From Gemmatimonadaceae bacterium (GTDB lineage Bacteria; Gemmatimonadota; Gemmatimonadetes; Gemmatimonadales; Gemmatimonadaceae), in NCBI GenBank assembly GCA_022843265.1, contig JALHNZ010000007.1, positions 1 through 64,000 of the forward strand: a stretch of DNA of 64,000 nt. Reading direction: 5' to 3'. Shown piece by piece: positions 1 through 64,000 of the stretch. Every line of letters begins with the position of its first letter. Within the stretch, counting starts at the first letter, position 1. Position numbers and translations under genes: made by a program. Below the pieces are notes generated by a model. That model searched no databases. It saw only the letters and a program-made list of their open reading frames with translations, and had not been told where the DNA came from.

Positions 1-1
1 G

Positions 2-961
2 CGTCTACTGCAAACTCTGCACGACTCGGCCCGGACGGCCGGTTGGCATATTGACGTGATCGTTCCCGCCGTCGTCGCGTGGAGCGAAGCGGCCAGGAAG
101 TTCGGCGAGCAAAACTCGACCGGTGCCACATTGCTTGTGGTGCACGACTCGCACACCGATTTGCTGCGCATTGAACACGACCAGCTCGCCGCCGTGCGTC
201 GGTTTCGCTCGGGACAGACCGATAGTGCCGAAATCGAAAAAGAATACACGTCGTTCGGCGGCGCACTGCTACTCGTAGGCGCGGCCGAACCTCGTGCCGC
301 GCTCGAACACGCACTGCAGGCGCGTGGACTTCCAGCGCGCGTACCAACCGTCATCGATCGTGAGCTGGTTGCCGCGCCCGACGCGCTCGCGGCGGCGCAT
401 GTTCATGCAGCACTGACACCGGCACTTGTCACCGACGCCATGCGTGCCATGCGCGCACGCACCATTCGCGCTCTGTCGACACGCCTGTTCGTTGCTGCGG
501 CGGCGCTCGTATTGATTGGTGGGTCGCTGCAGCTATGGGGCACGCGACGTGAACTGGACGCGGTGCGCGCCGAGCGTGAAGCGCTCCGGCCGCAGTTGTC
601 TGCAACGCTGGTCGGTCGTACCACAGTCGAAACCGCTTTTCGACAGTTGGCTGTGCTGGTCGCTGCCGAACGTGACGCCGCGCCGTGGTCCACCGTGATC
701 GGCGGCGTCTCTGATCAGCTGCCGCCCGAGGCACATCTGACCGGATTTCGCGGTCGCGCCGATACCGTTGGTATTGACGGCCTCGCCATGTACGCCGCGC
801 GTGTATTTGATTCGATTGAACAAGTGCCGCAGCTCAGCGGCGTGCACGCATCCGCACCAGTCCGTCGGGAGACAACACCTGAGGGAGAGGCGTTTGAGCG
901 CTTCCAGATTACGGCGCTGCTCAAACGTGCTCCGGCTGATTCAGCGGGAGCGAAACGATGA
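2..961 (+). CDS. GspL/PilM-PilN-like secretion platform protein (5' end outside window)
   Basis: The reading frame is open to the left edge, so the gene starts upstream; the GTG at 56 is internal. What remains is the end of an actin-like cytoplasmic region, one membrane segment (the LFVAAAALVLIGG stretch, about 160 residues from the visible start), and a periplasmic part that begins as a coiled coil and ends in a small ferredoxin-like region. This is the layout of GspL, or of PilM fused to PilN. Its role would be to link the cytoplasmic ATPase to the inner-membrane platform of a type II secretion or type IV pilus-like machine. It overlaps the next gene by 4 bases (ATGA). Family assignment rests on layout and on the following gspM-gspC-gspD-gspE-like genes. 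Confidence 0.7.
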   Translation, partial: RLLQTLHDSARTAGWHIDVIVPAVVAWSEAARKFGEQNSTGATLLVVHDSHTDLLRIEHDQLAAVRRFRSGQTDSAEIEKEYTSFGGALLLVGAAEPRAALEHALQARGLPARVPTVIDRELVAAPDALAAAHVHAALTPALVTDAMRAMRARTIRALSTRLFVAAAALVLIGGSLQLWGTRRELDAVRAEREALRPQLSATLVGRTTVETAFRQLAVLVAAERDAAPWSTVIGGVSDQLPPEAHLTGFRGRADTVGIDGLAMYAARVFDSIEQVPQLSGVHASAPVRRETTPEGEAFERFQITALLKRAPADSAGAKR

Positions 962-1566
962 GTCGACTCTCGTCCATGTCCGCGCGCGACAGGCGTGCGC
1001 TGACGCTCGGCGTGCTGGTATTGGCGCCCGCACTGTTCTTCATCTGGGGCGTAAAGCCATTTCTTGCGTCGCTCGAAGAGTCGCGTGATTTTCTGAGCGT
1101 CGAACGGGCAGCTCTCGCGCGCGAACGTGCCGCGGTCACTGCCGCGCAGCGCAATCCCGGAATGCAGGCGCTCGCCGATTCACTGATGCGCGCGATGTCG
1201 CCGCGTCTCTTCGCCGGGCGTGATGACGTGATGGCCACGGCCGAGTTGGTCTCTCATCTTGGCGCGGTGGCACGTGAGCATGATGTGTGGCTGCAGAACG
1301 CGACCACGCGCCCCGCAACCGTGACTGACGCTGGCGTGCGAACACTGCACGTTGCCCTGCGTGCGGAATCGGATCTGCAAGGGCTGCTGAACTTCTTACA
1401 GGCCCTTGAGCGTGGCAATAAGCTGGTGCGCATTGAACGTCTCGATGTGTCGGTTACGCAAGGCCCAGTCACAGAAGACGGCATTGAACCGGTCTCGATC
1501 TCCGCGTCGATTATTGGCTACGCAATTCCCGAAGACACTCCTCGCCCCGCGGGGGGCGCGCAATGA
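958..1566 (+). CDS. GspM/PilO-like inner-membrane platform protein
   Basis: A 202-residue protein with a short basic N-terminus, one membrane segment at about residues 15-33, a coiled coil rich in Glu/Arg/Ala (35-65), and a periplasmic domain. This is the standard layout of GspM/PilO, the partner of GspL/PilN in the assembly platform. It overlaps the GspL-like gene by 4 bases and the next gene by 4 bases (ATGA), so the genes are translationally coupled. Sequence similarity in this family is low, so the call relies on topology and position. Confidence 0.7.
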   Translation: MSRLSSMSARDRRALTLGVLVLAPALFFIWGVKPFLASLEESRDFLSVERAALARERAAVTAAQRNPGMQALADSLMRAMSPRLFAGRDDVMATAELVSHLGAVAREHDVWLQNATTRPATVTDAGVRTLHVALRAESDLQGLLNFLQALERGNKLVRIERLDVSVTQGPVTEDGIEPVSISASIIGYAIPEDTPRPAGGAQ

Positions 1567-2066
1567 TCGAGCGCACTGTGTTCAGAAATCGTCGTTTGCA
1601 AAGCGCGATCGCAGCGCTGGTGCTGGGCGCCGCGTTCGCCGTCTGGTCGCTGGTGATGGCGCTGCGCATTGAGCCGGTACCCGACGCCGCGCCGCCACAG
1701 TTCAACACAGCGGCGGCGCTACCTTCCGTGCAACGAGCGCGCGCGCTCAATGTGAGCGCGGTCGTTGAGGAAAATCTGTTCTCCCCGGATCGGAGCCCGC
1801 CAGTCACCCGATACCGGCTACCTGGCAATGAAGACACGTACGTCGAAGCCGAGCCCATCGACGTCTCCCAACTGTTGGTACTCGGTACCGTAGTTGGTGC
1901 CGGTAGTCGCACGTTCGCCATGTGCTCACTCAACGGCGCGTCGACCGTGATCGTGCGCGTGGGTGATCGGATTGGTGATTTCACTGTACGATCGATCAAG
2001 CGAGGCGTGGTGGAGTTCTCCACCGTGTCCGGCGAGCGGTTCGAGATTAATGCGAACCCCACTTAA
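1563..2066 (+). CDS. GspC-like protein, links platform to secretin
   Basis: 167 residues: a basic N-terminus, one membrane segment (about 13-35), a linker with the motif ENLFSPDRSP, then an HR-like beta domain (about 95-165) containing LLVLGTVVG, VRVGDRIGDF and VVEFSTVSG. The ENLF motif followed by a small beta domain is typical of GspC, whose HR domain docks on the N0 domain of the secretin. There is no PDZ domain, so this is the short form. It sits directly upstream of the secretin gene. Confidence 0.72.
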   Translation: MIERTVFRNRRLQSAIAALVLGAAFAVWSLVMALRIEPVPDAAPPQFNTAAALPSVQRARALNVSAVVEENLFSPDRSPPVTRYRLPGNEDTYVEAEPIDVSQLLVLGTVVGAGSRTFAMCSLNGASTVIVRVGDRIGDFTVRSIKRGVVEFSTVSGERFEINANPT

Positions 2067-2081
2067 ACGCGGTACCGACTT

Positions 2082-3803
2082 ATGAGATCGTTCTTACAGA
2101 TCACCTTGATGCTGGCCGTTTGTTCGTCGCCGCTGCTCTCGCAGCGCGGCGGCACGCCGCCAAGACGTGATTCTGCGTCGCTGCGGAACAGCCCAACAGG
2201 CCTCGTGCTTGACTTTGTTGATCAGGATGTTGCTGTGGTGTTGCGTGCAATCGCAGAAGCGGGCGGGCTCAATATCACACTGAGCAACATGCCGGCGGCG
2301 AAGGTCTCGCTACGCATGGCACAACAAATGAATCGCGAAGCGGCAATCGAGGCGATCAGAGCCGTGGCCGAAGGCAGCGAGATCACGGTGAGTGAAGGGA
2401 CGTCGGTGATCCGGTTGATCGGCCCACCGCGTGTGGCACCGCCGGTTCGACTCACACCGCAACAAATGGCGATGCAGGCGCAGCAGAATCGCGTGCTGAA
2501 TCTGTACACGGTGCGACTCAAGCACTCGACGGCGACAACGGTGGCGCCAATGTTGATGAACCTGCTCACAGGATCTGGCAGTGTGGGCGGCGCCACGCGC
2601 AACGTGACCGCGCCCGGTGGCATTCAGGGGATTCAGGGCATTCAGCAGGGCGGACGTGGCAATGCTGGCGTTGTCGGGATTATTGGTGGGAACGCGCAGC
2701 AGGGCGGTGGAGGCAACAACAATCAGAACAACCCACAGAACGCCATCCGTGAAGCCATGCAAGCGGCCTTCGGTCTGCAGGGTGCTTCCACTAACTCGGC
2801 AGCTGCCTTCTCGGATATCCGCATCGTGGCTGATGAAACCACGAACTCCCTCATTGTGCGTTCCACGGCGGAAGACTTTCAGGCGCTGCAGTCGCTCGTG
2901 CAATCGGTGGATCTGCGCCCGCTGCAAGTCCTCATTGAAGTCACCATCGCGCAGGTTGAGCGCAGTAGCGATCTCGGCCTCGGTGTGTCCGGTGTCGCGA
3001 CGCGTAATAGTGGCGCGAATGCGGGTGATACAGCCGCTCGCCTGCCAGGCGCAGGCTCGGCGCGCGATTTTGTGTACCTGCTCACCGGTGGCCGAGGCTC
3101 AGTCAACTACGACCTGGCCATCAACGCCCTGCAAACGCGCGGCAATGTGAAGGTGCTCGCGTTGCCGATCATCATTGCGCAGAACAACCGACAGGCGGTG
3201 CTCAACGTGGGATCAAGCGTGCCGTTCGTTCAGGTCACGCAGGCCGGTGGCATTGATCCAAACTCCCGCGTGCAAACCATTCAGTATTTACCGGTTGGAA
3301 AAACGCTCACCATCACGCCCACAATCAATACGGATGGGTATGTGAACATGGAAGTCGTGCAAACCAACAACGACGTGAGCAACAACCTGCTGTTTGATGC
3401 GCCAATCATCAATGAGCGCGAAGCGCAAACGTCGGTGTTTGTGCGTGACGGTCAAACCACAGTGATCGGCGGTCTTTCCGACAACACATCCGACGAATCG
3501 ACCTCGGGCATTCCGTTCCTGAGCCGACTCCCGTTGATTGGCTGGCTCTTCGGCAATACGTCACGCAGCAATCGCACCACCGAACTCTTTCTCTTCCTGA
3601 CACCGCACATTGTCTCGAGCGACGAAGACATTGATCGTCTGCGCGAATCGGTGCGCAGCAGCAGCGACCTCCTGAAGGACATTCGCATCGAAGGACGGGT
3701 TCGCATGGGGGGAGACACCATCAACGTTGGGGTCCCCGACTCCACCGTTCGCCGTCGGCCGCCATCGATGCCCGAACTCTTTCTCCGCGAGCCGCAGTTC
3801 TGA
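2082..3803 (+). CDS. Type II secretion / type IV pilus secretin (GspD/PilQ-like)
   Basis: 573 residues with an N-terminal signal peptide, an N0-type domain (about 38-110, starting at LVLDFVDQDVAVVLRAIAE), an N1-type domain (about 140-265) interrupted by a Gly/Gln/Asn-rich insert with GIQ repeats (about 178-225), and a secretin core (about 280-510) with VGSSVPFVQ and VFVRDGQTTVIGGL, ending in the secretin signature GIPFLSRLPLIGWLFG. It would form the outer-membrane channel of the machine. At 573 residues it is shorter than typical GspD, with fewer N domains. Its TGA overlaps the ATG of the ATPase gene by one base. Confidence 0.9.
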   Translation: MRSFLQITLMLAVCSSPLLSQRGGTPPRRDSASLRNSPTGLVLDFVDQDVAVVLRAIAEAGGLNITLSNMPAAKVSLRMAQQMNREAAIEAIRAVAEGSEITVSEGTSVIRLIGPPRVAPPVRLTPQQMAMQAQQNRVLNLYTVRLKHSTATTVAPMLMNLLTGSGSVGGATRNVTAPGGIQGIQGIQQGGRGNAGVVGIIGGNAQQGGGGNNNQNNPQNAIREAMQAAFGLQGASTNSAAAFSDIRIVADETTNSLIVRSTAEDFQALQSLVQSVDLRPLQVLIEVTIAQVERSSDLGLGVSGVATRNSGANAGDTAARLPGAGSARDFVYLLTGGRGSVNYDLAINALQTRGNVKVLALPIIIAQNNRQAVLNVGSSVPFVQVTQAGGIDPNSRVQTIQYLPVGKTLTITPTINTDGYVNMEVVQTNNDVSNNLLFDAPIINEREAQTSVFVRDGQTTVIGGLSDNTSDESTSGIPFLSRLPLIGWLFGNTSRSNRTTELFLFLTPHIVSSDEDIDRLRESVRSSSDLLKDIRIEGRVRMGGDTINVGVPDSTVRRRPPSMPELFLREPQF

Positions 3804-5335
3804 TGACGGCGGTCAACGGCGCGGATCCCGAGGCGCACTCAGCGAGCGAACTGCTCGACGTTGAGCGATTGTCGAGCGTCCTGTCATCCGACTGGCTTGA
3901 GCAGCACGCGGTTCTTCCGCTCAGACTTGAGTCGGGGCAGCTCACAGTGGCCACCTGGCTCGATCGCGTTCAGCCACTCGCCCTCGATGAGCTGCGCTTG
4001 CAATTCAACGCCTCCATTGCGCTGATGCGCTTCGTGGAACACGATGTTCGCAGCACCATTCGACGAGTCTACGCGCAGGACGCCACGACAGCCGAGGGCA
4101 TGATTGCCGGCATGTCGTCAGAGAGTCGAGCGCTCGGTATTGATGAGATTCCGCTCGACGATCTGCTGCACCTGGCGAACGAAGCACCGGTCGTGCGTCT
4201 TGTGAACCTGCTGATCATTGAAGCGCTCGATGCACGCGCTTCTGACGTGCACCTTGAAGGCTACGCAGACGGATTGCACGTGCGGTATCGGGTAGACGGT
4301 GTGTTGCAACCGGCGCCGTCTCCGCCCCCGCATCTCACGGCCGCTATCGTAAGCCGCCTCAAGATCATGGCCGAGCTCGACATTGCGGAACGCCGCATGC
4401 CGCAAGACGGGCGCATCCGACTGCGCTTGCAGAATCGGCAAGTTGACGTACGTGTATCGACCGCGCCCACACTGCGTGGTGAAAGCGTGGTGCTGCGACT
4501 GCTCGACAAGGAACGCGGCCGCATTTCGCTCACTGACATGGGCATGGCCGACGATACCCTTGAGCTGTTTCGCGAGAGCATCTCACGTCCGCACGGCATC
4601 GTGCTCGTCACCGGGCCTACCGGCTCAGGAAAAACAACCACGCTGTACGGCGCGATTGAACTGCTGCGCACAGGTCGCGAAAAGATTCTCACGGTTGAAG
4701 ATCCAGTCGAGTACGAACTGCCGGGCGTTCCGCAGGTGCCGGTCAACGAGAAGGTGGGCGTCACCTTCGCGGCGGCGCTGCGCTCGCTGTTGCGTCAGGA
4801 TCCGGACATCATTCTCGTGGGCGAAATTCGCGATACAGAAACGGCGCAGATCGCCACGCAGGCCGCACTGACCGGACATCTGGTGCTCTCCACATTGCAC
4901 ACCAACGATGCACCAACAGCACTCACGCGGTTGCTTGATCTGGGCGTGGCGTCGTACCTGGTTGCCAGCACAGTCGACGCCGTGCTGGCTCAGCGACTCG
5001 TGCGTGTGATCTGCCCAAAGTGCAAAGCGCCCACCACACCCGACAAACGTGCGGCGCGATCATTCGATCTGGCCGCACTTGGCCTGGAGACGGTCTGGAA
5101 AGGAACGGGTTGTGAGTACTGCCGAGACACGGGATACCGCGGTCGTCAGGGTGTCTACGAACTGCTCGTCATGGACAACGAACTGCGCCTTGAAACGCAG
5201 GGGCGCCGCGGATCAGAGGAGTTGCGCGCGATCGCCATTCGCAACGGGATGCGCACGCTGCAGGACGATGCGTTGCGTCTGGTGCGTGCTGGCGTCACGA
5301 CGCTCGACGAAGTAATGCGCGTGGCGCGGGCCTGA
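3803..5335 (+). CDS. GspE/PilB-type assembly ATPase
   Basis: 510 residues. An N-terminal GspE/MshEN-like domain covers about 1-115. The catalytic domain has Walker A GPTGSGKTTT at 271-280, Asp box and Walker B region DPDIILVGEIRD from residue 333, the His-box TLHTNDAPTALTRL, and a tetracysteine zinc motif (C404, C407, C437, C440). All key residues are present, so an active hexameric extension/secretion ATPase is expected. It is the last gene of the operon and runs tail to tail into the LVIVD lipoprotein gene with one base between the stops. Confidence 0.95.
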   Translation: MTAVNGADPEAHSASELLDVERLSSVLSSDWLEQHAVLPLRLESGQLTVATWLDRVQPLALDELRLQFNASIALMRFVEHDVRSTIRRVYAQDATTAEGMIAGMSSESRALGIDEIPLDDLLHLANEAPVVRLVNLLIIEALDARASDVHLEGYADGLHVRYRVDGVLQPAPSPPPHLTAAIVSRLKIMAELDIAERRMPQDGRIRLRLQNRQVDVRVSTAPTLRGESVVLRLLDKERGRISLTDMGMADDTLELFRESISRPHGIVLVTGPTGSGKTTTLYGAIELLRTGREKILTVEDPVEYELPGVPQVPVNEKVGVTFAAALRSLLRQDPDIILVGEIRDTETAQIATQAALTGHLVLSTLHTNDAPTALTRLLDLGVASYLVASTVDAVLAQRLVRVICPKCKAPTTPDKRAARSFDLAALGLETVWKGTGCEYCRDTGYRGRQGVYELLVMDNELRLETQGRRGSEELRAIAIRNGMRTLQDDALRLVRAGVTTLDEVMRVARA

Positions 5336-5336
5336 A

Positions 5337-7136
5337 TCAGTTCTGGCGCAATCGCAGCACGAAGAACCCTTCGGTGCGACTCGTCATCACGATGATGCCG
5401 CTACCAAAGTACGGATAGTTGCTCCACGAACCGCCAAAGCCCGGTGTATTCGGAAAGTTTGGCGCGGTGTCAAAAAATCCGATTTGCGCGGGCGTTCGCG
5501 GATTGCTCACATCGATCACACGAAGTCCGAACTGATACGTGGACGCATACATGCGCGAATCGCGAATGTAATGGTTGTGATCGGATGCCGGGTTCGGGCC
5601 GAGGTACTCGCTCACAAGAATCGGGTCCTCAAGATCCGCCACATCCCAGACCAATGTTCGCGTGCGCAAACCGAATCGTGTTTCGTCTGTTTCATCGTTC
5701 ACGAGAAAGTAGCGCTGGTCGCTCGTGAACCAACCTTGATGCGTATAGCCAACCTGCGGGTAGCCGGCCCGACTGATCGCCTTGGGCATCTGCTTGTCCG
5801 TGACGTCCGCCACACTCAAGTGCGTCTCGTTGCTACCCAGACAAACTTCGCGACCCGTGTAGCGCGTATCCGGTCCCTGATACCGCACGCACTGTACATC
5901 ATGCGTGTAGCCGGTTGACGCGCGGCCCGTCATCGGATCAGCGAAACAACCAGCGAACACCGGTGCACTCGGCGAGCGAATATCTACCATGTGCAAACCG
6001 CCGCCACACGTTTGGCCTCCACCGCTCGCGCCCACGATGTATGCAAAACCGGTCGCTTCATTGATGGCGATATTGTGCGCGCTGTTGATGTTCGTGTACG
6101 TCGCATCGGGTGTGAACGTGCGCGGCACACCCGCGTGTTCTCGCAGCCGGCGCAAATCGAACACCTGCATGCCGTGCGGGCCCGCTGCATCTGCCACGAT
6201 GAACGCAAATCCCTGATACACTTTCACATCGTGCCAGATGTTGGGTGAGGCACCCGGCGTGATGGGAAGGCTGCCCAGAAAGATCGGATTGCGCGGGTCA
6301 CTCACATCAACAAATGCCGTACCGTCGCGACGCATGACGATCACGTACTCCTTGCCGCTTGTCTCGTCGGTCCATCCCCACAGATCATTGAGATCAACGC
6401 CGGGACCGCCACCCATTCCAGACACGGGCAGGAACGACAGCAGGTCCACATTCTCGCACGGAAACGGACCGGCCATTCCTCCGCTACACGGCACCGTTGC
6501 GCCGAGGAGCGGTCCACCAACGGGCGATGTGAGCGTCGCGGTCAGATTGCGCGTTGCCGAAACGCCAGCGAACGTGGCCGTGACGACGCTCGCACCGGGA
6601 CGCGCCGCGGTCACCACACCATCCGCGGTGACAGGCAAACTCGCACTGTTCGACGAGCTCCACGTTGGAACGGCCAACGGGAGAAAACGCCCGTTCGCGT
6701 CAAGCACCGTCGCGGTCAGCTGTTGCGATACGCCGAGTACAGAAATGTTCGACGGGGCCGGCGATAGCGAGATGGTGGCGGCCACTTGACTCACCGTGAT
6801 GACTGACGTGCCCGTGAGCGTTCCACTGGTCGCCGTAATGGTGTCCACACCATTCGCGAGAACAGTGACCACACCACTGTCACTGACAGCCGTTGCACCG
6901 CTTCCTTTGCGGGACCAGGTAAACGTGCGTCCGGTCAGCACCGAACCGTTGACACTGCGCACTTCGGCGCTCAACCGAGCAGTACCGCCGAGCGACGAAA
7001 TGGTTTGCGTAGCCGGCGTAATGACCACCACACTTGGCGCCGCGCCGGGATCGACCGCGTCGCTACCGCTGCACGCCGACAGCAGCACACAACCGCTCAC
7101 CAACAACGCGCGAGAGCACCGCGAGCGGATGATCAC
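5337..7136 (-). CDS. Lipoprotein with Ig-like domains and LVIVD repeats (choice-of-anchor B type)
   Basis: 599 residues. The N-terminus has a lipoprotein signal ending in the lipobox LLSAC, so the mature protein should be lipid-anchored. Two BIG2-type Ig-like domains follow (about 33-115 and 120-205). The C-terminal part (about 235-595) has LVIVD-type repeats such as FVDVSDPRNPIFLGSL, HMVDIRSPSAPVFAG and RVIDVSNPRTPAQIGFF, which form a beta-propeller. These match the choice-of-anchor B family of secreted proteins, whose function is unknown. The gene is monocistronic and convergent with the secretion operon. Confidence 0.85.
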   Translation of the reverse strand: MIIRSRCSRALLVSGCVLLSACSGSDAVDPGAAPSVVVITPATQTISSLGGTARLSAEVRSVNGSVLTGRTFTWSRKGSGATAVSDSGVVTVLANGVDTITATSGTLTGTSVITVSQVAATISLSPAPSNISVLGVSQQLTATVLDANGRFLPLAVPTWSSSNSASLPVTADGVVTAARPGASVVTATFAGVSATRNLTATLTSPVGGPLLGATVPCSGGMAGPFPCENVDLLSFLPVSGMGGGPGVDLNDLWGWTDETSGKEYVIVMRRDGTAFVDVSDPRNPIFLGSLPITPGASPNIWHDVKVYQGFAFIVADAAGPHGMQVFDLRRLREHAGVPRTFTPDATYTNINSAHNIAINEATGFAYIVGASGGGQTCGGGLHMVDIRSPSAPVFAGCFADPMTGRASTGYTHDVQCVRYQGPDTRYTGREVCLGSNETHLSVADVTDKQMPKAISRAGYPQVGYTHQGWFTSDQRYFLVNDETDETRFGLRTRTLVWDVADLEDPILVSEYLGPNPASDHNHYIRDSRMYASTYQFGLRVIDVSNPRTPAQIGFFDTAPNFPNTPGFGGSWSNYPYFGSGIIVMTSRTEGFFVLRLRQN

Positions 7137-7141
7137 AACGG

Positions 7142-7447
7142 CTACTTGAAAATATTCAGCAGATTGCCAACAAAGCCGGTCCGATCAATCTGTCCTGCCG
7201 CAAGAATCTCCAACTCGCCTTTGTCCAACCAGATGCCTTCGCACTGCGGGCACTGATCGATCGTGACGTGATTTGTTTCCTTGGCCACGAGCGTGGAGCC
7301 GTCGCGAGGACACTTGTTCCGCTCGGCGGCGACGCGTGCCGCCCGCTCGTCGTCGGCTCGCTGACGCAACTCTTTGCGAAGATCCGCATCGAGTCGCGCG
7401 AAATATTCCTCTTCGTTACGACTGGGCTTGTTTTCGATAGCCATCAT
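7142..7447 (-). CDS. Small zinc-ribbon protein (TFIIB-type zinc finger family)
   Basis: About 101 residues from the ATG at 7447 (a second ATG follows at once). The N-terminal half is a charged helix rich in Glu/Arg; the C-terminal half has two CxxC-type knuckles, NKCPRDGSTL and QCPQCEGIWLDKGELE. This is the zf-TFIIB family signature, found in many bacteria with unknown function. A longer frame to 7576 exists, but its N-terminal addition is low-complexity and unlike the family. It lies 5 bases upstream of the lipoprotein start, so the two may be cotranscribed. Confidence 0.8.
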   Translation of the reverse strand: MMAIENKPSRNEEEYFARLDADLRKELRQRADDERAARVAAERNKCPRDGSTLVAKETNHVTIDQCPQCEGIWLDKGELEILAAGQIDRTGFVGNLLNIFK

Positions 7448-7585
7448 TCGGGGGGAGAAATGGTGAACGACCGTGCGGCTCGCGCGAGCACCAGCGCGCC
7501 GGTGGCCTGACCTGCATCTTATCCCCAAAGCCTCCGGTTCCGGAAGCGCTGCGCCTGGTTGAATCTCATCGTTCACGGAGTCTCT

Positions 7586-8596
7586 ATGCGAATCCGGCTG
7601 CTCCCGCTGCTCGCCGTGGTGTCACTCGGTGCGGCCATCACGGCGCTTCGTCCCATCGCCGACGATCAGCGCGACGCTCGCATCCCTCGCTGGTACAAGG
7701 GCAATACGCATACGCACACGCTGAACAGCGATGGCGACTCGCATCCTGACGACGTGGTCAAGTGGTACCGCTCGCACGGATACCAGTTTGTGGCGCTGAC
7801 CGATCACAACGTGATCACAAGCGTCGATGGATTGAACGCGCTGCACGGACTGGACAATCGCTTTCTGGTGATTCGCGGCGAAGAGGTCACCGATCGATTT
7901 GAGAGCCGCCCCCTCCATATAAACGGGCTGAACGTCTCCTCGCTCGTTGCTCCGCAGGGCGGACAGAGCGCCGTTGACGTGGTCCAGCGCAACGTCGACG
8001 CGATTCGAGCAGCGGGCGGGGTACCGCACATCAACCATCCCAGCTTCGGATGGGCACTGTCGGCCGACGAACTGGCTCGCATTCGAAATACGAAACTGTT
8101 CGAGATTTTTAACGGCCATCCACAGGTCAATAACATGGGTGGCGGCGGGGTCCCTTCATTAGAAGCCATGTGGGACACGATTCTCACACGGAATATCAGG
8201 ATCTACGGCCTCGCGGTCGACGACGCCCATCATTTCAAACGGCACGACGACCGCACCGCCTCGCGTCCCGGCAAAGGCTGGATTTACGTACGCGCAGACA
8301 CGCTGACGCCAAACGCCCTGCTCGAGGCCATGGAACGCGGCGACTTCTACTCCTCCACCGGTGTCGAGCTCAACGACATCACGGTGTCCAGCACCGAAAT
8401 TTCCGTCACGGTGCGCGAAACGGCCTGGAGCCGATATCGCATTCAGTTCATCGGACGAGGCGGCGCGGTCCTTCAGGAGTCACTCAGCAGTCCGGCCACC
8501 TACAGATTCCGCGGCGGCGAAGGGTACGTGCGCGCGCGGATTCTGGAATCCAACGGTGACATGGCCTGGACGCAGCCGCATTTTATACCCGGATAA
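7586..8596 (+). CDS. Secreted PHP-domain metal-dependent phosphoesterase-like protein
   Basis: About 336 residues from the ATG at 7586, which has a GGAG about 8 bases upstream. A signal peptide (MRIRLLPLLAVVSLGAA) is followed by a PHP domain. Metal-binding motifs visible are GNTHTHTLNSDGD, a glutamate in RGEEVTDRF, HINHP, and VDDAHHFKRHDD. PHP proteins are metal-dependent phosphoesterases; a signal peptide points to a periplasmic or extracellular substrate, which cannot be named. It is divergent from the zinc-ribbon gene and lies upstream of the flagellar block. Confidence 0.82.
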   Translation: MRIRLLPLLAVVSLGAAITALRPIADDQRDARIPRWYKGNTHTHTLNSDGDSHPDDVVKWYRSHGYQFVALTDHNVITSVDGLNALHGLDNRFLVIRGEEVTDRFESRPLHINGLNVSSLVAPQGGQSAVDVVQRNVDAIRAAGGVPHINHPSFGWALSADELARIRNTKLFEIFNGHPQVNNMGGGGVPSLEAMWDTILTRNIRIYGLAVDDAHHFKRHDDRTASRPGKGWIYVRADTLTPNALLEAMERGDFYSSTGVELNDITVSSTEISVTVRETAWSRYRIQFIGRGGAVLQESLSSPATYRFRGGEGYVRARILESNGDMAWTQPHFIPG

Positions 8597-8606
8597 AATC
8601 ACGTTG

Positions 8607-8679
8607 CGCCGAACCCGGCAAACTCGGCCATCAATTCCGTGTGCGGAAGTTTATGCCGCATGAGAAGCCTGGTTCGGCG
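8607..8679. repeat. Nested inverted repeat between the PHP gene and flgB
   Basis: An outer perfect 9-bp inverted repeat, CGCCGAACC (8607-8615) and GGTTCGGCG (8671-8679), encloses an inner pair TGCGG (8642-8646) / CCGCA (8656-8660). As RNA it would fold into a closed multi-part stem. There is no T-tract after the outer stem. It could be a processed 3' end of the PHP transcript, a small structured RNA, or chance. Confidence 0.5.
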
Positions 8680-8717
8680 GGGCCGTGTGGCGGCAAATAG
8701 TGCCGTCAGGGGCAAAA

Positions 8718-8734
8718 TGACGTGCCGGACGTCA
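8718..8734. promoter_or_regulatory. Perfect palindrome upstream of flgB, candidate activator site
   Basis: TGACGT-GCCGG-ACGTCA is a perfect 6+6 inverted repeat with a 5-base centre. It lies about 75 bp upstream of the -24 element of the flgB sigma-54 promoter, a normal distance for an enhancer-binding protein. The role is inferred from position only; the same sequence was not found ahead of the other three sigma-54 elements. Confidence 0.4.
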
Positions 8735-8737
8735 CCA

Positions 8738-8763
8738 TTAAGTGTTTTTAAAACAATCACTTA
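8738..8763. repeat. AT-rich inverted repeat upstream of flgB
   Basis: TTAAGTG (8738-8744) and CACTTA (8758-8763) flank an AT-rich centre with TTTTTAAAA. It sits about 45-65 bp upstream of the sigma-54 core and could be an activator or IHF-type bending site, or the end of an upstream transcript. It stands out because the surroundings are GC-rich. Confidence 0.35.
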
Positions 8764-8802
8764 GCCTGTTTCTGCACAGTCTGGCGCAGCCCCGTCAGAT
8801 TT

Positions 8803-8820
8803 GTGGCCCAAGCATTGCTT
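8803..8820 (+). promoter_or_regulatory. Sigma-54 promoter, flgB block
   Basis: TGGCCC-N5-TTGCT with GG at 8805-8806 and GC at 8817-8818, the exact GG-N10-GC geometry of -24/-12 promoters, followed by TTTT. Transcription would start near 8829, about 35 bases before the flgB ATG. The same pattern precedes the other three flagellar blocks. Confidence 0.78.
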
Positions 8821-8863
8821 TTGTAGCTCGTGGACATTCACGCCGTTCCACGAGGCTACTCAG

Positions 8864-9160
8864 ATGCTCTTCGGATTTATTGATCGCGTTTCCAATGCGT
8901 CGCCGCTGCGAGGTGCACTCGATCAGAGTGTCGCCCGCTCGCGTGCGATTGGTGACCGCGTTGCCAAGGCCTCCCTCGGCAACAGCGACGGGTTTGCGCT
9001 GAAGGCCGGCGAGGGCGACGCTCAGCTCGCCGAGGGCAATCCAGTTGACGTCGAACAGGAAATGATGGACCTGGCCGATGAACAGCTGCGCTTCCTGACG
9101 ACGGCCAAGCTGTTGGAGCGGACGTACCAGAGCATCCGCACCGCGATCAAGGGCACCTGA
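8864..9160 (+). CDS. flgB: Flagellar proximal rod protein FlgB, shortened
   Basis: 98 residues from the ATG at 8864, preceded by CGAGG. The C-terminal helix PVDVEQEMMDLADEQLRF...LLERTYQSIRTAIKG matches the FlgB/FlgC C-terminal D0 helix. FlgB proteins are usually about 130 residues with an N-terminal ANNIAN-type motif; here the N-terminus (PLRGALDQSVARSRAIGDRV) lacks it and the middle is short. A longer frame to 8801 runs across the sigma-54 promoter and is unlikely. The next gene is flgC, with a 1-base TGATG overlap. FlgB is exported by the flagellar type III apparatus and builds the proximal rod. Confidence 0.82.
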   Translation: MLFGFIDRVSNASPLRGALDQSVARSRAIGDRVAKASLGNSDGFALKAGEGDAQLAEGNPVDVEQEMMDLADEQLRFLTTAKLLERTYQSIRTAIKGT

Positions 9161-9750
9161 TGACTGACCCACGTCGTCTCGGACTGCTGCCCGCGGCCGG
9201 AGTACAGCCGCCGCGCCCGCACTTTCGCTCACTGAGCATTTCGGCGAGCGGATTGTCAGCGCAGCGCGCGCGCATGGAAACGATCGCGCAGAACATTGCG
9301 AACGCCGACGTCACGCGCACTGCGGAGGGCGGCCCGTATCGTCGTCGCACCACGGTGATTGAAACCGCGACGCGCGAGAACGCCCGCAACGGCAATCAGC
9401 CGGCAATCCACGGCACGCTGCCCACTGCGAGCGGACCGTTCGGCGCCCAGCCGTTTCAGCTGCCCGCCATCGGCGACGTCAATCGTGCGATTCCCATTCC
9501 AATGAATCCCCCGGACGACGGCCTGCACGGCGTACGTGTGGCCGGAACGGAAATGGGACCGGCAGACGCCGGAAAACTTGTGTACGAACCCGGTCATCCG
9601 GACGCCGACACCAACGGCTATGTGCGCTATCCCGACATCGATCCCACGCAGGAACTCGTGAATCTGCTCGACGCGAAGCGCTTGTACGAAGCCAACGCGA
9701 CCGTATTTCAGACCACGAAATCAATGTTGCGCGCCGCGCTCGACATCTGA
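9160..9750 (+). CDS. flgC: Flagellar proximal rod protein FlgC
   Basis: 196 residues. After about 22 extra N-terminal residues comes the rod-protein N-terminal helix with the motif SLSISASGLSAQRARMETIA and then QNIANADVTRT (the ANNIAN-type motif). The C-terminus YVRYPDIDPTQELVNLLDAKRLYEANATVFQTTKSML is typical FlgC. The central region is longer than in the enteric protein. FlgC forms the proximal rod with FlgB and FlgF. Confidence 0.92.
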   Translation: MTDPRRLGLLPAAGVQPPRPHFRSLSISASGLSAQRARMETIAQNIANADVTRTAEGGPYRRRTTVIETATRENARNGNQPAIHGTLPTASGPFGAQPFQLPAIGDVNRAIPIPMNPPDDGLHGVRVAGTEMGPADAGKLVYEPGHPDADTNGYVRYPDIDPTQELVNLLDAKRLYEANATVFQTTKSMLRAALDI

Positions 9751-9788
9751 TTCACCATGCATCGCCTCTCTCTTTCGGTTCGCCTGTC

Positions 9789-10154
9789 ATGAGTATCAAC
9801 GGCATCAACAACAATCCGCTGCTGAATTCACTCGGCCCGCTCGTGCGCTCGAACAGCACACCGAGCGTGCAGAATGGCAACGCACCGGCCGCTCGTCCGG
9901 CCACCGAGCGTGCAGGCCTCGCCGAACGCGGCGCCATCACCGCGCGCCCGACGATCGCGTCGCAGCCCACCACGGTTCCGGCCGAAGCGCCTGCGGGAAC
10001 GGATCCCGCGCTGTGGAATGTGCTGACCACCGAAGAGCGCGCCTTCTTTTCGAAGTCTGCAGCACTCGGCCCGCTCACGTACGGCAAGATCAAGAACGCC
10101 ACGATGCCAACGCCGCCTGCCATGCGCGGTGGCCGTCTCGACGTCCGCGCCTGA
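9789..10154 (+). CDS. Unknown small protein between flgC and fliE
   Basis: 121 residues, family not recognised. The N-terminal half is low-complexity and rich in Asn, Ser, Ala and Pro (SINGINNNPLLNSLGPLVRS), like the unfolded N-termini of flagellar export substrates. The C-terminal third has a more ordered block, ALWNVLTTEERAFFSKSAAL, then LTYGK. There is no signal peptide or membrane segment. It sits where flgC and fliE are normally adjacent and is 10 bases upstream of fliE, so a flagellar role (export substrate or rod accessory) is likely but unproven. Confidence 0.65.
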   Translation: MSINGINNNPLLNSLGPLVRSNSTPSVQNGNAPAARPATERAGLAERGAITARPTIASQPTTVPAEAPAGTDPALWNVLTTEERAFFSKSAALGPLTYGKIKNATMPTPPAMRGGRLDVRA

Positions 10155-10164
10155 GGAATACGAC

Positions 10165-10491
10165 ATGTCATCACGCATCGATCTGATCACACGCAGTCTG
10201 CCAGAGTTTCAACAGCCCGGACTCGACACGGGTGCACGTCCGTTGTCACTGCCGGGCGTGGAAGAAAACGGCCCATCGTTCGGCGACACGCTTTCCAGCG
10301 TGCTCAGCGGCATCAGCGAAGTCCGGAATCACGCCGGCGATATGACCCGCCGGTTTGTGGCGGGAGAAGATGTGGAGCTGCACCAGGTGATGGCAGCGCA
10401 GGAAGAGTCCGGCGTCGCGCTTGATATGCTCATCGAAATGCGCAACAAGCTGGTCGAGAGTTATCGCACGCTCATCAACATGCAGTCGTAA
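10165..10491 (+). CDS. fliE: Flagellar hook-basal body protein FliE
   Basis: 108 residues from the ATG at 10165, with GAGGA upstream; a longer frame to 10129 overlaps the previous gene. The FliE pattern is clear: SFGDTLSSVLSGISEVRNHA, then ELHQVMAAQEESGVALDMLIEMRNKLVESYRTLINMQ. FliE joins the MS ring (FliF) to the proximal rod and is the first rod substrate exported. It is followed 10 bases later by fliF. Confidence 0.92.
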   Translation: MSSRIDLITRSLPEFQQPGLDTGARPLSLPGVEENGPSFGDTLSSVLSGISEVRNHAGDMTRRFVAGEDVELHQVMAAQEESGVALDMLIEMRNKLVESYRTLINMQS

Positions 10492-10500
10492 ACAATCCGT

Positions 10501-12057
10501 ATGGCTTCCTTGCTTCCCTCAATGTTTGGACGTGTCGAAGGCAATCGCCAGATGGGCATCATTGCCGTCGGTGTGATTGCCACGGCACTGGTGTTCGGTC
10601 TGTCACGCTGGGCCACGCAGCCCACGTACGTGCCGCTGTATGCCAACGTACCGATTGAGTCGGTGGGCGTGATCACCGATAAACTCACGGAAGCCGGCAT
10701 TGCGTTCAAATTGGAGAACGCGGGTGGCACCGTCATGGTCGAGGCGTCGAAAGTCGCGACCGCTCGTGTGGCGTTGGCGCGCGAGGCATTGCCTGGCGGC
10801 GCACGTCCGGGGCTGGAGCTGTTCGACAAGCCCACGTGGGGCATGACAGACTTCACGCAGAAAGTGAACTACCGTCGTGCGCTCGAAGGTGAGCTTGAAC
10901 GCAACATCGGCACGATGCGCAACGTGGAGCGCGTGCAAGTGCACCTCGCGCTCGAAGACGACAAGATCTTCAAGAAGGACGCACGTCAGTCGAAAGCCTC
11001 TGTGACGCTGGCGATGACGGGCGGAGACACGCCAACCCCAGAGACGGTGCGCGGAATTGCCAGCCTGGTGGCCGGCTCCGTCGGCGGACTCGAAGCCGAT
11101 CATGTGGTCATTATTGATGAACGTGGCAACGCGCTCACCACACTCGATGATGCCTCTGGGGTTGGCTTGTCGAGCCGTCAGGTCACCATGCAGCGCGACA
11201 TTGAGAAGTACCTCGAAGCCAAAGCCGAAACACTGCTGTCGCAGATTGTAGGCGCGGGTAACGCGCGTGTGCAGGTGGCGGCGACCATCAACTTTGACAA
11301 GGTCGAGCGCACCACGCAGGCTGTGAATCCCGACCAGCAGGTGGTCAGCGTTGAACACAAATCTGAAATCACACCGCAGGACGGTCAGGCCGGTGCGGCA
11401 TCAACGAATGTCGCCACCACGTTCGAGACAACGCGCAGCGTGGAGTCGTTCACCGGTGCGGTTGGCGACGTGAAGAAGATGACCGTGGCCGTGCTGGTGG
11501 CAGACAAGGTCACCATTACGCCTGATGCAGACGGCGCCGCGGCCACGCCGCCGGTTATCACGCCTCGCAGCGCCGAAGAACTCACCCGCATTGAAGCACT
11601 CGTCCGCAACGCGCTCGGTATTGATACCATGCGGGGTGACGGACTGTCCGTCATCAGCGCGCCGTTTGACATGCCCGTGATTGAGCGTGCGGTCGTGGAC
11701 TCGGTACCCACGCCAACGATGGTGACGCGGGTGCTTGATAATCCGAAGCCCTTGGTCGCGATCGCGTCGCTCGTAGTCCTCTTGATTATTGCGATGGTAT
11801 CGGTGCGCGCCTTGAAGCCTGCTCCTGCGCCCACGCCCGTGCTCATGGCGGCGGCGCCGTCGAACCAGCAGGCGTTAAGCAGCGGACAGTTCCGTGAGCC
11901 AGCGCCCGAAGCGGAACTCGACCTCGCGTTGGCCGCGAAGAAGCCCGTCGTGCTGCCCCCACCCTCAACGACGCCGGAACGTGAGCAGGCGATTGCGACG
12001 GTTGAGCAGCGTCCCGATGCGGCGGTACGTGTGATGCGCACCTGGTTGCGGAACTGA
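10501..12057 (+). CDS. fliF: Flagellar MS-ring protein FliF
   Basis: 518 residues: TM1 at about 18-38 (IIAVGVIATALVFGL), the YscJ/FliF ring-building motifs (about 45-220, including PTYVPLYANVP and YRRALEGELERNIGTMRNVERVQVHLAL), a second periplasmic region, TM2 at about 420-440 (LVAIASLVVLLIIAMVSV), and a C-terminal FliG-binding tail ending RPDAAVRVMRTWLRN. All landmarks are present. FliF forms the inner-membrane base of the flagellum and houses the export gate. Confidence 0.96.
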   Translation: MASLLPSMFGRVEGNRQMGIIAVGVIATALVFGLSRWATQPTYVPLYANVPIESVGVITDKLTEAGIAFKLENAGGTVMVEASKVATARVALAREALPGGARPGLELFDKPTWGMTDFTQKVNYRRALEGELERNIGTMRNVERVQVHLALEDDKIFKKDARQSKASVTLAMTGGDTPTPETVRGIASLVAGSVGGLEADHVVIIDERGNALTTLDDASGVGLSSRQVTMQRDIEKYLEAKAETLLSQIVGAGNARVQVAATINFDKVERTTQAVNPDQQVVSVEHKSEITPQDGQAGAASTNVATTFETTRSVESFTGAVGDVKKMTVAVLVADKVTITPDADGAAATPPVITPRSAEELTRIEALVRNALGIDTMRGDGLSVISAPFDMPVIERAVVDSVPTPTMVTRVLDNPKPLVAIASLVVLLIIAMVSVRALKPAPAPTPVLMAAAPSNQQALSSGQFREPAPEAELDLALAAKKPVVLPPPSTTPEREQAIATVEQRPDAAVRVMRTWLRN

Positions 12058-12059
12058 TC

Positions 12060-13106
12060 ATGGCTACCGCAGTCGTTTCAACTCGCGGGGCAGACAAGTA
12101 TTCGGCGGAACGTCTCACCGGGCGGCAAAAGGTAGCCATCGTGTGCATGGCACTCGGCACGAAGCACGCGGCCAAAGTCACCGGACAGTTGCATCCGGAA
12201 GAAGCCGAAATCGTGGCGCTGGAAATGGCCACGCTTGATCGGGTCCCATCTGACACGATTTCCATGGTGTTGTCGGAATGGCTGGAGCTGACCGTGGGTG
12301 TGGATTCGCTCTCCACCGGCGGTGTTGAGTTTGCACGCGAAGTGCTTGAAGAAGCCTTTGGTTCAGCCAAGGCCATGCAAATCCTCAAGCGCATTCAGGG
12401 TCAGCTCGCTGATAGCGATCGCTTTGGTCGACTCCGTCGCGCCGATCCGCAACAGCTCGGCAGCACGCTGCGCGGTGAGCATCCGCAAACGATCGCCCTC
12501 ATCCTCGCCCACCTTGATCCCGCACACGTCGCGCAGATTCTGCGTGAACTCGACACGGCGCTTGGTGGCGAAGTGATGTATCGCATTGCCCGGATGGAAA
12601 AAGTCGCACCGGAAATGATTTCGCTGGTGGAACGCGCCATCGGCAGCGAAGCCGAACTCGCGTTCACGCAGGGCATGAGCAGTGTGGGTGGACCAGCGGC
12701 TGTTGCCGCGGTACTCAACCTGGTCAGTACGTCACTCGAAAAAGAAGTACTCGAGGCGGTGTCCGATCGCGATCCTGGACTCAGCGATCAGATCAAGAAT
12801 CTCATGTTTGTGTTCGAAGACCTCAGCGCGCTCGACGACAAGTCGCTGCAGCGGTTGCTGCGCGAAATCGACGTCAAGCAGCTGGCACTGGCCCTCAAGG
12901 CCGCGAGTCCCGAACTCAGACAGCGGATCATGGGTGTCATGTCGCAGCGTGCAGTGGCAGGCCTCAAGGAAGAGATCGAGTTCCTGGGTCCGGTCAAAAT
13001 GCGCGACGTGGAAGCCTCACAGGCCGACATCGTGGCGAAGGTGCGCGCGCTCGAGGAAACCGGCGAAATCGTGCTCTCGGCGGGGACAGAAGATGTCATT
13101 GTCTGA
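12060..13106 (+). CDS. fliG: Flagellar motor switch protein FliG
   Basis: 348 residues with the three FliG domains in order: N (ERLTGRQKVAIVCMALG), middle with EHPQTIALILAHLDPAHVAQIL, and C with VFEDLSALDDKSLQRLLREID, including the charged torque-helix residues that meet MotA. It follows fliF by 2 bases and overlaps fliH by 14 bases. It is part of the C-ring rotor that sets rotation and switching. Confidence 0.97.
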   Translation: MATAVVSTRGADKYSAERLTGRQKVAIVCMALGTKHAAKVTGQLHPEEAEIVALEMATLDRVPSDTISMVLSEWLELTVGVDSLSTGGVEFAREVLEEAFGSAKAMQILKRIQGQLADSDRFGRLRRADPQQLGSTLRGEHPQTIALILAHLDPAHVAQILRELDTALGGEVMYRIARMEKVAPEMISLVERAIGSEAELAFTQGMSSVGGPAAVAAVLNLVSTSLEKEVLEAVSDRDPGLSDQIKNLMFVFEDLSALDDKSLQRLLREIDVKQLALALKAASPELRQRIMGVMSQRAVAGLKEEIEFLGPVKMRDVEASQADIVAKVRALEETGEIVLSAGTEDVIV

Positions 13107-13791
13107 CGGATTCTCGCCGTACAGCGCCTCCGCGTGGGATCTCGACGAACTCGAGGTGCCGGATGTGTTCATGCCCATCGACGTACCCACGTCGATGGGC
13201 GAACACGCACCACCGCAAGGCGAGGAGCCCCGTCTCGACAACGCCGCGTTCGAAGCGGCCGTTGCCGCGCGCATTGCTGAGATGAAAGCCCGCATCGAAA
13301 AGGACGCGTACGCTCGTGGACATGCAGCCGGCGTTGAAGAATCGCACGCCAGCGCTGCAGACCAGATCTCGCGTGTGCTGCAGGCTCTCATCGAGGCCAC
13401 ATCGCTTGTTCAGGCTCACGAACAGCGTTGGCTGGGCAACATTGAAGAGAATCTTGCGGCGAGCGCGGTGACCATTGCGCGACATCTGATTCAACGCGAA
13501 CTCACCATGGAGCCGTCGGTTGTCACAGATCTTGTCACACGCTCGTTGCAGCAGTTTCCAATGGAGCGACAGATCACCGTGCGGATGCATCCGGATGACC
13601 TGGCCATTGTGCAGGACGTGATTTCGCAGAACGCACTGGTTGGCACGGAGAAGCGCGCCATTCACTGGTTCGCGGATCCGCACATCGTGCGTGGTGGTTG
13701 TCTGGTGGATGGGCGTGAGCGTGTGCTCGATGGACGCATTGATACGGCGTTGGAGCGCGCCTACCGCGCACTCGGCCAGGTGCACACATGA
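13093..13791 (+). CDS. fliH: Flagellar assembly protein FliH
   Basis: About 232 residues from the ATG at 13093, inside the end of fliG. The first 85 residues are acidic and disordered. A coiled region (AVAARIAEMKARIEKDAYARGHAAG) follows, then the conserved C-terminal domain (ITVRMHPDDLAIVQ, ...VDGRERVLDGRIDTALERAYRALG). FliH regulates the FliI ATPase and tethers it to the C-ring. The start was chosen because the upstream frame is a shadow of fliG. Confidence 0.88.
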   Translation: MSLSDGFSPYSASAWDLDELEVPDVFMPIDVPTSMGEHAPPQGEEPRLDNAAFEAAVAARIAEMKARIEKDAYARGHAAGVEESHASAADQISRVLQALIEATSLVQAHEQRWLGNIEENLAASAVTIARHLIQRELTMEPSVVTDLVTRSLQQFPMERQITVRMHPDDLAIVQDVISQNALVGTEKRAIHWFADPHIVRGGCLVDGRERVLDGRIDTALERAYRALGQVHT

Positions 13792-15140
13792 GCGCCGCAT
13801 TGCATCACGCCGCCGACACCTTCGCATCCCGTCTCACCGACGTGGATCGGTTCGCGACCTACGGCCGTGTTACACGTGTCGTTGGCCTGGTACTCGAGGC
13901 CACTGGTCTCGAAGCCGGACTTGGCGCGCTGTGTCGCGTAACCAGCCACTCGCGCGATCGTTCAGTGCTCGCAGAAGTGGTGGGCTTTCACGAAAGCGGT
14001 GTGTTGCTCATGCCGCTCGGCGAAATGGATGGACTGCATCAGGGCAGCATCGTGCAGCCTCTCGGCCGTTCCTTCGGCGTTGACGTGGGACCCGGGCTGC
14101 TCGGTCGCGTCCTCAATGGTCTCGGTCATCCAATCGATGGCAAAGGCAAGCTTGATGTCGTTGATCGCGTGCCACTCTCCGCAGAACCGCCAAATCCACT
14201 CGAGCGCCAGACAATTGATCGTCCGCTCGAAACTGGTGTTCGTGCGATTGATGGACTCTTGACCATTGGGCGCGGCCAGCGTGTTGGCATTTTTGCCGGC
14301 TCCGGCGTGGGCAAGAGCACCATGCTCGGCATGATCGCGCGTCACGCACGTGCGGATGTCAATGTGATTGCGCTGCTTGGCGAGCGCGGTCGTGAGGTGC
14401 GCGAGTTTCTCGACAACTCCCTTGGTGAAGAAGGACTGGCTCGCAGCGTTGTGATTGTGGCGACCGGTGACCAGGCAGCGCTCGTGCGCGCGCGTGGAGC
14501 GCTGGTGGCAACGGCGATCGCTGAGTATTTCCGCGATCAGGGCAAGCAGGTGCTGCTGATGGTTGATTCCGTCACGCGTGTCGCCATGGCGTGGCGCGAG
14601 ATCGGGCTTGCGACCGGCGAGCCACCAACCACGAAGGGATATCCGCCAAGCGTGTTTGCGAATCTTCCGCGCTTGCTCGAACGCGCGGGCAATGGCACGC
14701 AGGGCGGAATTACGGGCATCTACACGGTACTGGTAGATGGCGACGACTTCAATGAACCCGTTGCCGACGCCACACGCTCGATTCTCGACGGACATATCGT
14801 GCTCACGCGAAAGCTCGCGGCGCAGAATCACTATCCATCGATTGACATTCTCGAATCGAAGAGTCGCGTGCGTGATGCGATCATTTCGCCGGCGCAGCGT
14901 GAAGCCGCCGGCCAGGTGCAGCGGCTCGAGGCGGCATACCGGGAGAAGGAAGATCTGATCATGGTCGGCGCATATCAGCGTGGCAGCGATCCGTACGCCG
15001 ACGCGGCCATTGCACACCGCGACGCAACATTGGACTTCCTGCGTCAGGCCCCGGATGACGTCACGCTGTACGGTGACACGTACTCAGCCCTCACGCAGCT
15101 CGGTGGCACGATTGCCAACGCCACCCGGAGACCGTCATGA
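13788..15140 (+). CDS. fliI: Flagellar export ATPase FliI
   Basis: 450 residues; F1-beta-like ATPase with Walker A AGSGVGKST (K176), RGREVREFLDN, Walker B region QVLLMVDSVTRVAMAWRE and the signature PPSVFANLPRLLERAG. It energises export of rod, hook and filament subunits together with FliH and FliJ. It overlaps fliH by 4 bases (ATGA) and fliJ by 4 bases. Confidence 0.97.
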   Translation: MSAALHHAADTFASRLTDVDRFATYGRVTRVVGLVLEATGLEAGLGALCRVTSHSRDRSVLAEVVGFHESGVLLMPLGEMDGLHQGSIVQPLGRSFGVDVGPGLLGRVLNGLGHPIDGKGKLDVVDRVPLSAEPPNPLERQTIDRPLETGVRAIDGLLTIGRGQRVGIFAGSGVGKSTMLGMIARHARADVNVIALLGERGREVREFLDNSLGEEGLARSVVIVATGDQAALVRARGALVATAIAEYFRDQGKQVLLMVDSVTRVAMAWREIGLATGEPPTTKGYPPSVFANLPRLLERAGNGTQGGITGIYTVLVDGDDFNEPVADATRSILDGHIVLTRKLAAQNHYPSIDILESKSRVRDAIISPAQREAAGQVQRLEAAYREKEDLIMVGAYQRGSDPYADAAIAHRDATLDFLRQAPDDVTLYGDTYSALTQLGGTIANATRRPS

Positions 15141-15673
15141 GTTTTCGTTTTCGACTGCAGCGTGTACTTGAGCTTCGTGAAGAGTCTGAGCAAGCCCGAG
15201 CACGCACGCTCGCCGCGGCAACAGACCAGGCGAGTGAATGCAAGCGGCAGCAAGATGCGATGCAGTCGCTCCGCGAGTTGCAACGCGAAAGCCTTCAGGC
15301 GGCCGCGCGTGGTGTCATCACCGCCGGCGAACTGCATCATCTCACTTTCATTATTGGCCAGCTGGACGACCGGTTGGCGCGTGCGAACGATGATGTAGAG
15401 GAAGCCGAACGCATTGTGTCTGTGGCGCAGGCCGCGCTGCATCTCGCATCGCGGGATCGGCGCGTTATCGGTCGATTGAAGGAACGGCACGCCGAACGCT
15501 GGTACGACGCCGAGCAGCAGCGCGACCGCATGCATATGGATGAAATCGCGCTCTCCCGATTCACGCAGGCACGATCCATGCGTACAGGCACTGATATGAA
15601 TGCTGCCGATGCGTCGACCGAACCGCTCGTGATTGATCGCTCCCTTACCCCACCGGCTTCGCCGGTAATCTGA
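15137..15673 (+). CDS. fliJ: Flagellar export stalk protein FliJ
   Basis: 178 residues, almost wholly helical and coiled-coil: FRFRLQRVLELREESEQARA at the N-terminus and a second long helix at about 85-150. FliJ is the gamma-subunit-like stalk of the FliI ring and is always poorly conserved; the N-terminal FxLQxVLxLRE pattern and position between fliI and fliK support it. The C-terminal 25 residues are probably disordered. Confidence 0.85.
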   Translation: MSFRFRLQRVLELREESEQARARTLAAATDQASECKRQQDAMQSLRELQRESLQAAARGVITAGELHHLTFIIGQLDDRLARANDDVEEAERIVSVAQAALHLASRDRRVIGRLKERHAERWYDAEQQRDRMHMDEIALSRFTQARSMRTGTDMNAADASTEPLVIDRSLTPPASPVI

Positions 15674-15683
15674 GTCGCTCCCG

Positions 15684-16307
15684 ATGCTCAAGACCGCTAT
15701 TCTCCCCGCTATACTCGCGATCGTTGTCGGACTGGCCGGAAGCGCCGGCTACTCGGTCATGCAGTCGCGTACGTCGTATGCAGCGCATGTTGTGGTGCAG
15801 GATTCGATCGCGAAGGTCCGGATGGACAGTATCATGGCCGACAGCGCCGCTCTCGCCAAAGCCGCATTGCAGGCGCAGGCAGATAGCGCGCAGGCTGACT
15901 CTGCACTACACGCGCTCAGCACGCCGGCAGATTCGATTCGCGCACTTGTCTCAGAGCACAATCAGCAAGCATCCGCAGTGACACCCTCGGTGTCAGCGCC
16001 GCTTGCGCCGGCGGCGTCACTGAAGCCGGAACTGTCTCAGGCCGCGAAAGTCTCGCCGCCCGCGGCCATTCCCGCGCAGCCCGCGGCCGAAGTGCTGCCC
16101 GAACGCCGCCTTGCCAAGATCTTCAGCGCGATGTCATCGAAAGACGCAGCAAAGGTTCTTGAGCAGATGTCTGACAACGACATTCGGACCATTCTCTCGA
16201 TGATGGGCGACCGGCAGGCAGCCGCCGTGCTCACGGCGCTTCCGACATCGCGCGCCGCTTCGATTACCAAGGCAGGCACACCGTCCGCCGGGAGTATCAC
16301 ACCATGA
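15684..16307 (+). CDS. MotE/YlxF-like membrane protein with MgtE-N-like domain
   Basis: 207 residues: one membrane segment at about 5-25, a helical stretch with repeated ADS/AQADSA units (about 45-80), a Pro/Ala-rich linker, then an MgtE intracellular N-type helical domain (about 140-190: LAKIFSAMSSKDAAKVLEQM...ILSMMGDRQAAAVLTALP). This is the layout of MotE/YlxF, found between fliJ and fliK in many bacteria. MotE is thought to stabilise the flagellar stator or basal body. It overlaps fliK by 4 bases. Confidence 0.8.
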   Translation: MLKTAILPAILAIVVGLAGSAGYSVMQSRTSYAAHVVVQDSIAKVRMDSIMADSAALAKAALQAQADSAQADSALHALSTPADSIRALVSEHNQQASAVTPSVSAPLAPAASLKPELSQAAKVSPPAAIPAQPAAEVLPERRLAKIFSAMSSKDAAKVLEQMSDNDIRTILSMMGDRQAAAVLTALPTSRAASITKAGTPSAGSITP

Positions 16308-18391
16308 GTTTGTTGCCGTTCACGTCAAACGTTTCGGCAACTTCTGCCGCAAACTCGGTCAATCGTGCACGTCACGCGGAACGCCCACAATCCGCCGAAC
16401 GAACGCCTCGCACTGAAAGCGCCGACGAAACGTCGCGCACAGACAAACCCGTTCGCGAACACGCACCGCCAGACTTTTCGTTGTTGCTCGCGCTTCTCAA
16501 TGGTACAGCGCCCAAGCCCGCACCTGTCACCACGACTGACTTGCTCGCAACCGACGTGAGCGTGGAACAAGGCGCTGATGACGTGCAGCTCTACACAGTG
16601 GGCAGCGAAGGCGAAGGCGAAGCCGAGCAACCAAACCCTGAAGCCGAAACGCCGTCAACAATGGCTGACGCGGATCAACGCGCGCTGGCTCGTGCGTTGC
16701 AGTCTGACGCGATGCGCGCCGCGCGTGCGATTCTGGTCTCGAGCAACGTCGAGAATCGTTCGGCCGCCTCAATCGGTGAACGCGAGCCAGGACGCGGCGT
16801 GAATGGTTTGGCCAAGGGTCGCGCCGCCGAGTTGGCGGCGGCACTCGCGGGTGCGCAGAACGACAATGAGTTTGGAACCACTGGCATCGCCAACGCGGAT
16901 TTGCTGGCGCTCGCCGAGCGTGCTGCCGGTCGCGGCCGCGGCGAGTTGATGGCGCGCAATGATCAGCGCGCCGCCGATGTGCGTGCCGCAATCGACGCCT
17001 TGCTCGACGTGGCGGGCACGCCGCGTGGACGGGTCATCGCGGAAACAGCGCGTCCCGAGTTTGCCAATGCCGTGGCCAAGTCTGCGGAGAACGTGGCGAC
17101 ACCGGTGCGCGACGTTGCGGGTCTCGCGCCGGAGTTCCGCGCGCGTCTCGACCGAATCGTCGATCGGATGCGCGATGAGTTTGGACATGATGTCCAGGTC
17201 GTGGAAACCGTGCGCTCAGGTGAACGCCAGGAACATCTGTACGCGCAGGGACGCACCGCGCCGGGGCCGATTGTCACATGGACGACGAACAGTGCGCATG
17301 AATCGGGTGAAGCCGCCGACGTCATTATTGATGGCAAGTGGAATCATCCGGTGGCGTACGCGCGTTTGCACGCGATCGCGGCTGAAGAGGGAGTGAAAAC
17401 GCTCGGCATGCGCGACCCGGGCCATCTCGAACTGCGAGGCTCAGCCAATGGTCTGCACGGCGATGACTCGCTGCGGGACGGCGTGCGCGAACAAAGCACG
17501 CGCGTCGTGAATATGGGCGGCATCGCACAAGTCGCTTCGGTGGCGCGGGTTGCACACGTCGCGCAGGTGGCGCAGGTAGCGCGACCGGGCAACGGGGTGC
17601 GCGCGGGCACGCTGCGCACAGAAGCCGAAAACGTGCCGCTACTCGACAACGCACGCCCGTCCGATTCAGCGTCTGCCTTCGGTGCGCGCATTTCAGATCT
17701 GGCATCGCAAGGTCGCGCCCGACAGGGTGGCGCCGGTGCAACGTCGGATCGGGAGTCGCGCGGCAACAGCGGCGAACGCGCACGAGGACTTGAACGAGCG
17801 GTAAACGTCGCGGATGCGGGCAGTGCCATCGGCGCACTCAACGCCAGCGTCGAACGCGTACTCGATGGCGGTGCACCTCGCGTGCAGGCACCATCGGGTA
17901 GTACGGCCGCCGCTCGCGCCGAAGCCATCGCGGTGCTGCGCGAGGATGCGCCGGCACCGGCTATCTCGTCGCTGACCATGAGTATCGATACTCCAACGGG
18001 CGCCGAAGAAATTCGGGTGAACCTTCGCGGCAGCGCCGTTGGCGCGCAGATCAGCACGAGCAACGCGGCACTTGCCGACCGGTTGCGCATGCAAACCGCC
18101 GACCTGCAAGACGCGCTCGGCCGTCACGGTCTGGAAGCGGAGCCCCTGCGCGTGCAGCAGACCGCGCGCAGCAGTGAAGGCGATGCCATGCGTCAGGCCA
18201 TGGCCGACCGCACCGAAGTACTCAAGACAGCGGGCGCTTCGCACGGACAGCAGTTGGGTCAGCACAACGCGCACGACTCCGGCACGAAGGAGCGTCCGAC
18301 GGCGAAACAGCAGCCCGGCCGCGACGCGCGTGACGAGCAGGAGAGCAATCACCAGCAGGGCCGGCGCAATAACCGGCAGGAGAATCACTGA
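16304..18391 (+). CDS. fliK: FliK hook-length control protein with embedded M15 peptidase domain
   Basis: 695 residues. The N-terminal 270 residues are low-complexity, rich in Ala, Glu and Arg. Residues about 276-380 form a peptidase M15 domain of the L-Ala-D-Glu endopeptidase (CwlK / phage endolysin) type: RSGERQEHLYAQGRTAPG, then SAHESGEAADV (H332, D339) and MRDPGHLEL (D371, H374), the full zinc-ligand and catalytic set. A disordered linker with VA-rich repeats (about 405-428) leads to the FliK C-terminal domain (about 553-620: IRVNLRGSAVGAQIST...ADRLRMQTADLQDALGRHGLE) and a Gln/Asn/His-rich tail. FliK measures the hook and switches FlhB specificity. The peptidase insert is not part of known FliK architecture; see findings. 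Confidence 0.88.
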   Translation: MSLLPFTSNVSATSAANSVNRARHAERPQSAERTPRTESADETSRTDKPVREHAPPDFSLLLALLNGTAPKPAPVTTTDLLATDVSVEQGADDVQLYTVGSEGEGEAEQPNPEAETPSTMADADQRALARALQSDAMRAARAILVSSNVENRSAASIGEREPGRGVNGLAKGRAAELAAALAGAQNDNEFGTTGIANADLLALAERAAGRGRGELMARNDQRAADVRAAIDALLDVAGTPRGRVIAETARPEFANAVAKSAENVATPVRDVAGLAPEFRARLDRIVDRMRDEFGHDVQVVETVRSGERQEHLYAQGRTAPGPIVTWTTNSAHESGEAADVIIDGKWNHPVAYARLHAIAAEEGVKTLGMRDPGHLELRGSANGLHGDDSLRDGVREQSTRVVNMGGIAQVASVARVAHVAQVAQVARPGNGVRAGTLRTEAENVPLLDNARPSDSASAFGARISDLASQGRARQGGAGATSDRESRGNSGERARGLERAVNVADAGSAIGALNASVERVLDGGAPRVQAPSGSTAAARAEAIAVLREDAPAPAISSLTMSIDTPTGAEEIRVNLRGSAVGAQISTSNAALADRLRMQTADLQDALGRHGLEAEPLRVQQTARSSEGDAMRQAMADRTEVLKTAGASHGQQLGQHNAHDSGTKERPTAKQQPGRDARDEQESNHQQGRRNNRQENH

Positions 18392-19194
18392 TGTTTGACA
18401 TCACGCGCGCAGTCAGCACGCCCACCTCGCTTTCACCGCGTTTCAACAACGCGGTCGCGAATTCAGACGCCCCGGTGCAAGCACCGGCCGAGGCAACACC
18501 ACCACCTGCCGCCGGCACGGGCAAGAAGAACGACGCGCTCGGCCGCAATGAGTTTTTGCAGCTCCTCGTGGCACAGATGAAAAATCAGGATCCGCTCAAT
18601 CCGATGGACGGTCAGGAAATGGCCGCGCAGCTCGCGCAGTTCTCGCAGGTTGAGCAGCTCATTGACATCAACTCGAACATGAAAGTGGTGGCCGAGAGTC
18701 AGGTCGAACTTGGTAATGCGATTGAGGACTTGAGCCAGATCACCATTACCCAGGGTGATGCGATGGCCAAACTGCTTGAGCAGTCCATGGCCATCAACAC
18801 GGTTGGTCGCACGGGAGTTGTCGCCGGCGATCAGGTGTTTGTGGATCGCGATGGCAAAGGCTCCATCACGGTGGACACGGGTGAAAAGTCGGGCGTCGGT
18901 CGCCTCACGGTGATCGACTCGAAAGGCGAGGCGATCGGCCACTATGTGATCGGGGACGTCGCCAAAGGTATGCAGTCGTTTGAGCTCGAAGACTTCGGCA
19001 TCACGCCGCCGCTCCCGCCCGGGCAGTACAAGTATCGATTTGATATGGCGGATGCCCAGGCCAACTGGCTCCCCGCGAAGACGTACACCAGCGGACGCAT
19101 TACCGGGCTGCGCTACGAACAGGGCGTTCCCACGCTGCTGCTCGGCGACCGCATGAGCGTTCCGTTCTCCGCATTGCTTCAGATCCGCAGCTAA
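18391..19194 (+). CDS. flgD: Flagellar hook-cap / scaffolding protein FlgD
   Basis: 267 residues. After a disordered N-terminus comes the FlgD signature GRNEFLQLLVAQMKNQDPLNP and AAQLAQFSQVEQLI, followed by the FlgD Ig/tudor-like region (about 110-265). FlgD caps the growing hook and guides FlgE assembly. It shares one base with the fliK stop and lies 36 bases before flgE. Confidence 0.95.
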   Translation: MFDITRAVSTPTSLSPRFNNAVANSDAPVQAPAEATPPPAAGTGKKNDALGRNEFLQLLVAQMKNQDPLNPMDGQEMAAQLAQFSQVEQLIDINSNMKVVAESQVELGNAIEDLSQITITQGDAMAKLLEQSMAINTVGRTGVVAGDQVFVDRDGKGSITVDTGEKSGVGRLTVIDSKGEAIGHYVIGDVAKGMQSFELEDFGITPPLPPGQYKYRFDMADAQANWLPAKTYTSGRITGLRYEQGVPTLLLGDRMSVPFSALLQIRS

Positions 19195-19230
19195 GTCTGC
19201 GACCACTTCTTACCAGAGGAATATTCCTAC

Positions 19231-20751
19231 ATGCTGCGTTCTCTCTTCGCCGGTGTATCGGGCCTGCGCAATCACCAGGTTCGCATGGACGTCATCGGTA
19301 ACAACATCGCGAACGTCAACACGGTCGCATTCAAAGCGGGTCGTGTCACGTTCAAGGAAGGCTTCGCACAGTTGCTGCAGGGCGCGAGCCGTCCGCCTGG
19401 AGATCAGGGTGGTATCAATCCGATTCAGATCGGACTGGGTATGCAGATCGGTTCCATCGATCAGATTTTCAATCAGGGTAACATTGAAACGACGGGTCTT
19501 GGCACGGACATCGCGATTCAGGGTGACTCACTGTTCGTGGTACGCAAAGGCAACCAGAGCTTCTACACGCGCTCAGGAAACTTTCAGGTAGACGCACTCG
19601 GTCAGCTGGTGTCGCCGACCAACGGTTTCGTGGTGCAGGGTCGCATGTACGAAAACGGCTTGCTGCAGGATGGCATTCAGGACATCCGTCTTCCGTTCGG
19701 ACAGAAGGTGTCCGCGCGTCCCACGAGTGAAGTAACGCTCGCGGGTAACCTCAACGCGTCGTCGCCGATTTTCCAGGGTGACTTTCTCGACCCCGCGGAT
19801 CGTGCACTGCCTGTGAACGAGAAGGCGTGGACAGAAACGCAGATCGCCGTGTACGATTCGCAGGGAACCAAGCACGACGTGAAGATTCAGATGTGGAAGA
19901 CCGGTGCGAACGAATGGCAGTGGCAGCTTGATCCGTCCACGAGTGCGTCGCGTCAGTCGTTTGAAACCGACTCGAACTCACCGCCGACTGCGATCGCGTT
20001 GCCCACGCCGCCAGCCGGTTACGAAATCCTGCCGGAGAACGTGCGCGTGACGAGCCCGACCGGCGCGAACTACGAAACGCCCGCGGCGTGGTCGTTTACA
20101 GCCGGCCCGCCGCCGGGCGTGTCGTTTACGGCGAACATGCCGTCTGATTCCGCGATTGAGGTGTCGTACTTCATGAGCCCGACTGCGGCCGCGACGGGAG
20201 TCAACGGTGGCACGCTCACGTTCGACCCGACGGGTGTGATGACCACGAACATCACGGCCGCCATCGACTTCGCGGTGCCGGGCGCCAATCCCGTGCAGGT
20301 TGATATCAAGCTGGCCGGTGGCGTGAATGGTCTTACGCAGTTTGCATCGACGGCCTCAACGGCTGTACTGCGCGACCAGGACGGGTACACCGCCGGCTCG
20401 CTGCAGAACTTCTCGATTGATCGCTTTGGTTTGATCACGGGCTTCTTCACCAACGGCACGACATCACCGTTGGGCAAGATTGTGCTCGCTGACTTTAACA
20501 ACCCGGCTGGTCTGCTCCGTGTTGGTGACAACATGTATCAGGAGTCTGCGAACTCCGGCAGCGCCGTACTCGGCTTCGCACTCGAAGGCTCGCAGTCGCA
20601 GATGACCGCCGGTGCACTCGAAATGTCGAACGTCGACCTGGCGCAGGAATTCACGAGCATGATCGTCGCGCAGCGCGGCTTCCAGGCGAACGGCAAGGTA
20701 GTGTCGACGTCGGACGAAATGCTGCAGGAACTGATGAATGTGAAGCGGTAA
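19231..20751 (+). CDS. flgE: Flagellar hook protein FlgE
   Basis: 506 residues starting MLRSLFAGVSGLRNHQVRMD and GNNIANVNTVAFKAGRVTF, with the hook core (about 85-160) and the typical C-terminus ALEMSNVDLAQEFTSMIVAQ...TSDEMLQELMNVKR. A good ribosome site (AGAGGAA) precedes the ATG. FlgE is the hook subunit, exported by the type III apparatus. It is the last flagellar gene of the first block and is followed by a strong hairpin. Confidence 0.97.
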   Translation: MLRSLFAGVSGLRNHQVRMDVIGNNIANVNTVAFKAGRVTFKEGFAQLLQGASRPPGDQGGINPIQIGLGMQIGSIDQIFNQGNIETTGLGTDIAIQGDSLFVVRKGNQSFYTRSGNFQVDALGQLVSPTNGFVVQGRMYENGLLQDGIQDIRLPFGQKVSARPTSEVTLAGNLNASSPIFQGDFLDPADRALPVNEKAWTETQIAVYDSQGTKHDVKIQMWKTGANEWQWQLDPSTSASRQSFETDSNSPPTAIALPTPPAGYEILPENVRVTSPTGANYETPAAWSFTAGPPPGVSFTANMPSDSAIEVSYFMSPTAAATGVNGGTLTFDPTGVMTTNITAAIDFAVPGANPVQVDIKLAGGVNGLTQFASTASTAVLRDQDGYTAGSLQNFSIDRFGLITGFFTNGTTSPLGKIVLADFNNPAGLLRVGDNMYQESANSGSAVLGFALEGSQSQMTAGALEMSNVDLAQEFTSMIVAQRGFQANGKVVSTSDEMLQELMNVKR

Positions 20752-20770
20752 TCTGAGCGCGTAGTGAGAC

Positions 20771-20805
20771 CAGCGGCCCGGCGACTGTGTGTCGTCGGGC
20801 CGCTG
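20771..20805 (+). terminator. Hairpin after flgE
   Basis: A 15-bp stem with one mismatch (CAGCGGCCCGGCGAC / GTCGTCGGGCCGCTG) and a 5-base loop lies 20 bases after the flgE stop. No T-tract follows, so it may act as a 3'-end stabiliser or a Rho-assisted end rather than a classic intrinsic terminator. It closes the flgB-flgE block. Confidence 0.6.
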
Positions 20806-20850
20806 CGCGCTGGGGAGTGGTGCGGTGCATTGTCGCGGTCTGAACTGCAT

Positions 20851-20992
20851 TCACCACGGAGGCACGGGGACACGGAGAACGGCACGCTGAGTCGAGGCAC
20901 GTCGCATCAGTTCAAAAAATTGATGATGTTCGCATCAGGAGACACCGTCCGTCGCAGCACGCTGTCCTCCGTGTCTCCGTGTCTCAGTGGTA
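20851..20992. repeat. Inverted-repeat element (MITE/REP-like)
   Basis: Two near-identical arms of about 28 bp in inverted orientation, 20851-20878 and 20964-20992. Both read ACCAC-x-GAG-x-CACGG-x-GACACGGAG outward to inward. They enclose about 85 bp with no reading frame. The ACGGAGACACGGAG-type sequence resembles a short dispersed repeat family seen in many environmental genomes (recollection, not checked here). A non-autonomous mobile element or REP-like palindrome is the likely explanation. Confidence 0.6.
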
Positions 20993-20999
20993 AAAGCAG

Positions 21000-21089
<90 letters not shown>

Positions 21090-21135
21090 CTGTCATTTTC
21101 GGATCCCGCAGCGCTTCATCGAGTATACGTTCGTG

Positions 21136-21915
21136 ATGCGCCTCACCTCGACCGCCCTCACGCTGGCCTGCGTCGCTTCCCTCGTGATGACGCTAGCGCC
21201 CCGACGCGCCGCAGCACAGCCGGTTCGCGGTTCGGTGGTGGACACGCTTGGTCGACCGCTGCCCGAATCGGACGTCATCGTGGTCAACACGCAAATCTCG
21301 GTGCGAACAGACGCTGAGGGCCGCTTTGCCCTCCCACTCGAACGGGCCGGCACGTACGAGATTCGCGTCCGAAAAATCGGCTACATCAGCTTCGGCGCGT
21401 CGTTCTACTTCAGGCCGGGCATGCCCGAAGAGCTCGTGCTCGTGATGACCCAGTTCTCGAACATGCTGGACACCGTGCGAGCAATCGCTGATGCGGATCG
21501 CTGCGCTACAACGACGCTTGAAGGCTTCGAATGCCGGCGCCAGGCGGGACTCGGCTATTTCCGAGACGCGGGTACCCTGCGCTCTCTGCGCTCCGATCAC
21601 TGGGCCGACATGTTCGAGGGTATGCCGGGGCTGCGTCGCAACATGGTGCTCGGGCCCATGGGTCGAGAGTGGCGCATCATGGCGCGACCCAGCCGCTGCC
21701 TGGTCGAACTCTGGAACGGGCAGCCGCCCATGCTCGCGCAGCCGGGAGACTTCCCACCCGATATGCGATGGCGACCCAACGACGTGGTCGCCATCGAATA
21801 CTACGACGAGTTTGTCAAAGTCCCCTCCCGCTACCGCAGCTACGTACTCGTTCAGGGCCAACAGCCCTGCGAGCTCGTGATTTACTGGCTCCGCGGGGCC
21901 ACCAAACGAGACTGA
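21136..21915 (+). CDS. Secreted CarboxypepD regulatory-like domain protein
   Basis: About 259 residues from the ATG at 21136, with a signal peptide ending near RRAAAQP. A CarboxypepD-regulatory / plug-like beta domain covers about 30-105 (VRGSVVDTLGRPLPESDVIVVN, TDAEGRFALPL, YEIRVRKIGYISF). The C-terminal half is unassigned and has paired cysteines. The frame is open far upstream through the hexamer array, giving an artefactual Cys-Arg repeat, but no signal peptide would result there. It is the only non-flagellar gene inside the flagellar region and probably arrived by insertion. Confidence 0.75.
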   Translation: MRLTSTALTLACVASLVMTLAPRRAAAQPVRGSVVDTLGRPLPESDVIVVNTQISVRTDAEGRFALPLERAGTYEIRVRKIGYISFGASFYFRPGMPEELVLVMTQFSNMLDTVRAIADADRCATTTLEGFECRRQAGLGYFRDAGTLRSLRSDHWADMFEGMPGLRRNMVLGPMGREWRIMARPSRCLVELWNGQPPMLAQPGDFPPDMRWRPNDVVAIEYYDEFVKVPSRYRSYVLVQGQQPCELVIYWLRGATKRD

Positions 21916-22240
21916 TCGAAACCGCCCTTTCGTGCCGTGGCCCGCAGCGCAGGGCACCGACGGGTCCAACATTGACCGCTGCCGTTGTCGGCATGGTGCC
22001 GGAATAAATTTCCGGACACCTCAGTGCGGCAGCAATTGCCGATCTGGCGCCATTTATTCCCAGTATTTCTGATCCTCGAGTAATCGGGCATTCGAGGCCC
22101 GTTGCGAGCATCGCACCATAAGTCCATATAGAACATAGCGATACAACCCTTCGCACCGCGTGAGGCGGGCGCGTTTTCGGCGTGGCATCAGGTATGCTTC
22201 TAACAGAATCGGATATTCACGTTTTCCCCGATTCTTCGTT
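21916..22240. other. 325-bp intergenic region upstream of fliL
   Basis: No gene seen. It holds two inverted repeats, CCGGAA-TAAAT-TTCCGG (21999-22015) and CCTCGA-N12-TCGAGG (22074-22097), an AT-rich stretch around 22115-22145, and the sigma-54 core at 22182-22199. The inverted repeats are about 170 and 90-110 bp upstream of the -24 element and are candidate activator sites. Confidence 0.55.
22182..22199 (+). promoter_or_regulatory. Sigma-54 promoter, fliL block
   Basis: TGGCAT-N5-ATGCT with GG at 22184-22185 and GC at 22196-22197, exact GG-N10-GC spacing, followed by TC. Transcription would begin near 22208, 33 bases before the fliL ATG at 22241. This also argues against the longer fliL frame that starts at 22160. 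Confidence 0.75.
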
Positions 22241-22786
22241 ATGGCCGACTCTCCAGACACTCAGGCTCCAGAACAGGACGCAGCGCCCAGCGGGATGAAG
22301 GCGCGTCTGCCGCTCATGGTGGCCATCATTGCAGGACTCGCCGTTGGTGTCGGTACCGGCGCCGTCGTGGTCGGACCCGCAGCGGCCAAAGCGCTGGGCT
22401 TCGGCGTGACGTCCGCAGACGCCGCGGCGGCCGATTCAACGGCGGAGCACGCCGAAGGTGACTCCGCCGCCGCCAGTTCAACCGCGCCCGCCCTGTACAC
22501 ACTCGATAACCTGGCGCTCAATCCCGCCGCATCGGGTGGTACGCGGTTCCTGCTGCTGACGCTCACGATCGAGTGCACCAACGCCGCCGGCGTGACTGCG
22601 CTGCAGGCGCGTGAAGCAGAACTCAGTGACGTGGTGCTCTCGACACTCGGACGCAAGACGGTCGAAGAACTCACGGACATCATGATGCGCGAGTCAATCA
22701 AGACCGAAGTGCAAACCGCAATCAACGATCGTTTCGGAAAGAAGACGGTCGTGCGCGTCTACTTCCCGAAGTACGTGGTTCAGTGA
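22241..22786 (+). CDS. fliL: Flagellar basal body protein FliL
   Basis: 181 residues from the ATG at 22241. One membrane segment (about 25-45), an acidic Ala/Ser linker (60-85), then the periplasmic FliL domain (90-181: LDNLALNPAASGGTRFLLLTLTIEC, LSDVVLSTLGRKTVEELTDIMMRESIK, ending VRVYFPKYVVQ). FliL surrounds the stator and supports torque. It is first in the fliL-M-N-OP block. Confidence 0.92.
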   Translation: MADSPDTQAPEQDAAPSGMKARLPLMVAIIAGLAVGVGTGAVVVGPAAAKALGFGVTSADAAAADSTAEHAEGDSAAASSTAPALYTLDNLALNPAASGGTRFLLLTLTIECTNAAGVTALQAREAELSDVVLSTLGRKTVEELTDIMMRESIKTEVQTAINDRFGKKTVVRVYFPKYVVQ

Positions 22787-22796
22787 GGCGCCACGC

Positions 22797-23777
22797 ATGA
22801 GCTCCGAAACGCTCTCGCAGCACGACATTGACCGACTGCTTGGTAGCAGCGGTGCCGGACGCGCCACGCCAAAAGCTGGCGCCGGTATCGACGTGCAGGT
22901 CTATGACTTCCGCCGACCGGCGCGTGTCAGCAAAGAACGGTTGCGCACGCTCGAAGCCATGTACGAGCGCTTGGTCAAGAATCTCGAAGCGTGGGTGATT
23001 TCGCGCGTTCGCGGCCAAATCGAAGTGCGTTTGCAGAGTGTTGAGCAGTTCAGCTTTGGTGAGTTCACTCTGTCGCTGCCGACACCGTGTTCGTCGTTCG
23101 TTTTTGAAATTGCCGAAACCGGACAGAAGGGTGTCATCGACATCGGTCCCGAGTTTGGCTTCTACGTAATTGATCGCGTTTTTGGTGGTACCGGTCAGGC
23201 CGCCGTGCCCAATCGTTCGCTCACGCCAATTGAACGCATGGCCATTCGCACGGTTGCGGATCGTGTGGCGCAGCTGACAGAAGAAATCTGGCAGGATCAC
23301 GTACCGATGGCCCTGAACATCACGGGCTTCGAATCGTCGCCAGAAATTTTGCAGGTCGCCAACCGGGAAGACCCTGTGCTGGTGGCCAACGTGGAAATCA
23401 CCGCGGCCAACCAGAGCAGCCTCATGCTGATCTGCCTGCCCTTCTCGGTGCTCGACAAATTCTTCACGTCGAGCGGACAACAGCGTCTCGCGCTGCTGCA
23501 TTCGAACGACGCAGAACGTGAAGCCGCGCGCCTCAAATCAGAGAATGCGGTGCGTGACATGCGCGTACCGATCTCCGTACGCATGCCGCAGTTCGAAATG
23601 ACACTGCAGGATCTCACCGAACTGTCAGTTGGCAGCGTCATCCCAACCGGGATTCCGAAGGATGCACGATTGATTGTGCGCGCAGGCGAGCAGGAACGAT
23701 TTGTAGGCCAGGCGGGCCGAGTGAGCGGCATGCTCGCGGTACGCATTGTTGACTCGGTAACACCGAACACGTTTTAG
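22797..23777 (+). CDS. fliM: Flagellar motor switch protein FliM
   Basis: 326 residues. The N-terminal CheY-binding peptide is present as LSQHDIDRLLG. The middle CheC-like domain (about 40-225, with YDFRRPARVSKERLRTLE near its start and GEFTLSLPTPCSSFVFEI) and the C-terminal SpoA domain (about 250-322) follow. The intact CheY site implies chemotactic switching, though no che genes are in the window. Confidence 0.96.
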   Translation: MSSETLSQHDIDRLLGSSGAGRATPKAGAGIDVQVYDFRRPARVSKERLRTLEAMYERLVKNLEAWVISRVRGQIEVRLQSVEQFSFGEFTLSLPTPCSSFVFEIAETGQKGVIDIGPEFGFYVIDRVFGGTGQAAVPNRSLTPIERMAIRTVADRVAQLTEEIWQDHVPMALNITGFESSPEILQVANREDPVLVANVEITAANQSSLMLICLPFSVLDKFFTSSGQQRLALLHSNDAEREAARLKSENAVRDMRVPISVRMPQFEMTLQDLTELSVGSVIPTGIPKDARLIVRAGEQERFVGQAGRVSGMLAVRIVDSVTPNTF

Positions 23778-23792
23778 CCAACCCATACGCAA

Positions 23793-24218
23793 ATGAATCC
23801 CGCAGAAATCGACGCGCTCGTTGCGAGCGTGCAGGCCGCGAAAGCAGCCGGCCAGCCCGCGGCGCAGCCGGTCGCAGAATCGACGGCAACCCCGGCTGAC
23901 AATCAGCCCGCTGCACCGCAGCTCGCAGAGTTTGAACGCGTGGCCGCTTCAAACACGGAAGTGCCGCTGAGCATGCTGTTCAGCCTGTCGCTGCCGATCT
24001 CGATTGAACTTGGTCGCACGTCCATGTCGGTGCAGGAAATCCTGCGACTCGGACGTGGCTCCGTGATTCAGCTCGAACGCCTCGCCGGCGAACCGATTGA
24101 CATCTTTGTTGGCGATCGTCGCTTCGCAGAGGGTGAAGTGGTGGTCCTCGGCGAACACTTCGGCGTGCGCGTGACGCGCATTCTGTCGCGCGGCGGTGCC
24201 GCGAAAGAAGCCGCATAG
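23793..24218 (+). CDS. fliN: Flagellar motor switch protein FliN
   Basis: 141 residues: an Ala/Pro-rich N-terminus (1-50) and a SpoA domain (about 55-135) with PLSMLFSLSLPISIELGRT, VQEILRLGRGSVIQLERLAG and ILSRGG near the end. This is the single-SpoA FliN form of the C-ring base, which also receives the FliH-FliI complex. Confidence 0.95.
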   Translation: MNPAEIDALVASVQAAKAAGQPAAQPVAESTATPADNQPAAPQLAEFERVAASNTEVPLSMLFSLSLPISIELGRTSMSVQEILRLGRGSVIQLERLAGEPIDIFVGDRRFAEGEVVVLGEHFGVRVTRILSRGGAAKEAA

Positions 24219-24259
24219 TCCACGCCGTTCACGTCGTCCTCGCACTTCACCACACGCTC

Positions 24260-25858
24260 ATGCTTTCGGCTGGCATCGGAATTCTCGCAGCACTGGTCTT
24301 TGTACTTGGTCTGATCGCACTTACCGTGTGGGCCCTGAAGCGCGTGGGCGGTGGTGCACTGTCGGGACGTGCACGACTGCAGGTGGAGATTGTGCAGCGA
24401 CTCCCGCTCGGCCCCAAGTCAGGATTGGCCGTGGTGCGTGTGGGAGAGAAAGTGCTGGCGGTGTCGGTTGGGGATGGCGGAGTACATACACTCTTTGAAG
24501 TCGACGAAGCCGATCGGCAGCGCATCATCGCCGGTAGCGAGATGCCAACGCCAATGGTCTCGAGCGCCACAGCGCACGCAGCGTTCACCAAGTCGTTGAC
24601 GAATGCATTCACCGCGCCGCTGCAACGCGCGTTGGTCGCGCGGCGTGGTGCCAATGCGACTGCTGCAACAGTTGCACCGTCGTTTGATCGTGCGCTGTCG
24701 CAGGCTACGCAGCACGGGGTGTTCGCACCGCAAGCGGCGGTCAGCGCGCCCGAACCAACGACGCCATCGCCAGTCGTTGTCTCGGCGACGCCGCGCGCGC
24801 CGCACCGTGATCTGCACAGCGTACTGTCCATGACACTCGCACCGTCTACGCGGCTGCTCTCAATCGCTGCGTTCGCGGTGCTCTCGCAGTTCACGTCGCC
24901 GTTATCCTCTGGCGCGCAGGCGCAGCCAGCCGCGGGTGCGGCGCCAGCGCCAGCCGTGCTAGCGCCAACGGTGTCAGCACCCACGGTGCAACCACCAGTC
25001 GTTCGCCCGACGCCGAACACGCCGTCAGCACCCACCGTGCAGCCACCAGTCGTTCGCCCGACGCCGAACACGCCGCCGGCCGCTACGGTTGCTCCGGTCG
25101 GCAACACGCGCCCAGCTGACGCGACCGTCGCCGAGCCCGATCCGACCCAGCCGGCCGCCGTAGCTGACGCCGTTTCCGGCCTGGTGCCCCAGCTCGACCT
25201 TCGTGTCGGAAGCGGCCCAGATGGCGGACTGCGCTTGAACGGTACCGTTGGTGTCGTGTTAATGATGGGTCTCATGACGCTCGTTCCAACGTTGCTGCTC
25301 ATGATGACCGGGTTCACCCGCATTCTGATCGTACTGCATTTCCTGAAGCAGGCGATGGGCACACAGAGCGCGCCACCCGCCCACCTGGTCGCGGCGCTGG
25401 CGCTTTTGCTCACCGGGTTTGTCATGGCGCCCACGATTTCAGAGGCCAACCGCACCGCGATCAGCCCGTGGCTCGAAGGGCGTATGGAGCAGACGGAGAT
25501 GCTCAAGACAGGCGTGGTCCCGTTTCGCGAGTTCATGCTGCGGCAAACCAACGAAAAGGACCTGCGCACCTTCGTAGAGATGAGCCGCATCGAGCAGCCG
25601 GAAACGCCGGATGATGTGCCGCTTCACGTGCTCATGTCCGCGTTCGTGGCGAGCGAGCTGCGCACGGCATTCCAGATCGGATTCGCGATCTATCTGCCGT
25701 TCATCATTATCGACGCGGTCGTCGCGTCTGTTCTGATGGCGATGGGCATGTTCATGCTGCCTCCGGCCATGATCTCCCTACCGTTCAAACTCTTGTTGTT
25801 CGTGCTGGTGGACGGCTGGAGCCTCACCATGCAGAGCCTGATTCAGAGCTTCAAATAG
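24260..25858 (+). CDS. fliP: FliO-FliP fusion, flagellar export gate assembly and pore protein
   Basis: 532 residues in one frame. Residues 1-95 are FliO: a membrane segment (5-27) then VEIVQRLPLGPKSGLAVVRVGEKVLAVSV. A linker (100-185) leads to a second hydrophobic signal-like segment (191-220, MTLAPSTRLLSIAAFAVLSQ...AQAQ) and a Pro-rich linker with two 17-residue repeats (239-272). Residues about 310-532 are FliP: VLMMGLMTLVPTLLLMMTGFTRILIVL, HVLMSAFVASELRTAFQIGF and the C-terminal helices. FliP with FliQ and FliR makes the export pore; FliO helps FliP assemble. An internal ATG at 24830 could make separate FliP, but no ribosome site precedes it. Confidence 0.9.
   Translation: MLSAGIGILAALVFVLGLIALTVWALKRVGGGALSGRARLQVEIVQRLPLGPKSGLAVVRVGEKVLAVSVGDGGVHTLFEVDEADRQRIIAGSEMPTPMVSSATAHAAFTKSLTNAFTAPLQRALVARRGANATAATVAPSFDRALSQATQHGVFAPQAAVSAPEPTTPSPVVVSATPRAPHRDLHSVLSMTLAPSTRLLSIAAFAVLSQFTSPLSSGAQAQPAAGAAPAPAVLAPTVSAPTVQPPVVRPTPNTPSAPTVQPPVVRPTPNTPPAATVAPVGNTRPADATVAEPDPTQPAAVADAVSGLVPQLDLRVGSGPDGGLRLNGTVGVVLMMGLMTLVPTLLLMMTGFTRILIVLHFLKQAMGTQSAPPAHLVAALALLLTGFVMAPTISEANRTAISPWLEGRMEQTEMLKTGVVPFREFMLRQTNEKDLRTFVEMSRIEQPETPDDVPLHVLMSAFVASELRTAFQIGFAIYLPFIIIDAVVASVLMAMGMFMLPPAMISLPFKLLLFVLVDGWSLTMQSLIQSFK
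24974..25075 (+). repeat. 51-bp tandem duplication in the FliO-FliP linker
   Basis: Two nearly identical 51-base copies (24974-25024 and 25025-25075) encode the 17-residue unit APTVQPPVVRPTPNTPS twice. The repeat is in frame and lies after the signal-like segment, so it lengthens a flexible Pro-rich region ahead of the mature FliP part. Confidence 0.9.
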
Positions 25859-25903
25859 CGGCTGGACACACGCCGACGCGGAAATCAGCGGACACACATC
25901 AAT

Positions 25904-25932
25904 GCCGCGACCATCTCAGGTCGCGGCTTTTT
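25904..25932 (+). terminator. Intrinsic terminator after fliOP
   Basis: Perfect 9-bp stem GCCGCGACC / GGTCGCGGC with a 6-base loop, followed directly by TTTTT. It lies 46 bases after the fliP stop and closes the fliL-fliOP block. Confidence 0.92.
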
Positions 25933-26123
25933 GTGATTCTGGACCGCTGATTGTGTGATCGGCATCTCCTTCCTAGTGGCGAAGGACCTCTCGGTGTCGG
26001 CTGAGCAATAGGGAAGAAAGTGCCGGGCTGCTCGCATCGCAGAAACTCGCCTCCGGACACTTTAAATCCCCTAAACGTATAAAGAACAACGCTTTCCATT
26101 ATTGCGAACAGAAGATACTGATC
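25933..26123. other. Intergenic region between fliOP and fliQ
   Basis: No gene seen. After the terminator the sequence becomes AT-richer, with CACTTTAAATCCCCTAAACG at about 26057-26076 some 50-70 bp ahead of the sigma-54 core, a possible activator or bending site. Small frames across it on either strand have no credible family features. Confidence 0.5.
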
Positions 26124-26141
26124 GTGGTACGACTCCTGCTT
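26124..26141 (+). promoter_or_regulatory. Sigma-54 promoter, fliQ block
   Basis: TGGTAC-N5-CTGCT with GG at 26126-26127 and GC at 26138-26139, exact GG-N10-GC spacing, followed by TTC. The expected start point is near 26150, about 57 bases before the fliQ ATG. Confidence 0.72.
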
Positions 26142-26206
26142 TCTGTTGTGGTCGAGGCGGACGCGCTCCGTCGTCGCAAGACCATCATTGACCACCAGAT
26201 CTCCGC

Positions 26207-26476
26207 ATGTCGCACCAGTTCGTTATCGACCTCTCGCGCGAAGCGATCCTTACCGCGTTGATGATCGCGGCCCCGATGCTCATCCTCGCGATGGGAATTG
26301 GATTGCTGGTCAGCGTGGTGCAGTCGGTGACTCAAATCCAGGAGCAGACGCTTTCCTTCGTGCCCAAGCTTGTGGGCGTCGGAGCCGCGTTCATCATTGG
26401 CCTGCCCTGGCTGATGCAGATCCTGATCAAGTACACCAAGTCACTCATCCAGGGAATTCCTGGGATGGTGGCGTGA
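26207..26476 (+). CDS. fliQ: Flagellar export gate protein FliQ
   Basis: 89 residues, two membrane hairpin segments (about 15-40 and 50-75), with the FliQ pattern LMIAAPMLILAMGIGLLVSVVQSVTQIQEQTL and VGVGAAFIIGLPWLM. FliQ forms part of the helical FliP5Q4R1 export pore. Its stop overlaps the GTG start of fliR. Confidence 0.96.
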   Translation: MSHQFVIDLSREAILTALMIAAPMLILAMGIGLLVSVVQSVTQIQEQTLSFVPKLVGVGAAFIIGLPWLMQILIKYTKSLIQGIPGMVA

Positions 26477-27267
26477 GCGGTTTTCCTGACCTGTTCGCTC
26501 CGGGCACCGCGTCAGCACTCGTGCTGGTCGCGCTGCGTGTGGGCGGACTGTTGCTCGTGGCTCCACTCTGGTCGGCCAAGACGGTGCCGATGCGGTTGCG
26601 CACCGCGTGTCTGGTGCTGTTCGCGGTGGTCCTGCTTCCCAGCGCCATTGCCAGCGCGCCGGCCGGTGCGATTGCGATCACGCCGGCCGCCTTCATTGGT
26701 GAAACGCTGATCGGCTTCGCGATTGGTTTTGCGGGCGCGATCATCATTGCTGGCGCTGAAGCGGCTGGTGACATGATGGCCATTTCGATTGGGCTCTCCG
26801 GCGCCGCCATCTTCAATCCCACGCAGGGTGGGCAGACGATGGTGCTCGGACAGTTCATGCAGTTGCTCGCACTCACGCTGCTGCTCACCGCGGGTGGGCA
26901 CGTCATGATGATCGACGCGCTCGCCGACACGTTCGCCGTGCTTCCACTGGGCGCTCCGATCAACCTGGCGGAAGGTGCGCAAGCGCTCGCCGCCACGGGT
27001 TCGTGGATCTTTGCCGCCGCGCTTCGATTCTCTGCGCCAGTGCTCGGCGCCATCATGCTCGCCAATGTGTCACTGGGTGTGCTGAGCCGAGCCGCACCGC
27101 AGCTGAACATTTTCAGCGTCGCATTTCCGTTGCAGATCGGCATTGGTTTGCTCACGCTCGCCCTCACGCTGTCCGTGATCGGCGGTGCGCTCGCGCAATG
27201 GCCTACAGAGTTTGGCCGCTCGCTTGAGAGCACGATGGGCGCGTTTGCGCTGCCGGGAGGTCGCTGA
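26473..27267 (+). CDS. fliR: Flagellar export gate protein FliR
   Basis: 264 residues from a GTG start at 26473, which overlaps the fliQ stop (GTGA). Several membrane segments, with LVLVALRVGGLLLVAPLWSAKTVPMRLR, IGETLIGFAIGFAGAIIIAGAEAAGDMM and the C-terminal FPLQIGIGLLTLALTL. A longer frame from 26146 runs across fliQ in another frame and is rejected. FliR is the single-copy subunit of the export pore. Confidence 0.94.
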   Translation: MSGFPDLFAPGTASALVLVALRVGGLLLVAPLWSAKTVPMRLRTACLVLFAVVLLPSAIASAPAGAIAITPAAFIGETLIGFAIGFAGAIIIAGAEAAGDMMAISIGLSGAAIFNPTQGGQTMVLGQFMQLLALTLLLTAGGHVMMIDALADTFAVLPLGAPINLAEGAQALAATGSWIFAAALRFSAPVLGAIMLANVSLGVLSRAAPQLNIFSVAFPLQIGIGLLTLALTLSVIGGALAQWPTEFGRSLESTMGAFALPGGR

Positions 27268-27269
27268 GT

Positions 27270-28367
27270 ATGGCGAAGGAAGGACAGGGCGGCGAAAAGA
27301 CCGAAGACGCCACCGACAAGAAAAAAGAAGACGCGCGCATGGAAGGCCAAATTGCGAAGAGCCCCGAGTTCATGACCGCGGCGTTTCTGCTGTCGATGGG
27401 GCTCACGCTCACCGTCGCGGGTCCGCCGCTCTGGCGTTTCCTGCTTGATGCCATGGGTCAGAGCCTGATGTACTCGGGCGATTTGGGCCGCCTGGACGGC
27501 AATCCGATCCGGAGCCTTCAGGGCATGGGGTGGCGCACGCTTGCCGCCATGGCGGGTGTCCTGGCCGCCAGCATGGCCGTGGCCATTGGTGTGAATGGCG
27601 CTCAGGTCGGCGCCCTGCTCACCACCAAAACACTCGCGCCAAAGTTCTCGCGCATCAATCCGATCAGCGGATTCAAGAAGATATTTTCGGCGCGCTCCGT
27701 GGTGGAGCTCGTCAAGTCGCTCCTGAAAATGGGCATCGTCGCGCTGGTCGTCTGGATGACCATGCGCCGCGCATTACCGGCGCTCGAAACGCTGCCGATG
27801 CTCGAGCCCACCGCGCTCATGAACACAGTCGGCGAATACACACTCAAACTGCTGCGCAACGCCGGCATGATGTTTCTGGTGCTCGCGCTCATCGATTTTG
27901 GCTATCAGCGCTGGCAGAACGCCGAAGACATGAAAATGTCCAAGCAGGAAGTCAAAGACGAAAGCAAGAGCGCGGAAGGTGACGGTAACATCAAGGCGCG
28001 TCGTCGCGCGATCGCACGCGAGCGTATTCGTCGACAGATGTTCACGGACGTCAAGTCGGCCGATGTCGTGATTGTGAATCCAACGCACATCGCGATTGCA
28101 CTCAAATACGACACCGATCTCGCGCCCGCACCCTTTGTGCTCGCTATCGGGCAGCGCAAGATCGCTGAAAAGATCAAGGCACTCGCATTCGCCTCGGGTG
28201 TGCCGGTGATCGAGAACAAACCGTTGGCACGCGCACTGATCAAAGTGGCGCGGGTCGGATCCATGATTCCGGTCGACTTCTATCTCGCGGTGGCTGAAGT
28301 GCTCGCCTTCGTGATGCGTCAGAAACAACGCCACGGCAATGCCTGGCGCGGCACTGCGGCGGCCTGA
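27270..28367 (+). CDS. flhB: Flagellar export switch protein FlhB
   Basis: 365 residues: N-terminal GEKTEDATDKKKEDARMEGQI, four membrane segments up to about residue 210, and a cytoplasmic domain with the self-cleavage motif NPTH starting at N270 in VIVNPTHIAIALKYD. FlhB works with FliK to switch export from hook to filament subunits. The intact NPTH motif suggests a normal FlhB side of the FliK switch despite the unusual FliK here. Confidence 0.97.
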   Translation: MAKEGQGGEKTEDATDKKKEDARMEGQIAKSPEFMTAAFLLSMGLTLTVAGPPLWRFLLDAMGQSLMYSGDLGRLDGNPIRSLQGMGWRTLAAMAGVLAASMAVAIGVNGAQVGALLTTKTLAPKFSRINPISGFKKIFSARSVVELVKSLLKMGIVALVVWMTMRRALPALETLPMLEPTALMNTVGEYTLKLLRNAGMMFLVLALIDFGYQRWQNAEDMKMSKQEVKDESKSAEGDGNIKARRRAIARERIRRQMFTDVKSADVVIVNPTHIAIALKYDTDLAPAPFVLAIGQRKIAEKIKALAFASGVPVIENKPLARALIKVARVGSMIPVDFYLAVAEVLAFVMRQKQRHGNAWRGTAAA

Positions 28368-28369
28368 TC

Positions 28370-30457
28370 ATGGCCAGCGCTGCAATCCCGATTCCAATGG
28401 AAGCTGGCGGACGGAAGATCGCCGAAATCGGCCTGGCAATGGCCGTGGTGTTCATCCTCGCGCTCATTGTGATCCCGCTACCGCCCGTGTTGCTCGATCT
28501 GTGCCTCGCGGCCAGCATCGGACTATCGCTGACGGTGCTGCTCGTTTCGCTCTACAACACCAATCCGCTCGACTTCAGCTCCTTCCCGTCGCTGATCCTG
28601 CTCCTGACGCTTTTCCGCATTGGACTGAACGTGTCGAGCACACGACTGATTCTCTCCAAGGGTGAAGCTGGCGAAGTGATTGAAGCATTTGGCGCGTTTG
28701 TCATCGGTGGTAACTACGCCGTTGGTATCGTGATCTTTTTGCTGCTCATTGGCATCAACTTCATCGTCATCACCAAAGGTGCTGGACGTATCGCGGAAGT
28801 TGCTGCGCGCTTTACGCTCGATGCCATGCCCGGCAAGCAGATGGCGATCGATGCGGATCTCAGCGCTGGCCTGATCGACGAAAAGGAAGCGCGGCGGCGG
28901 CGCGATGACATTTCGCGCACGGCCGACTTCTACGGCGCGATGGACGGCGCGTCCAAGTACGTCAAAGGCGACGCGATTCTTGGCATTCTGGTCGTCGTGG
29001 TCAACGTGCTCGGCGGCATCTTCATTGGTGTGGTGCAGCGTGACATGGACTTCGCAACGGCGGCGTCCACCTACACGATTCTCACCGTTGGTGACGGTCT
29101 CGTTTCGCAGATTCCAGCACTGATTATCTCCACGGCTGCCGGTATCATGGTGACCGCGGCAACGGGCACCGATCGTATTGGCGTTGTCCTCAGCAATCAG
29201 CTCAGCGCACATCCGCGTGCGCTCTGGATAACAAGCGGACTGCTGGCATCGTTTGCACTCGTGCCGGGACTACCCATCCTGCCGTTCATTGCCCTGGCTG
29301 GCGGTACCGCGTTGCTGGCACGAGCGAGCAGCAAGCAGGAACTGCGCCGGGAAGAACTGGCGCTGCTCGGCCCCGTGCCGGAGCCGGAAGAGCCGCAGGA
29401 GACCGATCCGATGCGCGATCTGTTGCAGATCGATCCGATCGAACTCGAAGTGGGTTACGCGCTGATTCCGCTGGTCGACGAAGGTCAGGGCGGCGATTTG
29501 CTCGAACGCATTTCGCTCCTGCGTAAACAAGCCGCGCTTGAACTCGGCATTCTTGTACCGCCCATTCGTATTCGCGATGACATTCGCCTGCCAGCGAACG
29601 AGTATCTCATCAAGCTGCGCGGTTCGGAAGTCGCGCGCGGTGAAGTGTTGCCGCGTTTCCTGATGGCGCTCGACACGGGCGGCGTGGTTGGTGACATCGA
29701 CGGCATGGAAACGGTCGATCCGTCGTTTGGTATGCCCGCGCGCTGGATTGCATCGCCGCGTCGTACTGAAGCCGAGGCACTTGGCTTTGTGGTTGTCGAG
29801 CCGACCACAGTAGTCGCCACGCACCTTATGGAGACGCTCAAGTCGAACGCCGCCGAGTTGCTGGGCCGTCAGGAAGTGCAAGGCATGATCGAGACGCTCA
29901 AGAAGTCACATCCGGCGCTCGTTGACGAAATCGTGCCGAACAAGATCTCACTCAGCACGTTGCACCGTGTGTTGCAGCGGCTGCTGCGCGAGCGGGTACC
30001 GATTCGCGATCTGGTCACGATCCTTGAAGCGATTGGTGATGGTGCGGAGTCCACCAAGGATCCGGAAGCACTCACCGAAGCGGCCCGTCGTGCACTCACC
30101 AATGTGATTGCCCGCATGTTCGCGGACGCGTCAGGCACGGTACGTGGTGTGACGATTGGTCCGAAGCTCGAATCGGCGCTCACTGGATTGTTCTCGCCGA
30201 GAGTTGCGGCGCAGGGTGTGCCGCTGCTCACGCCGGATTCGCTGGCGACGCTGCTGCGCGCCCTCAACCAGATGGCCACCACGCACGCCGTCGATGGTCG
30301 TCCGCTACCGCTCATTACACCGCCTTCGCTTCGCATTGGTGTGCGTCGACTGATTGAGCCTGTCTTGCCGTCGCTGCCTGTGGTGTCGCTGGGTGAACTC
30401 CCGGCCACAATCACACTGCACAGCGTCGCAACCTGGGAAATGACACATGCAACTTGA
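28370..30457 (+). CDS. flhA: Flagellar export gate protein FlhA
   Basis: 695 residues: eight membrane segments (about 15-320), the conserved cytoplasmic loop around GRIAEVAARFTLDAMPGKQMAIDADLSAGLI, and the large cytoplasmic domain (about 350-690) that binds substrate-chaperone complexes and forms the nonameric ring. It overlaps flhF by 11 bases. Confidence 0.97.
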   Translation: MASAAIPIPMEAGGRKIAEIGLAMAVVFILALIVIPLPPVLLDLCLAASIGLSLTVLLVSLYNTNPLDFSSFPSLILLLTLFRIGLNVSSTRLILSKGEAGEVIEAFGAFVIGGNYAVGIVIFLLLIGINFIVITKGAGRIAEVAARFTLDAMPGKQMAIDADLSAGLIDEKEARRRRDDISRTADFYGAMDGASKYVKGDAILGILVVVVNVLGGIFIGVVQRDMDFATAASTYTILTVGDGLVSQIPALIISTAAGIMVTAATGTDRIGVVLSNQLSAHPRALWITSGLLASFALVPGLPILPFIALAGGTALLARASSKQELRREELALLGPVPEPEEPQETDPMRDLLQIDPIELEVGYALIPLVDEGQGGDLLERISLLRKQAALELGILVPPIRIRDDIRLPANEYLIKLRGSEVARGEVLPRFLMALDTGGVVGDIDGMETVDPSFGMPARWIASPRRTEAEALGFVVVEPTTVVATHLMETLKSNAAELLGRQEVQGMIETLKKSHPALVDEIVPNKISLSTLHRVLQRLLRERVPIRDLVTILEAIGDGAESTKDPEALTEAARRALTNVIARMFADASGTVRGVTIGPKLESALTGLFSPRVAAQGVPLLTPDSLATLLRALNQMATTHAVDGRPLPLITPPSLRIGVRRLIEPVLPSLPVVSLGELPATITLHSVATWEMTHAT

Positions 30458-31289
30458 GTGCTTTCGTGGTGCGGACTTCAGCCAGGTGTCGGCGCGCGCG
30501 CGCAAGGCGCTGGGCGAAGACGCCATGATTCTACATACGCGCACTGTGCGTGATGACGGCGTGCCGCGTGTTGAAGTGCTCGCCGCAACAACCGACACGC
30601 TTGAACACGTGCGCGAGCGTTTGCAGGCAACCGCACTGCCCACGCCCCTGCGTCGTGCGTCGGGTCGCCCCTACGTGATTGCGCTGGTTGGTCCAACTGG
30701 CGCCGGCAAGACCACAACGGCCGCCAAACTCGCGGTCCGTCCGGGAACGTTCGGTATTGGTCGCCCGGGGCTGCTCACCATCGACACGTATCGCGTGGGT
30801 GGCATGGACCAGTTGGCGACCTACGCTGAACTTGCGAATGTCCCGTTTGATGTGGTGTACGACGCGAGCGAAATCGGTGATGCATTTTCTCGGCTGCGTG
30901 ACTGCGACGTCATCATTGTCGATACACCAGGCCGTTCACCAAACGCTGCGGACGTCACCGACCGTTGGCGCACACTGCTCGACGCGCTCAAGCCCGACGA
31001 AGTGCATCTCGTCCTGCCGGCGACCATTCGTGGCGATCTGGCGTTGGCTGCGGAACGTGCGTACCGCACCAGCAGCTCGCATGTGGGTGCCACGCACGTC
31101 ATGCTGTCCAAGCTCGACGAAGTGCCGGGTGAGCGTGGTGTAACGGATCTGGCACTCTCGTTGGCATTGCCCACGCGCTGGATCACGGACGGTCAGGACG
31201 TTCCAGCCGATCTCGCGCCCGCGGTGCCGCGTTTGTTGCGCTCCCTCGGTCTCGGCGTTGACGCCGACGACGCCTGGACCGCCGCCTGA
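30447..31289 (+). CDS. flhF: SRP-type GTPase FlhF, flagellar placement
   Basis: 280 residues. A short B domain (1-70, including AREVKALGEDAMIL-like ARKALGEDAMILHTRTV), then the NG GTPase domain: G1 VGPTGAGKTTT (K88), G2/G3 region LLTIDTYRVGGMDQLATYAE and VIIVDTPGRSP, and a G4-type LSKLDE. It is shorter than the 350-450 residues usual for FlhF because the B domain is reduced. FlhF recruits early flagellar parts, typically to a cell pole. It overlaps flhG by one base. Confidence 0.93.
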   Translation: MQLECFRGADFSQVSARARKALGEDAMILHTRTVRDDGVPRVEVLAATTDTLEHVRERLQATALPTPLRRASGRPYVIALVGPTGAGKTTTAAKLAVRPGTFGIGRPGLLTIDTYRVGGMDQLATYAELANVPFDVVYDASEIGDAFSRLRDCDVIIVDTPGRSPNAADVTDRWRTLLDALKPDEVHLVLPATIRGDLALAAERAYRTSSSHVGATHVMLSKLDEVPGERGVTDLALSLALPTRWITDGQDVPADLAPAVPRLLRSLGLGVDADDAWTAA

Positions 31290-32170
31290 TGTCCGCCCTG
31301 CTCTCGACTCCTGTGCGCGGTTCGCAACTCGACGGACTCCGCAGTGCGCTTGCGGCACGTGGTGCCGTTGAGCCCTCGCGGCGTACGGACGGTGCGGGTC
31401 CAACGGTATTGGTGTGTGCAAGTGGACGTGGTGGCAGCGGCACGTCTCTCACGTCGGCGTTGCTGGCGCTCGCCGCGGCCGGTGATGGACATCGCACGCT
31501 GCTTGTTGACGGCGACGAACTCGTTGGCCCGCACGCCTTGCTGCTCGGTGTGTCGCCGCGCCTGCGCTGGCCTGCTCTGCTTGGTGGCAACACACAGGCC
31601 TCACAGTTGCCACTGCAAATTTCTGACACGCTGTCGTTCGTGGCTGGTGGTCGCGGCGACAGTGCCAGTGACGTGTCTCCACTCAGCACCGCTGAACGTC
31701 GCGCTTGTTTTGCACGCCTGCACACGCTGGCTGATAACTATGCCCTGATGGTGATTGACGCCGGTTCACGCCTTGATGCGGTGCTCGCGGCCATCGACGG
31801 CAGTCGCACGAATGTACGCCTCGTGGTTGTCACGGCCGGACAGGATCCCATTGCAATGGCGTCATCGTACGCACTGCTCAAGGCCGTACACGCCCGTCAG
31901 CCCCGCCTCGACATCGATGTGCTTGTGAACAGACTCGATGACAGTACCGCCTCTCGTGTCGCCGACACGCTCGCCCAGGGCGCAGAGCAGTTTCTCGGCC
32001 GCTCGCTCTCGTTTGCGGGAGCGTTGCCGAATGATTTCGCGCTTGATGCTGCGCTTCTCGCTGGCATGCCTTTTCTGGACGCCGTCACCGGATCTCCGGT
32101 CGCCGTCGCCGCTCACGATACCGTGCTTCGCATGGTTCCCGCTGTTTCCACTACTCGCTCCGGTGTTTGA
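31289..32170 (+). CDS. flhG: FlhG/FleN-like MinD-family protein with degenerate P-loop
   Basis: 293 residues. The MinD/ParA fold is recognisable: SGRGGSGTS at 45-53 in place of the deviant Walker A SGKGGVGKT, LLVDGDEL (Walker A' region) and LMVIDAGSRLDAV (Walker B). Both P-loop lysines are replaced (R47, T52), so ATP binding or hydrolysis may be lost. FlhG normally limits flagellar number with FlhF. Position between flhF and fliA supports the call; the altered P-loop is discussed in findings. Confidence 0.83.
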   Translation: MSALLSTPVRGSQLDGLRSALAARGAVEPSRRTDGAGPTVLVCASGRGGSGTSLTSALLALAAAGDGHRTLLVDGDELVGPHALLLGVSPRLRWPALLGGNTQASQLPLQISDTLSFVAGGRGDSASDVSPLSTAERRACFARLHTLADNYALMVIDAGSRLDAVLAAIDGSRTNVRLVVVTAGQDPIAMASSYALLKAVHARQPRLDIDVLVNRLDDSTASRVADTLAQGAEQFLGRSLSFAGALPNDFALDAALLAGMPFLDAVTGSPVAVAAHDTVLRMVPAVSTTRSGV

Positions 32171-32206
32171 ACCATGGCTGTCATCACGCCTCGAGGAACG
32201 TCCGTT

Positions 32207-32962
32207 ATGAATCACACACTCTGGGACGCCTTCAAGCAGGGCGATGAGCCCTCGCGCGCTCGCCTGCTGCAGGACCATCTCGGACTCGTGCATCATGTCG
32301 CGCGGCAGATGTCGCGCACGCTTGCCGTACGCGCCGACTTTGATGAGCTGGTGAGCGCGGGTACGATTGGACTCATGACGGCGCTTGATGGGTTTGAACC
32401 GGCTCGCGGACTTGCCTTCAGCACGTTTGCTGCACCGCGTATTCGCGGCGCGATTCTCGATGAACTGCGCAAACAGGATCATGTGCCGCGTTCGATCCGA
32501 CGCAAGACGCGTGAGATTGCCGCCGCGCGTGAAACGCTGATGCGCGTGCTTGGTCGCCTGCCGGATGATGAAGAGTTGTGTGAACACCTTGGGGTGGATC
32601 GCAACACGCTGTGGCGTTGGCAGGCCGATGTAGAGGGCGCCCACCACATTCCCCTTGATCGTGCACCAGGCGAGCGTGAAAGCCATGCGCCGGCGCCCAT
32701 CGAAATCCTCACGTCAAGTGAAGATTCGGAAGTGGAAGAAGCGATGAACCACGAAATGGAAGTGCACCACCTCAAGGACGCGATCCTGCGGCTCAAAGAG
32801 CAGGAGCGCATTGTGCTCTCGCTGTACTACTTCGAAGAGCTGAAGCTGCACGAAATCGCCAAGGTGCTCGAACTGACCGAATCGCGCGTATCACAGATTC
32901 GCAGCAAGGCCCTCGGAAAGCTGCGTACTGATCTGCAGCCGATCCGTGAGCGCATCGCATGA
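32207..32962 (+). CDS. fliA: Flagellar sigma factor FliA (sigma-28)
   Basis: 251 residues from the ATG at 32207 (an ATG at 32174 would add 11 residues). Sigma-70 regions 2 (VHHVARQMSRTLAVRADFDELVSAGTIGLMTALDGFEPARG...RIRGAILDELRKQDHVPRS), 3 and 4 (RIVLSLYYFEELKLHEIAKVLELTESRVSQIRSKAL) are all present and match the FliA/SigD subgroup. It would direct late flagellar genes, none of which are obvious here; no flgM anti-sigma gene is in the window. Confidence 0.95.
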   Translation: MNHTLWDAFKQGDEPSRARLLQDHLGLVHHVARQMSRTLAVRADFDELVSAGTIGLMTALDGFEPARGLAFSTFAAPRIRGAILDELRKQDHVPRSIRRKTREIAAARETLMRVLGRLPDDEELCEHLGVDRNTLWRWQADVEGAHHIPLDRAPGERESHAPAPIEILTSSEDSEVEEAMNHEMEVHHLKDAILRLKEQERIVLSLYYFEELKLHEIAKVLELTESRVSQIRSKALGKLRTDLQPIRERIA

Positions 32963-33564
32963 TTCCTCGATTGATGATCAAGCGCGCGCCGCGTCATCGC
33001 ACGTCTGCGGGCCGGGGTGAGTCTGTGAAGTGGGGTCGGCTTGCAGCCATCACGCTCGGCGTGATGACGTTCGGGATAGTAGCCGGTGCCGCGTTTGCCG
33101 CACCTGGCGAGCTGTTGCCGGTTGCCCGTGCTGCGGGTGGTGCCATGCTCGATGCCAGCGGACCGGTGCTGAGCAGCCTGCGCACGGCATCAGAGCAGGT
33201 CATGACTACGGCTGCGCAGGGCGCATCGTCCATGCGCTCCGGCAACGTCTCGCCGCGCACGATGGCCATGGTTGTGATCTCCATGCTCGCCGCCCTCTTC
33301 GGCGTGGCCGCACTGCTGCTGTCGTATCGAAGTCGTCGCCAGTCCCCCGCGAGCGCGATGGCGCCTAACCTGTCGGCCAATGTCGCGCCGATCACGAGCA
33401 GCCGTCGCGGGAATCACCCCACGCCCAAACAGGTGCTCACCCTCGCGCAGCAAGGCGCCTCGTTGTCGGACATCGCGCGGCGTACGGGCATGCCGGTAGA
33501 CGCCGTCTCGGTCCTGCTCGCGATCGCCGACCCGGCACGGCAACTACCGCCCACAGCGGCATGA
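32959..33564 (+). CDS. Membrane protein with C-terminal HTH-like tail, swrB position
   Basis: 201 residues, overlapping the fliA stop (ATGA). Two membrane segments (about 26-48 and 102-123) flank a loop of about 50 residues; the tail (about 155-190) reads PKQVLTLAQQGASLSDIARRTGMPVDAVSVLLAIA, a short helix-turn-helix-like motif of the kind that ends DUF2802/DUF6115 (SwrB-type) proteins. In Bacillus subtilis swrB also follows the flagellar sigma gene directly and promotes export activation. Homology is not certain; the call rests on tail motif, membrane anchor and synteny. Confidence 0.6.
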   Translation: MIPRLMIKRAPRHRTSAGRGESVKWGRLAAITLGVMTFGIVAGAAFAAPGELLPVARAAGGAMLDASGPVLSSLRTASEQVMTTAAQGASSMRSGNVSPRTMAMVVISMLAALFGVAALLLSYRSRRQSPASAMAPNLSANVAPITSSRRGNHPTPKQVLTLAQQGASLSDIARRTGMPVDAVSVLLAIADPARQLPPTAA

Positions 33565-33653
33565 TTTGCCGCCTAATGCGTGACTTTTGAGCTAGGCATA
33601 AATTACCCACACGAATACAAGCTGTTTAATTACAACAACTTACGACACAGCAT

Positions 33654-33687
33654 AACGGTCGGGCCAACGTGGCCCGACCGTTGCTTT
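33654..33687 (+). terminator. Intrinsic terminator overlapping the flgF sigma-54 promoter
   Basis: Perfect 12-bp stem AACGGTCGGGCC (33654-33665) / GGCCCGACCGTT (33671-33682), 5-base loop AACGT, followed by GCTTTAT. It lies 90 bases after the previous gene and would end the fliQ-fliA block. The right arm and tail double as the -24/-12 core of the next promoter. Confidence 0.8.
33669..33686 (+). promoter_or_regulatory. Sigma-54 promoter, flgF block
   Basis: TGGCCC-N5-TTGCT with GG at 33671-33672 and GC at 33683-33684, exact spacing and the same -24 and -12 blocks as the flgB element. It is followed by TTTA. The expected start point is near 33695, 60-90 bases before flgF. An AT-rich stretch at about 33582-33650 lies just upstream. 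Confidence 0.78.
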
Positions 33688-33755
33688 ATAGAGGGGCAGA
33701 CGCCAGTACCGTTCGGGATCGTCCACGGATTGTATCGGCCCAACTTGATCTGCCC

Positions 33756-34472
33756 ATGCCCCCAGGACCCGTTCGCATTAACGGAATGACCAGTGCCGCG
33801 GCGTCGCTCGCCATGCTCGAGCGGCGGCAGCAGGTACTGGCCAACAACCTCGCCAATGTGAGTACGGCCGGCTTCAAGCGCGAGCAGGTGTTCGCCCGCT
33901 TGGTCGGTGACGCGGTCTCGGCCACCGATACGCGCGTCGACCTCACGCCGGGCACCGTGGCACAAAGCAACAACCCGCTTGACCTCGCGCTTGAAGGCGA
34001 TGGTTTTTTCGTGGTCCGCACGTCGGAAGGCGAGCGCCATGTTCGGGGCGGCAGCTTTCGCCTGGATCCGGAAGGCCGAGTGGTCGACAACTCGGGCAAC
34101 GCGCTGCAGAGCGACACGGGTGATATCCGCGTGCCGCCCAGCGGCACGGCCAACATTGAAATCGACGCCGCTGGCAAAATCTCGGTTGATGGTCGCGCCA
34201 TGGGGCAGCTGCGTGTTGAGCGCATTGCCGCCGGCGTGAGTCCGCAGCATGAAGGCGGCGTGCGCTTCCTGCCCGATGTATCACGCGCTGATGTACCGCC
34301 CGCCGAACGCCGCGTGAAGCAGGGCTTCATTGAAGAAAGCAATGTCAACCCGATGGATGCCATGACCTCGATGCTGCAGGTCCTGCACCGCTTCGGCGCT
34401 GCACAAAAAACCATCTCCACGCTTGATGCTGTGCGCGGGATTGCCGTGAACGATCTCGGCAAGCCTGTCTAA
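33756..34472 (+). CDS. flgF: Flagellar rod protein FlgF
   Basis: About 238 residues from the ATG at 33756; an ATG at 33786 (228 residues) is equally possible, and neither has a strong ribosome site. The frame from 33669 would include the promoter and is rejected. N-terminal motif RRQQVLANNLANVSTAGFKREQ, core DLALEGDGFFVVRTSEGERHVRGGSF, C-terminus EESNVNPMDAMTSMLQVLHRFGAAQKTISTLDAV. FlgF is a rod subunit; it is distinguished from flgG by position and the slightly atypical N-terminus. Confidence 0.88.
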   Translation: MPPGPVRINGMTSAAASLAMLERRQQVLANNLANVSTAGFKREQVFARLVGDAVSATDTRVDLTPGTVAQSNNPLDLALEGDGFFVVRTSEGERHVRGGSFRLDPEGRVVDNSGNALQSDTGDIRVPPSGTANIEIDAAGKISVDGRAMGQLRVERIAAGVSPQHEGGVRFLPDVSRADVPPAERRVKQGFIEESNVNPMDAMTSMLQVLHRFGAAQKTISTLDAVRGIAVNDLGKPV

Positions 34473-34493
34473 GTCACTTCCACGAGACCTCCC

Positions 34494-35282
34494 ATGGATC
34501 CCGCACTCCGCGCTGCCGCAACTGGCATGATGGCCCAGCAGACTCGTACGCAGGTCATCGCCAACAATCTGGCCAACGTGAACACGCCTGGCTTCAAGAG
34601 AAGCCGCGCTCAGTTTGAAGACCTGCTCTATCAAACCGTGCAGGGCACACAGGTGCTTGGTACCGGTGATGCCTTTACGAATCCTGCCATTCAGGTTGGA
34701 CGCGGCACACGTCTCGCCGCCGTGCAGCGCATGCACATGCAGGGCGCGATCGATCAGACGGGTCGCAACCTCGATGTCGCCATTGAAGGTGATGGCTTTT
34801 TTCAGGTGCAGAAGAACAACGGTGACATCGCGTACACACGCGACGGCAGCTTTGGTATCTCGGATCAGGGTACGCTCGTAACGAGCAGTGGTGAAGGTCT
34901 GATTCCGCCTATCCGCATTCCCGACGACGCGAGCGAAATCACAATTTCGCCAACCGGTATTGTGAGCGTGATTCGCGCCAACGATACGCAGCCAAGTGAA
35001 GTGGGTCGTATTGAACTCGCGCGCTTTGTGAATCCGAGTGGCATGCTGGCACTGGGTCAGAATCTGTATGCGCCAACTGCCGCGAGCGGTACGCCCGCGA
35101 TCGGTTTCCCAAGCGAAGAAGGCATGGGACGTTTGCAGCAGGGCAGTCTTGAAGCATCGAACGTTGAAATCGTGCAGGAAATGGTGGAGATGATCACTGC
35201 CATGCGCGCGTACGAAATCAACTCGAAGGCGATCAAGACGTCGGATGAGATGGGCCAGATCGCCAACAATCTGACACGCTAA
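34494..35282 (+). CDS. flgG: Flagellar distal rod protein FlgG
   Basis: 262 residues, the standard length. N-terminus MDPALRAAATGMMAQQTRTQ and IANNLANVNTPGFKRSRAQFEDLLYQ, core NLDVAIEGDGFFQVQKNNGD, C-terminus LEASNVEIVQEMVEMITAMRAYEINSKAIKTSDEM. FlgG forms the distal rod that crosses the peptidoglycan and the P and L rings. Confidence 0.97.
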   Translation: MDPALRAAATGMMAQQTRTQVIANNLANVNTPGFKRSRAQFEDLLYQTVQGTQVLGTGDAFTNPAIQVGRGTRLAAVQRMHMQGAIDQTGRNLDVAIEGDGFFQVQKNNGDIAYTRDGSFGISDQGTLVTSSGEGLIPPIRIPDDASEITISPTGIVSVIRANDTQPSEVGRIELARFVNPSGMLALGQNLYAPTAASGTPAIGFPSEEGMGRLQQGSLEASNVEIVQEMVEMITAMRAYEINSKAIKTSDEMGQIANNLTR

Positions 35283-35288
35283 CTGCTC

Positions 35289-35825
35289 GTGTCTTCTCTG
35301 CCTCGCCTCGTGATCTTCTTTTTCGCCACCGTGCTGAGCGGGATTGCCGCGACGCTGCTCGCGCCCGCGTTCGCGTCGGCGTACTCGTCGGCGCACGCGC
35401 AGGGCACGGCCACGACGTATGCGCGCGCCATCAGCGCACCGCCGGTGACGTGGTCGCGCGCGGTCGCCACGCGCGCACTCGTGCGCGGCGATACGCTGCG
35501 CGCCGATGACTTTGTGGTCACGGACACGGCGATTCAGGGACGTTTGCCCTTTGGACTCGACACGACCACGCCGCGCGCCGGCTGGCTTGTACAGCGGGCG
35601 GTGTCCGCCGGTGAATGGCTGCGGGCGCCGGCGGTGATTCCGCGTCCAGTCGTGACCGCTGGCCGCCCGGTGTTTGCGCTGTGGAGTGATGGGACCGTAT
35701 CGCTTGCGGTCTCCGCTGTTGCTTTGGGGAATGCGCCCGTTGGTGGCGCCGTCTCCGTTCGCGTTGGTCGCAATCGCCGCTTGTCTGGCATCGCGATCGC
35801 ACCTGACTCTGTTCGCCTTCGCTGA
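35289..35825 (+). CDS. flgA: Flagellar P-ring chaperone FlgA
   Basis: 178 residues from a GTG start, with a signal peptide (about 1-38). The SAF-type domain is visible: AVATRALVRGDTLRADDFVVTD, PRAGWLVQRAVSAGEWLRAPAVIPRPVV, and a C-terminal beta domain. FlgA assists FlgI folding in the periplasm. It lies six bases after flgG. Confidence 0.87.
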   Translation: MSSLPRLVIFFFATVLSGIAATLLAPAFASAYSSAHAQGTATTYARAISAPPVTWSRAVATRALVRGDTLRADDFVVTDTAIQGRLPFGLDTTTPRAGWLVQRAVSAGEWLRAPAVIPRPVVTAGRPVFALWSDGTVSLAVSAVALGNAPVGGAVSVRVGRNRRLSGIAIAPDSVRLR

Positions 35826-35865
35826 GCTAGTTGTGACTCATTAATCATACACCACGACCCGCGAC

Positions 35866-36492
35866 CTGTTGCTCGCCGCGGTGACCGCGGCGTTCGCCGC
35901 GCTGCTGATCGGCGCGCCAACCTTGCGGGCGCAGGCTGCACCACCTGTCGCCGATTCAACAACCGTGGCTGACGCCGCGCCTGCACGCACACCGCGGCAG
36001 TCCTGGGTAGCCGATCGTCGCGCATTTGCGGTTGGTGATGTGATCACCGTACTTATCGACGACTACACGATTTCCACGGCCGTGAAGGACAACATGGCCA
36101 CCGATACGCGACGCCGAAACATGGGCGTATCGATTCGGCTGCCCGCTCAGGGCACCCGGTCTGGCGGCATCGATTCGCGCAACGACTCCGACACCCAGCA
36201 GCGCGGTGCCTTGCGTCGGGAGAATCGTTTTCAGAATGAAATGAGTGTGCGTGTGGTTGCCACGGGCGCCAATGGTCTGCTGCAGGTTCGCGGCAACAAG
36301 AATATTACGGTCGACAAAGCATCGCAGGACGTGATCTTTGAAGGTTGGGTGCGCGCGCAGGATGTGTCACCACAGAATCTGGTGGAATCATACCGCGTCG
36401 CTGACGCCACACTTTCGTACAACTCACCAGGACCGCTCGGCAAAACCAAGTCGGGCCTCTTCACGCGCATCATCGGGATCTTCCTCCCATGA
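35866..36492 (+). CDS. flgH: Flagellar L-ring protein FlgH, without lipobox
   Basis: About 207 residues. The frame opens after a stop at 35842 and offers no ATG; initiation must be at CTG 35866, TTG 35869 or GTG 35881, and no clear ribosome site is seen. The mature domain is standard FlgH (SWVADRRAFAVGDVITVLIDDYTISTAVKDN, QNEMSVRVVATGANGLLQVRGNKNITVDK, PLGKTKSGLFTRIIGIFLP). FlgH is normally an outer-membrane lipoprotein, but this signal region (AALLIGAPTLRAQAA) has no cysteine and looks like a signal peptidase I substrate. See findings. Confidence 0.85.
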   Translation: MLLAAVTAAFAALLIGAPTLRAQAAPPVADSTTVADAAPARTPRQSWVADRRAFAVGDVITVLIDDYTISTAVKDNMATDTRRRNMGVSIRLPAQGTRSGGIDSRNDSDTQQRGALRRENRFQNEMSVRVVATGANGLLQVRGNKNITVDKASQDVIFEGWVRAQDVSPQNLVESYRVADATLSYNSPGPLGKTKSGLFTRIIGIFLP

Positions 36493-37535
36493 TCCGTCTG
36501 CTTCTTGTGTCAGCCGCGCTCACGCTCGCGTTGCCATCGGCGGTTGCCGCACAGGCTGAAGCACGCATTCGCGATCTCACGACCGCTGAAGGTGCGATGC
36601 CGGTCCGGCTGATGGGTTACGGGCTCGTCGTTGGCCTTGATGGTACCGGTGATCGCGCGATCGGCGGTCAGACCGCCGGACAGACCGTGCAGTCCGTCGT
36701 GAACGTGCTGCGCCGTTTTGATATCGAAGTGCCGCCGAATCTGCTGCGAATGCGCAATGTGGCCGCGGTGCTGGTAACGGCCGAAATGTCGCCGTACCTG
36801 CGCGCGGGTGGTCGCTTTGAGATCCAGGTGGCCAGCATGGGCGACGCGCGCTCACTGCGTGGTGGCGTGTTGTACATGACACCACTCGTTGCTGAACCGG
36901 GTGGACCGGCCATGGCAACAGCGCAAGGACCGCTGCTCGTCAGCGAAGGTGGTTCTGCAACACGCTACGCACCAACCATTGAAACATCGGCGCGCATCCC
37001 GAGCGGCGGCATTCTCGAAGCCGATCTACCGCGCCCAACACTCGCCGCTTCAAGTGCTCGTTTGTTTTTGCGCGAACCGGATCTTGGTACGGCCACTCGC
37101 ATTGTGACCGCGATCAACGGTCAGCTGCAAGGTGATGTGGCGGCGATTGAAGACGAAGGGGCGATCAGACTCACGCTGCCCGATGGTGCGGAACGTGCCA
37201 CATCGCTGGCCAGGATTCTTGAACTCGCGGTGCGTCCTGATCTCAAGCCGCGTCTCGTGATTGATGGGAAAGACGGTACGGTGGTCGTTGGCGGTGACAT
37301 CACTGTTGGTCCGGCCACAGTCAGTCACGGTGGTGTGACGCTCTCAATTGGTGATGCACCAGCGGCTGATGAAGCCGGAGCTGCCGCCGGCAGTGTCCGC
37401 CTGGCAATCGGAACACCGGTGCAGAAGGTGGCGAGTGCGCTCCATGCCGTACAGACACCGCCACAGGAAATCGCCGCGATCTTTGCCGCGCTGCGTGATG
37501 TTGGCGCAATCACCGCCGAGATCATCGTTCGATGA
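36489..37535 (+). CDS. flgI: Flagellar P-ring protein FlgI
   Basis: 348 residues with a signal peptide cleaved near AVAAQA. Typical FlgI motifs: ARIRDLTTAEGAMPVRLMGYGLVVGLDGTGD, VNVLRRFDIEVPPNLLRMRNVAAVLVTAEM, and the C-terminal QKVASALHAVQTPPQEIAAIFAALRDVGAITAEIIVR. FlgI builds the periplasmic ring in the peptidoglycan layer. Overlaps flgH and flgJ by 4 bases each. Confidence 0.96.
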   Translation: MIRLLLVSAALTLALPSAVAAQAEARIRDLTTAEGAMPVRLMGYGLVVGLDGTGDRAIGGQTAGQTVQSVVNVLRRFDIEVPPNLLRMRNVAAVLVTAEMSPYLRAGGRFEIQVASMGDARSLRGGVLYMTPLVAEPGGPAMATAQGPLLVSEGGSATRYAPTIETSARIPSGGILEADLPRPTLAASSARLFLREPDLGTATRIVTAINGQLQGDVAAIEDEGAIRLTLPDGAERATSLARILELAVRPDLKPRLVIDGKDGTVVVGGDITVGPATVSHGGVTLSIGDAPAADEAGAAAGSVRLAIGTPVQKVASALHAVQTPPQEIAAIFAALRDVGAITAEIIVR

Positions 37536-37906
37536 TCAATGGCGTCGGAGTCTCACCGATTGCACCGAAGACACCCGCCACGCCTGGCGCAGGTGCACAA
37601 CCGCCACGTGATGCGCGCTTGCAACAGGCCGTGACGCAGCTGGAAGGTGTGTTTGTGCAACAACTGTACAAGGCCATGCGCGAATCCGTTCCGCAGCAGG
37701 AAGGAATCGTTTCAGGTGGGGCCGGAGAAGACATGTTTACCGCGATGATGGATCAGCACCTTGCTGCCGAGACTCCCAAGCATTGGGAGCGCGGTTTATC
37801 GCAGGCGCTGTACCGGCAGCTCAGCCAGCACCTCGTTACGCCGTCCACTAGCGAAACAGCAACCGCTGCGTCGCATCCCGATACCGTAAGCCAGCCAGAC
37901 CTCTGA
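37532..37906 (+). CDS. flgJ: FlgJ, short rod-cap form without hydrolase domain
   Basis: 124 residues. Only the N-terminal rod-binding domain is present (LQQAVTQLEGVFVQQLYKAMRESVPQQEGIVSGGAGEDMFTAMMDQHLA). The C-terminal glucosaminidase or transglycosylase domain of enteric FlgJ is absent, so another peptidoglycan hydrolase must open the wall for the rod. Short FlgJ proteins are common outside the gamma- and betaproteobacteria. Confidence 0.9.
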   Translation: MINGVGVSPIAPKTPATPGAGAQPPRDARLQQAVTQLEGVFVQQLYKAMRESVPQQEGIVSGGAGEDMFTAMMDQHLAAETPKHWERGLSQALYRQLSQHLVTPSTSETATAASHPDTVSQPDL

Positions 37907-38448
37907 TGTCTCCAGCTCTGCTCACCGCCGAACCCGCTTCCATGGCCTACTCGCAGATCGCGCCGGCCATACTCGAGGCCCTGCACGATGCGCTCTCCAC
38001 GGAGCGTCGTCTGCTGGATGATCTTGTCGTGCAAATGCGTCGACAGCGTAGCGCCGTTGGTGCTGACGACATCGACAGCGTCGACGAGAGCGTCTTTGCC
38101 ACGCACCGTATTCTGGCCACGCTTGGCCAGGCGCGTCAGCGTCGTCGTCAGCTCAATGAGTTGCTCGGTGGCACCGCCGATATGCCGTTGCGTGATCTCG
38201 AAGCACGCCTCGGGTCGCAGGTTGACGATCGCCTGCGCGACGCGCGCGTGCGATTGCAGGCCGCCGCCGATACGCTCTCTCGCGAAGTCGGGATGAATCG
38301 AAAGCTGCTCCGGGAAGCACTGGCGCAGAACACGCAGCAGGTGCGCGTATTGTCAGGCGAACCGTCTACGCCCGCCACGTACGCAGCAGAAGGCGGTGCG
38401 CCGACCACGTCGCAGCCGCGCGGACTCGTCGTTAACCGAACGGTCTAA
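37906..38448 (+). CDS. flgN: FlgN-like export chaperone
   Basis: 180 residues, strongly helical (about 20-150), with the FlgN pattern of an N-terminal helix (LHDALSTERRLLDDLVVQMRRQRSAV) and a long second helical region; the last 30 residues look disordered. Position directly before flgK fits FlgN, which escorts FlgK and FlgL to the export gate. Sequence similarity in this family is weak, so position carries much of the weight. Confidence 0.78.
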   Translation: MSPALLTAEPASMAYSQIAPAILEALHDALSTERRLLDDLVVQMRRQRSAVGADDIDSVDESVFATHRILATLGQARQRRRQLNELLGGTADMPLRDLEARLGSQVDDRLRDARVRLQAAADTLSREVGMNRKLLREALAQNTQQVRVLSGEPSTPATYAAEGGAPTTSQPRGLVVNRTV

Positions 38449-38451
38449 CCC

Positions 38452-39900
38452 ATGTCTACCGGCCTCTTCAGCATTGCCCGCACGGCGCTGCTGGCACACC
38501 AGACTTCGCTTCAGGTCGTGTCGCACAACGTCGCGAACGCGGAGACGCCGGGCTATTCGCGTCAACGTCCGATGTTGTCCGCCAATACACCGATCCGTAT
38601 GCCGTATGGCAACATCGGAACAGGCGTCGCATTCAATGGCATCGAACGTCAGCGTGACGCACTGCTTGATCAGTCCTTTCGTACGGCCTCAAGCCTGCTT
38701 GGTGAATCCACCACGCGTCGCGACCTGTTATCGCAGGTCGAAGGAATTTTTGGCGAACCGGCCGACGCCGGTATGTCGGCCTCACTCGACCAGTTCTGGG
38801 CGTCGTTCAGCGATCTCGCGACATCACCGGGAAGTCTGAGCGGCAAAGCCGTTGTACAGCAGCGCGGTAAACAACTCGCGCAGCTCTTCAACGACTATGA
38901 CACACGACTGACACAGACTCGCGAACAGGTAACGTCGCGCCTTGACGCGCTCGTGTCGCAGGTCAATCAGTTTGCCGAACAGGTCGCGGAGTTGAACGGC
39001 CGTATCGTGACGGCGGAGGCCACGGGCACGGTGGCGTCCGATCTGCGTGATCAGCGCGATCTGTTGATTGACGACCTGTCACGCATGGTGGGCGCACGCG
39101 CCGAACCGCAGCGGGACGGTTCGATCACCATCGTAATTGCCAACTCCACGCTTGTCGATGGGACGTCGGCGAGTCCGCTCCGGCTGGAAATGGATCCGCC
39201 GGTACCACCGCCAGCGGTGATGCCGTCAGATATTCCGGTGCGGCTGCGCCTGGGCAATAGCGTGGACCGTCTCGCACCACTCGCGGGTGAGCTCAAGGGC
39301 CTCGTCGATGTTGTGAACACCGACGTGCCCACGTTGCGCAGCCGCCTCGACGCGATGGCATCAACGATTGTAAGTGCCGTGAACAGCGCGCACAGTGCTG
39401 GATTTGTATTCAATGGCAACGCCATTCCCGGCACGGCCGCTGGCAACTTCTTCGATCCCGGTACCGTCGGTGATCCGGTGCGTGCCGGTACGATCAAGCT
39501 GTTTGCCGACGTGGCGAACAATCCGGCCAACATTGCGTCATCGGGTAATGCGAACGCACCGCTTGATAACAGTGTCGCGCTCTCACTGAGCGCGCTGCGC
39601 AACAACAGCTCGGCCATTTCGTATACGGGTCCGAACGGCCAGACAGAAAACACGGGCTTCGCCACGTTCTTCCGCACCACGGTGACGCGCCTCGGTCTCG
39701 ATGTGCGCGGCGCAACAGACGATAGCTCAGTGCGCACGATTCTGGTTGACCAGGCGGATTCGCGCCGGCAATCGGTCAGCGGTGTGAGCACCGATGAAGA
39801 ACTCATTCAACTCATGCGCGTGCAGCAATCGTACGTGGCCGCCACCAAATTGGTGAAGACGGCCGACGAAATGCTGCAGACGCTCCTCAGTCTCGTGTGA
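38452..39900 (+). CDS. flgK: Hook-filament junction protein FlgK
   Basis: 482 residues. N-terminus FSIARTALLAHQTSLQVVSHNVANAETPGYSRQRPM, D0/D1 coiled regions, and C-terminus SVSGVSTDEELIQLMRVQQSYVAATKLVKTADEMLQTLLSLV, all typical of FlgK (HAP1). The usual partner flgL does not follow; the next gene is csrA. Confidence 0.96.
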   Translation: MSTGLFSIARTALLAHQTSLQVVSHNVANAETPGYSRQRPMLSANTPIRMPYGNIGTGVAFNGIERQRDALLDQSFRTASSLLGESTTRRDLLSQVEGIFGEPADAGMSASLDQFWASFSDLATSPGSLSGKAVVQQRGKQLAQLFNDYDTRLTQTREQVTSRLDALVSQVNQFAEQVAELNGRIVTAEATGTVASDLRDQRDLLIDDLSRMVGARAEPQRDGSITIVIANSTLVDGTSASPLRLEMDPPVPPPAVMPSDIPVRLRLGNSVDRLAPLAGELKGLVDVVNTDVPTLRSRLDAMASTIVSAVNSAHSAGFVFNGNAIPGTAAGNFFDPGTVGDPVRAGTIKLFADVANNPANIASSGNANAPLDNSVALSLSALRNNSSAISYTGPNGQTENTGFATFFRTTVTRLGLDVRGATDDSSVRTILVDQADSRRQSVSGVSTDEELIQLMRVQQSYVAATKLVKTADEMLQTLLSLV

Positions 39901-39914
39901 CGGAGCGACAATAG

Positions 39915-40190
39915 ATGCTCGTACTTGGCAGAAAAGAAGGCGAATCAATCCTCATTGAGGGCGGCATTCGCATTGTGGTGGTCGCCTGTGACAAGGGCGG
40001 CGTACGCCTTGGCATTGAAGCGCCGGCGGAACTGCGTATTCTGCGCGGTGAAATCGCCCAGTCCGTGGCCACAGAAAATCAGCGTGCGACCGTGCCTGCA
40101 GACAGCGCGTGGCTCGCATCACTGGGCGCGGCGCCACGAAGCGAGAAGGTTACGCGGGCCACGGCAACGTCGCGCGAGGCTGCGCGCTGA
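39915..40190 (+). CDS. csrA: Carbon storage regulator CsrA
   Basis: 91 residues. The core is standard (MLVLGRKEGESILIEGGIRI, VRLGIEAPAELRILRGEI) and the RNA-binding strands are intact. It is longer than the common 60-75 residues because of a 35-residue Ala/Ser/Thr-rich tail. CsrA represses translation of target mRNAs, often flagellin; the partner fliW and flagellin genes are not in the window. It ends the flgF block. Confidence 0.94.
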   Translation: MLVLGRKEGESILIEGGIRIVVVACDKGGVRLGIEAPAELRILRGEIAQSVATENQRATVPADSAWLASLGAAPRSEKVTRATATSREAAR

Positions 40191-40213
40191 TGTCCATGCG
40201 AATCGCCGTCGAT

Positions 40214-40948
40214 TTACCGACCTGCGCGTCGTGCAGCCGGCAGCGTGGGAACGGTGAGCTCACAACCACCGTCGGCGCGCGCCTGGGCACTGCCGAAGGC
40301 CGACTGCAGGTTTCGGTCTGCGGCTCCGGCGTCGAGCGCGGTTCGCAGCGTATCAATGTTGGCCACAACGGCTTCGGGATGCACACTGAAGCAAACCACG
40401 TCGGCGTTTCCATGAACGTGCAGCTGCACACCCAGCATGTGCGGGAACGCCGCGCGCTTCGCCGCACTCAGCGCGAGCAGCAGCGATTGCATGAGCGTGT
40501 GCGGCTCTACCCACACGGGCAGCACGTCGGCATCCGTTCGCACCGCAACCACCACGTCGCGCAAGTCGCAGTGATGGGCGTGCAGCGCGACGGCCTGTTC
40601 CACCACGTCGGCCGCCACAACGGGTTCGAAGGCGGCATCATCGCGGGAAGGCAGCAGCCGCAGCAACTGCAGCAAACCATCCATGCGGTCGGTCTCCTGT
40701 CGCAGCGACTCCGCGGCCTGCTTGCAACTGACGTCCTCGAACTCCAGCATGTACGCGCTCGCCGAGAGGGTCGCGATGCGATTACTCAGTGCATGCGTGA
40801 CACCACGCAACAGCTCGTCGTGCAGATCGAGCCAACGCGATCGCGCGAGCGCCAGTCCGTTCTCGGGACCGGTACTCAGCGCCGGCAGCCCCTCTCCACT
40901 CGCATCACTCGGCGTCTCCCGCACACCGCTCATCTGGCGAACTGCCAT
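40214..40948 (-). CDS. Histidine-kinase-like protein with degenerate ATPase domain
   Basis: 244 residues. A dimerisation helix with the putative phospho-acceptor H52 in LLRGVTHALSNRIATLSASA is followed by a region with the size and spacing of a HATPase domain, but the N-box asparagine is not evident (SLLLALSAAKRAA) and no DxGxG or GxGxG loops are seen. There is no sensor or membrane segment. It may be a phosphotransfer or scaffold protein, as in ChpT-type HisKA/degenerate-ATPase proteins. It is divergent from motA (33 bases between starts) and convergent with csrA. Confidence 0.65.
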   Translation of the reverse strand: MAVRQMSGVRETPSDASGEGLPALSTGPENGLALARSRWLDLHDELLRGVTHALSNRIATLSASAYMLEFEDVSCKQAAESLRQETDRMDGLLQLLRLLPSRDDAAFEPVVAADVVEQAVALHAHHCDLRDVVVAVRTDADVLPVWVEPHTLMQSLLLALSAAKRAAFPHMLGVQLHVHGNADVVCFSVHPEAVVANIDTLRTALDAGAADRNLQSAFGSAQARADGGCELTVPTLPAARRAGR

Positions 40949-40981
40949 GTGTAATCACCACTCAGGCTCAGGTACGACCGC

Positions 40982-41839
40982 GTGCTCGTAATCATCGGAT
41001 TAGTCATCGTCTTTGGATCCGTGCTGGGTGGCTACGTCATGCACCACGGCCAACTGGCGGTTTTGATTCAACCCAGCGAGTTCGTGATCATCGGTGGTGC
41101 CGGACTTGGCGCCCTGATTGCGGCGAATCCTCCGGCGGTCATCAAAGCCACGATTGGACAATTAGTAGCACTCGTCAAGCCAACTCCCTTCGGCGCACAA
41201 GCGTACGCCGAACTGTTGCAGGTTCTGTACGAGATCTTTCAGAAGGCGCGAAAAGACGGACTGGTAGGACTTGAAGCACACATCGAAGATCCAAAAGCGT
41301 CCGACATTTTTCAGAAATATCCCTCATTTCTTAACAATCATCACGCCGTGTCGTTGTTGTGTGACACACTGAAGGTACTGCTCACTGGAGCGGTGGAAGA
41401 CCACAACCTCGCCGAAATCCTCGACCTGGACCTTGAGAAACATCATCACGAAGCGATGAAGGTGCCGCAAGCGGTCTCGGCCGTGAGCGACGCAATGCCA
41501 GGCTTCGGCATTGTTGCCGCCGTGCTCGGCGTCATCATCACCATGGGCTCAATCGGTGGTGAAGCCGCAGAGATTGGACAGAAGGTTGCTGCTGCACTTG
41601 TCGGAACGTTTCTCGGAATCCTTCTCGCTTACGGATTGCTCAGCCCAATCGCTGCGGCAATTACGTCACGGATTCATGCCGAGAACGATTATATGCTCTG
41701 CATTCGTACCGCGCTGCTCTCATTCGCCCGTGGTGACGCGCCGATGACGGCAGTTGAGTTCGCGCGCCGCAACGTGGAACCGCATGAGCGCCCCAGCTTC
41801 TCCGAGCTCGAAGAGCTCACGCGCAAGAAGGCGGCGTAA
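40982..41839 (+). CDS. motA: Flagellar stator protein MotA
   Basis: 285 residues from a GTG start. Four membrane segments (about 2-20, 33-50, 172-192, 203-225), the cytoplasmic loop with conserved charged residues, and the motif VSDAMPGFGIVAAVLGVIITMGSIGG with the proline that matters for torque. The family is the proton-type MotA group. It lies 3 bases before motB. Confidence 0.95.
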   Translation: MLVIIGLVIVFGSVLGGYVMHHGQLAVLIQPSEFVIIGGAGLGALIAANPPAVIKATIGQLVALVKPTPFGAQAYAELLQVLYEIFQKARKDGLVGLEAHIEDPKASDIFQKYPSFLNNHHAVSLLCDTLKVLLTGAVEDHNLAEILDLDLEKHHHEAMKVPQAVSAVSDAMPGFGIVAAVLGVIITMGSIGGEAAEIGQKVAAALVGTFLGILLAYGLLSPIAAAITSRIHAENDYMLCIRTALLSFARGDAPMTAVEFARRNVEPHERPSFSELEELTRKKAA

Positions 41840-41842
41840 CGT

Positions 41843-42718
41843 ATGGCAGCGCGTGGTGGCAAAAAGATCGTCATCGTTAAAAAGAAGGTCGCCGGGCACG
41901 GCGGCCACCACGGTGGTTCGTGGAAAGTGGCCTACGCCGACTTTGTGACCGCCATGATGGCCTTCTTCATGGTGATGTGGATTCTTGGCATGGACGATCA
42001 AACCAAATCGGCCATCGAAGGCTACTTCTCCAATCCCGTTGGCTACCGCAAGGGATACGGTGCCGGATCCAGCCCGATCGCTGTGGGATCAACCGTGACC
42101 AACATTCAGCGCACGCCGCTGCGACTGGTGGTGCGGGCGAATGAGGAGAAAACGTTCGAGGCTGCCAAAAGCCGCATTATGGCAAAGCTGCAGGCCAATG
42201 ATTCACTGGCCAAACTCAACGCTGATGTTGAAGTCGCGGTAACCAGCGAAGGACTGCGCATCGAGCTCATTGAAAGCGGCACAGGCGACGTGTACTTCCC
42301 ACTCGGCTCGGCCCGCATCAAGCCGGCGATCGCGCTCGTGTTACAAGTCGTGGGCAGTGAACTCTCCGCACTCTCCCATCCGATTGTATTGGAAGGCCAT
42401 ACGGACGCTGCAAAGTTCAGTCCCGATGCGACCTACACAAACTGGGAGTTGAGCTCTGATCGTGCGAATGCTGCACGTCGTGTCCTTGAAGCGTCCGGCG
42501 TCGGTCAGGAACGCCTGGTGGAGGTGCGCGGCTACGCGGACAAGCGCTTGCGCGTGCCAACTGACCCGTCAGCTTCCGCGAATCGTCGCATCTCGCTGTT
42601 GCTCCCGTTTACGAATGTGCCGGAAGGAATTGTGGGCGACACACCGATTGAAAAAGGACCGCCCCCCGTTGAGGCACCGAGCTTGCCTCCGGCTTCGTCC
42701 CCAAACGAGCAGCCGTAG
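41843..42718 (+). CDS. motB: Flagellar stator protein MotB
   Basis: 291 residues: His/Gly-rich basic N-terminus, one membrane segment with the proton-carrying aspartate D33 in SWKVAYADFVTAMMAFFMVMW, and a C-terminal OmpA-like peptidoglycan-binding domain (about 140-255) with LEGHTDAAKF and SDRANAARRVLE. The Tyr-Ala-Asp-Phe form fits proton-driven stators. The tail after 260 is Pro-rich. Confidence 0.95.
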   Translation: MAARGGKKIVIVKKKVAGHGGHHGGSWKVAYADFVTAMMAFFMVMWILGMDDQTKSAIEGYFSNPVGYRKGYGAGSSPIAVGSTVTNIQRTPLRLVVRANEEKTFEAAKSRIMAKLQANDSLAKLNADVEVAVTSEGLRIELIESGTGDVYFPLGSARIKPAIALVLQVVGSELSALSHPIVLEGHTDAAKFSPDATYTNWELSSDRANAARRVLEASGVGQERLVEVRGYADKRLRVPTDPSASANRRISLLLPFTNVPEGIVGDTPIEKGPPPVEAPSLPPASSPNEQP

Positions 42719-42762
42719 ACTGTACAGTGCAGCGTTGGTGTTCTTGAACTGTTTGACACTGG

Positions 42763-44019
42763 TTACGGAGTTGGGCTCACCGACAGCCGCGATTCGGCCC
42801 AGGTCACGGCTTGCACGTACACCTCGCCAAGTGACGCGCCAGTTGTCGTGCCCAACTCGGACACCGTCTCCCAGGCGGCGTGCTCATACGCCTCGATCAA
42901 CGAGAGCACGTGCGCGTGTTGCCCGACACCGTGCAGCAAGGCATCGCGCACATCCGCGCTGACGGGCAAACGATCGAGCACGTCCGACATGGGCAAGCCC
43001 AACAGCACATCAAAGCGCGAGAGCAATCCCACAAGGAAGCGCGCCGACGGATCACCGGAGCCCGTCGTCGCACTGATGATCTCGCAAAATCGTGCCCGGA
43101 CGAGCGCGTGCTTCACCGCCTCCTGCGCAATCGGATTGCGCGACGCCACGCCAGAGACCAGCAAAATCAATAGCCAGCGCGAGAGTGCTGCGCGTCCGAG
43201 CAGCTGCACAGCGTACGGAATGGATTCCACATTGCGAAAGCCAAGGCTTGCGGAGTTCACAATGCGCAGCAACGCGTACGAGAGCGACGGATGCGAGCCG
43301 AATGCTTCGTCCAGCGCGCGCTCGCTGACTTCGGGATCGCTCAACAGTTGCAGCAGATTGGCAATCGTGACTTGCTGCAGCGACAATGCGCGCCCGCCCA
43401 GTGTCTCTGGCCGACTGAAATAGTAGCCCTGAAACAGGCTGAAGCCGAGCTTGGCGCATAACACGCGCATTGATCCCGTTTCAACGCGCTCGGCGAGCAG
43501 CTTCAGATGCGTGTAACGACGCAGGGGCGCAATAAAGGCAGACAGGCTGACAGCGTCGTGTCCCAACACATCAACTTTTACAATCGAGGCGATTTCAAGC
43601 AACGGCACCCATGACGATTTTCCTTCGAAGTCATCGAGCGCGATGGTATAGCCTTCGCTTACGGCACGTCGGCACGCATCAATGACGAGTTGGTCAGGCG
43701 TGATCGTTTCAAGCAGTTCGAGTACGACTTCCCGTGGGTTGAACACCCGGTACAGATCCGCCACCAGATGTTCGCGGCCCAGGTTGATCCACGCGGGCGC
43801 GCCGGCGGTCAACCGATCAAGCCCGATGGACACCACCGCGTGCAGTGCGGTATCGCTGCACATCGCGTCTACCGAAAAGCCACCCGCGCTCGTTGACACG
43901 GCGTTAGCACGATAGAGCAGCTCGTAGGCCACACACCGATTACCCAGGTCAAAAATCGGCTGCCGAGCGAGGCAGACGTCCTGAGCAGTTGGTGGAAGTG
44001 GCAGCGACGAAGATGCCAT
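42763..44019 (-). CDS. EAL-HDOD signalling protein (YuxH type)
   Basis: About 418 residues from the ATG at 44019; the longer frame to 44259 runs into the divergent lipoprotein gene. The N-terminal half is an EAL-like c-di-GMP phosphodiesterase domain (about 15-210: ARQPIFDLGNRCVAYELLYRA, WINLGREHL, ELLE, LDDFEGKSS, VKVDVLG, LLAERVET, FQGYYFSRPE). The C-terminal half is an HDOD domain (about 215-400). Most acidic residues of the EAL site are present, but the loop-6 DDFGTG is altered to DDFEGK, so it may bind rather than cleave c-di-GMP. Position beside motAB suggests a motility link. Confidence 0.85.
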   Translation of the reverse strand: MASSSLPLPPTAQDVCLARQPIFDLGNRCVAYELLYRANAVSTSAGGFSVDAMCSDTALHAVVSIGLDRLTAGAPAWINLGREHLVADLYRVFNPREVVLELLETITPDQLVIDACRRAVSEGYTIALDDFEGKSSWVPLLEIASIVKVDVLGHDAVSLSAFIAPLRRYTHLKLLAERVETGSMRVLCAKLGFSLFQGYYFSRPETLGGRALSLQQVTIANLLQLLSDPEVSERALDEAFGSHPSLSYALLRIVNSASLGFRNVESIPYAVQLLGRAALSRWLLILLVSGVASRNPIAQEAVKHALVRARFCEIISATTGSGDPSARFLVGLLSRFDVLLGLPMSDVLDRLPVSADVRDALLHGVGQHAHVLSLIEAYEHAAWETVSELGTTTGASLGEVYVQAVTWAESRLSVSPTP

Positions 44020-44135
44020 GCGGCGGTGTAGCTGAAAGTGGCAATCGGAACCGCAAACGCCCGCGGCGAGTAGTGGAGCTACGATCCGCGTTGATCTGTG
44101 CAGTCGCGGCGCGCTCTCAGAGGGAGTATCGTCAC

Positions 44136-45041
44136 ATGATGAAGAAAAGCGTGACTTTTTTCGCCAACCGTGCTCTGCCGTTGACGCGATGCCTCGTGTT
44201 CGCGGGGGGCGTGTGTGCGCTCTCTGCGTGCGAGACGTCCAGCGACCGCGCATCGTCACTCGACCCAGCGTTGGAGCGTGACCTGCGTCTGGCCACAGCG
44301 CCAGCCACCACGACGCTGTCTACCTTTGGCGACACGGCAACGTCGGAACGCACGCCAACGCCCGTTGTTTCGCCTGTGGCACCGCCATCACGCACGCCGG
44401 TGCCGGCGCCCACACCCACGCCGCGACCGCAGGCCACAACGCCTCGTCCCGCGCCGGTGCCGGAGGTCGTTGAGACCGTTCCGGCACCGCAAACCGCCGA
44501 GACCGCTCCGGCTGCCGCGCCGGCACGCCGTTCACTGTTGGGCGCGGGCACCGCGCTCGTTGGTGCCACGGGCACTCGGGTGTGCAACAACACCAACCGA
44601 CCTGGTGATCGTGTGGTCATGCGGCTCGCAAGCGACGTAACGGGCCAGGACGGCGTGCGATTAGCCGCTGGCACGCCCGTGTTGCTTGAGCTCGCGACAG
44701 CGACCGACAGCACGCTCACATTTCGCGTGCTGTCGATTTCAATAGATGGTGAGCTGTTCCCCGTCACCGCCACCGCCGCGATCGAAAGCGAGCTGAGCAA
44801 CACGCGTGTGGCTGGCGGAAACGACAAGGCCAAAATCATCGGCGGCGCAATTGCTGGTGCCATTGCCGGACGAATCCTCGGTGGCGACACCAAGGGTACC
44901 GTGATCGGTGCAGCGGGTGGTGCGGCGGCCGGAACCGTAGCAGCACGGCGTGGCGGAACGACCGAGCGATGCCTCGCGGCCGGTGGTACTGTTCGTGTGG
45001 TGCTCACGGAACCACTGCTTACGAACGGAACGGGCGTGTGA
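44136..45041 (+). CDS. Lipoprotein with Pro-rich linker and glycine-zipper domain
   Basis: About 301 residues from the ATG at 44136 (another ATG follows), preceded by AGAGGGAG. A lipoprotein signal ends in CALSAC. A long Thr/Pro-rich linker (about 45-125) includes PAPTPTPRPQ. The C-terminal part has a small beta domain (about 145-235) and a glycine-zipper segment (about 240-280: IIGGAIAGAIAGRILGGDTK). Its stop overlaps the GTG start of the ABC ATPase gene, so the three genes form an operon. Function unknown; an envelope-anchored accessory of the exporter is possible. Confidence 0.75.
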   Translation: MMKKSVTFFANRALPLTRCLVFAGGVCALSACETSSDRASSLDPALERDLRLATAPATTTLSTFGDTATSERTPTPVVSPVAPPSRTPVPAPTPTPRPQATTPRPAPVPEVVETVPAPQTAETAPAAAPARRSLLGAGTALVGATGTRVCNNTNRPGDRVVMRLASDVTGQDGVRLAAGTPVLLELATATDSTLTFRVLSISIDGELFPVTATAAIESELSNTRVAGGNDKAKIIGGAIAGAIAGRILGGDTKGTVIGAAGGAAAGTVAARRGGTTERCLAAGGTVRVVLTEPLLTNGTGV

Positions 45042-45847
45042 TTGAAGTTTCTCAGTACAACAAACTGTACGGCGACTTTCGCGCAGTCCACGATTTATCG
45101 TTTACCGTTGCCCCGGGTGATGTGCTCGGGCTTGTTGGTCCAAACGGCGCAGGAAAAACCAGCACGCTGCGTGCGCTCGCTGGAATTCTGCAGCCCACGT
45201 CGGGCACGATTCGTGTGAATGGCATCGACCTCGTCGCGCATCCTGTCGAAGCCAAGCGTCACCTCGCGTTCATTCCAGATGAACCACAACTGTTTGAGTA
45301 TCTCACGGTCGTTGAGCATCTCCGCTTCATGGCGCGGTTGTATCGCGTACGCGACGCCGACGCACGGATTGATCCGCTGCTTGTAGAGCTTGAACTCGAC
45401 GCCAAACGCGATGCGCTACCCACGGAACTATCGCGTGGCATGAAGCAGAAACTCGCGATCGCGTGCGGATTGCTGCACGATCCCGTCGCACTCATGCTCG
45501 ATGAACCACTCACCGGTCTCGATCCAGTTGGCATTCGGCGCATGAAAGCCACGATTGCGGCGCGAGCGCGTGCTGGGTCGGCGGTGATTCTGAGTTCACA
45601 TCTCCTGCATCTGGTTCAGGAACTGTGCACGCGTTTGCTGGTTATTCGCCGAGGTGAACGTGTCGCGTACGGCACGATCGCAGAAATTGTCGCGGAACGC
45701 CCGGAGCTCGCAGGGATGTCGCTTGAGGATATGTTCATTGCGCTCACGGGGACTGATCCGCACAGCGCCGACCCAGCGACACGCGTGGACGCGTCGGCCG
45801 ACGCGGCCCATGCAACGACCGAACAGATAGCCGCCCGAAACGAGTGA
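45038..45847 (+). CDS. ABC transporter ATP-binding protein
   Basis: 269 residues from a GTG at 45038 that overlaps the lipoprotein stop. Walker A GLVGPNGAGKTS, Q-loop region FIPDEPQLFEYLTVVEHL, signature LSRGMKQKLAIACGLLHDP, Walker B ALMLDEPLTGLDP and H-loop SSHLLHLV are all intact. The signature LSRGM resembles ATPases of ABC-2 type exporters. The last 30 residues form an Ala/Asp-rich tail. It pairs with the membrane protein that follows. Confidence 0.92.
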   Translation: MIEVSQYNKLYGDFRAVHDLSFTVAPGDVLGLVGPNGAGKTSTLRALAGILQPTSGTIRVNGIDLVAHPVEAKRHLAFIPDEPQLFEYLTVVEHLRFMARLYRVRDADARIDPLLVELELDAKRDALPTELSRGMKQKLAIACGLLHDPVALMLDEPLTGLDPVGIRRMKATIAARARAGSAVILSSHLLHLVQELCTRLLVIRRGERVAYGTIAEIVAERPELAGMSLEDMFIALTGTDPHSADPATRVDASADAAHATTEQIAARNE

Positions 45848-47601
45848 GCACGCGCGCCACGGCGTCTGCGCTGACGTACCTCTGGTTGACTTCGGCGCGA
45901 AACCGTGTGCTCGCGCAGAAAGCGCAGCTCCGCCAGCCACGTTATGTCGTGGCCATGCTGCTCGGTGGCCTCTACCTCTGGTTCGTGGTGCAGGCGAACG
46001 GCAATCCCGAATCGTCGCCGTTTACTCAGATCAATACGAATGGGGCCGGAGAAACCGTTGTCGCGGCCGTGTTGCTGTTGTTGTCGGCGCGATGGTGGCT
46101 GAGTAAACCCGATCGCACGGCACTCGCGTTCACGCCCGCCGAAGTACACCTGCTATTTCCGGCACCGATTTCGCGACGCGAGCTGGTGCAATCAAAGCTT
46201 GTGCGCGGTCAGCTGGCCATTCTTTTGAATGTACTGATCTGGGTGGTCCTGTTGCGCGGAAGCGGCGCATCGATCGAAGGCTGGCAACGCGGAATCGCGC
46301 TCTGGATTCTGTTTTCCACCTTCACGTTGCATCGGCTCGCCGCCGCGCTCGTGCGTCTGAGTGCGGCACAGAACAGCCGTGCCGGAAGAAAGCGCGCCGC
46401 GGTACCTGTACTGGTATTTGTCGCCATGTTCGGCACCATCGCCGCGTTGCTGTGGCAAGCGCGACCGGCGATCACCTCGTCATGGGTTTATGGCTTTGGC
46501 ACCGTGCTTGGCACCGTACATGATGCGCTGCAGCATCCCGCCGCTCGCATCGTACTGGCGCCGGTGCAAGCGCTCGTCGCACCCGTGTTTGCTACCTCTG
46601 GTACCGCGTGGTTATGGTCGCTTGGTCCCGCGCTGCTCGTGCTGCTGCTGCATTTCATGTGGGTCGTGCGCACCGACGCCGCATTTGAAGAAGCGGCGCT
46701 TGAGGCGTCGCAGGAGCGGGCCAAAGCTATCGCGTCGCTCTCGGGAAAGCAGTTGTCCGCGAAACGATCAAAGGGTGGCTCCGTAGCGCGCATTTTGCCG
46801 ATTCCGCGCTTCGGACATCCGGCCATCATGATCGCCTGGAAAAATCATGCGGCGGCCCTGCGCGGCGGTGGATGGCTGCGACAACTCGCAATATTCATTG
46901 TGGTCTTCGCGGGCTCCTTGCTCGCACTCCAGGCGTCGGTGGGCATGCCGTTCGAAGCAGTGTTGTCGATCACGGTCATCTGGGGCTTCATGCTGCTGCT
47001 GCTTGGCCCGGTGTGGACGCGTTTCGACCTGCGACTTGATCTGCGCGATCTGGGGACCATTCGCACGCTGCCGCTGAGCGGACGTTCGATTGTCAGCGCC
47101 GAGATCGTGGGTGTCTCGATCCTGCATTCGATCACGATTTTCGCGCTCCTGATGGTCCCGGTGGTGTTCGCGATATTTGACGAATCCACGCGCTCGAGTG
47201 CGCTCGACCTGCTCGGCGCTCCGTGGCCGGCCGCGGTGACCGTGCTGCTGCTGGTGCCCATGTTCAACCTGCTCACCTTCACCGTGCAGAACGGGCTGGC
47301 ACTGCTCTACCCGGCCTGGGTGCAGCTCGGCACGGACCGGCGAGGATTCGAAGCCATGGGTCAGACCATGCTGACATTCGGCATCACGTTGCTCGTGGCG
47401 GCGGTGGCACTCGTCTTTCCAGTCCTCATTGGTTTGGCCATGGCGTTTATCGGCCGGATGTGGTGGGGCCCCTGGAGCGTGCCGGTGGCAACCGCCATTG
47501 CACTCGCGATTGTGCTAGCGGAGTTGATACCAATCTGGATGGCGCTGGGTAGCGTATTCGAGAAGACGGAACCCGGTGACGTGCCTGGCCAGAAAACGTG
47601 A
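45844..47601 (+). CDS. ABC exporter permease-like membrane protein
   Basis: 585 residues from a GTG start overlapping the ATPase gene (GTGA). About 12 predicted membrane segments in two halves, with a cytoplasmic linker (about 280-330, RAKAIASLSGKQLSAKRSKGG) between them. This is the layout of large ABC-2-like putative exporters. The substrate is unknown. Confidence 0.8.
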   Translation: MSTRATASALTYLWLTSARNRVLAQKAQLRQPRYVVAMLLGGLYLWFVVQANGNPESSPFTQINTNGAGETVVAAVLLLLSARWWLSKPDRTALAFTPAEVHLLFPAPISRRELVQSKLVRGQLAILLNVLIWVVLLRGSGASIEGWQRGIALWILFSTFTLHRLAAALVRLSAAQNSRAGRKRAAVPVLVFVAMFGTIAALLWQARPAITSSWVYGFGTVLGTVHDALQHPAARIVLAPVQALVAPVFATSGTAWLWSLGPALLVLLLHFMWVVRTDAAFEEAALEASQERAKAIASLSGKQLSAKRSKGGSVARILPIPRFGHPAIMIAWKNHAAALRGGGWLRQLAIFIVVFAGSLLALQASVGMPFEAVLSITVIWGFMLLLLGPVWTRFDLRLDLRDLGTIRTLPLSGRSIVSAEIVGVSILHSITIFALLMVPVVFAIFDESTRSSALDLLGAPWPAAVTVLLLVPMFNLLTFTVQNGLALLYPAWVQLGTDRRGFEAMGQTMLTFGITLLVAAVALVFPVLIGLAMAFIGRMWWGPWSVPVATAIALAIVLAELIPIWMALGSVFEKTEPGDVPGQKT

Positions 47602-47672
47602 ATCGCGTGTACGGGCGCTTCAGGGTATCTCATGGGCTTTATATCATGCTGTCCGGTGCCTAACCTGCAGGT

Positions 47673-47691
47673 GACGCCAAAACGCGGCGTC
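47673..47691 (+). terminator. Possible terminator after the ABC operon
   Basis: GACGCC-AAAACGC-GGCGTC hairpin followed by TTCACTTT. It is a short stem with a weak T-run, 71 bases after the permease stop and 29 bases before the next gene. Confidence 0.4.
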
Positions 47692-47719
47692 TTCACTTTG
47701 TGCCATCCCATTCGCCGCC

Positions 47720-48301
47720 ATGGCTGACGATCCGCTCGACTTTACCAACAGCGACGACGAGAACGACAGCGAATCGCGCCCCGCCGTGTTTGTCACCACG
47801 CGGGAGCCTATTCGCTTATCCGTGTCGCGGCTCGAAGATCCGCGTGCGCCCGAGTCGAGCGCGCTCGCCGCGTACATTGACGGGCGACTCGTCGCACGCT
47901 GTGCGATGCCGCCTGAGGCGATCGACCGTCTCGTCGCCCTCAAGTTGTTTGAAGAGCCGCTGCCAATCGGCTTGTTCGCGTATGAAGAATCGCCCGGTCT
48001 GCAGTGCCGATTGTTCGCGCTCGTACCGCGAGATGCGCTGGAGGAAGCCGCGCACGAACATGAGCCGTGGAAGGCAAGTGTGCCGAGTTACGAAGAAAGC
48101 GACAACGACGAAGACAACGGACCCGCGCACCCGTACGAAACCATTTTGCTCGGTCACATCGTGCGCTTCGCCAAAGACAGACGGCATCCCGACGACCTCG
48201 CGGCGGAAGCGGTAGACATTCTGCAAAAGATCATTGGCGGTGGCGATGAGCTGCGTGACGCAGACAAGCGCGCCATCGACGACCTGCTCGACTCACTGTA
48301 G
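47720..48301 (+). CDS. Acidic protein of unknown function
   Basis: 193 residues, strongly acidic, no signal peptide or membrane segment. An Asp/Glu-rich N-terminus is followed by an alpha/beta region (about 25-120) with YIDGRLVARCAMPPEAIDRL and LQCRLFALVPRDALEE, an acidic linker (ESDNDEDNG) and a helical tail (about 140-193). No family was recognised. It lies 21 bases upstream of the Nramp-like gene and may be cotranscribed with it. Confidence 0.65.
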   Translation: MADDPLDFTNSDDENDSESRPAVFVTTREPIRLSVSRLEDPRAPESSALAAYIDGRLVARCAMPPEAIDRLVALKLFEEPLPIGLFAYEESPGLQCRLFALVPRDALEEAAHEHEPWKASVPSYEESDNDEDNGPAHPYETILLGHIVRFAKDRRHPDDLAAEAVDILQKIIGGGDELRDADKRAIDDLLDSL

Positions 48302-48322
48302 GCTGAGGCCGCGCTCACTCGC

Positions 48323-49537
48323 GTGGCCCGTATTCGCATTGGTCCCGGGGCGTTAGTTGCCGCTGCGTTCATCGGACCGGGTACTGTCACGACGTGCACG
48401 CTGGCGGGCGTTCGAAGCGGCACCACGCTGCTGTGGGCGCTCGCCTTTGCCACGCTTGGCACGATCATCCTGCAGGAAATGGCGGCGCGGTTGGGTACGA
48501 TCGCCGGTCTGGGACTCGGCGATGCGCTCCGCAAGCGCGTCACCACACCCGTGGCGCGAGTTGCGGTGCTTTCGCTCGTCATCTTTGCCATTGCCGGCGG
48601 AAACGCCGCCTACCAAACGGGCAACTTGCTCGGCGCCGCGCTCGGCCTCGATATCGCGTTTGCTGGCGGACCGCGCGTGTGGGCCGCTGGCGTCGCGACC
48701 GGTGCAGCGCTGCTGTTGTTCACGGGTCGCTATCGCGTGATCGAGCGCGTGCTGGTGACGCTCGTGATCTGCATGTCGCTGCTCTTCCTCGTTACCGCAA
48801 TTGCAGTGTCTCCGAATTGGAGTGCGATTGCCGGCGATCTGATTCGTCCCACACTTCCCGAAGGGTCGGCGCTGCTTGCGCTCGGATTGATCGGCACAAC
48901 CATCGTGCCGTACAATCTGTTTTTACACGCGAGTGCCGCCGCCGAACGGTTCACCGAGGGTTCGCCACGCGATCGACTGTTGGCCGCACGTCTCGATTCC
49001 GTGGTGGCAATCGGGCTGGGTGGACTCGTGTCCATGGCCATCGTCGTGACGGCCACCGCGGCCGGCGCGCGGGGCGCTTCGGTCGACTCCGCTGGGAGTA
49101 TGGCCGCGCAGCTCACGCCGCTGCTCGGCGAATGGGCCACCATTGTTTTTGCGCTTGGTTTGTTTGCCGCTGGCATGACATCGGCGATCACCGCACCAAT
49201 GGCCGCCGCGTGGGCCGTGGCCGGCGTGCTGGGCTGGCCGCGCGACCTGCGCGACGCACGACTGCGCGCCGTGTGGATGTTCGTGATCGCGATCGGATTG
49301 CTCGTCGCGATCAGCGGTGTGCAGCCGCTACCCGCGATTCTCGCGGCTCAGGCAGCCAACGGATTTTTGCTGCCGATCATTGCCGGCTTTCTGGTGTTCG
49401 TGATGAACGATCGCAACACGCTGGGCGAACATGCGAACGGCGTCTGGGCGAATATTGCAGGTGCTGTGATTGTGGCCGTCACCCTTACGCTTGGCGCGCG
49501 AGCACTCTGGAGTGTGATCACGCGAGTGTTTGGATAG
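48323..49537 (+). CDS. Nramp-superfamily transporter lacking canonical metal-site residues
   Basis: 404 residues with about 11 membrane segments. The fold is Nramp: ALVAAAFIGPGTVTTCT in TM1 and GTTIVPYNLFLHASAA in TM6. In metal-ion Nramps the TM1 motif is DPGN and TM6 carries MPH; here they read GPGT (18-21) and VPY (195-197), so the manganese/iron-binding Asp, Asn and Met are all missing. The substrate is therefore uncertain; Nramp-related proteins without DPGN include magnesium transporters. Start is a GTG at 48323. Confidence 0.82.
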   Translation: MARIRIGPGALVAAAFIGPGTVTTCTLAGVRSGTTLLWALAFATLGTIILQEMAARLGTIAGLGLGDALRKRVTTPVARVAVLSLVIFAIAGGNAAYQTGNLLGAALGLDIAFAGGPRVWAAGVATGAALLLFTGRYRVIERVLVTLVICMSLLFLVTAIAVSPNWSAIAGDLIRPTLPEGSALLALGLIGTTIVPYNLFLHASAAAERFTEGSPRDRLLAARLDSVVAIGLGGLVSMAIVVTATAAGARGASVDSAGSMAAQLTPLLGEWATIVFALGLFAAGMTSAITAPMAAAWAVAGVLGWPRDLRDARLRAVWMFVIAIGLLVAISGVQPLPAILAAQAANGFLLPIIAGFLVFVMNDRNTLGEHANGVWANIAGAVIVAVTLTLGARALWSVITRVFG

Positions 49538-49555
49538 CGGCAGCAGCCTTGCGTG

Positions 49556-50473
49556 TTACACCGGAAACAGTCCATCTATCGAGAGATAACGCTCGCCCGT
49601 GTCGTAGCAGAACGTCAGCACGCGCGAGCCGTCCGGCAAATCCGGCAACGTTTGCGCCACCGCCGCGAGCGACGCTCCAGATGAAATCCCGATAAAAATT
49701 CCTTCTTCGCGCGCGGCACGCTGTGCGAAGCGGATAGCATCTTCTTCTGACACCTGCACCGTACCATCAAGCACTGACGTGTGCAGGTTGCCCGGAATGA
49801 AGCCCGCGCCAATGCCTTGAATACGGTGCGGCGACGGGGCACCACCGCTAATGACCGGTGACTTCATTGGTTCAACAGCCAGTGCGCGAAATCCAGGCCA
49901 CGCTGCTTTGAGTGTGTCGGCGCATCCGGTAATGTGACCTCCGGTACCGACACCCGTGATCATGATGTCGAGACCAAGCGGGAAATCGTCCAGCACTTCA
50001 CGCGCGGTCTTTTCGGCGTGCACGCGAATGTTTGCGGGGTTATCAAACTGCTGCGGCATCCACGCATTCGGCATTGAAGCGACCAACTCACCGGCCCGCG
50101 CAATGGCGCCTTTCATGCCGAGTTCCCGCGGAGTCAGTTCAAACGTCGCGCCATACGCCGCCATGATGCGACGTCGTTCAACAGACATCGACTCGGGCAT
50201 GACAAGCACCAGCTTGTACCCCTTCACGGCGGCGACCATCGCGAGTCCGATGCCCGTGTTGCCAGACGTTGGTTCGACAATCACGCTGTCACGTGTGAGC
50301 GCGCCGGAGCGCTCCGCGTCTTCTATCATGGCCAGTGCAATGCGGTCCTTGATGCTGCCGCCGGGATTTGCACGCTCCAGTTTCATCCACACTTCCACAC
50401 GTGAATCAAACATGCGCTGCAGCCGAACGTGTGGCGTGCGACCAATGGTATCAAGAATCGACTCGGCGCGCAT
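49556..50473 (-). CDS. cysK: Cysteine synthase (O-acetylserine sulfhydrylase)
   Basis: 305 residues from the ATG at 50473, which has GGAGGA 3 bases upstream; a TTG at 50506 would add 11 residues. PLP lysine K42 in [37 protein letters not shown] and the C-terminal [17 protein letters not shown] are typical of CysK. It makes cysteine from O-acetylserine and sulfide. The serine acetyltransferase gene lies 0.6 kb upstream on the same strand, separated by one opposite-strand gene. Confidence 0.93.
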
Positions 50474-50616
50474 GAATCCTCCAGAGGAAACGTCTGATGC
50501 GCACAACGGTGCGCTGGCACACGTGAAACGGTTGACTTCCTGATCGCAACCTGAGCAGCTTCACTGAACAACGCGAACATGTGCGTACTATTTTCTGCCA
50601 ATCAGCGGGAGCATCA

Positions 50617-51084
50617 ATGCAATCAATCGTGCGTTCGACAGTACTCGTTGCACTCATCACTGCTCCGCTTCAAGCCCAGTCCATCCCTTTCGATCACACC
50701 GCGTCGCACTCACTACAGTTGGGAGCAGACGTACGCGACCAGCGCACACCCGCGAGTAACTTCACGCACGCATCGCCACGAATTCCGGCCGAGCACATGC
50801 GATCCTCACTGGAACTGCCGCCGCGCTCCTCGGCACTGTCGTACACGGTCAGCGAAGAACTGTTCGGGTCGTCGGAGCGTGGCCGAAACACGTTGAAGGG
50901 TGCCCTGATCGGCGGCACGGTTGGTTTTGTGCTTGGGGCAATCGGTGGCACGCAGATTGGCACAGGCTGCGAAACGACGACTTCATCCAAGTGCAACGCC
51001 CGCCGAAACGTGGTCTTGGGCATGGGAGGCGTTGCGGCGGGATTTGGTGCAATCATCGGCGCCGGCATTGGCGCGATCCTCTAA
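50617..51084 (+). CDS. Small exported glycine-zipper protein, unknown function
   Basis: About 155 residues from the ATG at 50617 (GGGAG upstream). It has a signal peptide ending near PLQAQS, a middle region with no recognised fold, and a C-terminal glycine-zipper stretch (about 95-155: [21 protein letters not shown] and [21 protein letters not shown]) split by a CETTTSSKC pair that could form a disulfide. It lies between cysK and cysE on the other strand and overlaps the cysE stop tail to tail by 4 bases. Confidence 0.65.
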
Positions 51085-51908
51085 ATGTGGAACTCAATAC
51101 CATCGTCCGTGGGCCGTGTATCCACGGTGCTCTCAAACTGAATGCGGGATCGGGGCGGAATACTGTGCGTGAGCCACACATTGCCTCCGACAATGCTGTC
51201 TTCACCGATCACGGTTTCGCCACCCAGAATTGTCGCATTGGCGTAAATCACCACACCGTCTTCAATCGTGGGGTGCCGTTTGCTATGCGCCAATCGCTTG
51301 TGTACAGCCAGAGCACCAAGCGTAACGCCCTGATACACACGCACGCGATTACCAATCGTCGTCGTTTCGCCGATCACCACGCCCGTGCCGTGATCAATGG
51401 CAAACCCGCTGCCAATTGAAGCACCGGGATGAATATCGATTCCGGTTTCTCGATGCGCCCATTCGCTCATGAGTCGCGGAAGCAACGGCACGCGTTCGCG
51501 ATAGAGGACGTGCGCAATTCGATGGACCGCCGTGGCAAGAAATCCCGGATAGGCGAGGATCACTTCGTCGACGCTGCCCGCCGCGGGATCGCCGAGCATG
51601 AGCGCGTTGGCGTCGTCAAGCAGTGCCACACGCACCTCGGCAAGCGATGTTTCGTAGGCGGCGGCGCACCGAGTAGCGTGCGCATCATCGCTCACCGCCG
51701 CGACGGTCTCACGCACCAGTCGGGAAAGCAGCTCCACCTCCACACGAACCGCGTTGGGTTCGGTGGAGGGCTGCGCACCAAAATGTGGGAACAGCAGCTG
51801 CAACGACTGACGCACCAGCACTTCAGCACGCTCGCGAAGATGCGGCGGAAAGCGATGGGCGAGACGCGCCGCGGCCACGTCGTGTGCGAACTGCGATGGA
51901 AAAGTCAT
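51081..51908 (-). CDS. cysE: Serine O-acetyltransferase
   Basis: 275 residues. A helical N-terminal domain (1-145) and a left-handed beta-helix of hexapeptide repeats (about 155-260) with [34 protein letters not shown], the CysE/EpsC active-site region. The protein ends in isoleucine (IEFHI), the residue that plugs the CysK active site in the cysteine synthase complex. It supplies O-acetylserine to CysK. Confidence 0.92.
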
Positions 51909-51955
51909 CTACAATACGTAGCGCGCGTACGCGCACTCCGCGAGCACTTCTTGAA

Positions 51956-52588
51956 TTAGAACTTTCCGAACTTGAAGGTCAGTGTCCCGACCGCGCCACT
52001 CAGCGCCCCGTCATTTGCCCGGGGGAGGTCGCTCCCGTCCACGTAGCGGTAGCCGGCGCCCAGCCCCATGCGGAACCACGTGCTGATGTTCACTTCGGCG
52101 TTCACCGCCGGCTCGAGCACAAAGACTTCAGACGCCAGGCGTTGCGTTGAGGTGGCACCGTTGCTCTCACGAAAGACCTCATAGGTGGCCTCACCGCCGC
52201 CGATCAGCGTGTACCCCGTGACATGAACCACGCGGTGCGGACGAAAAATGTACTCGAACTCCAGACCGCCGTAGTCGAGCCCAAGAGCCGGCTCGTCCCC
52301 GTTGGAAAACGTAAATCCGGTTCGCACATTCTCGCGCGCGAGTGAATAGCCACCGCCGCCGATCACAAACTTGTTGTTGATGATCAAACCGCCCCGCCCG
52401 CCTGAAAACACCGCGTCTTCACCGGCGATGCGCCCGACTTTGACCACAGGGCCACCGAATCCGCCGTATTTGGTCTTGCCACGTCCACCAAGCAGCGTCT
52501 CTTCTCGCTGCGCGTCGGCCTGACTGGATGTCGTGAAGAGCAACAAGGTGGCGGCTATAACAGCGCGGTTCAGCACTGACCATCGCAT
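51956..52588 (-). CDS. Exported outer-membrane-like protein, unknown function
   Basis: About 210 residues from the ATG at 52588 (CGGAGA upstream). Signal peptide ending near SSQADAQ, then alternating beta strands with Gly-rich turns (GGLIINNKFVIGGGGYSLA, YGGLEFEYIFRPHRVVHVTGYTLIGGG, FRMGLGAGYRYVDG) and a terminal phenylalanine in FKFGKF, as in beta-barrel outer-membrane proteins. No family assigned. Confidence 0.7.
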   Translation of the reverse strand: MRWSVLNRAVIAATLLLFTTSSQADAQREETLLGGRGKTKYGGFGGPVVKVGRIAGEDAVFSGGRGGLIINNKFVIGGGGYSLARENVRTGFTFSNGDEPALGLDYGGLEFEYIFRPHRVVHVTGYTLIGGGEATYEVFRESNGATSTQRLASEVFVLEPAVNAEVNISTWFRMGLGAGYRYVDGSDLPRANDGALSGAVGTLTFKFGKF

Positions 52589-52712
52589 AACACAATCTCC
52601 GGGAGTGTAGTGAGCGTCCGTCACTCTACCTACGCTCGTGTCAGGCGGGGGTTTCGCGCCGTTCCTGATGCGCCCCGGCACTGCAGCGAATCCTCGAAGA
52701 AGGCGACTGCAC

Positions 52713-53327
52713 TTACCCGCGCTCCATCGCGGACAGTCGATCGGCCTCGGCGCGCGTCACGTAGCACTGCATGCCCAGCGGGACAAAGCCGGCACTCTGC
52801 AATGTGGTGCGATACCACGCCGCCGGTTTTGGTTTGGGCCATGCCGTATCACCCACGTATTCGTCGCCCTGTGCGAAGAGCTCGAGATACGCCATGCCGG
52901 CCGTGCGGCGGGCTACTTGTTTCAGCCCCGCGCGCAATGTGGCCGCGTCGAGGTAGTTGAGCATGCCCACGCACAGGACCAGATCAAACTGAGCATCCGC
53001 CTCTATCACCGCATCAAGATCGGTGATCCCTCCGAGGCGGACACCGCGACGCGCCCCATGCGTTTCCACCGCCCAGCCGCTGGGATCAACGCCAATGTAC
53101 CGCAACTTGGGGCGTCGCTTTCGCAGGGCCACACCCCACTGTCCTTCGCCGCAGCCGACATCGAGCACGCTGCCCACTCGCTTCTGCAGCACCCACTCGG
53201 CCATGTGCAGTGCAAAATCCACCTGGCGCGCAAACTCCGCTGGCGAGCGCACCCGATGCGTTGGGTCGCGATACCATTTTTCGAAATATTTCTGGTCGTA
53301 CGTTTTTGCGGGCGTCGTTTTAGGCAT
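52713..53327 (-). CDS. SAM-dependent methyltransferase
   Basis: About 204 residues from the ATG at 53327; upstream in-frame sequence to 53369 adds Cys/Arg-rich residues that look non-coding. Class I Rossmann methyltransferase: motif I SVLDVGCGEGQWG, acidic strand-2 end YIGVDPS, DLVLCVGMLNYLD for motif IV. The substrate cannot be told. Confidence 0.85.
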   Translation of the reverse strand: MPKTTPAKTYDQKYFEKWYRDPTHRVRSPAEFARQVDFALHMAEWVLQKRVGSVLDVGCGEGQWGVALRKRRPKLRYIGVDPSGWAVETHGARRGVRLGGITDLDAVIEADAQFDLVLCVGMLNYLDAATLRAGLKQVARRTAGMAYLELFAQGDEYVGDTAWPKPKPAAWYRTTLQSAGFVPLGMQCYVTRAEADRLSAMERG

Positions 53328-53387
53328 GCAACGAAGGCGAGAAGCGTGAGAGCAGAACGCACGTCGCACAAACTATATCAGCGGCTC

Positions 53388-55535
53388 CTACAGAATGCCC
53401 CAGAAGGCGCGATCCACATCAATCGCAAAGCGCCACGTGCCGCGGTGCAGGCCTCGCGAAACGTCCACGCGAAGCAAATCGTAGAAGAGCAGCGCGCCAA
53501 CACCGAGCGCTGGATACACGCCATCCTGATATCGCGAAACCGTTGGACTCGGATGCGCTCCGTGCAACAGGACCGCCTGCGCAAACGGCGCCAGAAGAAT
53601 TCGCGACGGTGATGCACCGTACTTCCCGAGCGGCAACGATGGAAACGGCACCGGTAGGCGCCATTCGATGCGTGGTGACGCCATCGCACGACCCACAAAG
53701 TCGTGAAAACCATATCCGGGTCCCGAACGAGGACCACCCGCGTACTGCAGCCACTGTGGCGGCAATCCGCCGCCAAGCGATGAGCCGAGCAGCGTACTCG
53801 CCACAATCAATCCACCGTTGGAGAGCGGCCACTGCACCAGCGCGTCCGCTTCGAACCGAAGCGCGGTCGGGCGAACGGCCACATCGCGCTCATCGGTACC
53901 AGACGCCGATGAGGCCGTCGCGCGCCACGTCCAGGCGCCATTGCGCGCATCCGTCGCGCCGAACCGACCCGTACGCGCAACGTCCGCACGCATTCCGCTC
54001 AAGGACCACGCGGGTTTGATCGGGCCAAACGTTCCAGAGAGGGGACGGGAGACAAGCGCAAGCGCGCGCTCATTTTCGTAGGCCGCACGCAGCGACCAAT
54101 GCCGCGCATTACCCGGTCGCCATTGTACACCAATCGCACGCGCATCAACGGGCGACGTATAATCGCTGCCGAAAAATAGCGATGCGAGTGAGTTGGTCAC
54201 TCCCGCCCGTTCCGGTATGCCCAGCTCACGATATTGCCGTTCGGCGAACAGCTCGATGATCGGTGCACCGCCAAGTGCGGGACGTTTGTCCAGACTGACA
54301 CGACCCTTCGCTGAGACATCGTCCACACCATAGCGCAGGCGACCGCTGAGTGTGATCGCTTGCGGCCAACGATGGGCCAATCCAAAACCCAGCCCCAATC
54401 CCTCGGTGCGGGAATACCGCACGGCGTCAGACACGCCCCGTCCCGCGGCGGCCAGCGTCATGGGCCGCGACAATGCCGCAGCACGCAATGCGGTTTCCGC
54501 ACGCAGCTGCGCATCACGCACATCCGCATCACGCGCGACGAGCATATCCGGCGGCAACACGTTCACCACCTCGCCTTCGAACGCCCATTTTTCGAGGGAG
54601 TCGCGCGACAGACTGCTCCACTTTGGCAAAATGAGCGTGAGCGCGTCCACGCCTTCATTCACCGTGTACTGCGACACCTCCCAGTGCCCGCGCACAATGC
54701 CACGCGCTGGTACATCCATCCACGTGCTGCGTCGCACGACTTCAACTTCCTGTCGGCGCGGCAACCAGTAGCGACCGCGGACCAGACTGTTTTCAAGCGT
54801 GACCACCAACGTCTCAATGCGTCGATCCAGAATCGCGGCGCGCGTGAACGTGAGCTGCAAGCGCACAACCGCCGAGGTTTCGATATCGAGATACACGCTG
54901 CCAACGGCGCGTGCCTTCGACGGATTCCGTGGTCTGAACTGCACTTCCTGCACAACAATGGATCGATCGGGCAAGCGCATGGAAAACGATTCGCCGCGAC
55001 GATACTCGTACAGACTGTCGGCACCCTGTGCGAGTGGATGCGGGACATCGGCTACGTCGAAACCATCGCCGAGTCGAATGCGATCCGGCAGGTTGTCGAG
55101 CACCACGCCGTAGCGGTCGCGATAGTAACCCACACTGGCCGGCATGAGGGTGGTATCGCGACGTCCCACCAGCTGCTGGGCACTGCGTCCCGGTTGCCAC
55201 CACGAGACGCGCAGCGCAAGCTGCTCGGTCTGCACAACACGCGGAGGATCCACAAAATCCTCGCCCAACTGCGCGAGGAACGCGAGGAACCCGCGTGCTG
55301 TGGCCTGATAGTCGAGAAGGGTGCTGTCCGCGAGTTGCACACCACGACGATCGATGGCTCGTTCGACACGCGCGAGCGCGATCGAATCATTCCAAGCGTC
55401 GCCGCGCTTCATCGGTGTGCTATCCGCCGCTTGCTGCGCGTGTGTGACAGGCGCAACGAGCAACAGCCATCCGAAAATCGCCGCCGCATATCCAGCGACA
55501 CGCAATGGAAAGAACGCCTGCGACAAAGCGAACAC
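53388..55535 (-). CDS. Large outer-membrane beta-barrel protein, unknown function
   Basis: About 715 residues from a GTG at 55535 with AGGAG just upstream; the longer frame to 55715 overlaps the protease gene. Signal peptide ends near PVTHAQQA. The N-terminal half (about 40-350) has beta-rich segments of the kind seen in outer-membrane assembly or lipoprotein-handling proteins; the C-terminal half (about 370-715) shows amphipathic beta strands and ends DVDRAFWGIL. No confident family. It follows the S41 protease gene by 7 bases, so the two probably form an operon. Confidence 0.7.
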   Translation of the reverse strand: MFALSQAFFPLRVAGYAAAIFGWLLLVAPVTHAQQAADSTPMKRGDAWNDSIALARVERAIDRRGVQLADSTLLDYQATARGFLAFLAQLGEDFVDPPRVVQTEQLALRVSWWQPGRSAQQLVGRRDTTLMPASVGYYRDRYGVVLDNLPDRIRLGDGFDVADVPHPLAQGADSLYEYRRGESFSMRLPDRSIVVQEVQFRPRNPSKARAVGSVYLDIETSAVVRLQLTFTRAAILDRRIETLVVTLENSLVRGRYWLPRRQEVEVVRRSTWMDVPARGIVRGHWEVSQYTVNEGVDALTLILPKWSSLSRDSLEKWAFEGEVVNVLPPDMLVARDADVRDAQLRAETALRAAALSRPMTLAAAGRGVSDAVRYSRTEGLGLGFGLAHRWPQAITLSGRLRYGVDDVSAKGRVSLDKRPALGGAPIIELFAERQYRELGIPERAGVTNSLASLFFGSDYTSPVDARAIGVQWRPGNARHWSLRAAYENERALALVSRPLSGTFGPIKPAWSLSGMRADVARTGRFGATDARNGAWTWRATASSASGTDERDVAVRPTALRFEADALVQWPLSNGGLIVASTLLGSSLGGGLPPQWLQYAGGPRSGPGYGFHDFVGRAMASPRIEWRLPVPFPSLPLGKYGASPSRILLAPFAQAVLLHGAHPSPTVSRYQDGVYPALGVGALLFYDLLRVDVSRGLHRGTWRFAIDVDRAFWGIL

Positions 55536-55542
55536 CGGTCTC

Positions 55543-57597
55543 CTAGCGCGAACTGTCGCGCACAGCGGTCGCGCTTGCTTCGCGCACACGTGACGTCGCT
55601 CTCGCCCGTGGCTTCGACGCCACGCGTTGCGGTGGACCAAGTCGCCAGCCGGGAAAACCACCCGCGTGTACAGCGGCGCTTTTCTCTGGCAGGACCACGA
55701 GATACGCCCATCCATGACGCCACTGCACGACCCGATCCGAACTACGGATTGGCGCCACTGGCGCGCGCACCGACACTCGCGCTAACACCTGCGCTTCAAG
55801 TGACGTGCGGTTGCCTGACGGATCCTCAAGCAAAACGCGCCGACCGGCCGCATGAGGCGGAGCAAACGGCAGATCTCCGAAATGCACCGCCATCACCGTG
55901 TCACGCGTGGTGGTGCCCACGATGCCCATAATCCGCGCCGCCGACGGCGATTCGCGTCCCGCAGTCCGAGCCTGCGCGATCGTGTCGGAAGGGACCACTT
56001 CACTCGCGGCGTACCGCCGCAACGTCCACTGTTCGAGACGCTGAAGTAAAACACTATCACCCTGCGCCGCGCCGCTGTCGCCAGCCACCGCACGCGGGTT
56101 CTCAAAACCCACCGGCGTCAGCTGACCTGGCGCCACAACATCCATCGCGGCACGGAGCGCCGGATCATCAACGGCGGCGTACTGCCACAACGCGTCGTCA
56201 CCGCGTGACATTTCGAGCAGTCGACGCACCGCAACGCGCGTCCCGTCGCCAAGCAGCGCTTCGCGACGTTCCGCGGTGAGATCTGTCCGCGACAGCGCTG
56301 AGGCCAGCGAATCGCGGAGGCGACGCTCCAGCAACGGCAGCGGCGCATTGCTCGATCCATCAAGCATGGCCTGTACAACCACCGCGTCGACCGCTTCGCT
56401 CAACGTGCGCGCAATCACAGGCGACAGCGAACCCGGCACCGCCGACGGGTCGATCCGAGCCGCCGGCCACACCAAAACGTCCGGCGCCAAGCCACCAGAA
56501 ACCACCCCGCCTTTTTCCTCGCGCCGAGTGAGCGCGGTACCGGCCGGCGAGAGCCATCGCGCCGTGGTCAGACGCAGCGAGAGCTCGGAGTTGATGTTGA
56601 CCACACGCTGCACAAAGCCTTTGCCGTACGTGTGATCACCCACAAGGAGCGCCCGCCCATGATCGCGGAGCGCCGCAGCAATCAGCTCGGCGGAGCTCGC
56701 GGTATTCGCGTCGACGAGGACAACCAGGGGCAAGTTCGGCCAGCGCGTGCCGCGCGCTATCTGCTCCTGACGATCGGCACTGCCGCGACGGTCCAGTGAC
56801 GCCACCAGATCTCCGCGTGACAAAAACAGGGACGCCGCCTTCACGCCCTCCTCATACAACCCCCCCATGTTGCCGCGCAGATCGAGCACGAGCGACTTGG
56901 CTCCGCGATCGATCAATCCCTCAACGGCCTTTTCCAGCGCGTCAGACGAGCCGTTCGAGCTAGAGCCGAGCGTCACGAAACCCACGGTGGGCAGGATCAT
57001 CGATACGTCAGTGACGGCAGAAGCGCGCCATGAAGAAGGCACAATACCAACACTTACCGTGTCTCGAGCCGCAAAACGCACAATACTGAGCTGAATCATT
57101 TCTGCCGAGCGAGCGCCGAGCGAATCGGAGGCCATATCGGGCCGAGGCGAACTCCAAGCCTCGTTGGCCTTCCGACCATCCACCGCAACCACCACGTCAC
57201 CGGATCGGACACCGGCCACGGCAGCAGGCGACCCGGGGACCACGCGTCGCACAACGACGGACTGCCCGCGCAACCGCAGCAGAAGGCCGAGCCCCTGACT
57301 CTCTCCGCGGAGCGTCCCGCGGTAGCTGGACGCGCCGCTGCTTTCCAGCAGGGCGGCGTACGGGTCGTGCAGCTCGCGCAGCATACCGCTCACGGCGCGG
57401 CGCATCAGCTCACCTTCCGGCAGCGAGTCGAGATAGTTGACCCGCACGGAATCGAGCGCCGTGGAAAGCAGTCGCTCACGTGCCCAGGGCTGGCGCGCCT
57501 GTTCACGGCGCTCTCCCAGCCACAGGCCACCAACAAACGCCATCAAGACGGCGCTCATGCCCGCGACGCGCCACCAGACCGATCGCATTGACATCAC
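55543..57597 (-). CDS. S41 C-terminal processing peptidase
   Basis: 684 residues (GTG at 57597, or ATG at 57594). An N-terminal membrane anchor (about 11-27), a PDZ domain (about 98-180, GLGLLLRLRGQSVVVRRVVPGSPAA), and an S41 catalytic core with LDLRGNMGGLYEEG, the serine in DANTASSAEL (S301/S302) and the lysine in YGKGF (K326). The last 300 residues extend beyond the usual Ctp length and are unassigned. It would act in the periplasm, perhaps on the outer-membrane protein encoded next. Confidence 0.88.
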   Translation of the reverse strand: MMSMRSVWWRVAGMSAVLMAFVGGLWLGERREQARQPWARERLLSTALDSVRVNYLDSLPEGELMRRAVSGMLRELHDPYAALLESSGASSYRGTLRGESQGLGLLLRLRGQSVVVRRVVPGSPAAVAGVRSGDVVVAVDGRKANEAWSSPRPDMASDSLGARSAEMIQLSIVRFAARDTVSVGIVPSSWRASAVTDVSMILPTVGFVTLGSSSNGSSDALEKAVEGLIDRGAKSLVLDLRGNMGGLYEEGVKAASLFLSRGDLVASLDRRGSADRQEQIARGTRWPNLPLVVLVDANTASSAELIAAALRDHGRALLVGDHTYGKGFVQRVVNINSELSLRLTTARWLSPAGTALTRREEKGGVVSGGLAPDVLVWPAARIDPSAVPGSLSPVIARTLSEAVDAVVVQAMLDGSSNAPLPLLERRLRDSLASALSRTDLTAERREALLGDGTRVAVRRLLEMSRGDDALWQYAAVDDPALRAAMDVVAPGQLTPVGFENPRAVAGDSGAAQGDSVLLQRLEQWTLRRYAASEVVPSDTIAQARTAGRESPSAARIMGIVGTTTRDTVMAVHFGDLPFAPPHAAGRRVLLEDPSGNRTSLEAQVLARVSVRAPVAPIRSSDRVVQWRHGWAYLVVLPEKSAAVHAGGFPGWRLGPPQRVASKPRARATSRVREASATAVRDSSR

Positions 57598-57944
57598 GCG
57601 ACAAGCTTCCGCTGCGCGACATTGCTGTCGCCCAACTGTCGAGGAACCCTGAATCGCGTCTCGTTCTTTGTCACTAGAATCTCCGATCGGTCAACGGGCA
57701 GCGTAGCACTGTAACGCTGTACGCCCAGAATAGTCGCACGTTCCGTTTACGCCCGCATCTGTACGACGGTAGTCGTCAGAGTTCGGTCACCGTTTGTCTT
57801 GCTGGGCTCCAGATCAACGGAACCAGTGGCCATATTGCTGGTATCGATCGCGAACGCCTTGCGCCGTGCCGACTGTTCGGGCCAGCGCTGCGGTCCCCAT
57901 TCATTATCAACGATGCCTACGTTCACGTCTCCACTCGTGGTCTC
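57598..57944. other. 347-bp divergent region between the S41 protease and nhaA
   Basis: It carries the promoters for both directions, though none is clear enough to mark. The nhaA-proximal part holds a possible 59-residue minus-strand frame (57747-57926), listed separately. No riboswitch or inverted repeat of note was recognised. Confidence 0.5.
57747..57926 (-). CDS. Possible small protein upstream of nhaA
   Basis: 59 residues from a GTG at 57926 with GGAG 4 bases upstream. The sequence (NVGIVDNEWGPQRWPEQSAR ... NMATGSVDLEPSKTNGDRTL) looks more like real protein than the Arg/His-rich shadow frame upstream of it. No family is recognised, and it may be a remnant of a longer gene. Low confidence. 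Confidence 0.3.
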   Translation of the reverse strand: MNVGIVDNEWGPQRWPEQSARRKAFAIDTSNMATGSVDLEPSKTNGDRTLTTTVVQMRA

Positions 57945-59318
57945 GTGACGGTCCCGCAGTCGTCGGAGCTGTCCACGCTCGATTCTGACACGCCCACCAG
58001 CAACGAACCGCTCGTCGAGCGGGTGCTGGCGCCGTTTCAAAAGTTCGCGCACGCCGAAGCGGCGGGCGGAATTGTTCTGCTCTTCAACGCCGTGCTGGCG
58101 CTGATCTGGGCCAACTCTACCTGGGGCGATTCCTATCACCATCTGTGGGATCTGCCAGTCACCATCGGGACCCCCGGATTTGGCCTGACGGAATCACTGC
58201 ACCATTGGATTAACGACGGTCTGATGGCCGTGTTCTTCTTTGTGGTCGGGCTCGAGATCAAGCGTGAAGTTTTGGTGGGTGAGCTCGCGTCCGTACGGCA
58301 AGCGGCGCTGCCACTCATTGCCGCCCTCGGCGGCATGGTTGTACCGGCGCTGGTTTTCGTGCTCTTTGCTGCCGGCACTCCCGATATTCGCGGGTGGGGC
58401 GTGCCCATGGCCACCGACATTGCTTTCGCGCTTGGCATTGCCGCCATGCTTGGCTCGCGCGTACCCACGTCGCTCAAGATCTTTCTGGCCGCGCTCGCGA
58501 TTGTCGATGACATCGGCGCCGTGCTCGTCATCGCGCTCTTCTACACCGCGTCCATCCAGGCCACGGCACTGCTGATCGCTGCGGGAGTCATGGCGCTGTT
58601 GATCGGCCTGAACGTGGCCGGCGTGCGTTCAACGCTCCCGTATTTTTTGCTCGGCGCCATTCTCTGGGTCGCGTTCCTTAAGAGTGGTGTGCACGCCACT
58701 ATCGCGGGGGTGCTGCTCGCGCTCACGATTCCTGCGAGTACGCGCATTGACGGCGAAGAGTTTGTCGAAGAAGCTCGGTCACACTTGAATGACTTTGACG
58801 CGGCCTGCGAAAACGATCCGGAAGAGTTCAGCACTACACAGCGACACCAGGAACCGATCTTCGCGCTCGAAGACACCACGCGTCGCGCACAATCGCCGTT
58901 GCTTCGCCTTGAACACAAGCTGCACGGTGTCGTCGCATTTTTTATCATGCCGATCTTTGCGCTCGCCAACGCCGGTGTGGTGTTCGGCGGCGACATGTCC
59001 GCCTCGCTGGTCGACCGCGCCGTGCTCGGCATCTTCTTTGGTCTGGTTGTGGGCAAACCGCTCGGCATCCTGCTGTTCTCATGGGTCGCTGTGCGTCTGC
59101 GAATCGCGGATCTTCCCGCGGGTGCAGACTGGCGACACGTGGCCGGTATGGGTGCGCTCGGCGGCATCGGTTTCACGATGGCCTTGTTCATCGCCGCACT
59201 CGCCTTCGGTGAAGGGGCCAAACTCGAAGCGGCAAAGATTGGCATCCTCGCGGGTTCGCTTGTGGCCGGATTGTTGGGCTGGTTGCTGTTGATGCGCAAG
59301 CCAGTGCGCCGACGGTAG
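57945..59318 (+). CDS. nhaA: Na+/H+ antiporter NhaA
   Basis: 457 residues from a GTG start. Typical NhaA: FAHAEAAGGIVLLFNAVLALIWANS, NDGLMAVFFFVVGLEIKREVLVGEL, MATDIAFALGIAAMLGSRVP and the paired aspartates in LAIVDDIGAVLVIALFYT that carry ions. An acidic cytoplasmic loop of about 50 residues (about 265-320) between TM8 and TM9 is longer than in the enteric protein. It exports sodium in exchange for protons. Confidence 0.96.
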   Translation: MTVPQSSELSTLDSDTPTSNEPLVERVLAPFQKFAHAEAAGGIVLLFNAVLALIWANSTWGDSYHHLWDLPVTIGTPGFGLTESLHHWINDGLMAVFFFVVGLEIKREVLVGELASVRQAALPLIAALGGMVVPALVFVLFAAGTPDIRGWGVPMATDIAFALGIAAMLGSRVPTSLKIFLAALAIVDDIGAVLVIALFYTASIQATALLIAAGVMALLIGLNVAGVRSTLPYFLLGAILWVAFLKSGVHATIAGVLLALTIPASTRIDGEEFVEEARSHLNDFDAACENDPEEFSTTQRHQEPIFALEDTTRRAQSPLLRLEHKLHGVVAFFIMPIFALANAGVVFGGDMSASLVDRAVLGIFFGLVVGKPLGILLFSWVAVRLRIADLPAGADWRHVAGMGALGGIGFTMALFIAALAFGEGAKLEAAKIGILAGSLVAGLLGWLLLMRKPVRRR

Positions 59319-59326
59319 AGCAACAG

Positions 59327-59527
59327 ATGGAGGAGGCCAGTCCATTTTCGAACGTGCTTGCCCAAGGTGCGATCGTCGTGTTTCTGGCGATCGTACTCCT
59401 GGTTGTACTGCGCACCCTCATGTTGCCATTGGGCGTTTTGCTGCTCTCTGCTATCCGCGATCGTCGGCAATCCGCCGGCGATCCTGTCGAGAAACCGTCG
59501 TCGTCAGTGCCCCCCGCCGCGGAATGA
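59327..59527 (+). CDS. Possible small membrane protein after nhaA
   Basis: 66 residues with one clear membrane segment (LAQGAIVVFLAIVLLVVLRT) and a basic then Pro/Ser-rich tail. It starts 9 bases after nhaA and overlaps the end of the convergent antiporter gene by 24 bases. The hydrophobic pattern is convincing, but there is no strong ribosome site. Confidence 0.45.
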   Translation: MEEASPFSNVLAQGAIVVFLAIVLLVVLRTLMLPLGVLLLSAIRDRRQSAGDPVEKPSSSVPPAAE

Positions 59528-60805
59528 CTCGGGCTTGGCTTCACCCGATCTGAGCAGCGACAAGCGGAACAGAATCGGACCGATTGTCTCATTAATGGCG
59601 ATGATGGCGAGGAACAGCGTGCGCATTTCTTCACCGCGCTCTGGATAGACATTCGCCACGACACTCGAGAGTCCAATCGCCACACCAGCCTGACTGATCA
59701 AGCCCATCCAGGTGTATTTCGCGGCCGCTGGCTCCGCTTTCGCCCACCACGCCCCGAGTTGTGTTCCCGCCCAGATACCGGCGGCACGCACCACAACAAT
59801 GGGAATCACAAGCGGCCAGAGTTGAATCACCGCTTCCGGTTTGATCTTGGCACCGGCCAGCGCGAAAAACACCACGAACACCGGCGCACCTGCCCGTTCC
59901 ATCGCATGTCGTAAATGCTCTCCCTCGCCGCCGCCCGCATTCTCGGCCACGAATCCTGCGACGAGCAGCGTGAGCAACGTTTCAACATGCAGAAGCCCCG
60001 CGATCTCGGCACCAAAAAACGCGACGAGAATGGCGAAAATGAAGAGCTCGCGCTTGATGAATCGCAAGTACAACGCGACAACGGCACCAAGCACCGCACC
60101 AACCAGCACGGCACCACCAATCTCCCACAGCACCGCCCACGAGGAGACCACGGGTCCGCCACTGGTTGGCGGAGCAAGCACACGCGTGAGCGCCAGCGCG
60201 CCGGAGAACGTGAGCACCACCGCAACGTCGGCAAGCAACACGACACCAAGCGTCGTGCGCGCCACCACGCCCTTCGCCCCGCTCTCGCTCAGCAACGCCA
60301 TCGTGACCGCAGGGGAGTGCACGACGGCCACCGAAGCGAACAGAATGGAAAACCCGATGACTTCCGCCCACGGCGCACCATCAAGAAATGGCAAGTAGTG
60401 GTGCAGCGACACGAGCACGACCACAATGCCGATGAACGACACCGACAACTCGGCCGTCATCATTTTCAGCAACAACACGCCACGCTTTCGCACTTCGTCA
60501 ATCTGCAGCTCGGCACCAGCAAGAAACGCAATCAGCGCGATCGCCAACTCACTCACCGGCGCGAGCTGCTCCATCACCGGCACCGACACAAAGTTGAGTG
60601 CTGCCGGACCAACCGCGAGTCCGGCCACCAGATAACCCACGATCTTTGGCAATCGCACGGTGGTTGCCAACTCGCCCACGCTGTACGCGCCAAGAATCAG
60701 GAACCCGAACGCCATTAACACGAGCGCCGCAGGCGTACCCTCACCGAGCGGAAGCACCGCCTGCATCAATAAATAGAGCAGCATCAACACAATGACGCGA
60801 CGCAT
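59504..60805 (-). CDS. Cation:proton antiporter, CPA2 family
   Basis: 433 residues, about 12-13 membrane segments, with the Kef/CPA2 patterns LPKIVGYLVAGLAVGPAALNF, ALIAFLAGAELQIDEVRKRG and VVHSPAVTMALLSESGAKG. There is no RCK/TrkA-N domain. Its ATG overlaps the stop of the upstream antiporter gene by one base, so the two are cotranscribed and perhaps form one system. Confidence 0.88.
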   Translation of the reverse strand: MRRVIVLMLLYLLMQAVLPLGEGTPAALVLMAFGFLILGAYSVGELATTVRLPKIVGYLVAGLAVGPAALNFVSVPVMEQLAPVSELAIALIAFLAGAELQIDEVRKRGVLLLKMMTAELSVSFIGIVVVLVSLHHYLPFLDGAPWAEVIGFSILFASVAVVHSPAVTMALLSESGAKGVVARTTLGVVLLADVAVVLTFSGALALTRVLAPPTSGGPVVSSWAVLWEIGGAVLVGAVLGAVVALYLRFIKRELFIFAILVAFFGAEIAGLLHVETLLTLLVAGFVAENAGGGEGEHLRHAMERAGAPVFVVFFALAGAKIKPEAVIQLWPLVIPIVVVRAAGIWAGTQLGAWWAKAEPAAAKYTWMGLISQAGVAIGLSSVVANVYPERGEEMRTLFLAIIAINETIGPILFRLSLLRSGEAKPESFRGGGH

Positions 60806-62262
60806 CAGTGCGGCTCTCCCTTTGACTTGTTCGACACACTGTCTGCCGCTTTGTCGACAGTCTGATCAGGAGCCGCCCGCTGCGCAGGCGCGTCTACTTC
60901 AGGACCAAACAGTGTGGTCGCCCCTTCGTTTTGCGGGGGCACGAAGACACCACTCACCGCGGCGTTCTCCGAGGTGATACTCGCACCGTTTTCTTCAGTC
61001 GCGTCTACCCACGGCAGACGATGCGCAAGATCACGAAGCGGTTCCACAATCGGCAACAACGCGGCACGCACCAATCGCGCCGCCGCGAACTCCGTGAGCA
61101 GCACGGAAGCGAGGGCTGCGGTGAAGACCACGTCGCCAATCGGCAGCTCCGGTCGGCGCGCGTAGTCCAGCGCCAACGCCACCGTCAATCGACCCTGTCC
61201 AATCAGCGCCTTGCCCCAATCACGCCCTAACTGCGGCGTGGCCTTGTTCCACACCGTCGTTGCACGTGCCGCGTACACTTTGGACATCGTGCGCGTGACG
61301 AGATACAGCAGCACGACGGCCACCACCGTGAACGAAGTACTCGGTCGCCACGAAAGTCCTGCCAACAACAGCAGCACGTAATAGAATGGACGTTCGGCCT
61401 CCGCGAGCACCGTACGAAGCTCGGTGCGTCCGCGGCTCGTGTTCACCAGCACGATGCCAACCACCAGCGTGGCCAGCACCGGCGACACGTTCAAATACGC
61501 CGCGGCACCGCTGGCCAGAATGATCGCGCCGCCGAGCGAGACCACGAGTCGATCAACCTTTCGCTCTTCACCGAGAAACAAGTGAAAGAGCGCCCCGCCA
61601 AGCACACCCACACCGATCGTGATTACCGCCCACTCTGTTGGCGTGGGTGGTCGCAAGGCACTGGTGGGCGCGCGGTGTACCCAGGAAAACAGAATGCCGA
61701 TCGTCATCACAGCAACAAAGGCGTTCACGCCGAGCGACGTCTCCAGCTGATTCACAACGGGCTCGCGACGTTTTCGATCGCGAAGCGCGATATCCAGGCC
61801 CGACGGGGTTGAGGCCACCGCAATCGCGCCCAGCGCGATGGCGGGCACAATCGCCCAGAATTCCGACGTCAATCCGAGCGTCGGCAACACCCACCACATG
61901 GCGGCCGTCACAACGACCAGCGTCACGAGCGATTCAATAACGGCCAGTCGAAAGGTGAGGCCGGTGATACGAACCAGTCTGGGCAGGTAGAACTGCATGC
62001 CGACGGTCAGACCGATCCAACCGGTACCCAGCACCACGATGGGACCGAACGACTCTGCAGACTCGACGGAAATGACCCCGGAGACCTGTGGACCGAGCAA
62101 AATACCCAGCACCAGATACTCCGCTCCTGATACGATCAGCAGGCGCTTGGCCAGCCACTCGTAGAGCAGGTGCGTCGCGAGATAAGCGGTCGCGACCACA
62201 ATGATCAGGACCAGCGAAGCGCTCACGCAGAACGGGCTGAGGGGAGAACACGGTGACGTCAT
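60805..62262 (-). CDS. Cation:proton antiporter-like membrane protein
   Basis: 485 residues, about 12 membrane segments (about 15-420) with CPA-type features: YLVLGILLGPQVSG, LGTGWIGLTVGMQFYLPRLVR and AIAVASTPSGLDIALRDRKRREPVVNQLETSLG. The C-terminal 70 residues are soluble and Ala/Glu/Pro-rich. It is the first gene of a two-antiporter operon. Confidence 0.8.
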   Translation of the reverse strand: MTSPCSPLSPFCVSASLVLIIVVATAYLATHLLYEWLAKRLLIVSGAEYLVLGILLGPQVSGVISVESAESFGPIVVLGTGWIGLTVGMQFYLPRLVRITGLTFRLAVIESLVTLVVVTAAMWWVLPTLGLTSEFWAIVPAIALGAIAVASTPSGLDIALRDRKRREPVVNQLETSLGVNAFVAVMTIGILFSWVHRAPTSALRPPTPTEWAVITIGVGVLGGALFHLFLGEERKVDRLVVSLGGAIILASGAAAYLNVSPVLATLVVGIVLVNTSRGRTELRTVLAEAERPFYYVLLLLAGLSWRPSTSFTVVAVVLLYLVTRTMSKVYAARATTVWNKATPQLGRDWGKALIGQGRLTVALALDYARRPELPIGDVVFTAALASVLLTEFAAARLVRAALLPIVEPLRDLAHRLPWVDATEENGASITSENAAVSGVFVPPQNEGATTLFGPEVDAPAQRAAPDQTVDKAADSVSNKSKGEPH

Positions 62263-62393
62263 TTCGTTCGTGACGTCGTTGGTCGGCTAGCCTCGCAAGC
62301 TATGCTGCGGACAACTGATCGGCACCCTCAGTCGGGCACTTTGACCGCCTGCATTTTGTTGTTCCGCCAGATCCATCACTAGGTTTTTCCACT

Positions 62394-63614
62394 GTGTCTG
62401 CACCAGCCGCTCCGATCGCTCCCAATGCGTATTTAACGCACGCGCCCCTCGGGCTCGTGCTGCTGCTCGGCACGCTGATGGCGTTCGGACCGCTATCGAT
62501 CGATACATACCTGCCCGCGTTTCCCGCAATCGGACAGGCATTTGGCGCCGATGCGGCAGCGGTGCAGAAAACGCTGTCCATGTACTTTGCCGGTCTTGCT
62601 GTTGGTCAGGTGGTGTATGGACCATTGGCCGATCGATTCGGACGACGCGCGCCGCTGCTGGGCGGCATGACCCTGTATGTGATCGCGGCCGTTGGCTGCG
62701 CCACGGCGCCATCGCTTGGCGCACTCACGATCTGGCGCTTCGCACAGGCGCTTGGTGGGTGCAGCGGCATGGTGATTACCCGCGCCGTGGTGCGCGACAA
62801 ATTTGAGCCGCGCGAAATGGCGCGTGTCTTCTCGCAGTTGATGCTGGTCATGGGGGTGGCGCCCATTCTTGCGCCACTGCTCGGCAGTACCCTGCTCACC
62901 ATGTTCGGCTGGCGCGGAATTTTTGCGACGCTCGCTGTACTCGGTACGGCGTGCTTGATCGCGCAGGCGCTGTTTCTCTCGGAATCGCTGCCAGTCGAAC
63001 GCCGTGCCAAGGCGGGCCTGCGCACGATTGTGTCGACCTATGCCTCCCTGATACGCGACCCGCGGTTTCTCGCACCCGTGATTGGGGCCGGACTGTTGTG
63101 GAGCACCATGTTCGTGTACATCGGCGGCGCACCGTTTGTGTATATGGAGCTGTTTCATGTGTCGCCCACCGCGTTCGGAATATTTTTCGGCGCGAACGCG
63201 GCCGGCATGATTGGCGCGGCGCAGATCAATGCACGGCAACTTCGTGTGCACTCGCCGGGCGCCCTGCTGCGTTTTGGCGCCGCGCTCGTGACCATCGCCG
63301 GCTTTGCGCTGCTGCTGGCCCTGCTGAGCGGACGCGGTGGACTCTTTGCGGTGGCCATTCCGATCTTTTTCATGCTGTCCGGACTCGGCTTCATCGGCGG
63401 CAACGCCTCGTCGGCAGCGCTGGCACCCTTTCCGCACGCCGCGGGCAGTGCATCGGCTCTCATGGGCACGGTACAGTTTGCGATTGGCGCAATTGCCGGC
63501 GCGATCGCCGCAGCGCTGTTCAACGGGACCGGCGTCGCCATGGGCGTTGTGATTGCGCTGGCCGCGTCAACGGGCGCACTCGTGGTCGTGAGGTGGCGTG
63601 TAGGCGGGCGCTGA
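62394..63614 (+). CDS. MFS drug efflux transporter, Bcr/CflA family
   Basis: 406 residues from a GTG start, 12 membrane segments. The Bcr/CflA N-terminus MAFGPLSIDTYLPAFPAIGQAF and MFS motif A (GPLADRFGRRAPLLGG) are clear, with motif C-like GGCSGMVITRAVVRD. Members export chloramphenicol, bicyclomycin or cysteine by proton exchange; the substrate here is unknown. Confidence 0.9.
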   Translation: MSAPAAPIAPNAYLTHAPLGLVLLLGTLMAFGPLSIDTYLPAFPAIGQAFGADAAAVQKTLSMYFAGLAVGQVVYGPLADRFGRRAPLLGGMTLYVIAAVGCATAPSLGALTIWRFAQALGGCSGMVITRAVVRDKFEPREMARVFSQLMLVMGVAPILAPLLGSTLLTMFGWRGIFATLAVLGTACLIAQALFLSESLPVERRAKAGLRTIVSTYASLIRDPRFLAPVIGAGLLWSTMFVYIGGAPFVYMELFHVSPTAFGIFFGANAAGMIGAAQINARQLRVHSPGALLRFGAALVTIAGFALLLALLSGRGGLFAVAIPIFFMLSGLGFIGGNASSAALAPFPHAAGSASALMGTVQFAIGAIAGAIAAALFNGTGVAMGVVIALAASTGALVVVRWRVGGR

Positions 63615-63693
63615 GCTGTATTGTAACGGCATCATAACATGGCTGTGCCGAACGTGCGACGTACGTAATCTTTGGGCGAACCCTCTCCCAACT

Positions 63694-64000
63694 ATGCACA
63701 TGCTTCGTCGATACGTCGCCTTCTCCGCATTCGCGCTGGCCGCGTGCTCAGGCGCGGACACCACGCCTGCTGCAACCGCAGACGTCACCTTGTCCGCGGC
63801 GCCAATTGCGACCGACACGCTGACACCGGTCGTGATCACCGATACGCTGCCCGGTGATAGCGATGATCCGGCGCTCTGGCTGCATCCGTCGGACCCGTCA
63901 CTGAGCCTGGTGCTCGGCACCGACAAGGGAGACACGACGGGTGGTGTGTACGTGTTCGATCTGGCGGGCAAGATCGATCGTACGCGCAGTGTGTCGCCGC
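63694..64000 (+). CDS. Beta-propeller phytase-like lipoprotein (3' end outside window)
   Basis: The first 102 codons of a gene that runs off the right edge. A lipoprotein signal (FSAFALAACSG) is followed by the start of a beta-propeller phytase: SDDPALWLHPSDPSLSLVLG, TDKGDTTGGVYVFDLAGKID. The DDPALWxHP and GTDKGG-type segments are hallmarks of the family, which releases phosphate from phytate outside the cytoplasm using calcium. Start ATG 63694, with an alternative at 63700. Confidence 0.82.
   Translation, partial: MHMLRRYVAFSAFALAACSGADTTPAATADVTLSAAPIATDTLTPVVITDTLPGDSDDPALWLHPSDPSLSLVLGTDKGDTTGGVYVFDLAGKIDRTRSVSP

Follow-up and report, generated by a model that had tools for sequence, protein, structure and literature searches.

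In many phyla it is not understood how flagella with a single-domain FlgJ pass through the cell wall, and the question arises in a stretch of 64,000 nucleotides from a Gemmatimonadaceae contig (JALHNZ010000007.1, positions 1 to 64,000; hereafter the window). The window encodes a FlgJ with the rod-binding domain alone, and its gene for the hook-length control protein FliK carries an embedded domain of the M15 peptidase type. The presence of this domain in FliK is practically certain. We consider it likely that this FliK, besides measuring the hook, acts after secretion as a zinc-dependent endopeptidase on peptidoglycan and so replaces the hydrolase of FlgJ. The features on which the analysis is based are collected in Table 1.

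Table 1. Features of the window discussed in the text (aa, amino acids; alignments A1 and A2 are defined in the text)
Feature	Position	Strand	Basis
fliJ, upstream of fliK in the same gene string	15137..15673	+	PF02050, E 3.2e-12
MotE-like gene with MgtE_N domain; 4-base overlap with the fliK start	15684..16307	+	PF03448, E 4.3e-8
fliK (695 aa), encoding the hook-length control protein, M15 domain embedded	16304..18391	+	Single ORF; Flg_hook; gene order
M15/LAS peptidoglycan endopeptidase domain (predicted), FliK aa 263-384	17090..17455	+	PHROG and PDB profile matches, model, VIA Z, A1
H332 codon, predicted zinc ligand 1 (SxHxxGxAxD)	17297..17299	+	Invariant in A1 and in 57 distinct domains
D339 codon, predicted zinc ligand 2	17318..17320	+	Invariant in A1 and in 57 domains
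D371 codon, predicted catalytic acid/base (DPGHLE)	17414..17416	+	Invariant in A1; also with phage endolysins (A2)
H374 codon, predicted zinc ligand 3	17423..17425	+	Invariant in A1 and A2
FliK C-terminal (Flg_hook) domain, FlhB-binding switch domain by homology	17954..18169	+	aa 551-621; PF02120, 31.8 bits
flgD, hook cap; start coincides with the fliK end	18391..19194	+	PF03963, E 1.4e-23
flgJ, 124 aa, rod-binding domain alone, no hydrolase	37532..37906	+	PF10135, E 4.6e-13, nothing else; 19 aa tail

The fliK reading frame is unbroken and fills the interval between the MotE-like ORF (end at 16307) and flgD (start at 18391); the order FliJ, MotE-like protein, FliK, FlgD is also found in other families of the class. 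At residues 551-621 the Flg_hook model (PF02120) scored just below its cut-off in the protein scan (E 1.7e-6, 28.1 bits) and above it in the genome search (31.8 bits, cut-off 29.8). We identify the protein as FliK by this C-terminal domain and by the place of its gene in the flagellar string near fliJ and flgD, and ascribe hook-length control and type III export to it by homology. As stated in the earlier note, the C-terminal domain of FliK follows the M15 domain. A model of the full-length protein, built from four sequences, was too poor for use (pLDDT 41).

Three further observations were made in this part of the window. Directly after the M15 domain, at 17525-17584 (FliK residues 408-427), lies a VAxVAxVAxVA triplet repeat that is conserved in the genus. 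The flagellar string also has a gene for a CarboxypepD_reg-like protein of 383 aa (20764-21915), flanked by those for FlgE and FliL, and one ORF of 532 aa at 24260-25858 contains both FliO and FliP domains, an apparent FliO-FliP fusion.

The M15 domain is easily missed. In the scan of the window FliK with Pfam and NCBIfam models no M15 model exceeded its cut-off, VanY appearing at E 0.14 only, so that reliance on these collections alone would leave the domain unnoticed. Of the two kinds of model proposed for an HMM search in the earlier note, Flg_hook matched the window protein by itself and no Pfam M15 model did. Other searches were more informative. Residues 272-342 were matched by PHROG endolysin families (E 4.9e-14), and phmmer against the PDB with the single window sequence gave weak matches to the endolysins LysB4 and Ply500. 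Pfam models M15_3, VanY and M15_2 match many of the 27 FliK M15 domain relatives that we aligned (alignment A1), with a best E of 4.7e-6. In the PDB, the A1 profile matched the endolysins Ply500 and LysB4 at 1e-11 and, more weakly, known relatives in the LAS group: further L-Ala-D-Glu peptidases, carboxypeptidases of the VanY type and hedgehog proteins.

With an alignment of the window domain, its genus relatives and viral homologues (A2), AlphaFold predicted a LAS fold for the domain (pLDDT 88.9). The best solved match of this model was Ply500 (2vo9; VIA Z 12.7, rmsd 2.4, 111 residues), followed by LysB4 (Z 12.4), LysECD7 (Z 11.6) and ChiX (Z 11.2). H332, D339, D371 and H374 align with the H...D...(D/E)xxH site of Ply500-like enzymes; which residues of Ply500 are its zinc ligands we take as established. 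Structure prediction agreed with the earlier note as to the fold. By predicted fold, motifs and profile matches we assign residues 263-384 of FliK to the LAS/M15 metallopeptidases. The domain had been placed at residues 276-380; these coordinates are correct (the stretch from residue 276 to residue 380 is encoded by 17129-17443) and the domain is real, but its extent is a little wider than claimed. The four residues named for the site were found as described, and so were R304, R308, Q309 and E376.

When FliK proteins of the genus are compared, identity is highest in the M15 region (78%), against 70% in Flg_hook and 34-36% in the flanking linkers. Eight residues are invariant among the 27 members of A1 (R42, R46, Q47, H70, D77, D109, H112 and E114 in its numbering). 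In a wider set of 57 distinct domains, the motifs SxHxxGxAxD and DxGH are kept in all and the complete DxGHxE in 56, the remaining one having Gln for Glu. None of the 57 has the W-G-x-x-W flap that precedes the catalytic Asp in phage endolysins. For this reason we do not file the domain as M15C; the exact bond is uncertain, and substrate or rate may differ. The proposed CwlK/endolysin (L-Ala-D-Glu) type accordingly holds for the fold and the H-D-H site, but not for the flap. Taken together, the alignments point to a catalytic centre under strong selection and to a substrate side unlike that of the phage enzymes.

The absence of a flap typical of active endolysins could also mean that the domain is not catalytic, serving instead as a peptidoglycan binder or as a folded knot that sets the pauses of FliK in the channel and tunes the ruler; a slow transit of FliK is indeed required for switching (PMC13344023). 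We regard such a role as quite improbable. A spacer or binder need not keep the predicted zinc ligands and the catalytic Asp, yet these are invariant in 57 sequences from several families, and the sole copy that has lost its motifs, in genome G026, is ruined throughout rather than preserved as a binder.

The distribution of the fusion was studied in 59 genomes of the family of the window (f1) and in a sample of 395 Gemmatimonadota genomes. FlgJ was found in 29 of the 59, and 27 of the 29 have an intact M15 domain in FliK; the remainder are G026, with its ruined M15, and G027, a 74% complete assembly in which no FliK was found. Across the phylum, strong M15 matches (E up to 2e-40) were obtained in 85 genomes and FlgJ in 102, the two occurring together in 83 (Fisher p 8e-64, 395 genomes). 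Both genomes with M15 only are multi-contig drafts, as are the FlgJ-only genomes G208 and G360; FliK was not detected in either of the latter, and they are therefore not counterexamples. The order FliJ, FliK(M15), FlgD recurs in four further families of the class (f4, f5, f6 and f7), and the fusion is present in most flagellated members of the class. The association itself mostly reflects the fact that M15 accompanies flagella, and the replacement idea is tested only by the lineages f11 and f2 and by G026.

Since the window comes from a draft of 211 contigs, an erroneous assembly join of a fliK and an endolysin gene had to be considered. This explanation, to which we give next to no likelihood, is refuted by the occurrence of the fusion in 85 genomes, including the single-contig assemblies G022, G048, G107 and G111, with the same neighbours wherever these were read. 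In genome G380, two FliK-M15 copies were seen on contigs C125 and C189 (L153 and L154), each beside FliI, FliJ and FlgD; they represent either two flagellar systems or a mixed bin.

The tail that follows the rod-binding region is at most 52 aa in all f1 FlgJ proteins measured, which leaves no hydrolase domain; the claim that FlgJ lacks this domain thus proved right for the window and for all measured FlgJ proteins of the family. GH73 is the FlgJ enzyme of Enterobacteria. A GH73 search of the window's genome gave none, this domain being found in only 4 of 390 genomes of the phylum, and scans of flagellar genes in the window revealed no other hydrolase in those covered.

The only lineage outside the class of the window that has FlgJ in the sample, f11, belongs to another class-level lineage and shows the reverse arrangement. 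Its FlgJ tails are 175-182 aa long (five loci), and in the two that were scanned with Pfam the tail is an SLT domain (E 1e-30); SLT occupies the flgJ position in genomes G059, G061 and G064. The f11 FliK proteins have Flg_hook domains, and an M15 search of them gave no match. Judged by domain homology, the hydrolase is carried on the rod cap (FlgJ) in one class and on the ruler (FliK) in the other. No other observation speaks as strongly as this exchange for a takeover of wall opening by FliK-M15. It also bears on the idea that FliK-M15 is mainly an effector exported through the hook channel against neighbouring cells. FliK does reach the outside of the cell once the hook is built, and phage endolysins are among the nearest non-FliK relatives of the domain, but little FliK is secreted, and its secretion ends with the switch; the genes adjoining fliK are flagellar with no immunity gene seen among them, and the exchange with a FlgJ-borne SLT favours wall passage. 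We therefore consider an effector function highly improbable.

The expected co-occurrence of the fusion with a short FlgJ is seen in f1 and the other families of the class as against f11, whereas family f2 and G026 have neither enzyme. Family f2 belongs to the same order as the window's genome. It has FlgJ in ten genomes, none of which gave a strong M15 match, and its FlgJ tails are short in the four genomes measured. In four f2 genomes, the frame that lies between fliJ and flgD and encodes FliK shows no M15; the one f2 FliK that was scanned has Flg_hook alone, and the f2 flagellar string examined yielded no replacement hydrolase. In G026 (L152:4833-6554) the His/Asp/His motifs of M15 are lost although all of the flagellar string is present, whereas in G053, a sister genome of the same genus, the M15 domain is intact. 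It follows from f2 and G026 that M15 is not indispensable for every flagellum with a short FlgJ.

These exceptions speak for a rival reading, in which the wall is opened by another protein, a lytic transglycosylase exported by Sec, as SltF or LTase-Bb do it alongside a single-domain FlgJ. An active FliK-M15 would then only help, by trimming around the P-ring or where the hook passes, or would work extracellularly once the hook has emerged. There is a precedent in Borrelia, where a single-domain FlgJ is combined with an SLT enzyme (PMC8517470), and the window's genome has two SLT transglycosylase genes on another contig, whose products could open the wall. In addition, four of six f2 genomes contain an extra SLT protein of about 760-810 aa (G086:C2:318806, G076:C29:21931, G306:C105:1458 and G150:C137:62521) that is absent from four f1 genomes; this large protein is a possible substitute wall opener in f2. 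Nevertheless, at least two SLT genes are present in all 15 genomes examined, f2 and f11 among them, so that the presence of SLT does not track M15. The genes scanned in the flagellar string of the window included no SLT, and M15 is found in 83 of the 102 genomes with FlgJ, as the most conserved part of FliK. A transglycosylase as the main wall opener thus seems to us unlikely, though it deserves serious attention.

As to the descent of the domain, all FliK M15 domains are separated from the viral ones by a well-supported branch (98/97). With poor support, a group of secreted-looking M15 proteins of family f6, the stand-alone L156 and the ruined L152 fall among the FliK domains, and a single origin of FliK-M15 is for this reason neither shown nor excluded. 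The f6 proteins L149, L150 and L151 are stand-alone M15 proteins related to the FliK domain; they have the DPGH motif, no Trp flap and, judged by eye, a hydrophobic, signal-peptide-like stretch at the N-terminus. They would fit a periplasmic enzyme as a possible source of the FliK domain. A single scan of genome contigs for M15 returned only relatives of Gemmatimonas, and plasmids gave three weak matches.

The suggestion that FliK opens the wall is thus supported by the real M15 domain, the FlgJ without hydrolase, the class-wide fusion and the reverse arrangement in f11, but f2 and G026 do without it. On balance, wall opening by FliK-M15 is likely. Published work on Salmonella shows that FliK reaches the periplasm during rod assembly and that an enzyme fused to it is active there (FliK-Bla was likewise used in PMC11247099); export therefore does not prevent a FliK-borne enzyme from folding again, and the first FliK molecules do arrive in the periplasm. 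Together with the distribution of M15, FliK export in Salmonella leads us to infer that the wall is cut at the rod tip up to the point at which the rod crosses the outer membrane. FliK would be exported in unfolded form by way of the flagellar type III gate and, if this happens while the rod is still periplasmic, would emerge at the rod tip. There the M15 domain would fold, then bind zinc and cleave peptidoglycan stem peptides beside the rod, in place of the missing hydrolase of FlgJ. After the rod has passed the outer membrane, later FliK molecules would leave the cell, and cutting would end without a separate off switch; at sufficient hook length, the C-terminal domain of FliK would flip FlhB. 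In this scheme we infer that FliK-M15 is active, which bond it cuts and that the rod needs it for passage; the coupling of wall breaching with hook length suggested in the earlier note is a sound hypothesis.

The enzyme missing from the rod cap thus appears to have moved to the ruler throughout a bacterial class. If this is true, secretion of FliK into the periplasm during rod growth is useful rather than leakage, and the enzyme has a simple shut-off, since export leaves the periplasm; FliK-M15 would also be a cellular counterpart of tape-measure hydrolases. A full-text search of open papers, covering few subscription papers, gave no description of a FliK with M15 or another hydrolase, and an earlier mention is possible. 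While FliK and M15 enzymes are each known, we regard the fusion of a flagellar ruler to a peptidoglycan hydrolase as new. That the ruler is itself the wall opener, a type III substrate that measures the rod and hook, cuts peptidoglycan, limits its own action and is exchanged with FlgJ-SLT within the phylum, we hold to be rather probable.

With canonical FliK, e.g., that of Salmonella, the window protein shares the Flg_hook C-terminus, the site between FliJ and FlgD and a long variable linker; it differs by the folded M15 domain in the ruler part. Dual-domain FlgJ (rod cap with GH73 or, in f11, with SLT) is likewise a type III substrate that brings a wall hydrolase to the rod tip, but here the enzyme is on the ruler instead of the cap, is by homology a peptidase and not a glycosidase, and FlgJ is single-domain. 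In systems with a single-domain FlgJ and SltF or LTase-Bb, the wall cutter is also separate from FlgJ; these, however, are transglycosylases made as proteins apart, each having an export signal of its own, whereas the candidate cutter described here is a type III substrate. The M15C L-Ala-D-Glu endopeptidases (Ply500, LysB4, CwlK, ChiX and the T5 endolysin) share with FliK-M15 the predicted fold, the H-D-H zinc site and the position of the catalytic Asp, while FliK-M15 has no W-G-x-x-W flap, has a shorter last loop, is located inside FliK and is set apart from the viral enzymes by a supported branch. Finally, the phage tape-measure protein TM4 gp17 carries peptidoglycan hydrolase motifs (PMC1796659). 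Phage tape-measure proteins act in a tail tube and use another enzyme family, and we claim no homology; the idea in common is that of a length-measuring, tube-travelling protein with a wall hydrolase.
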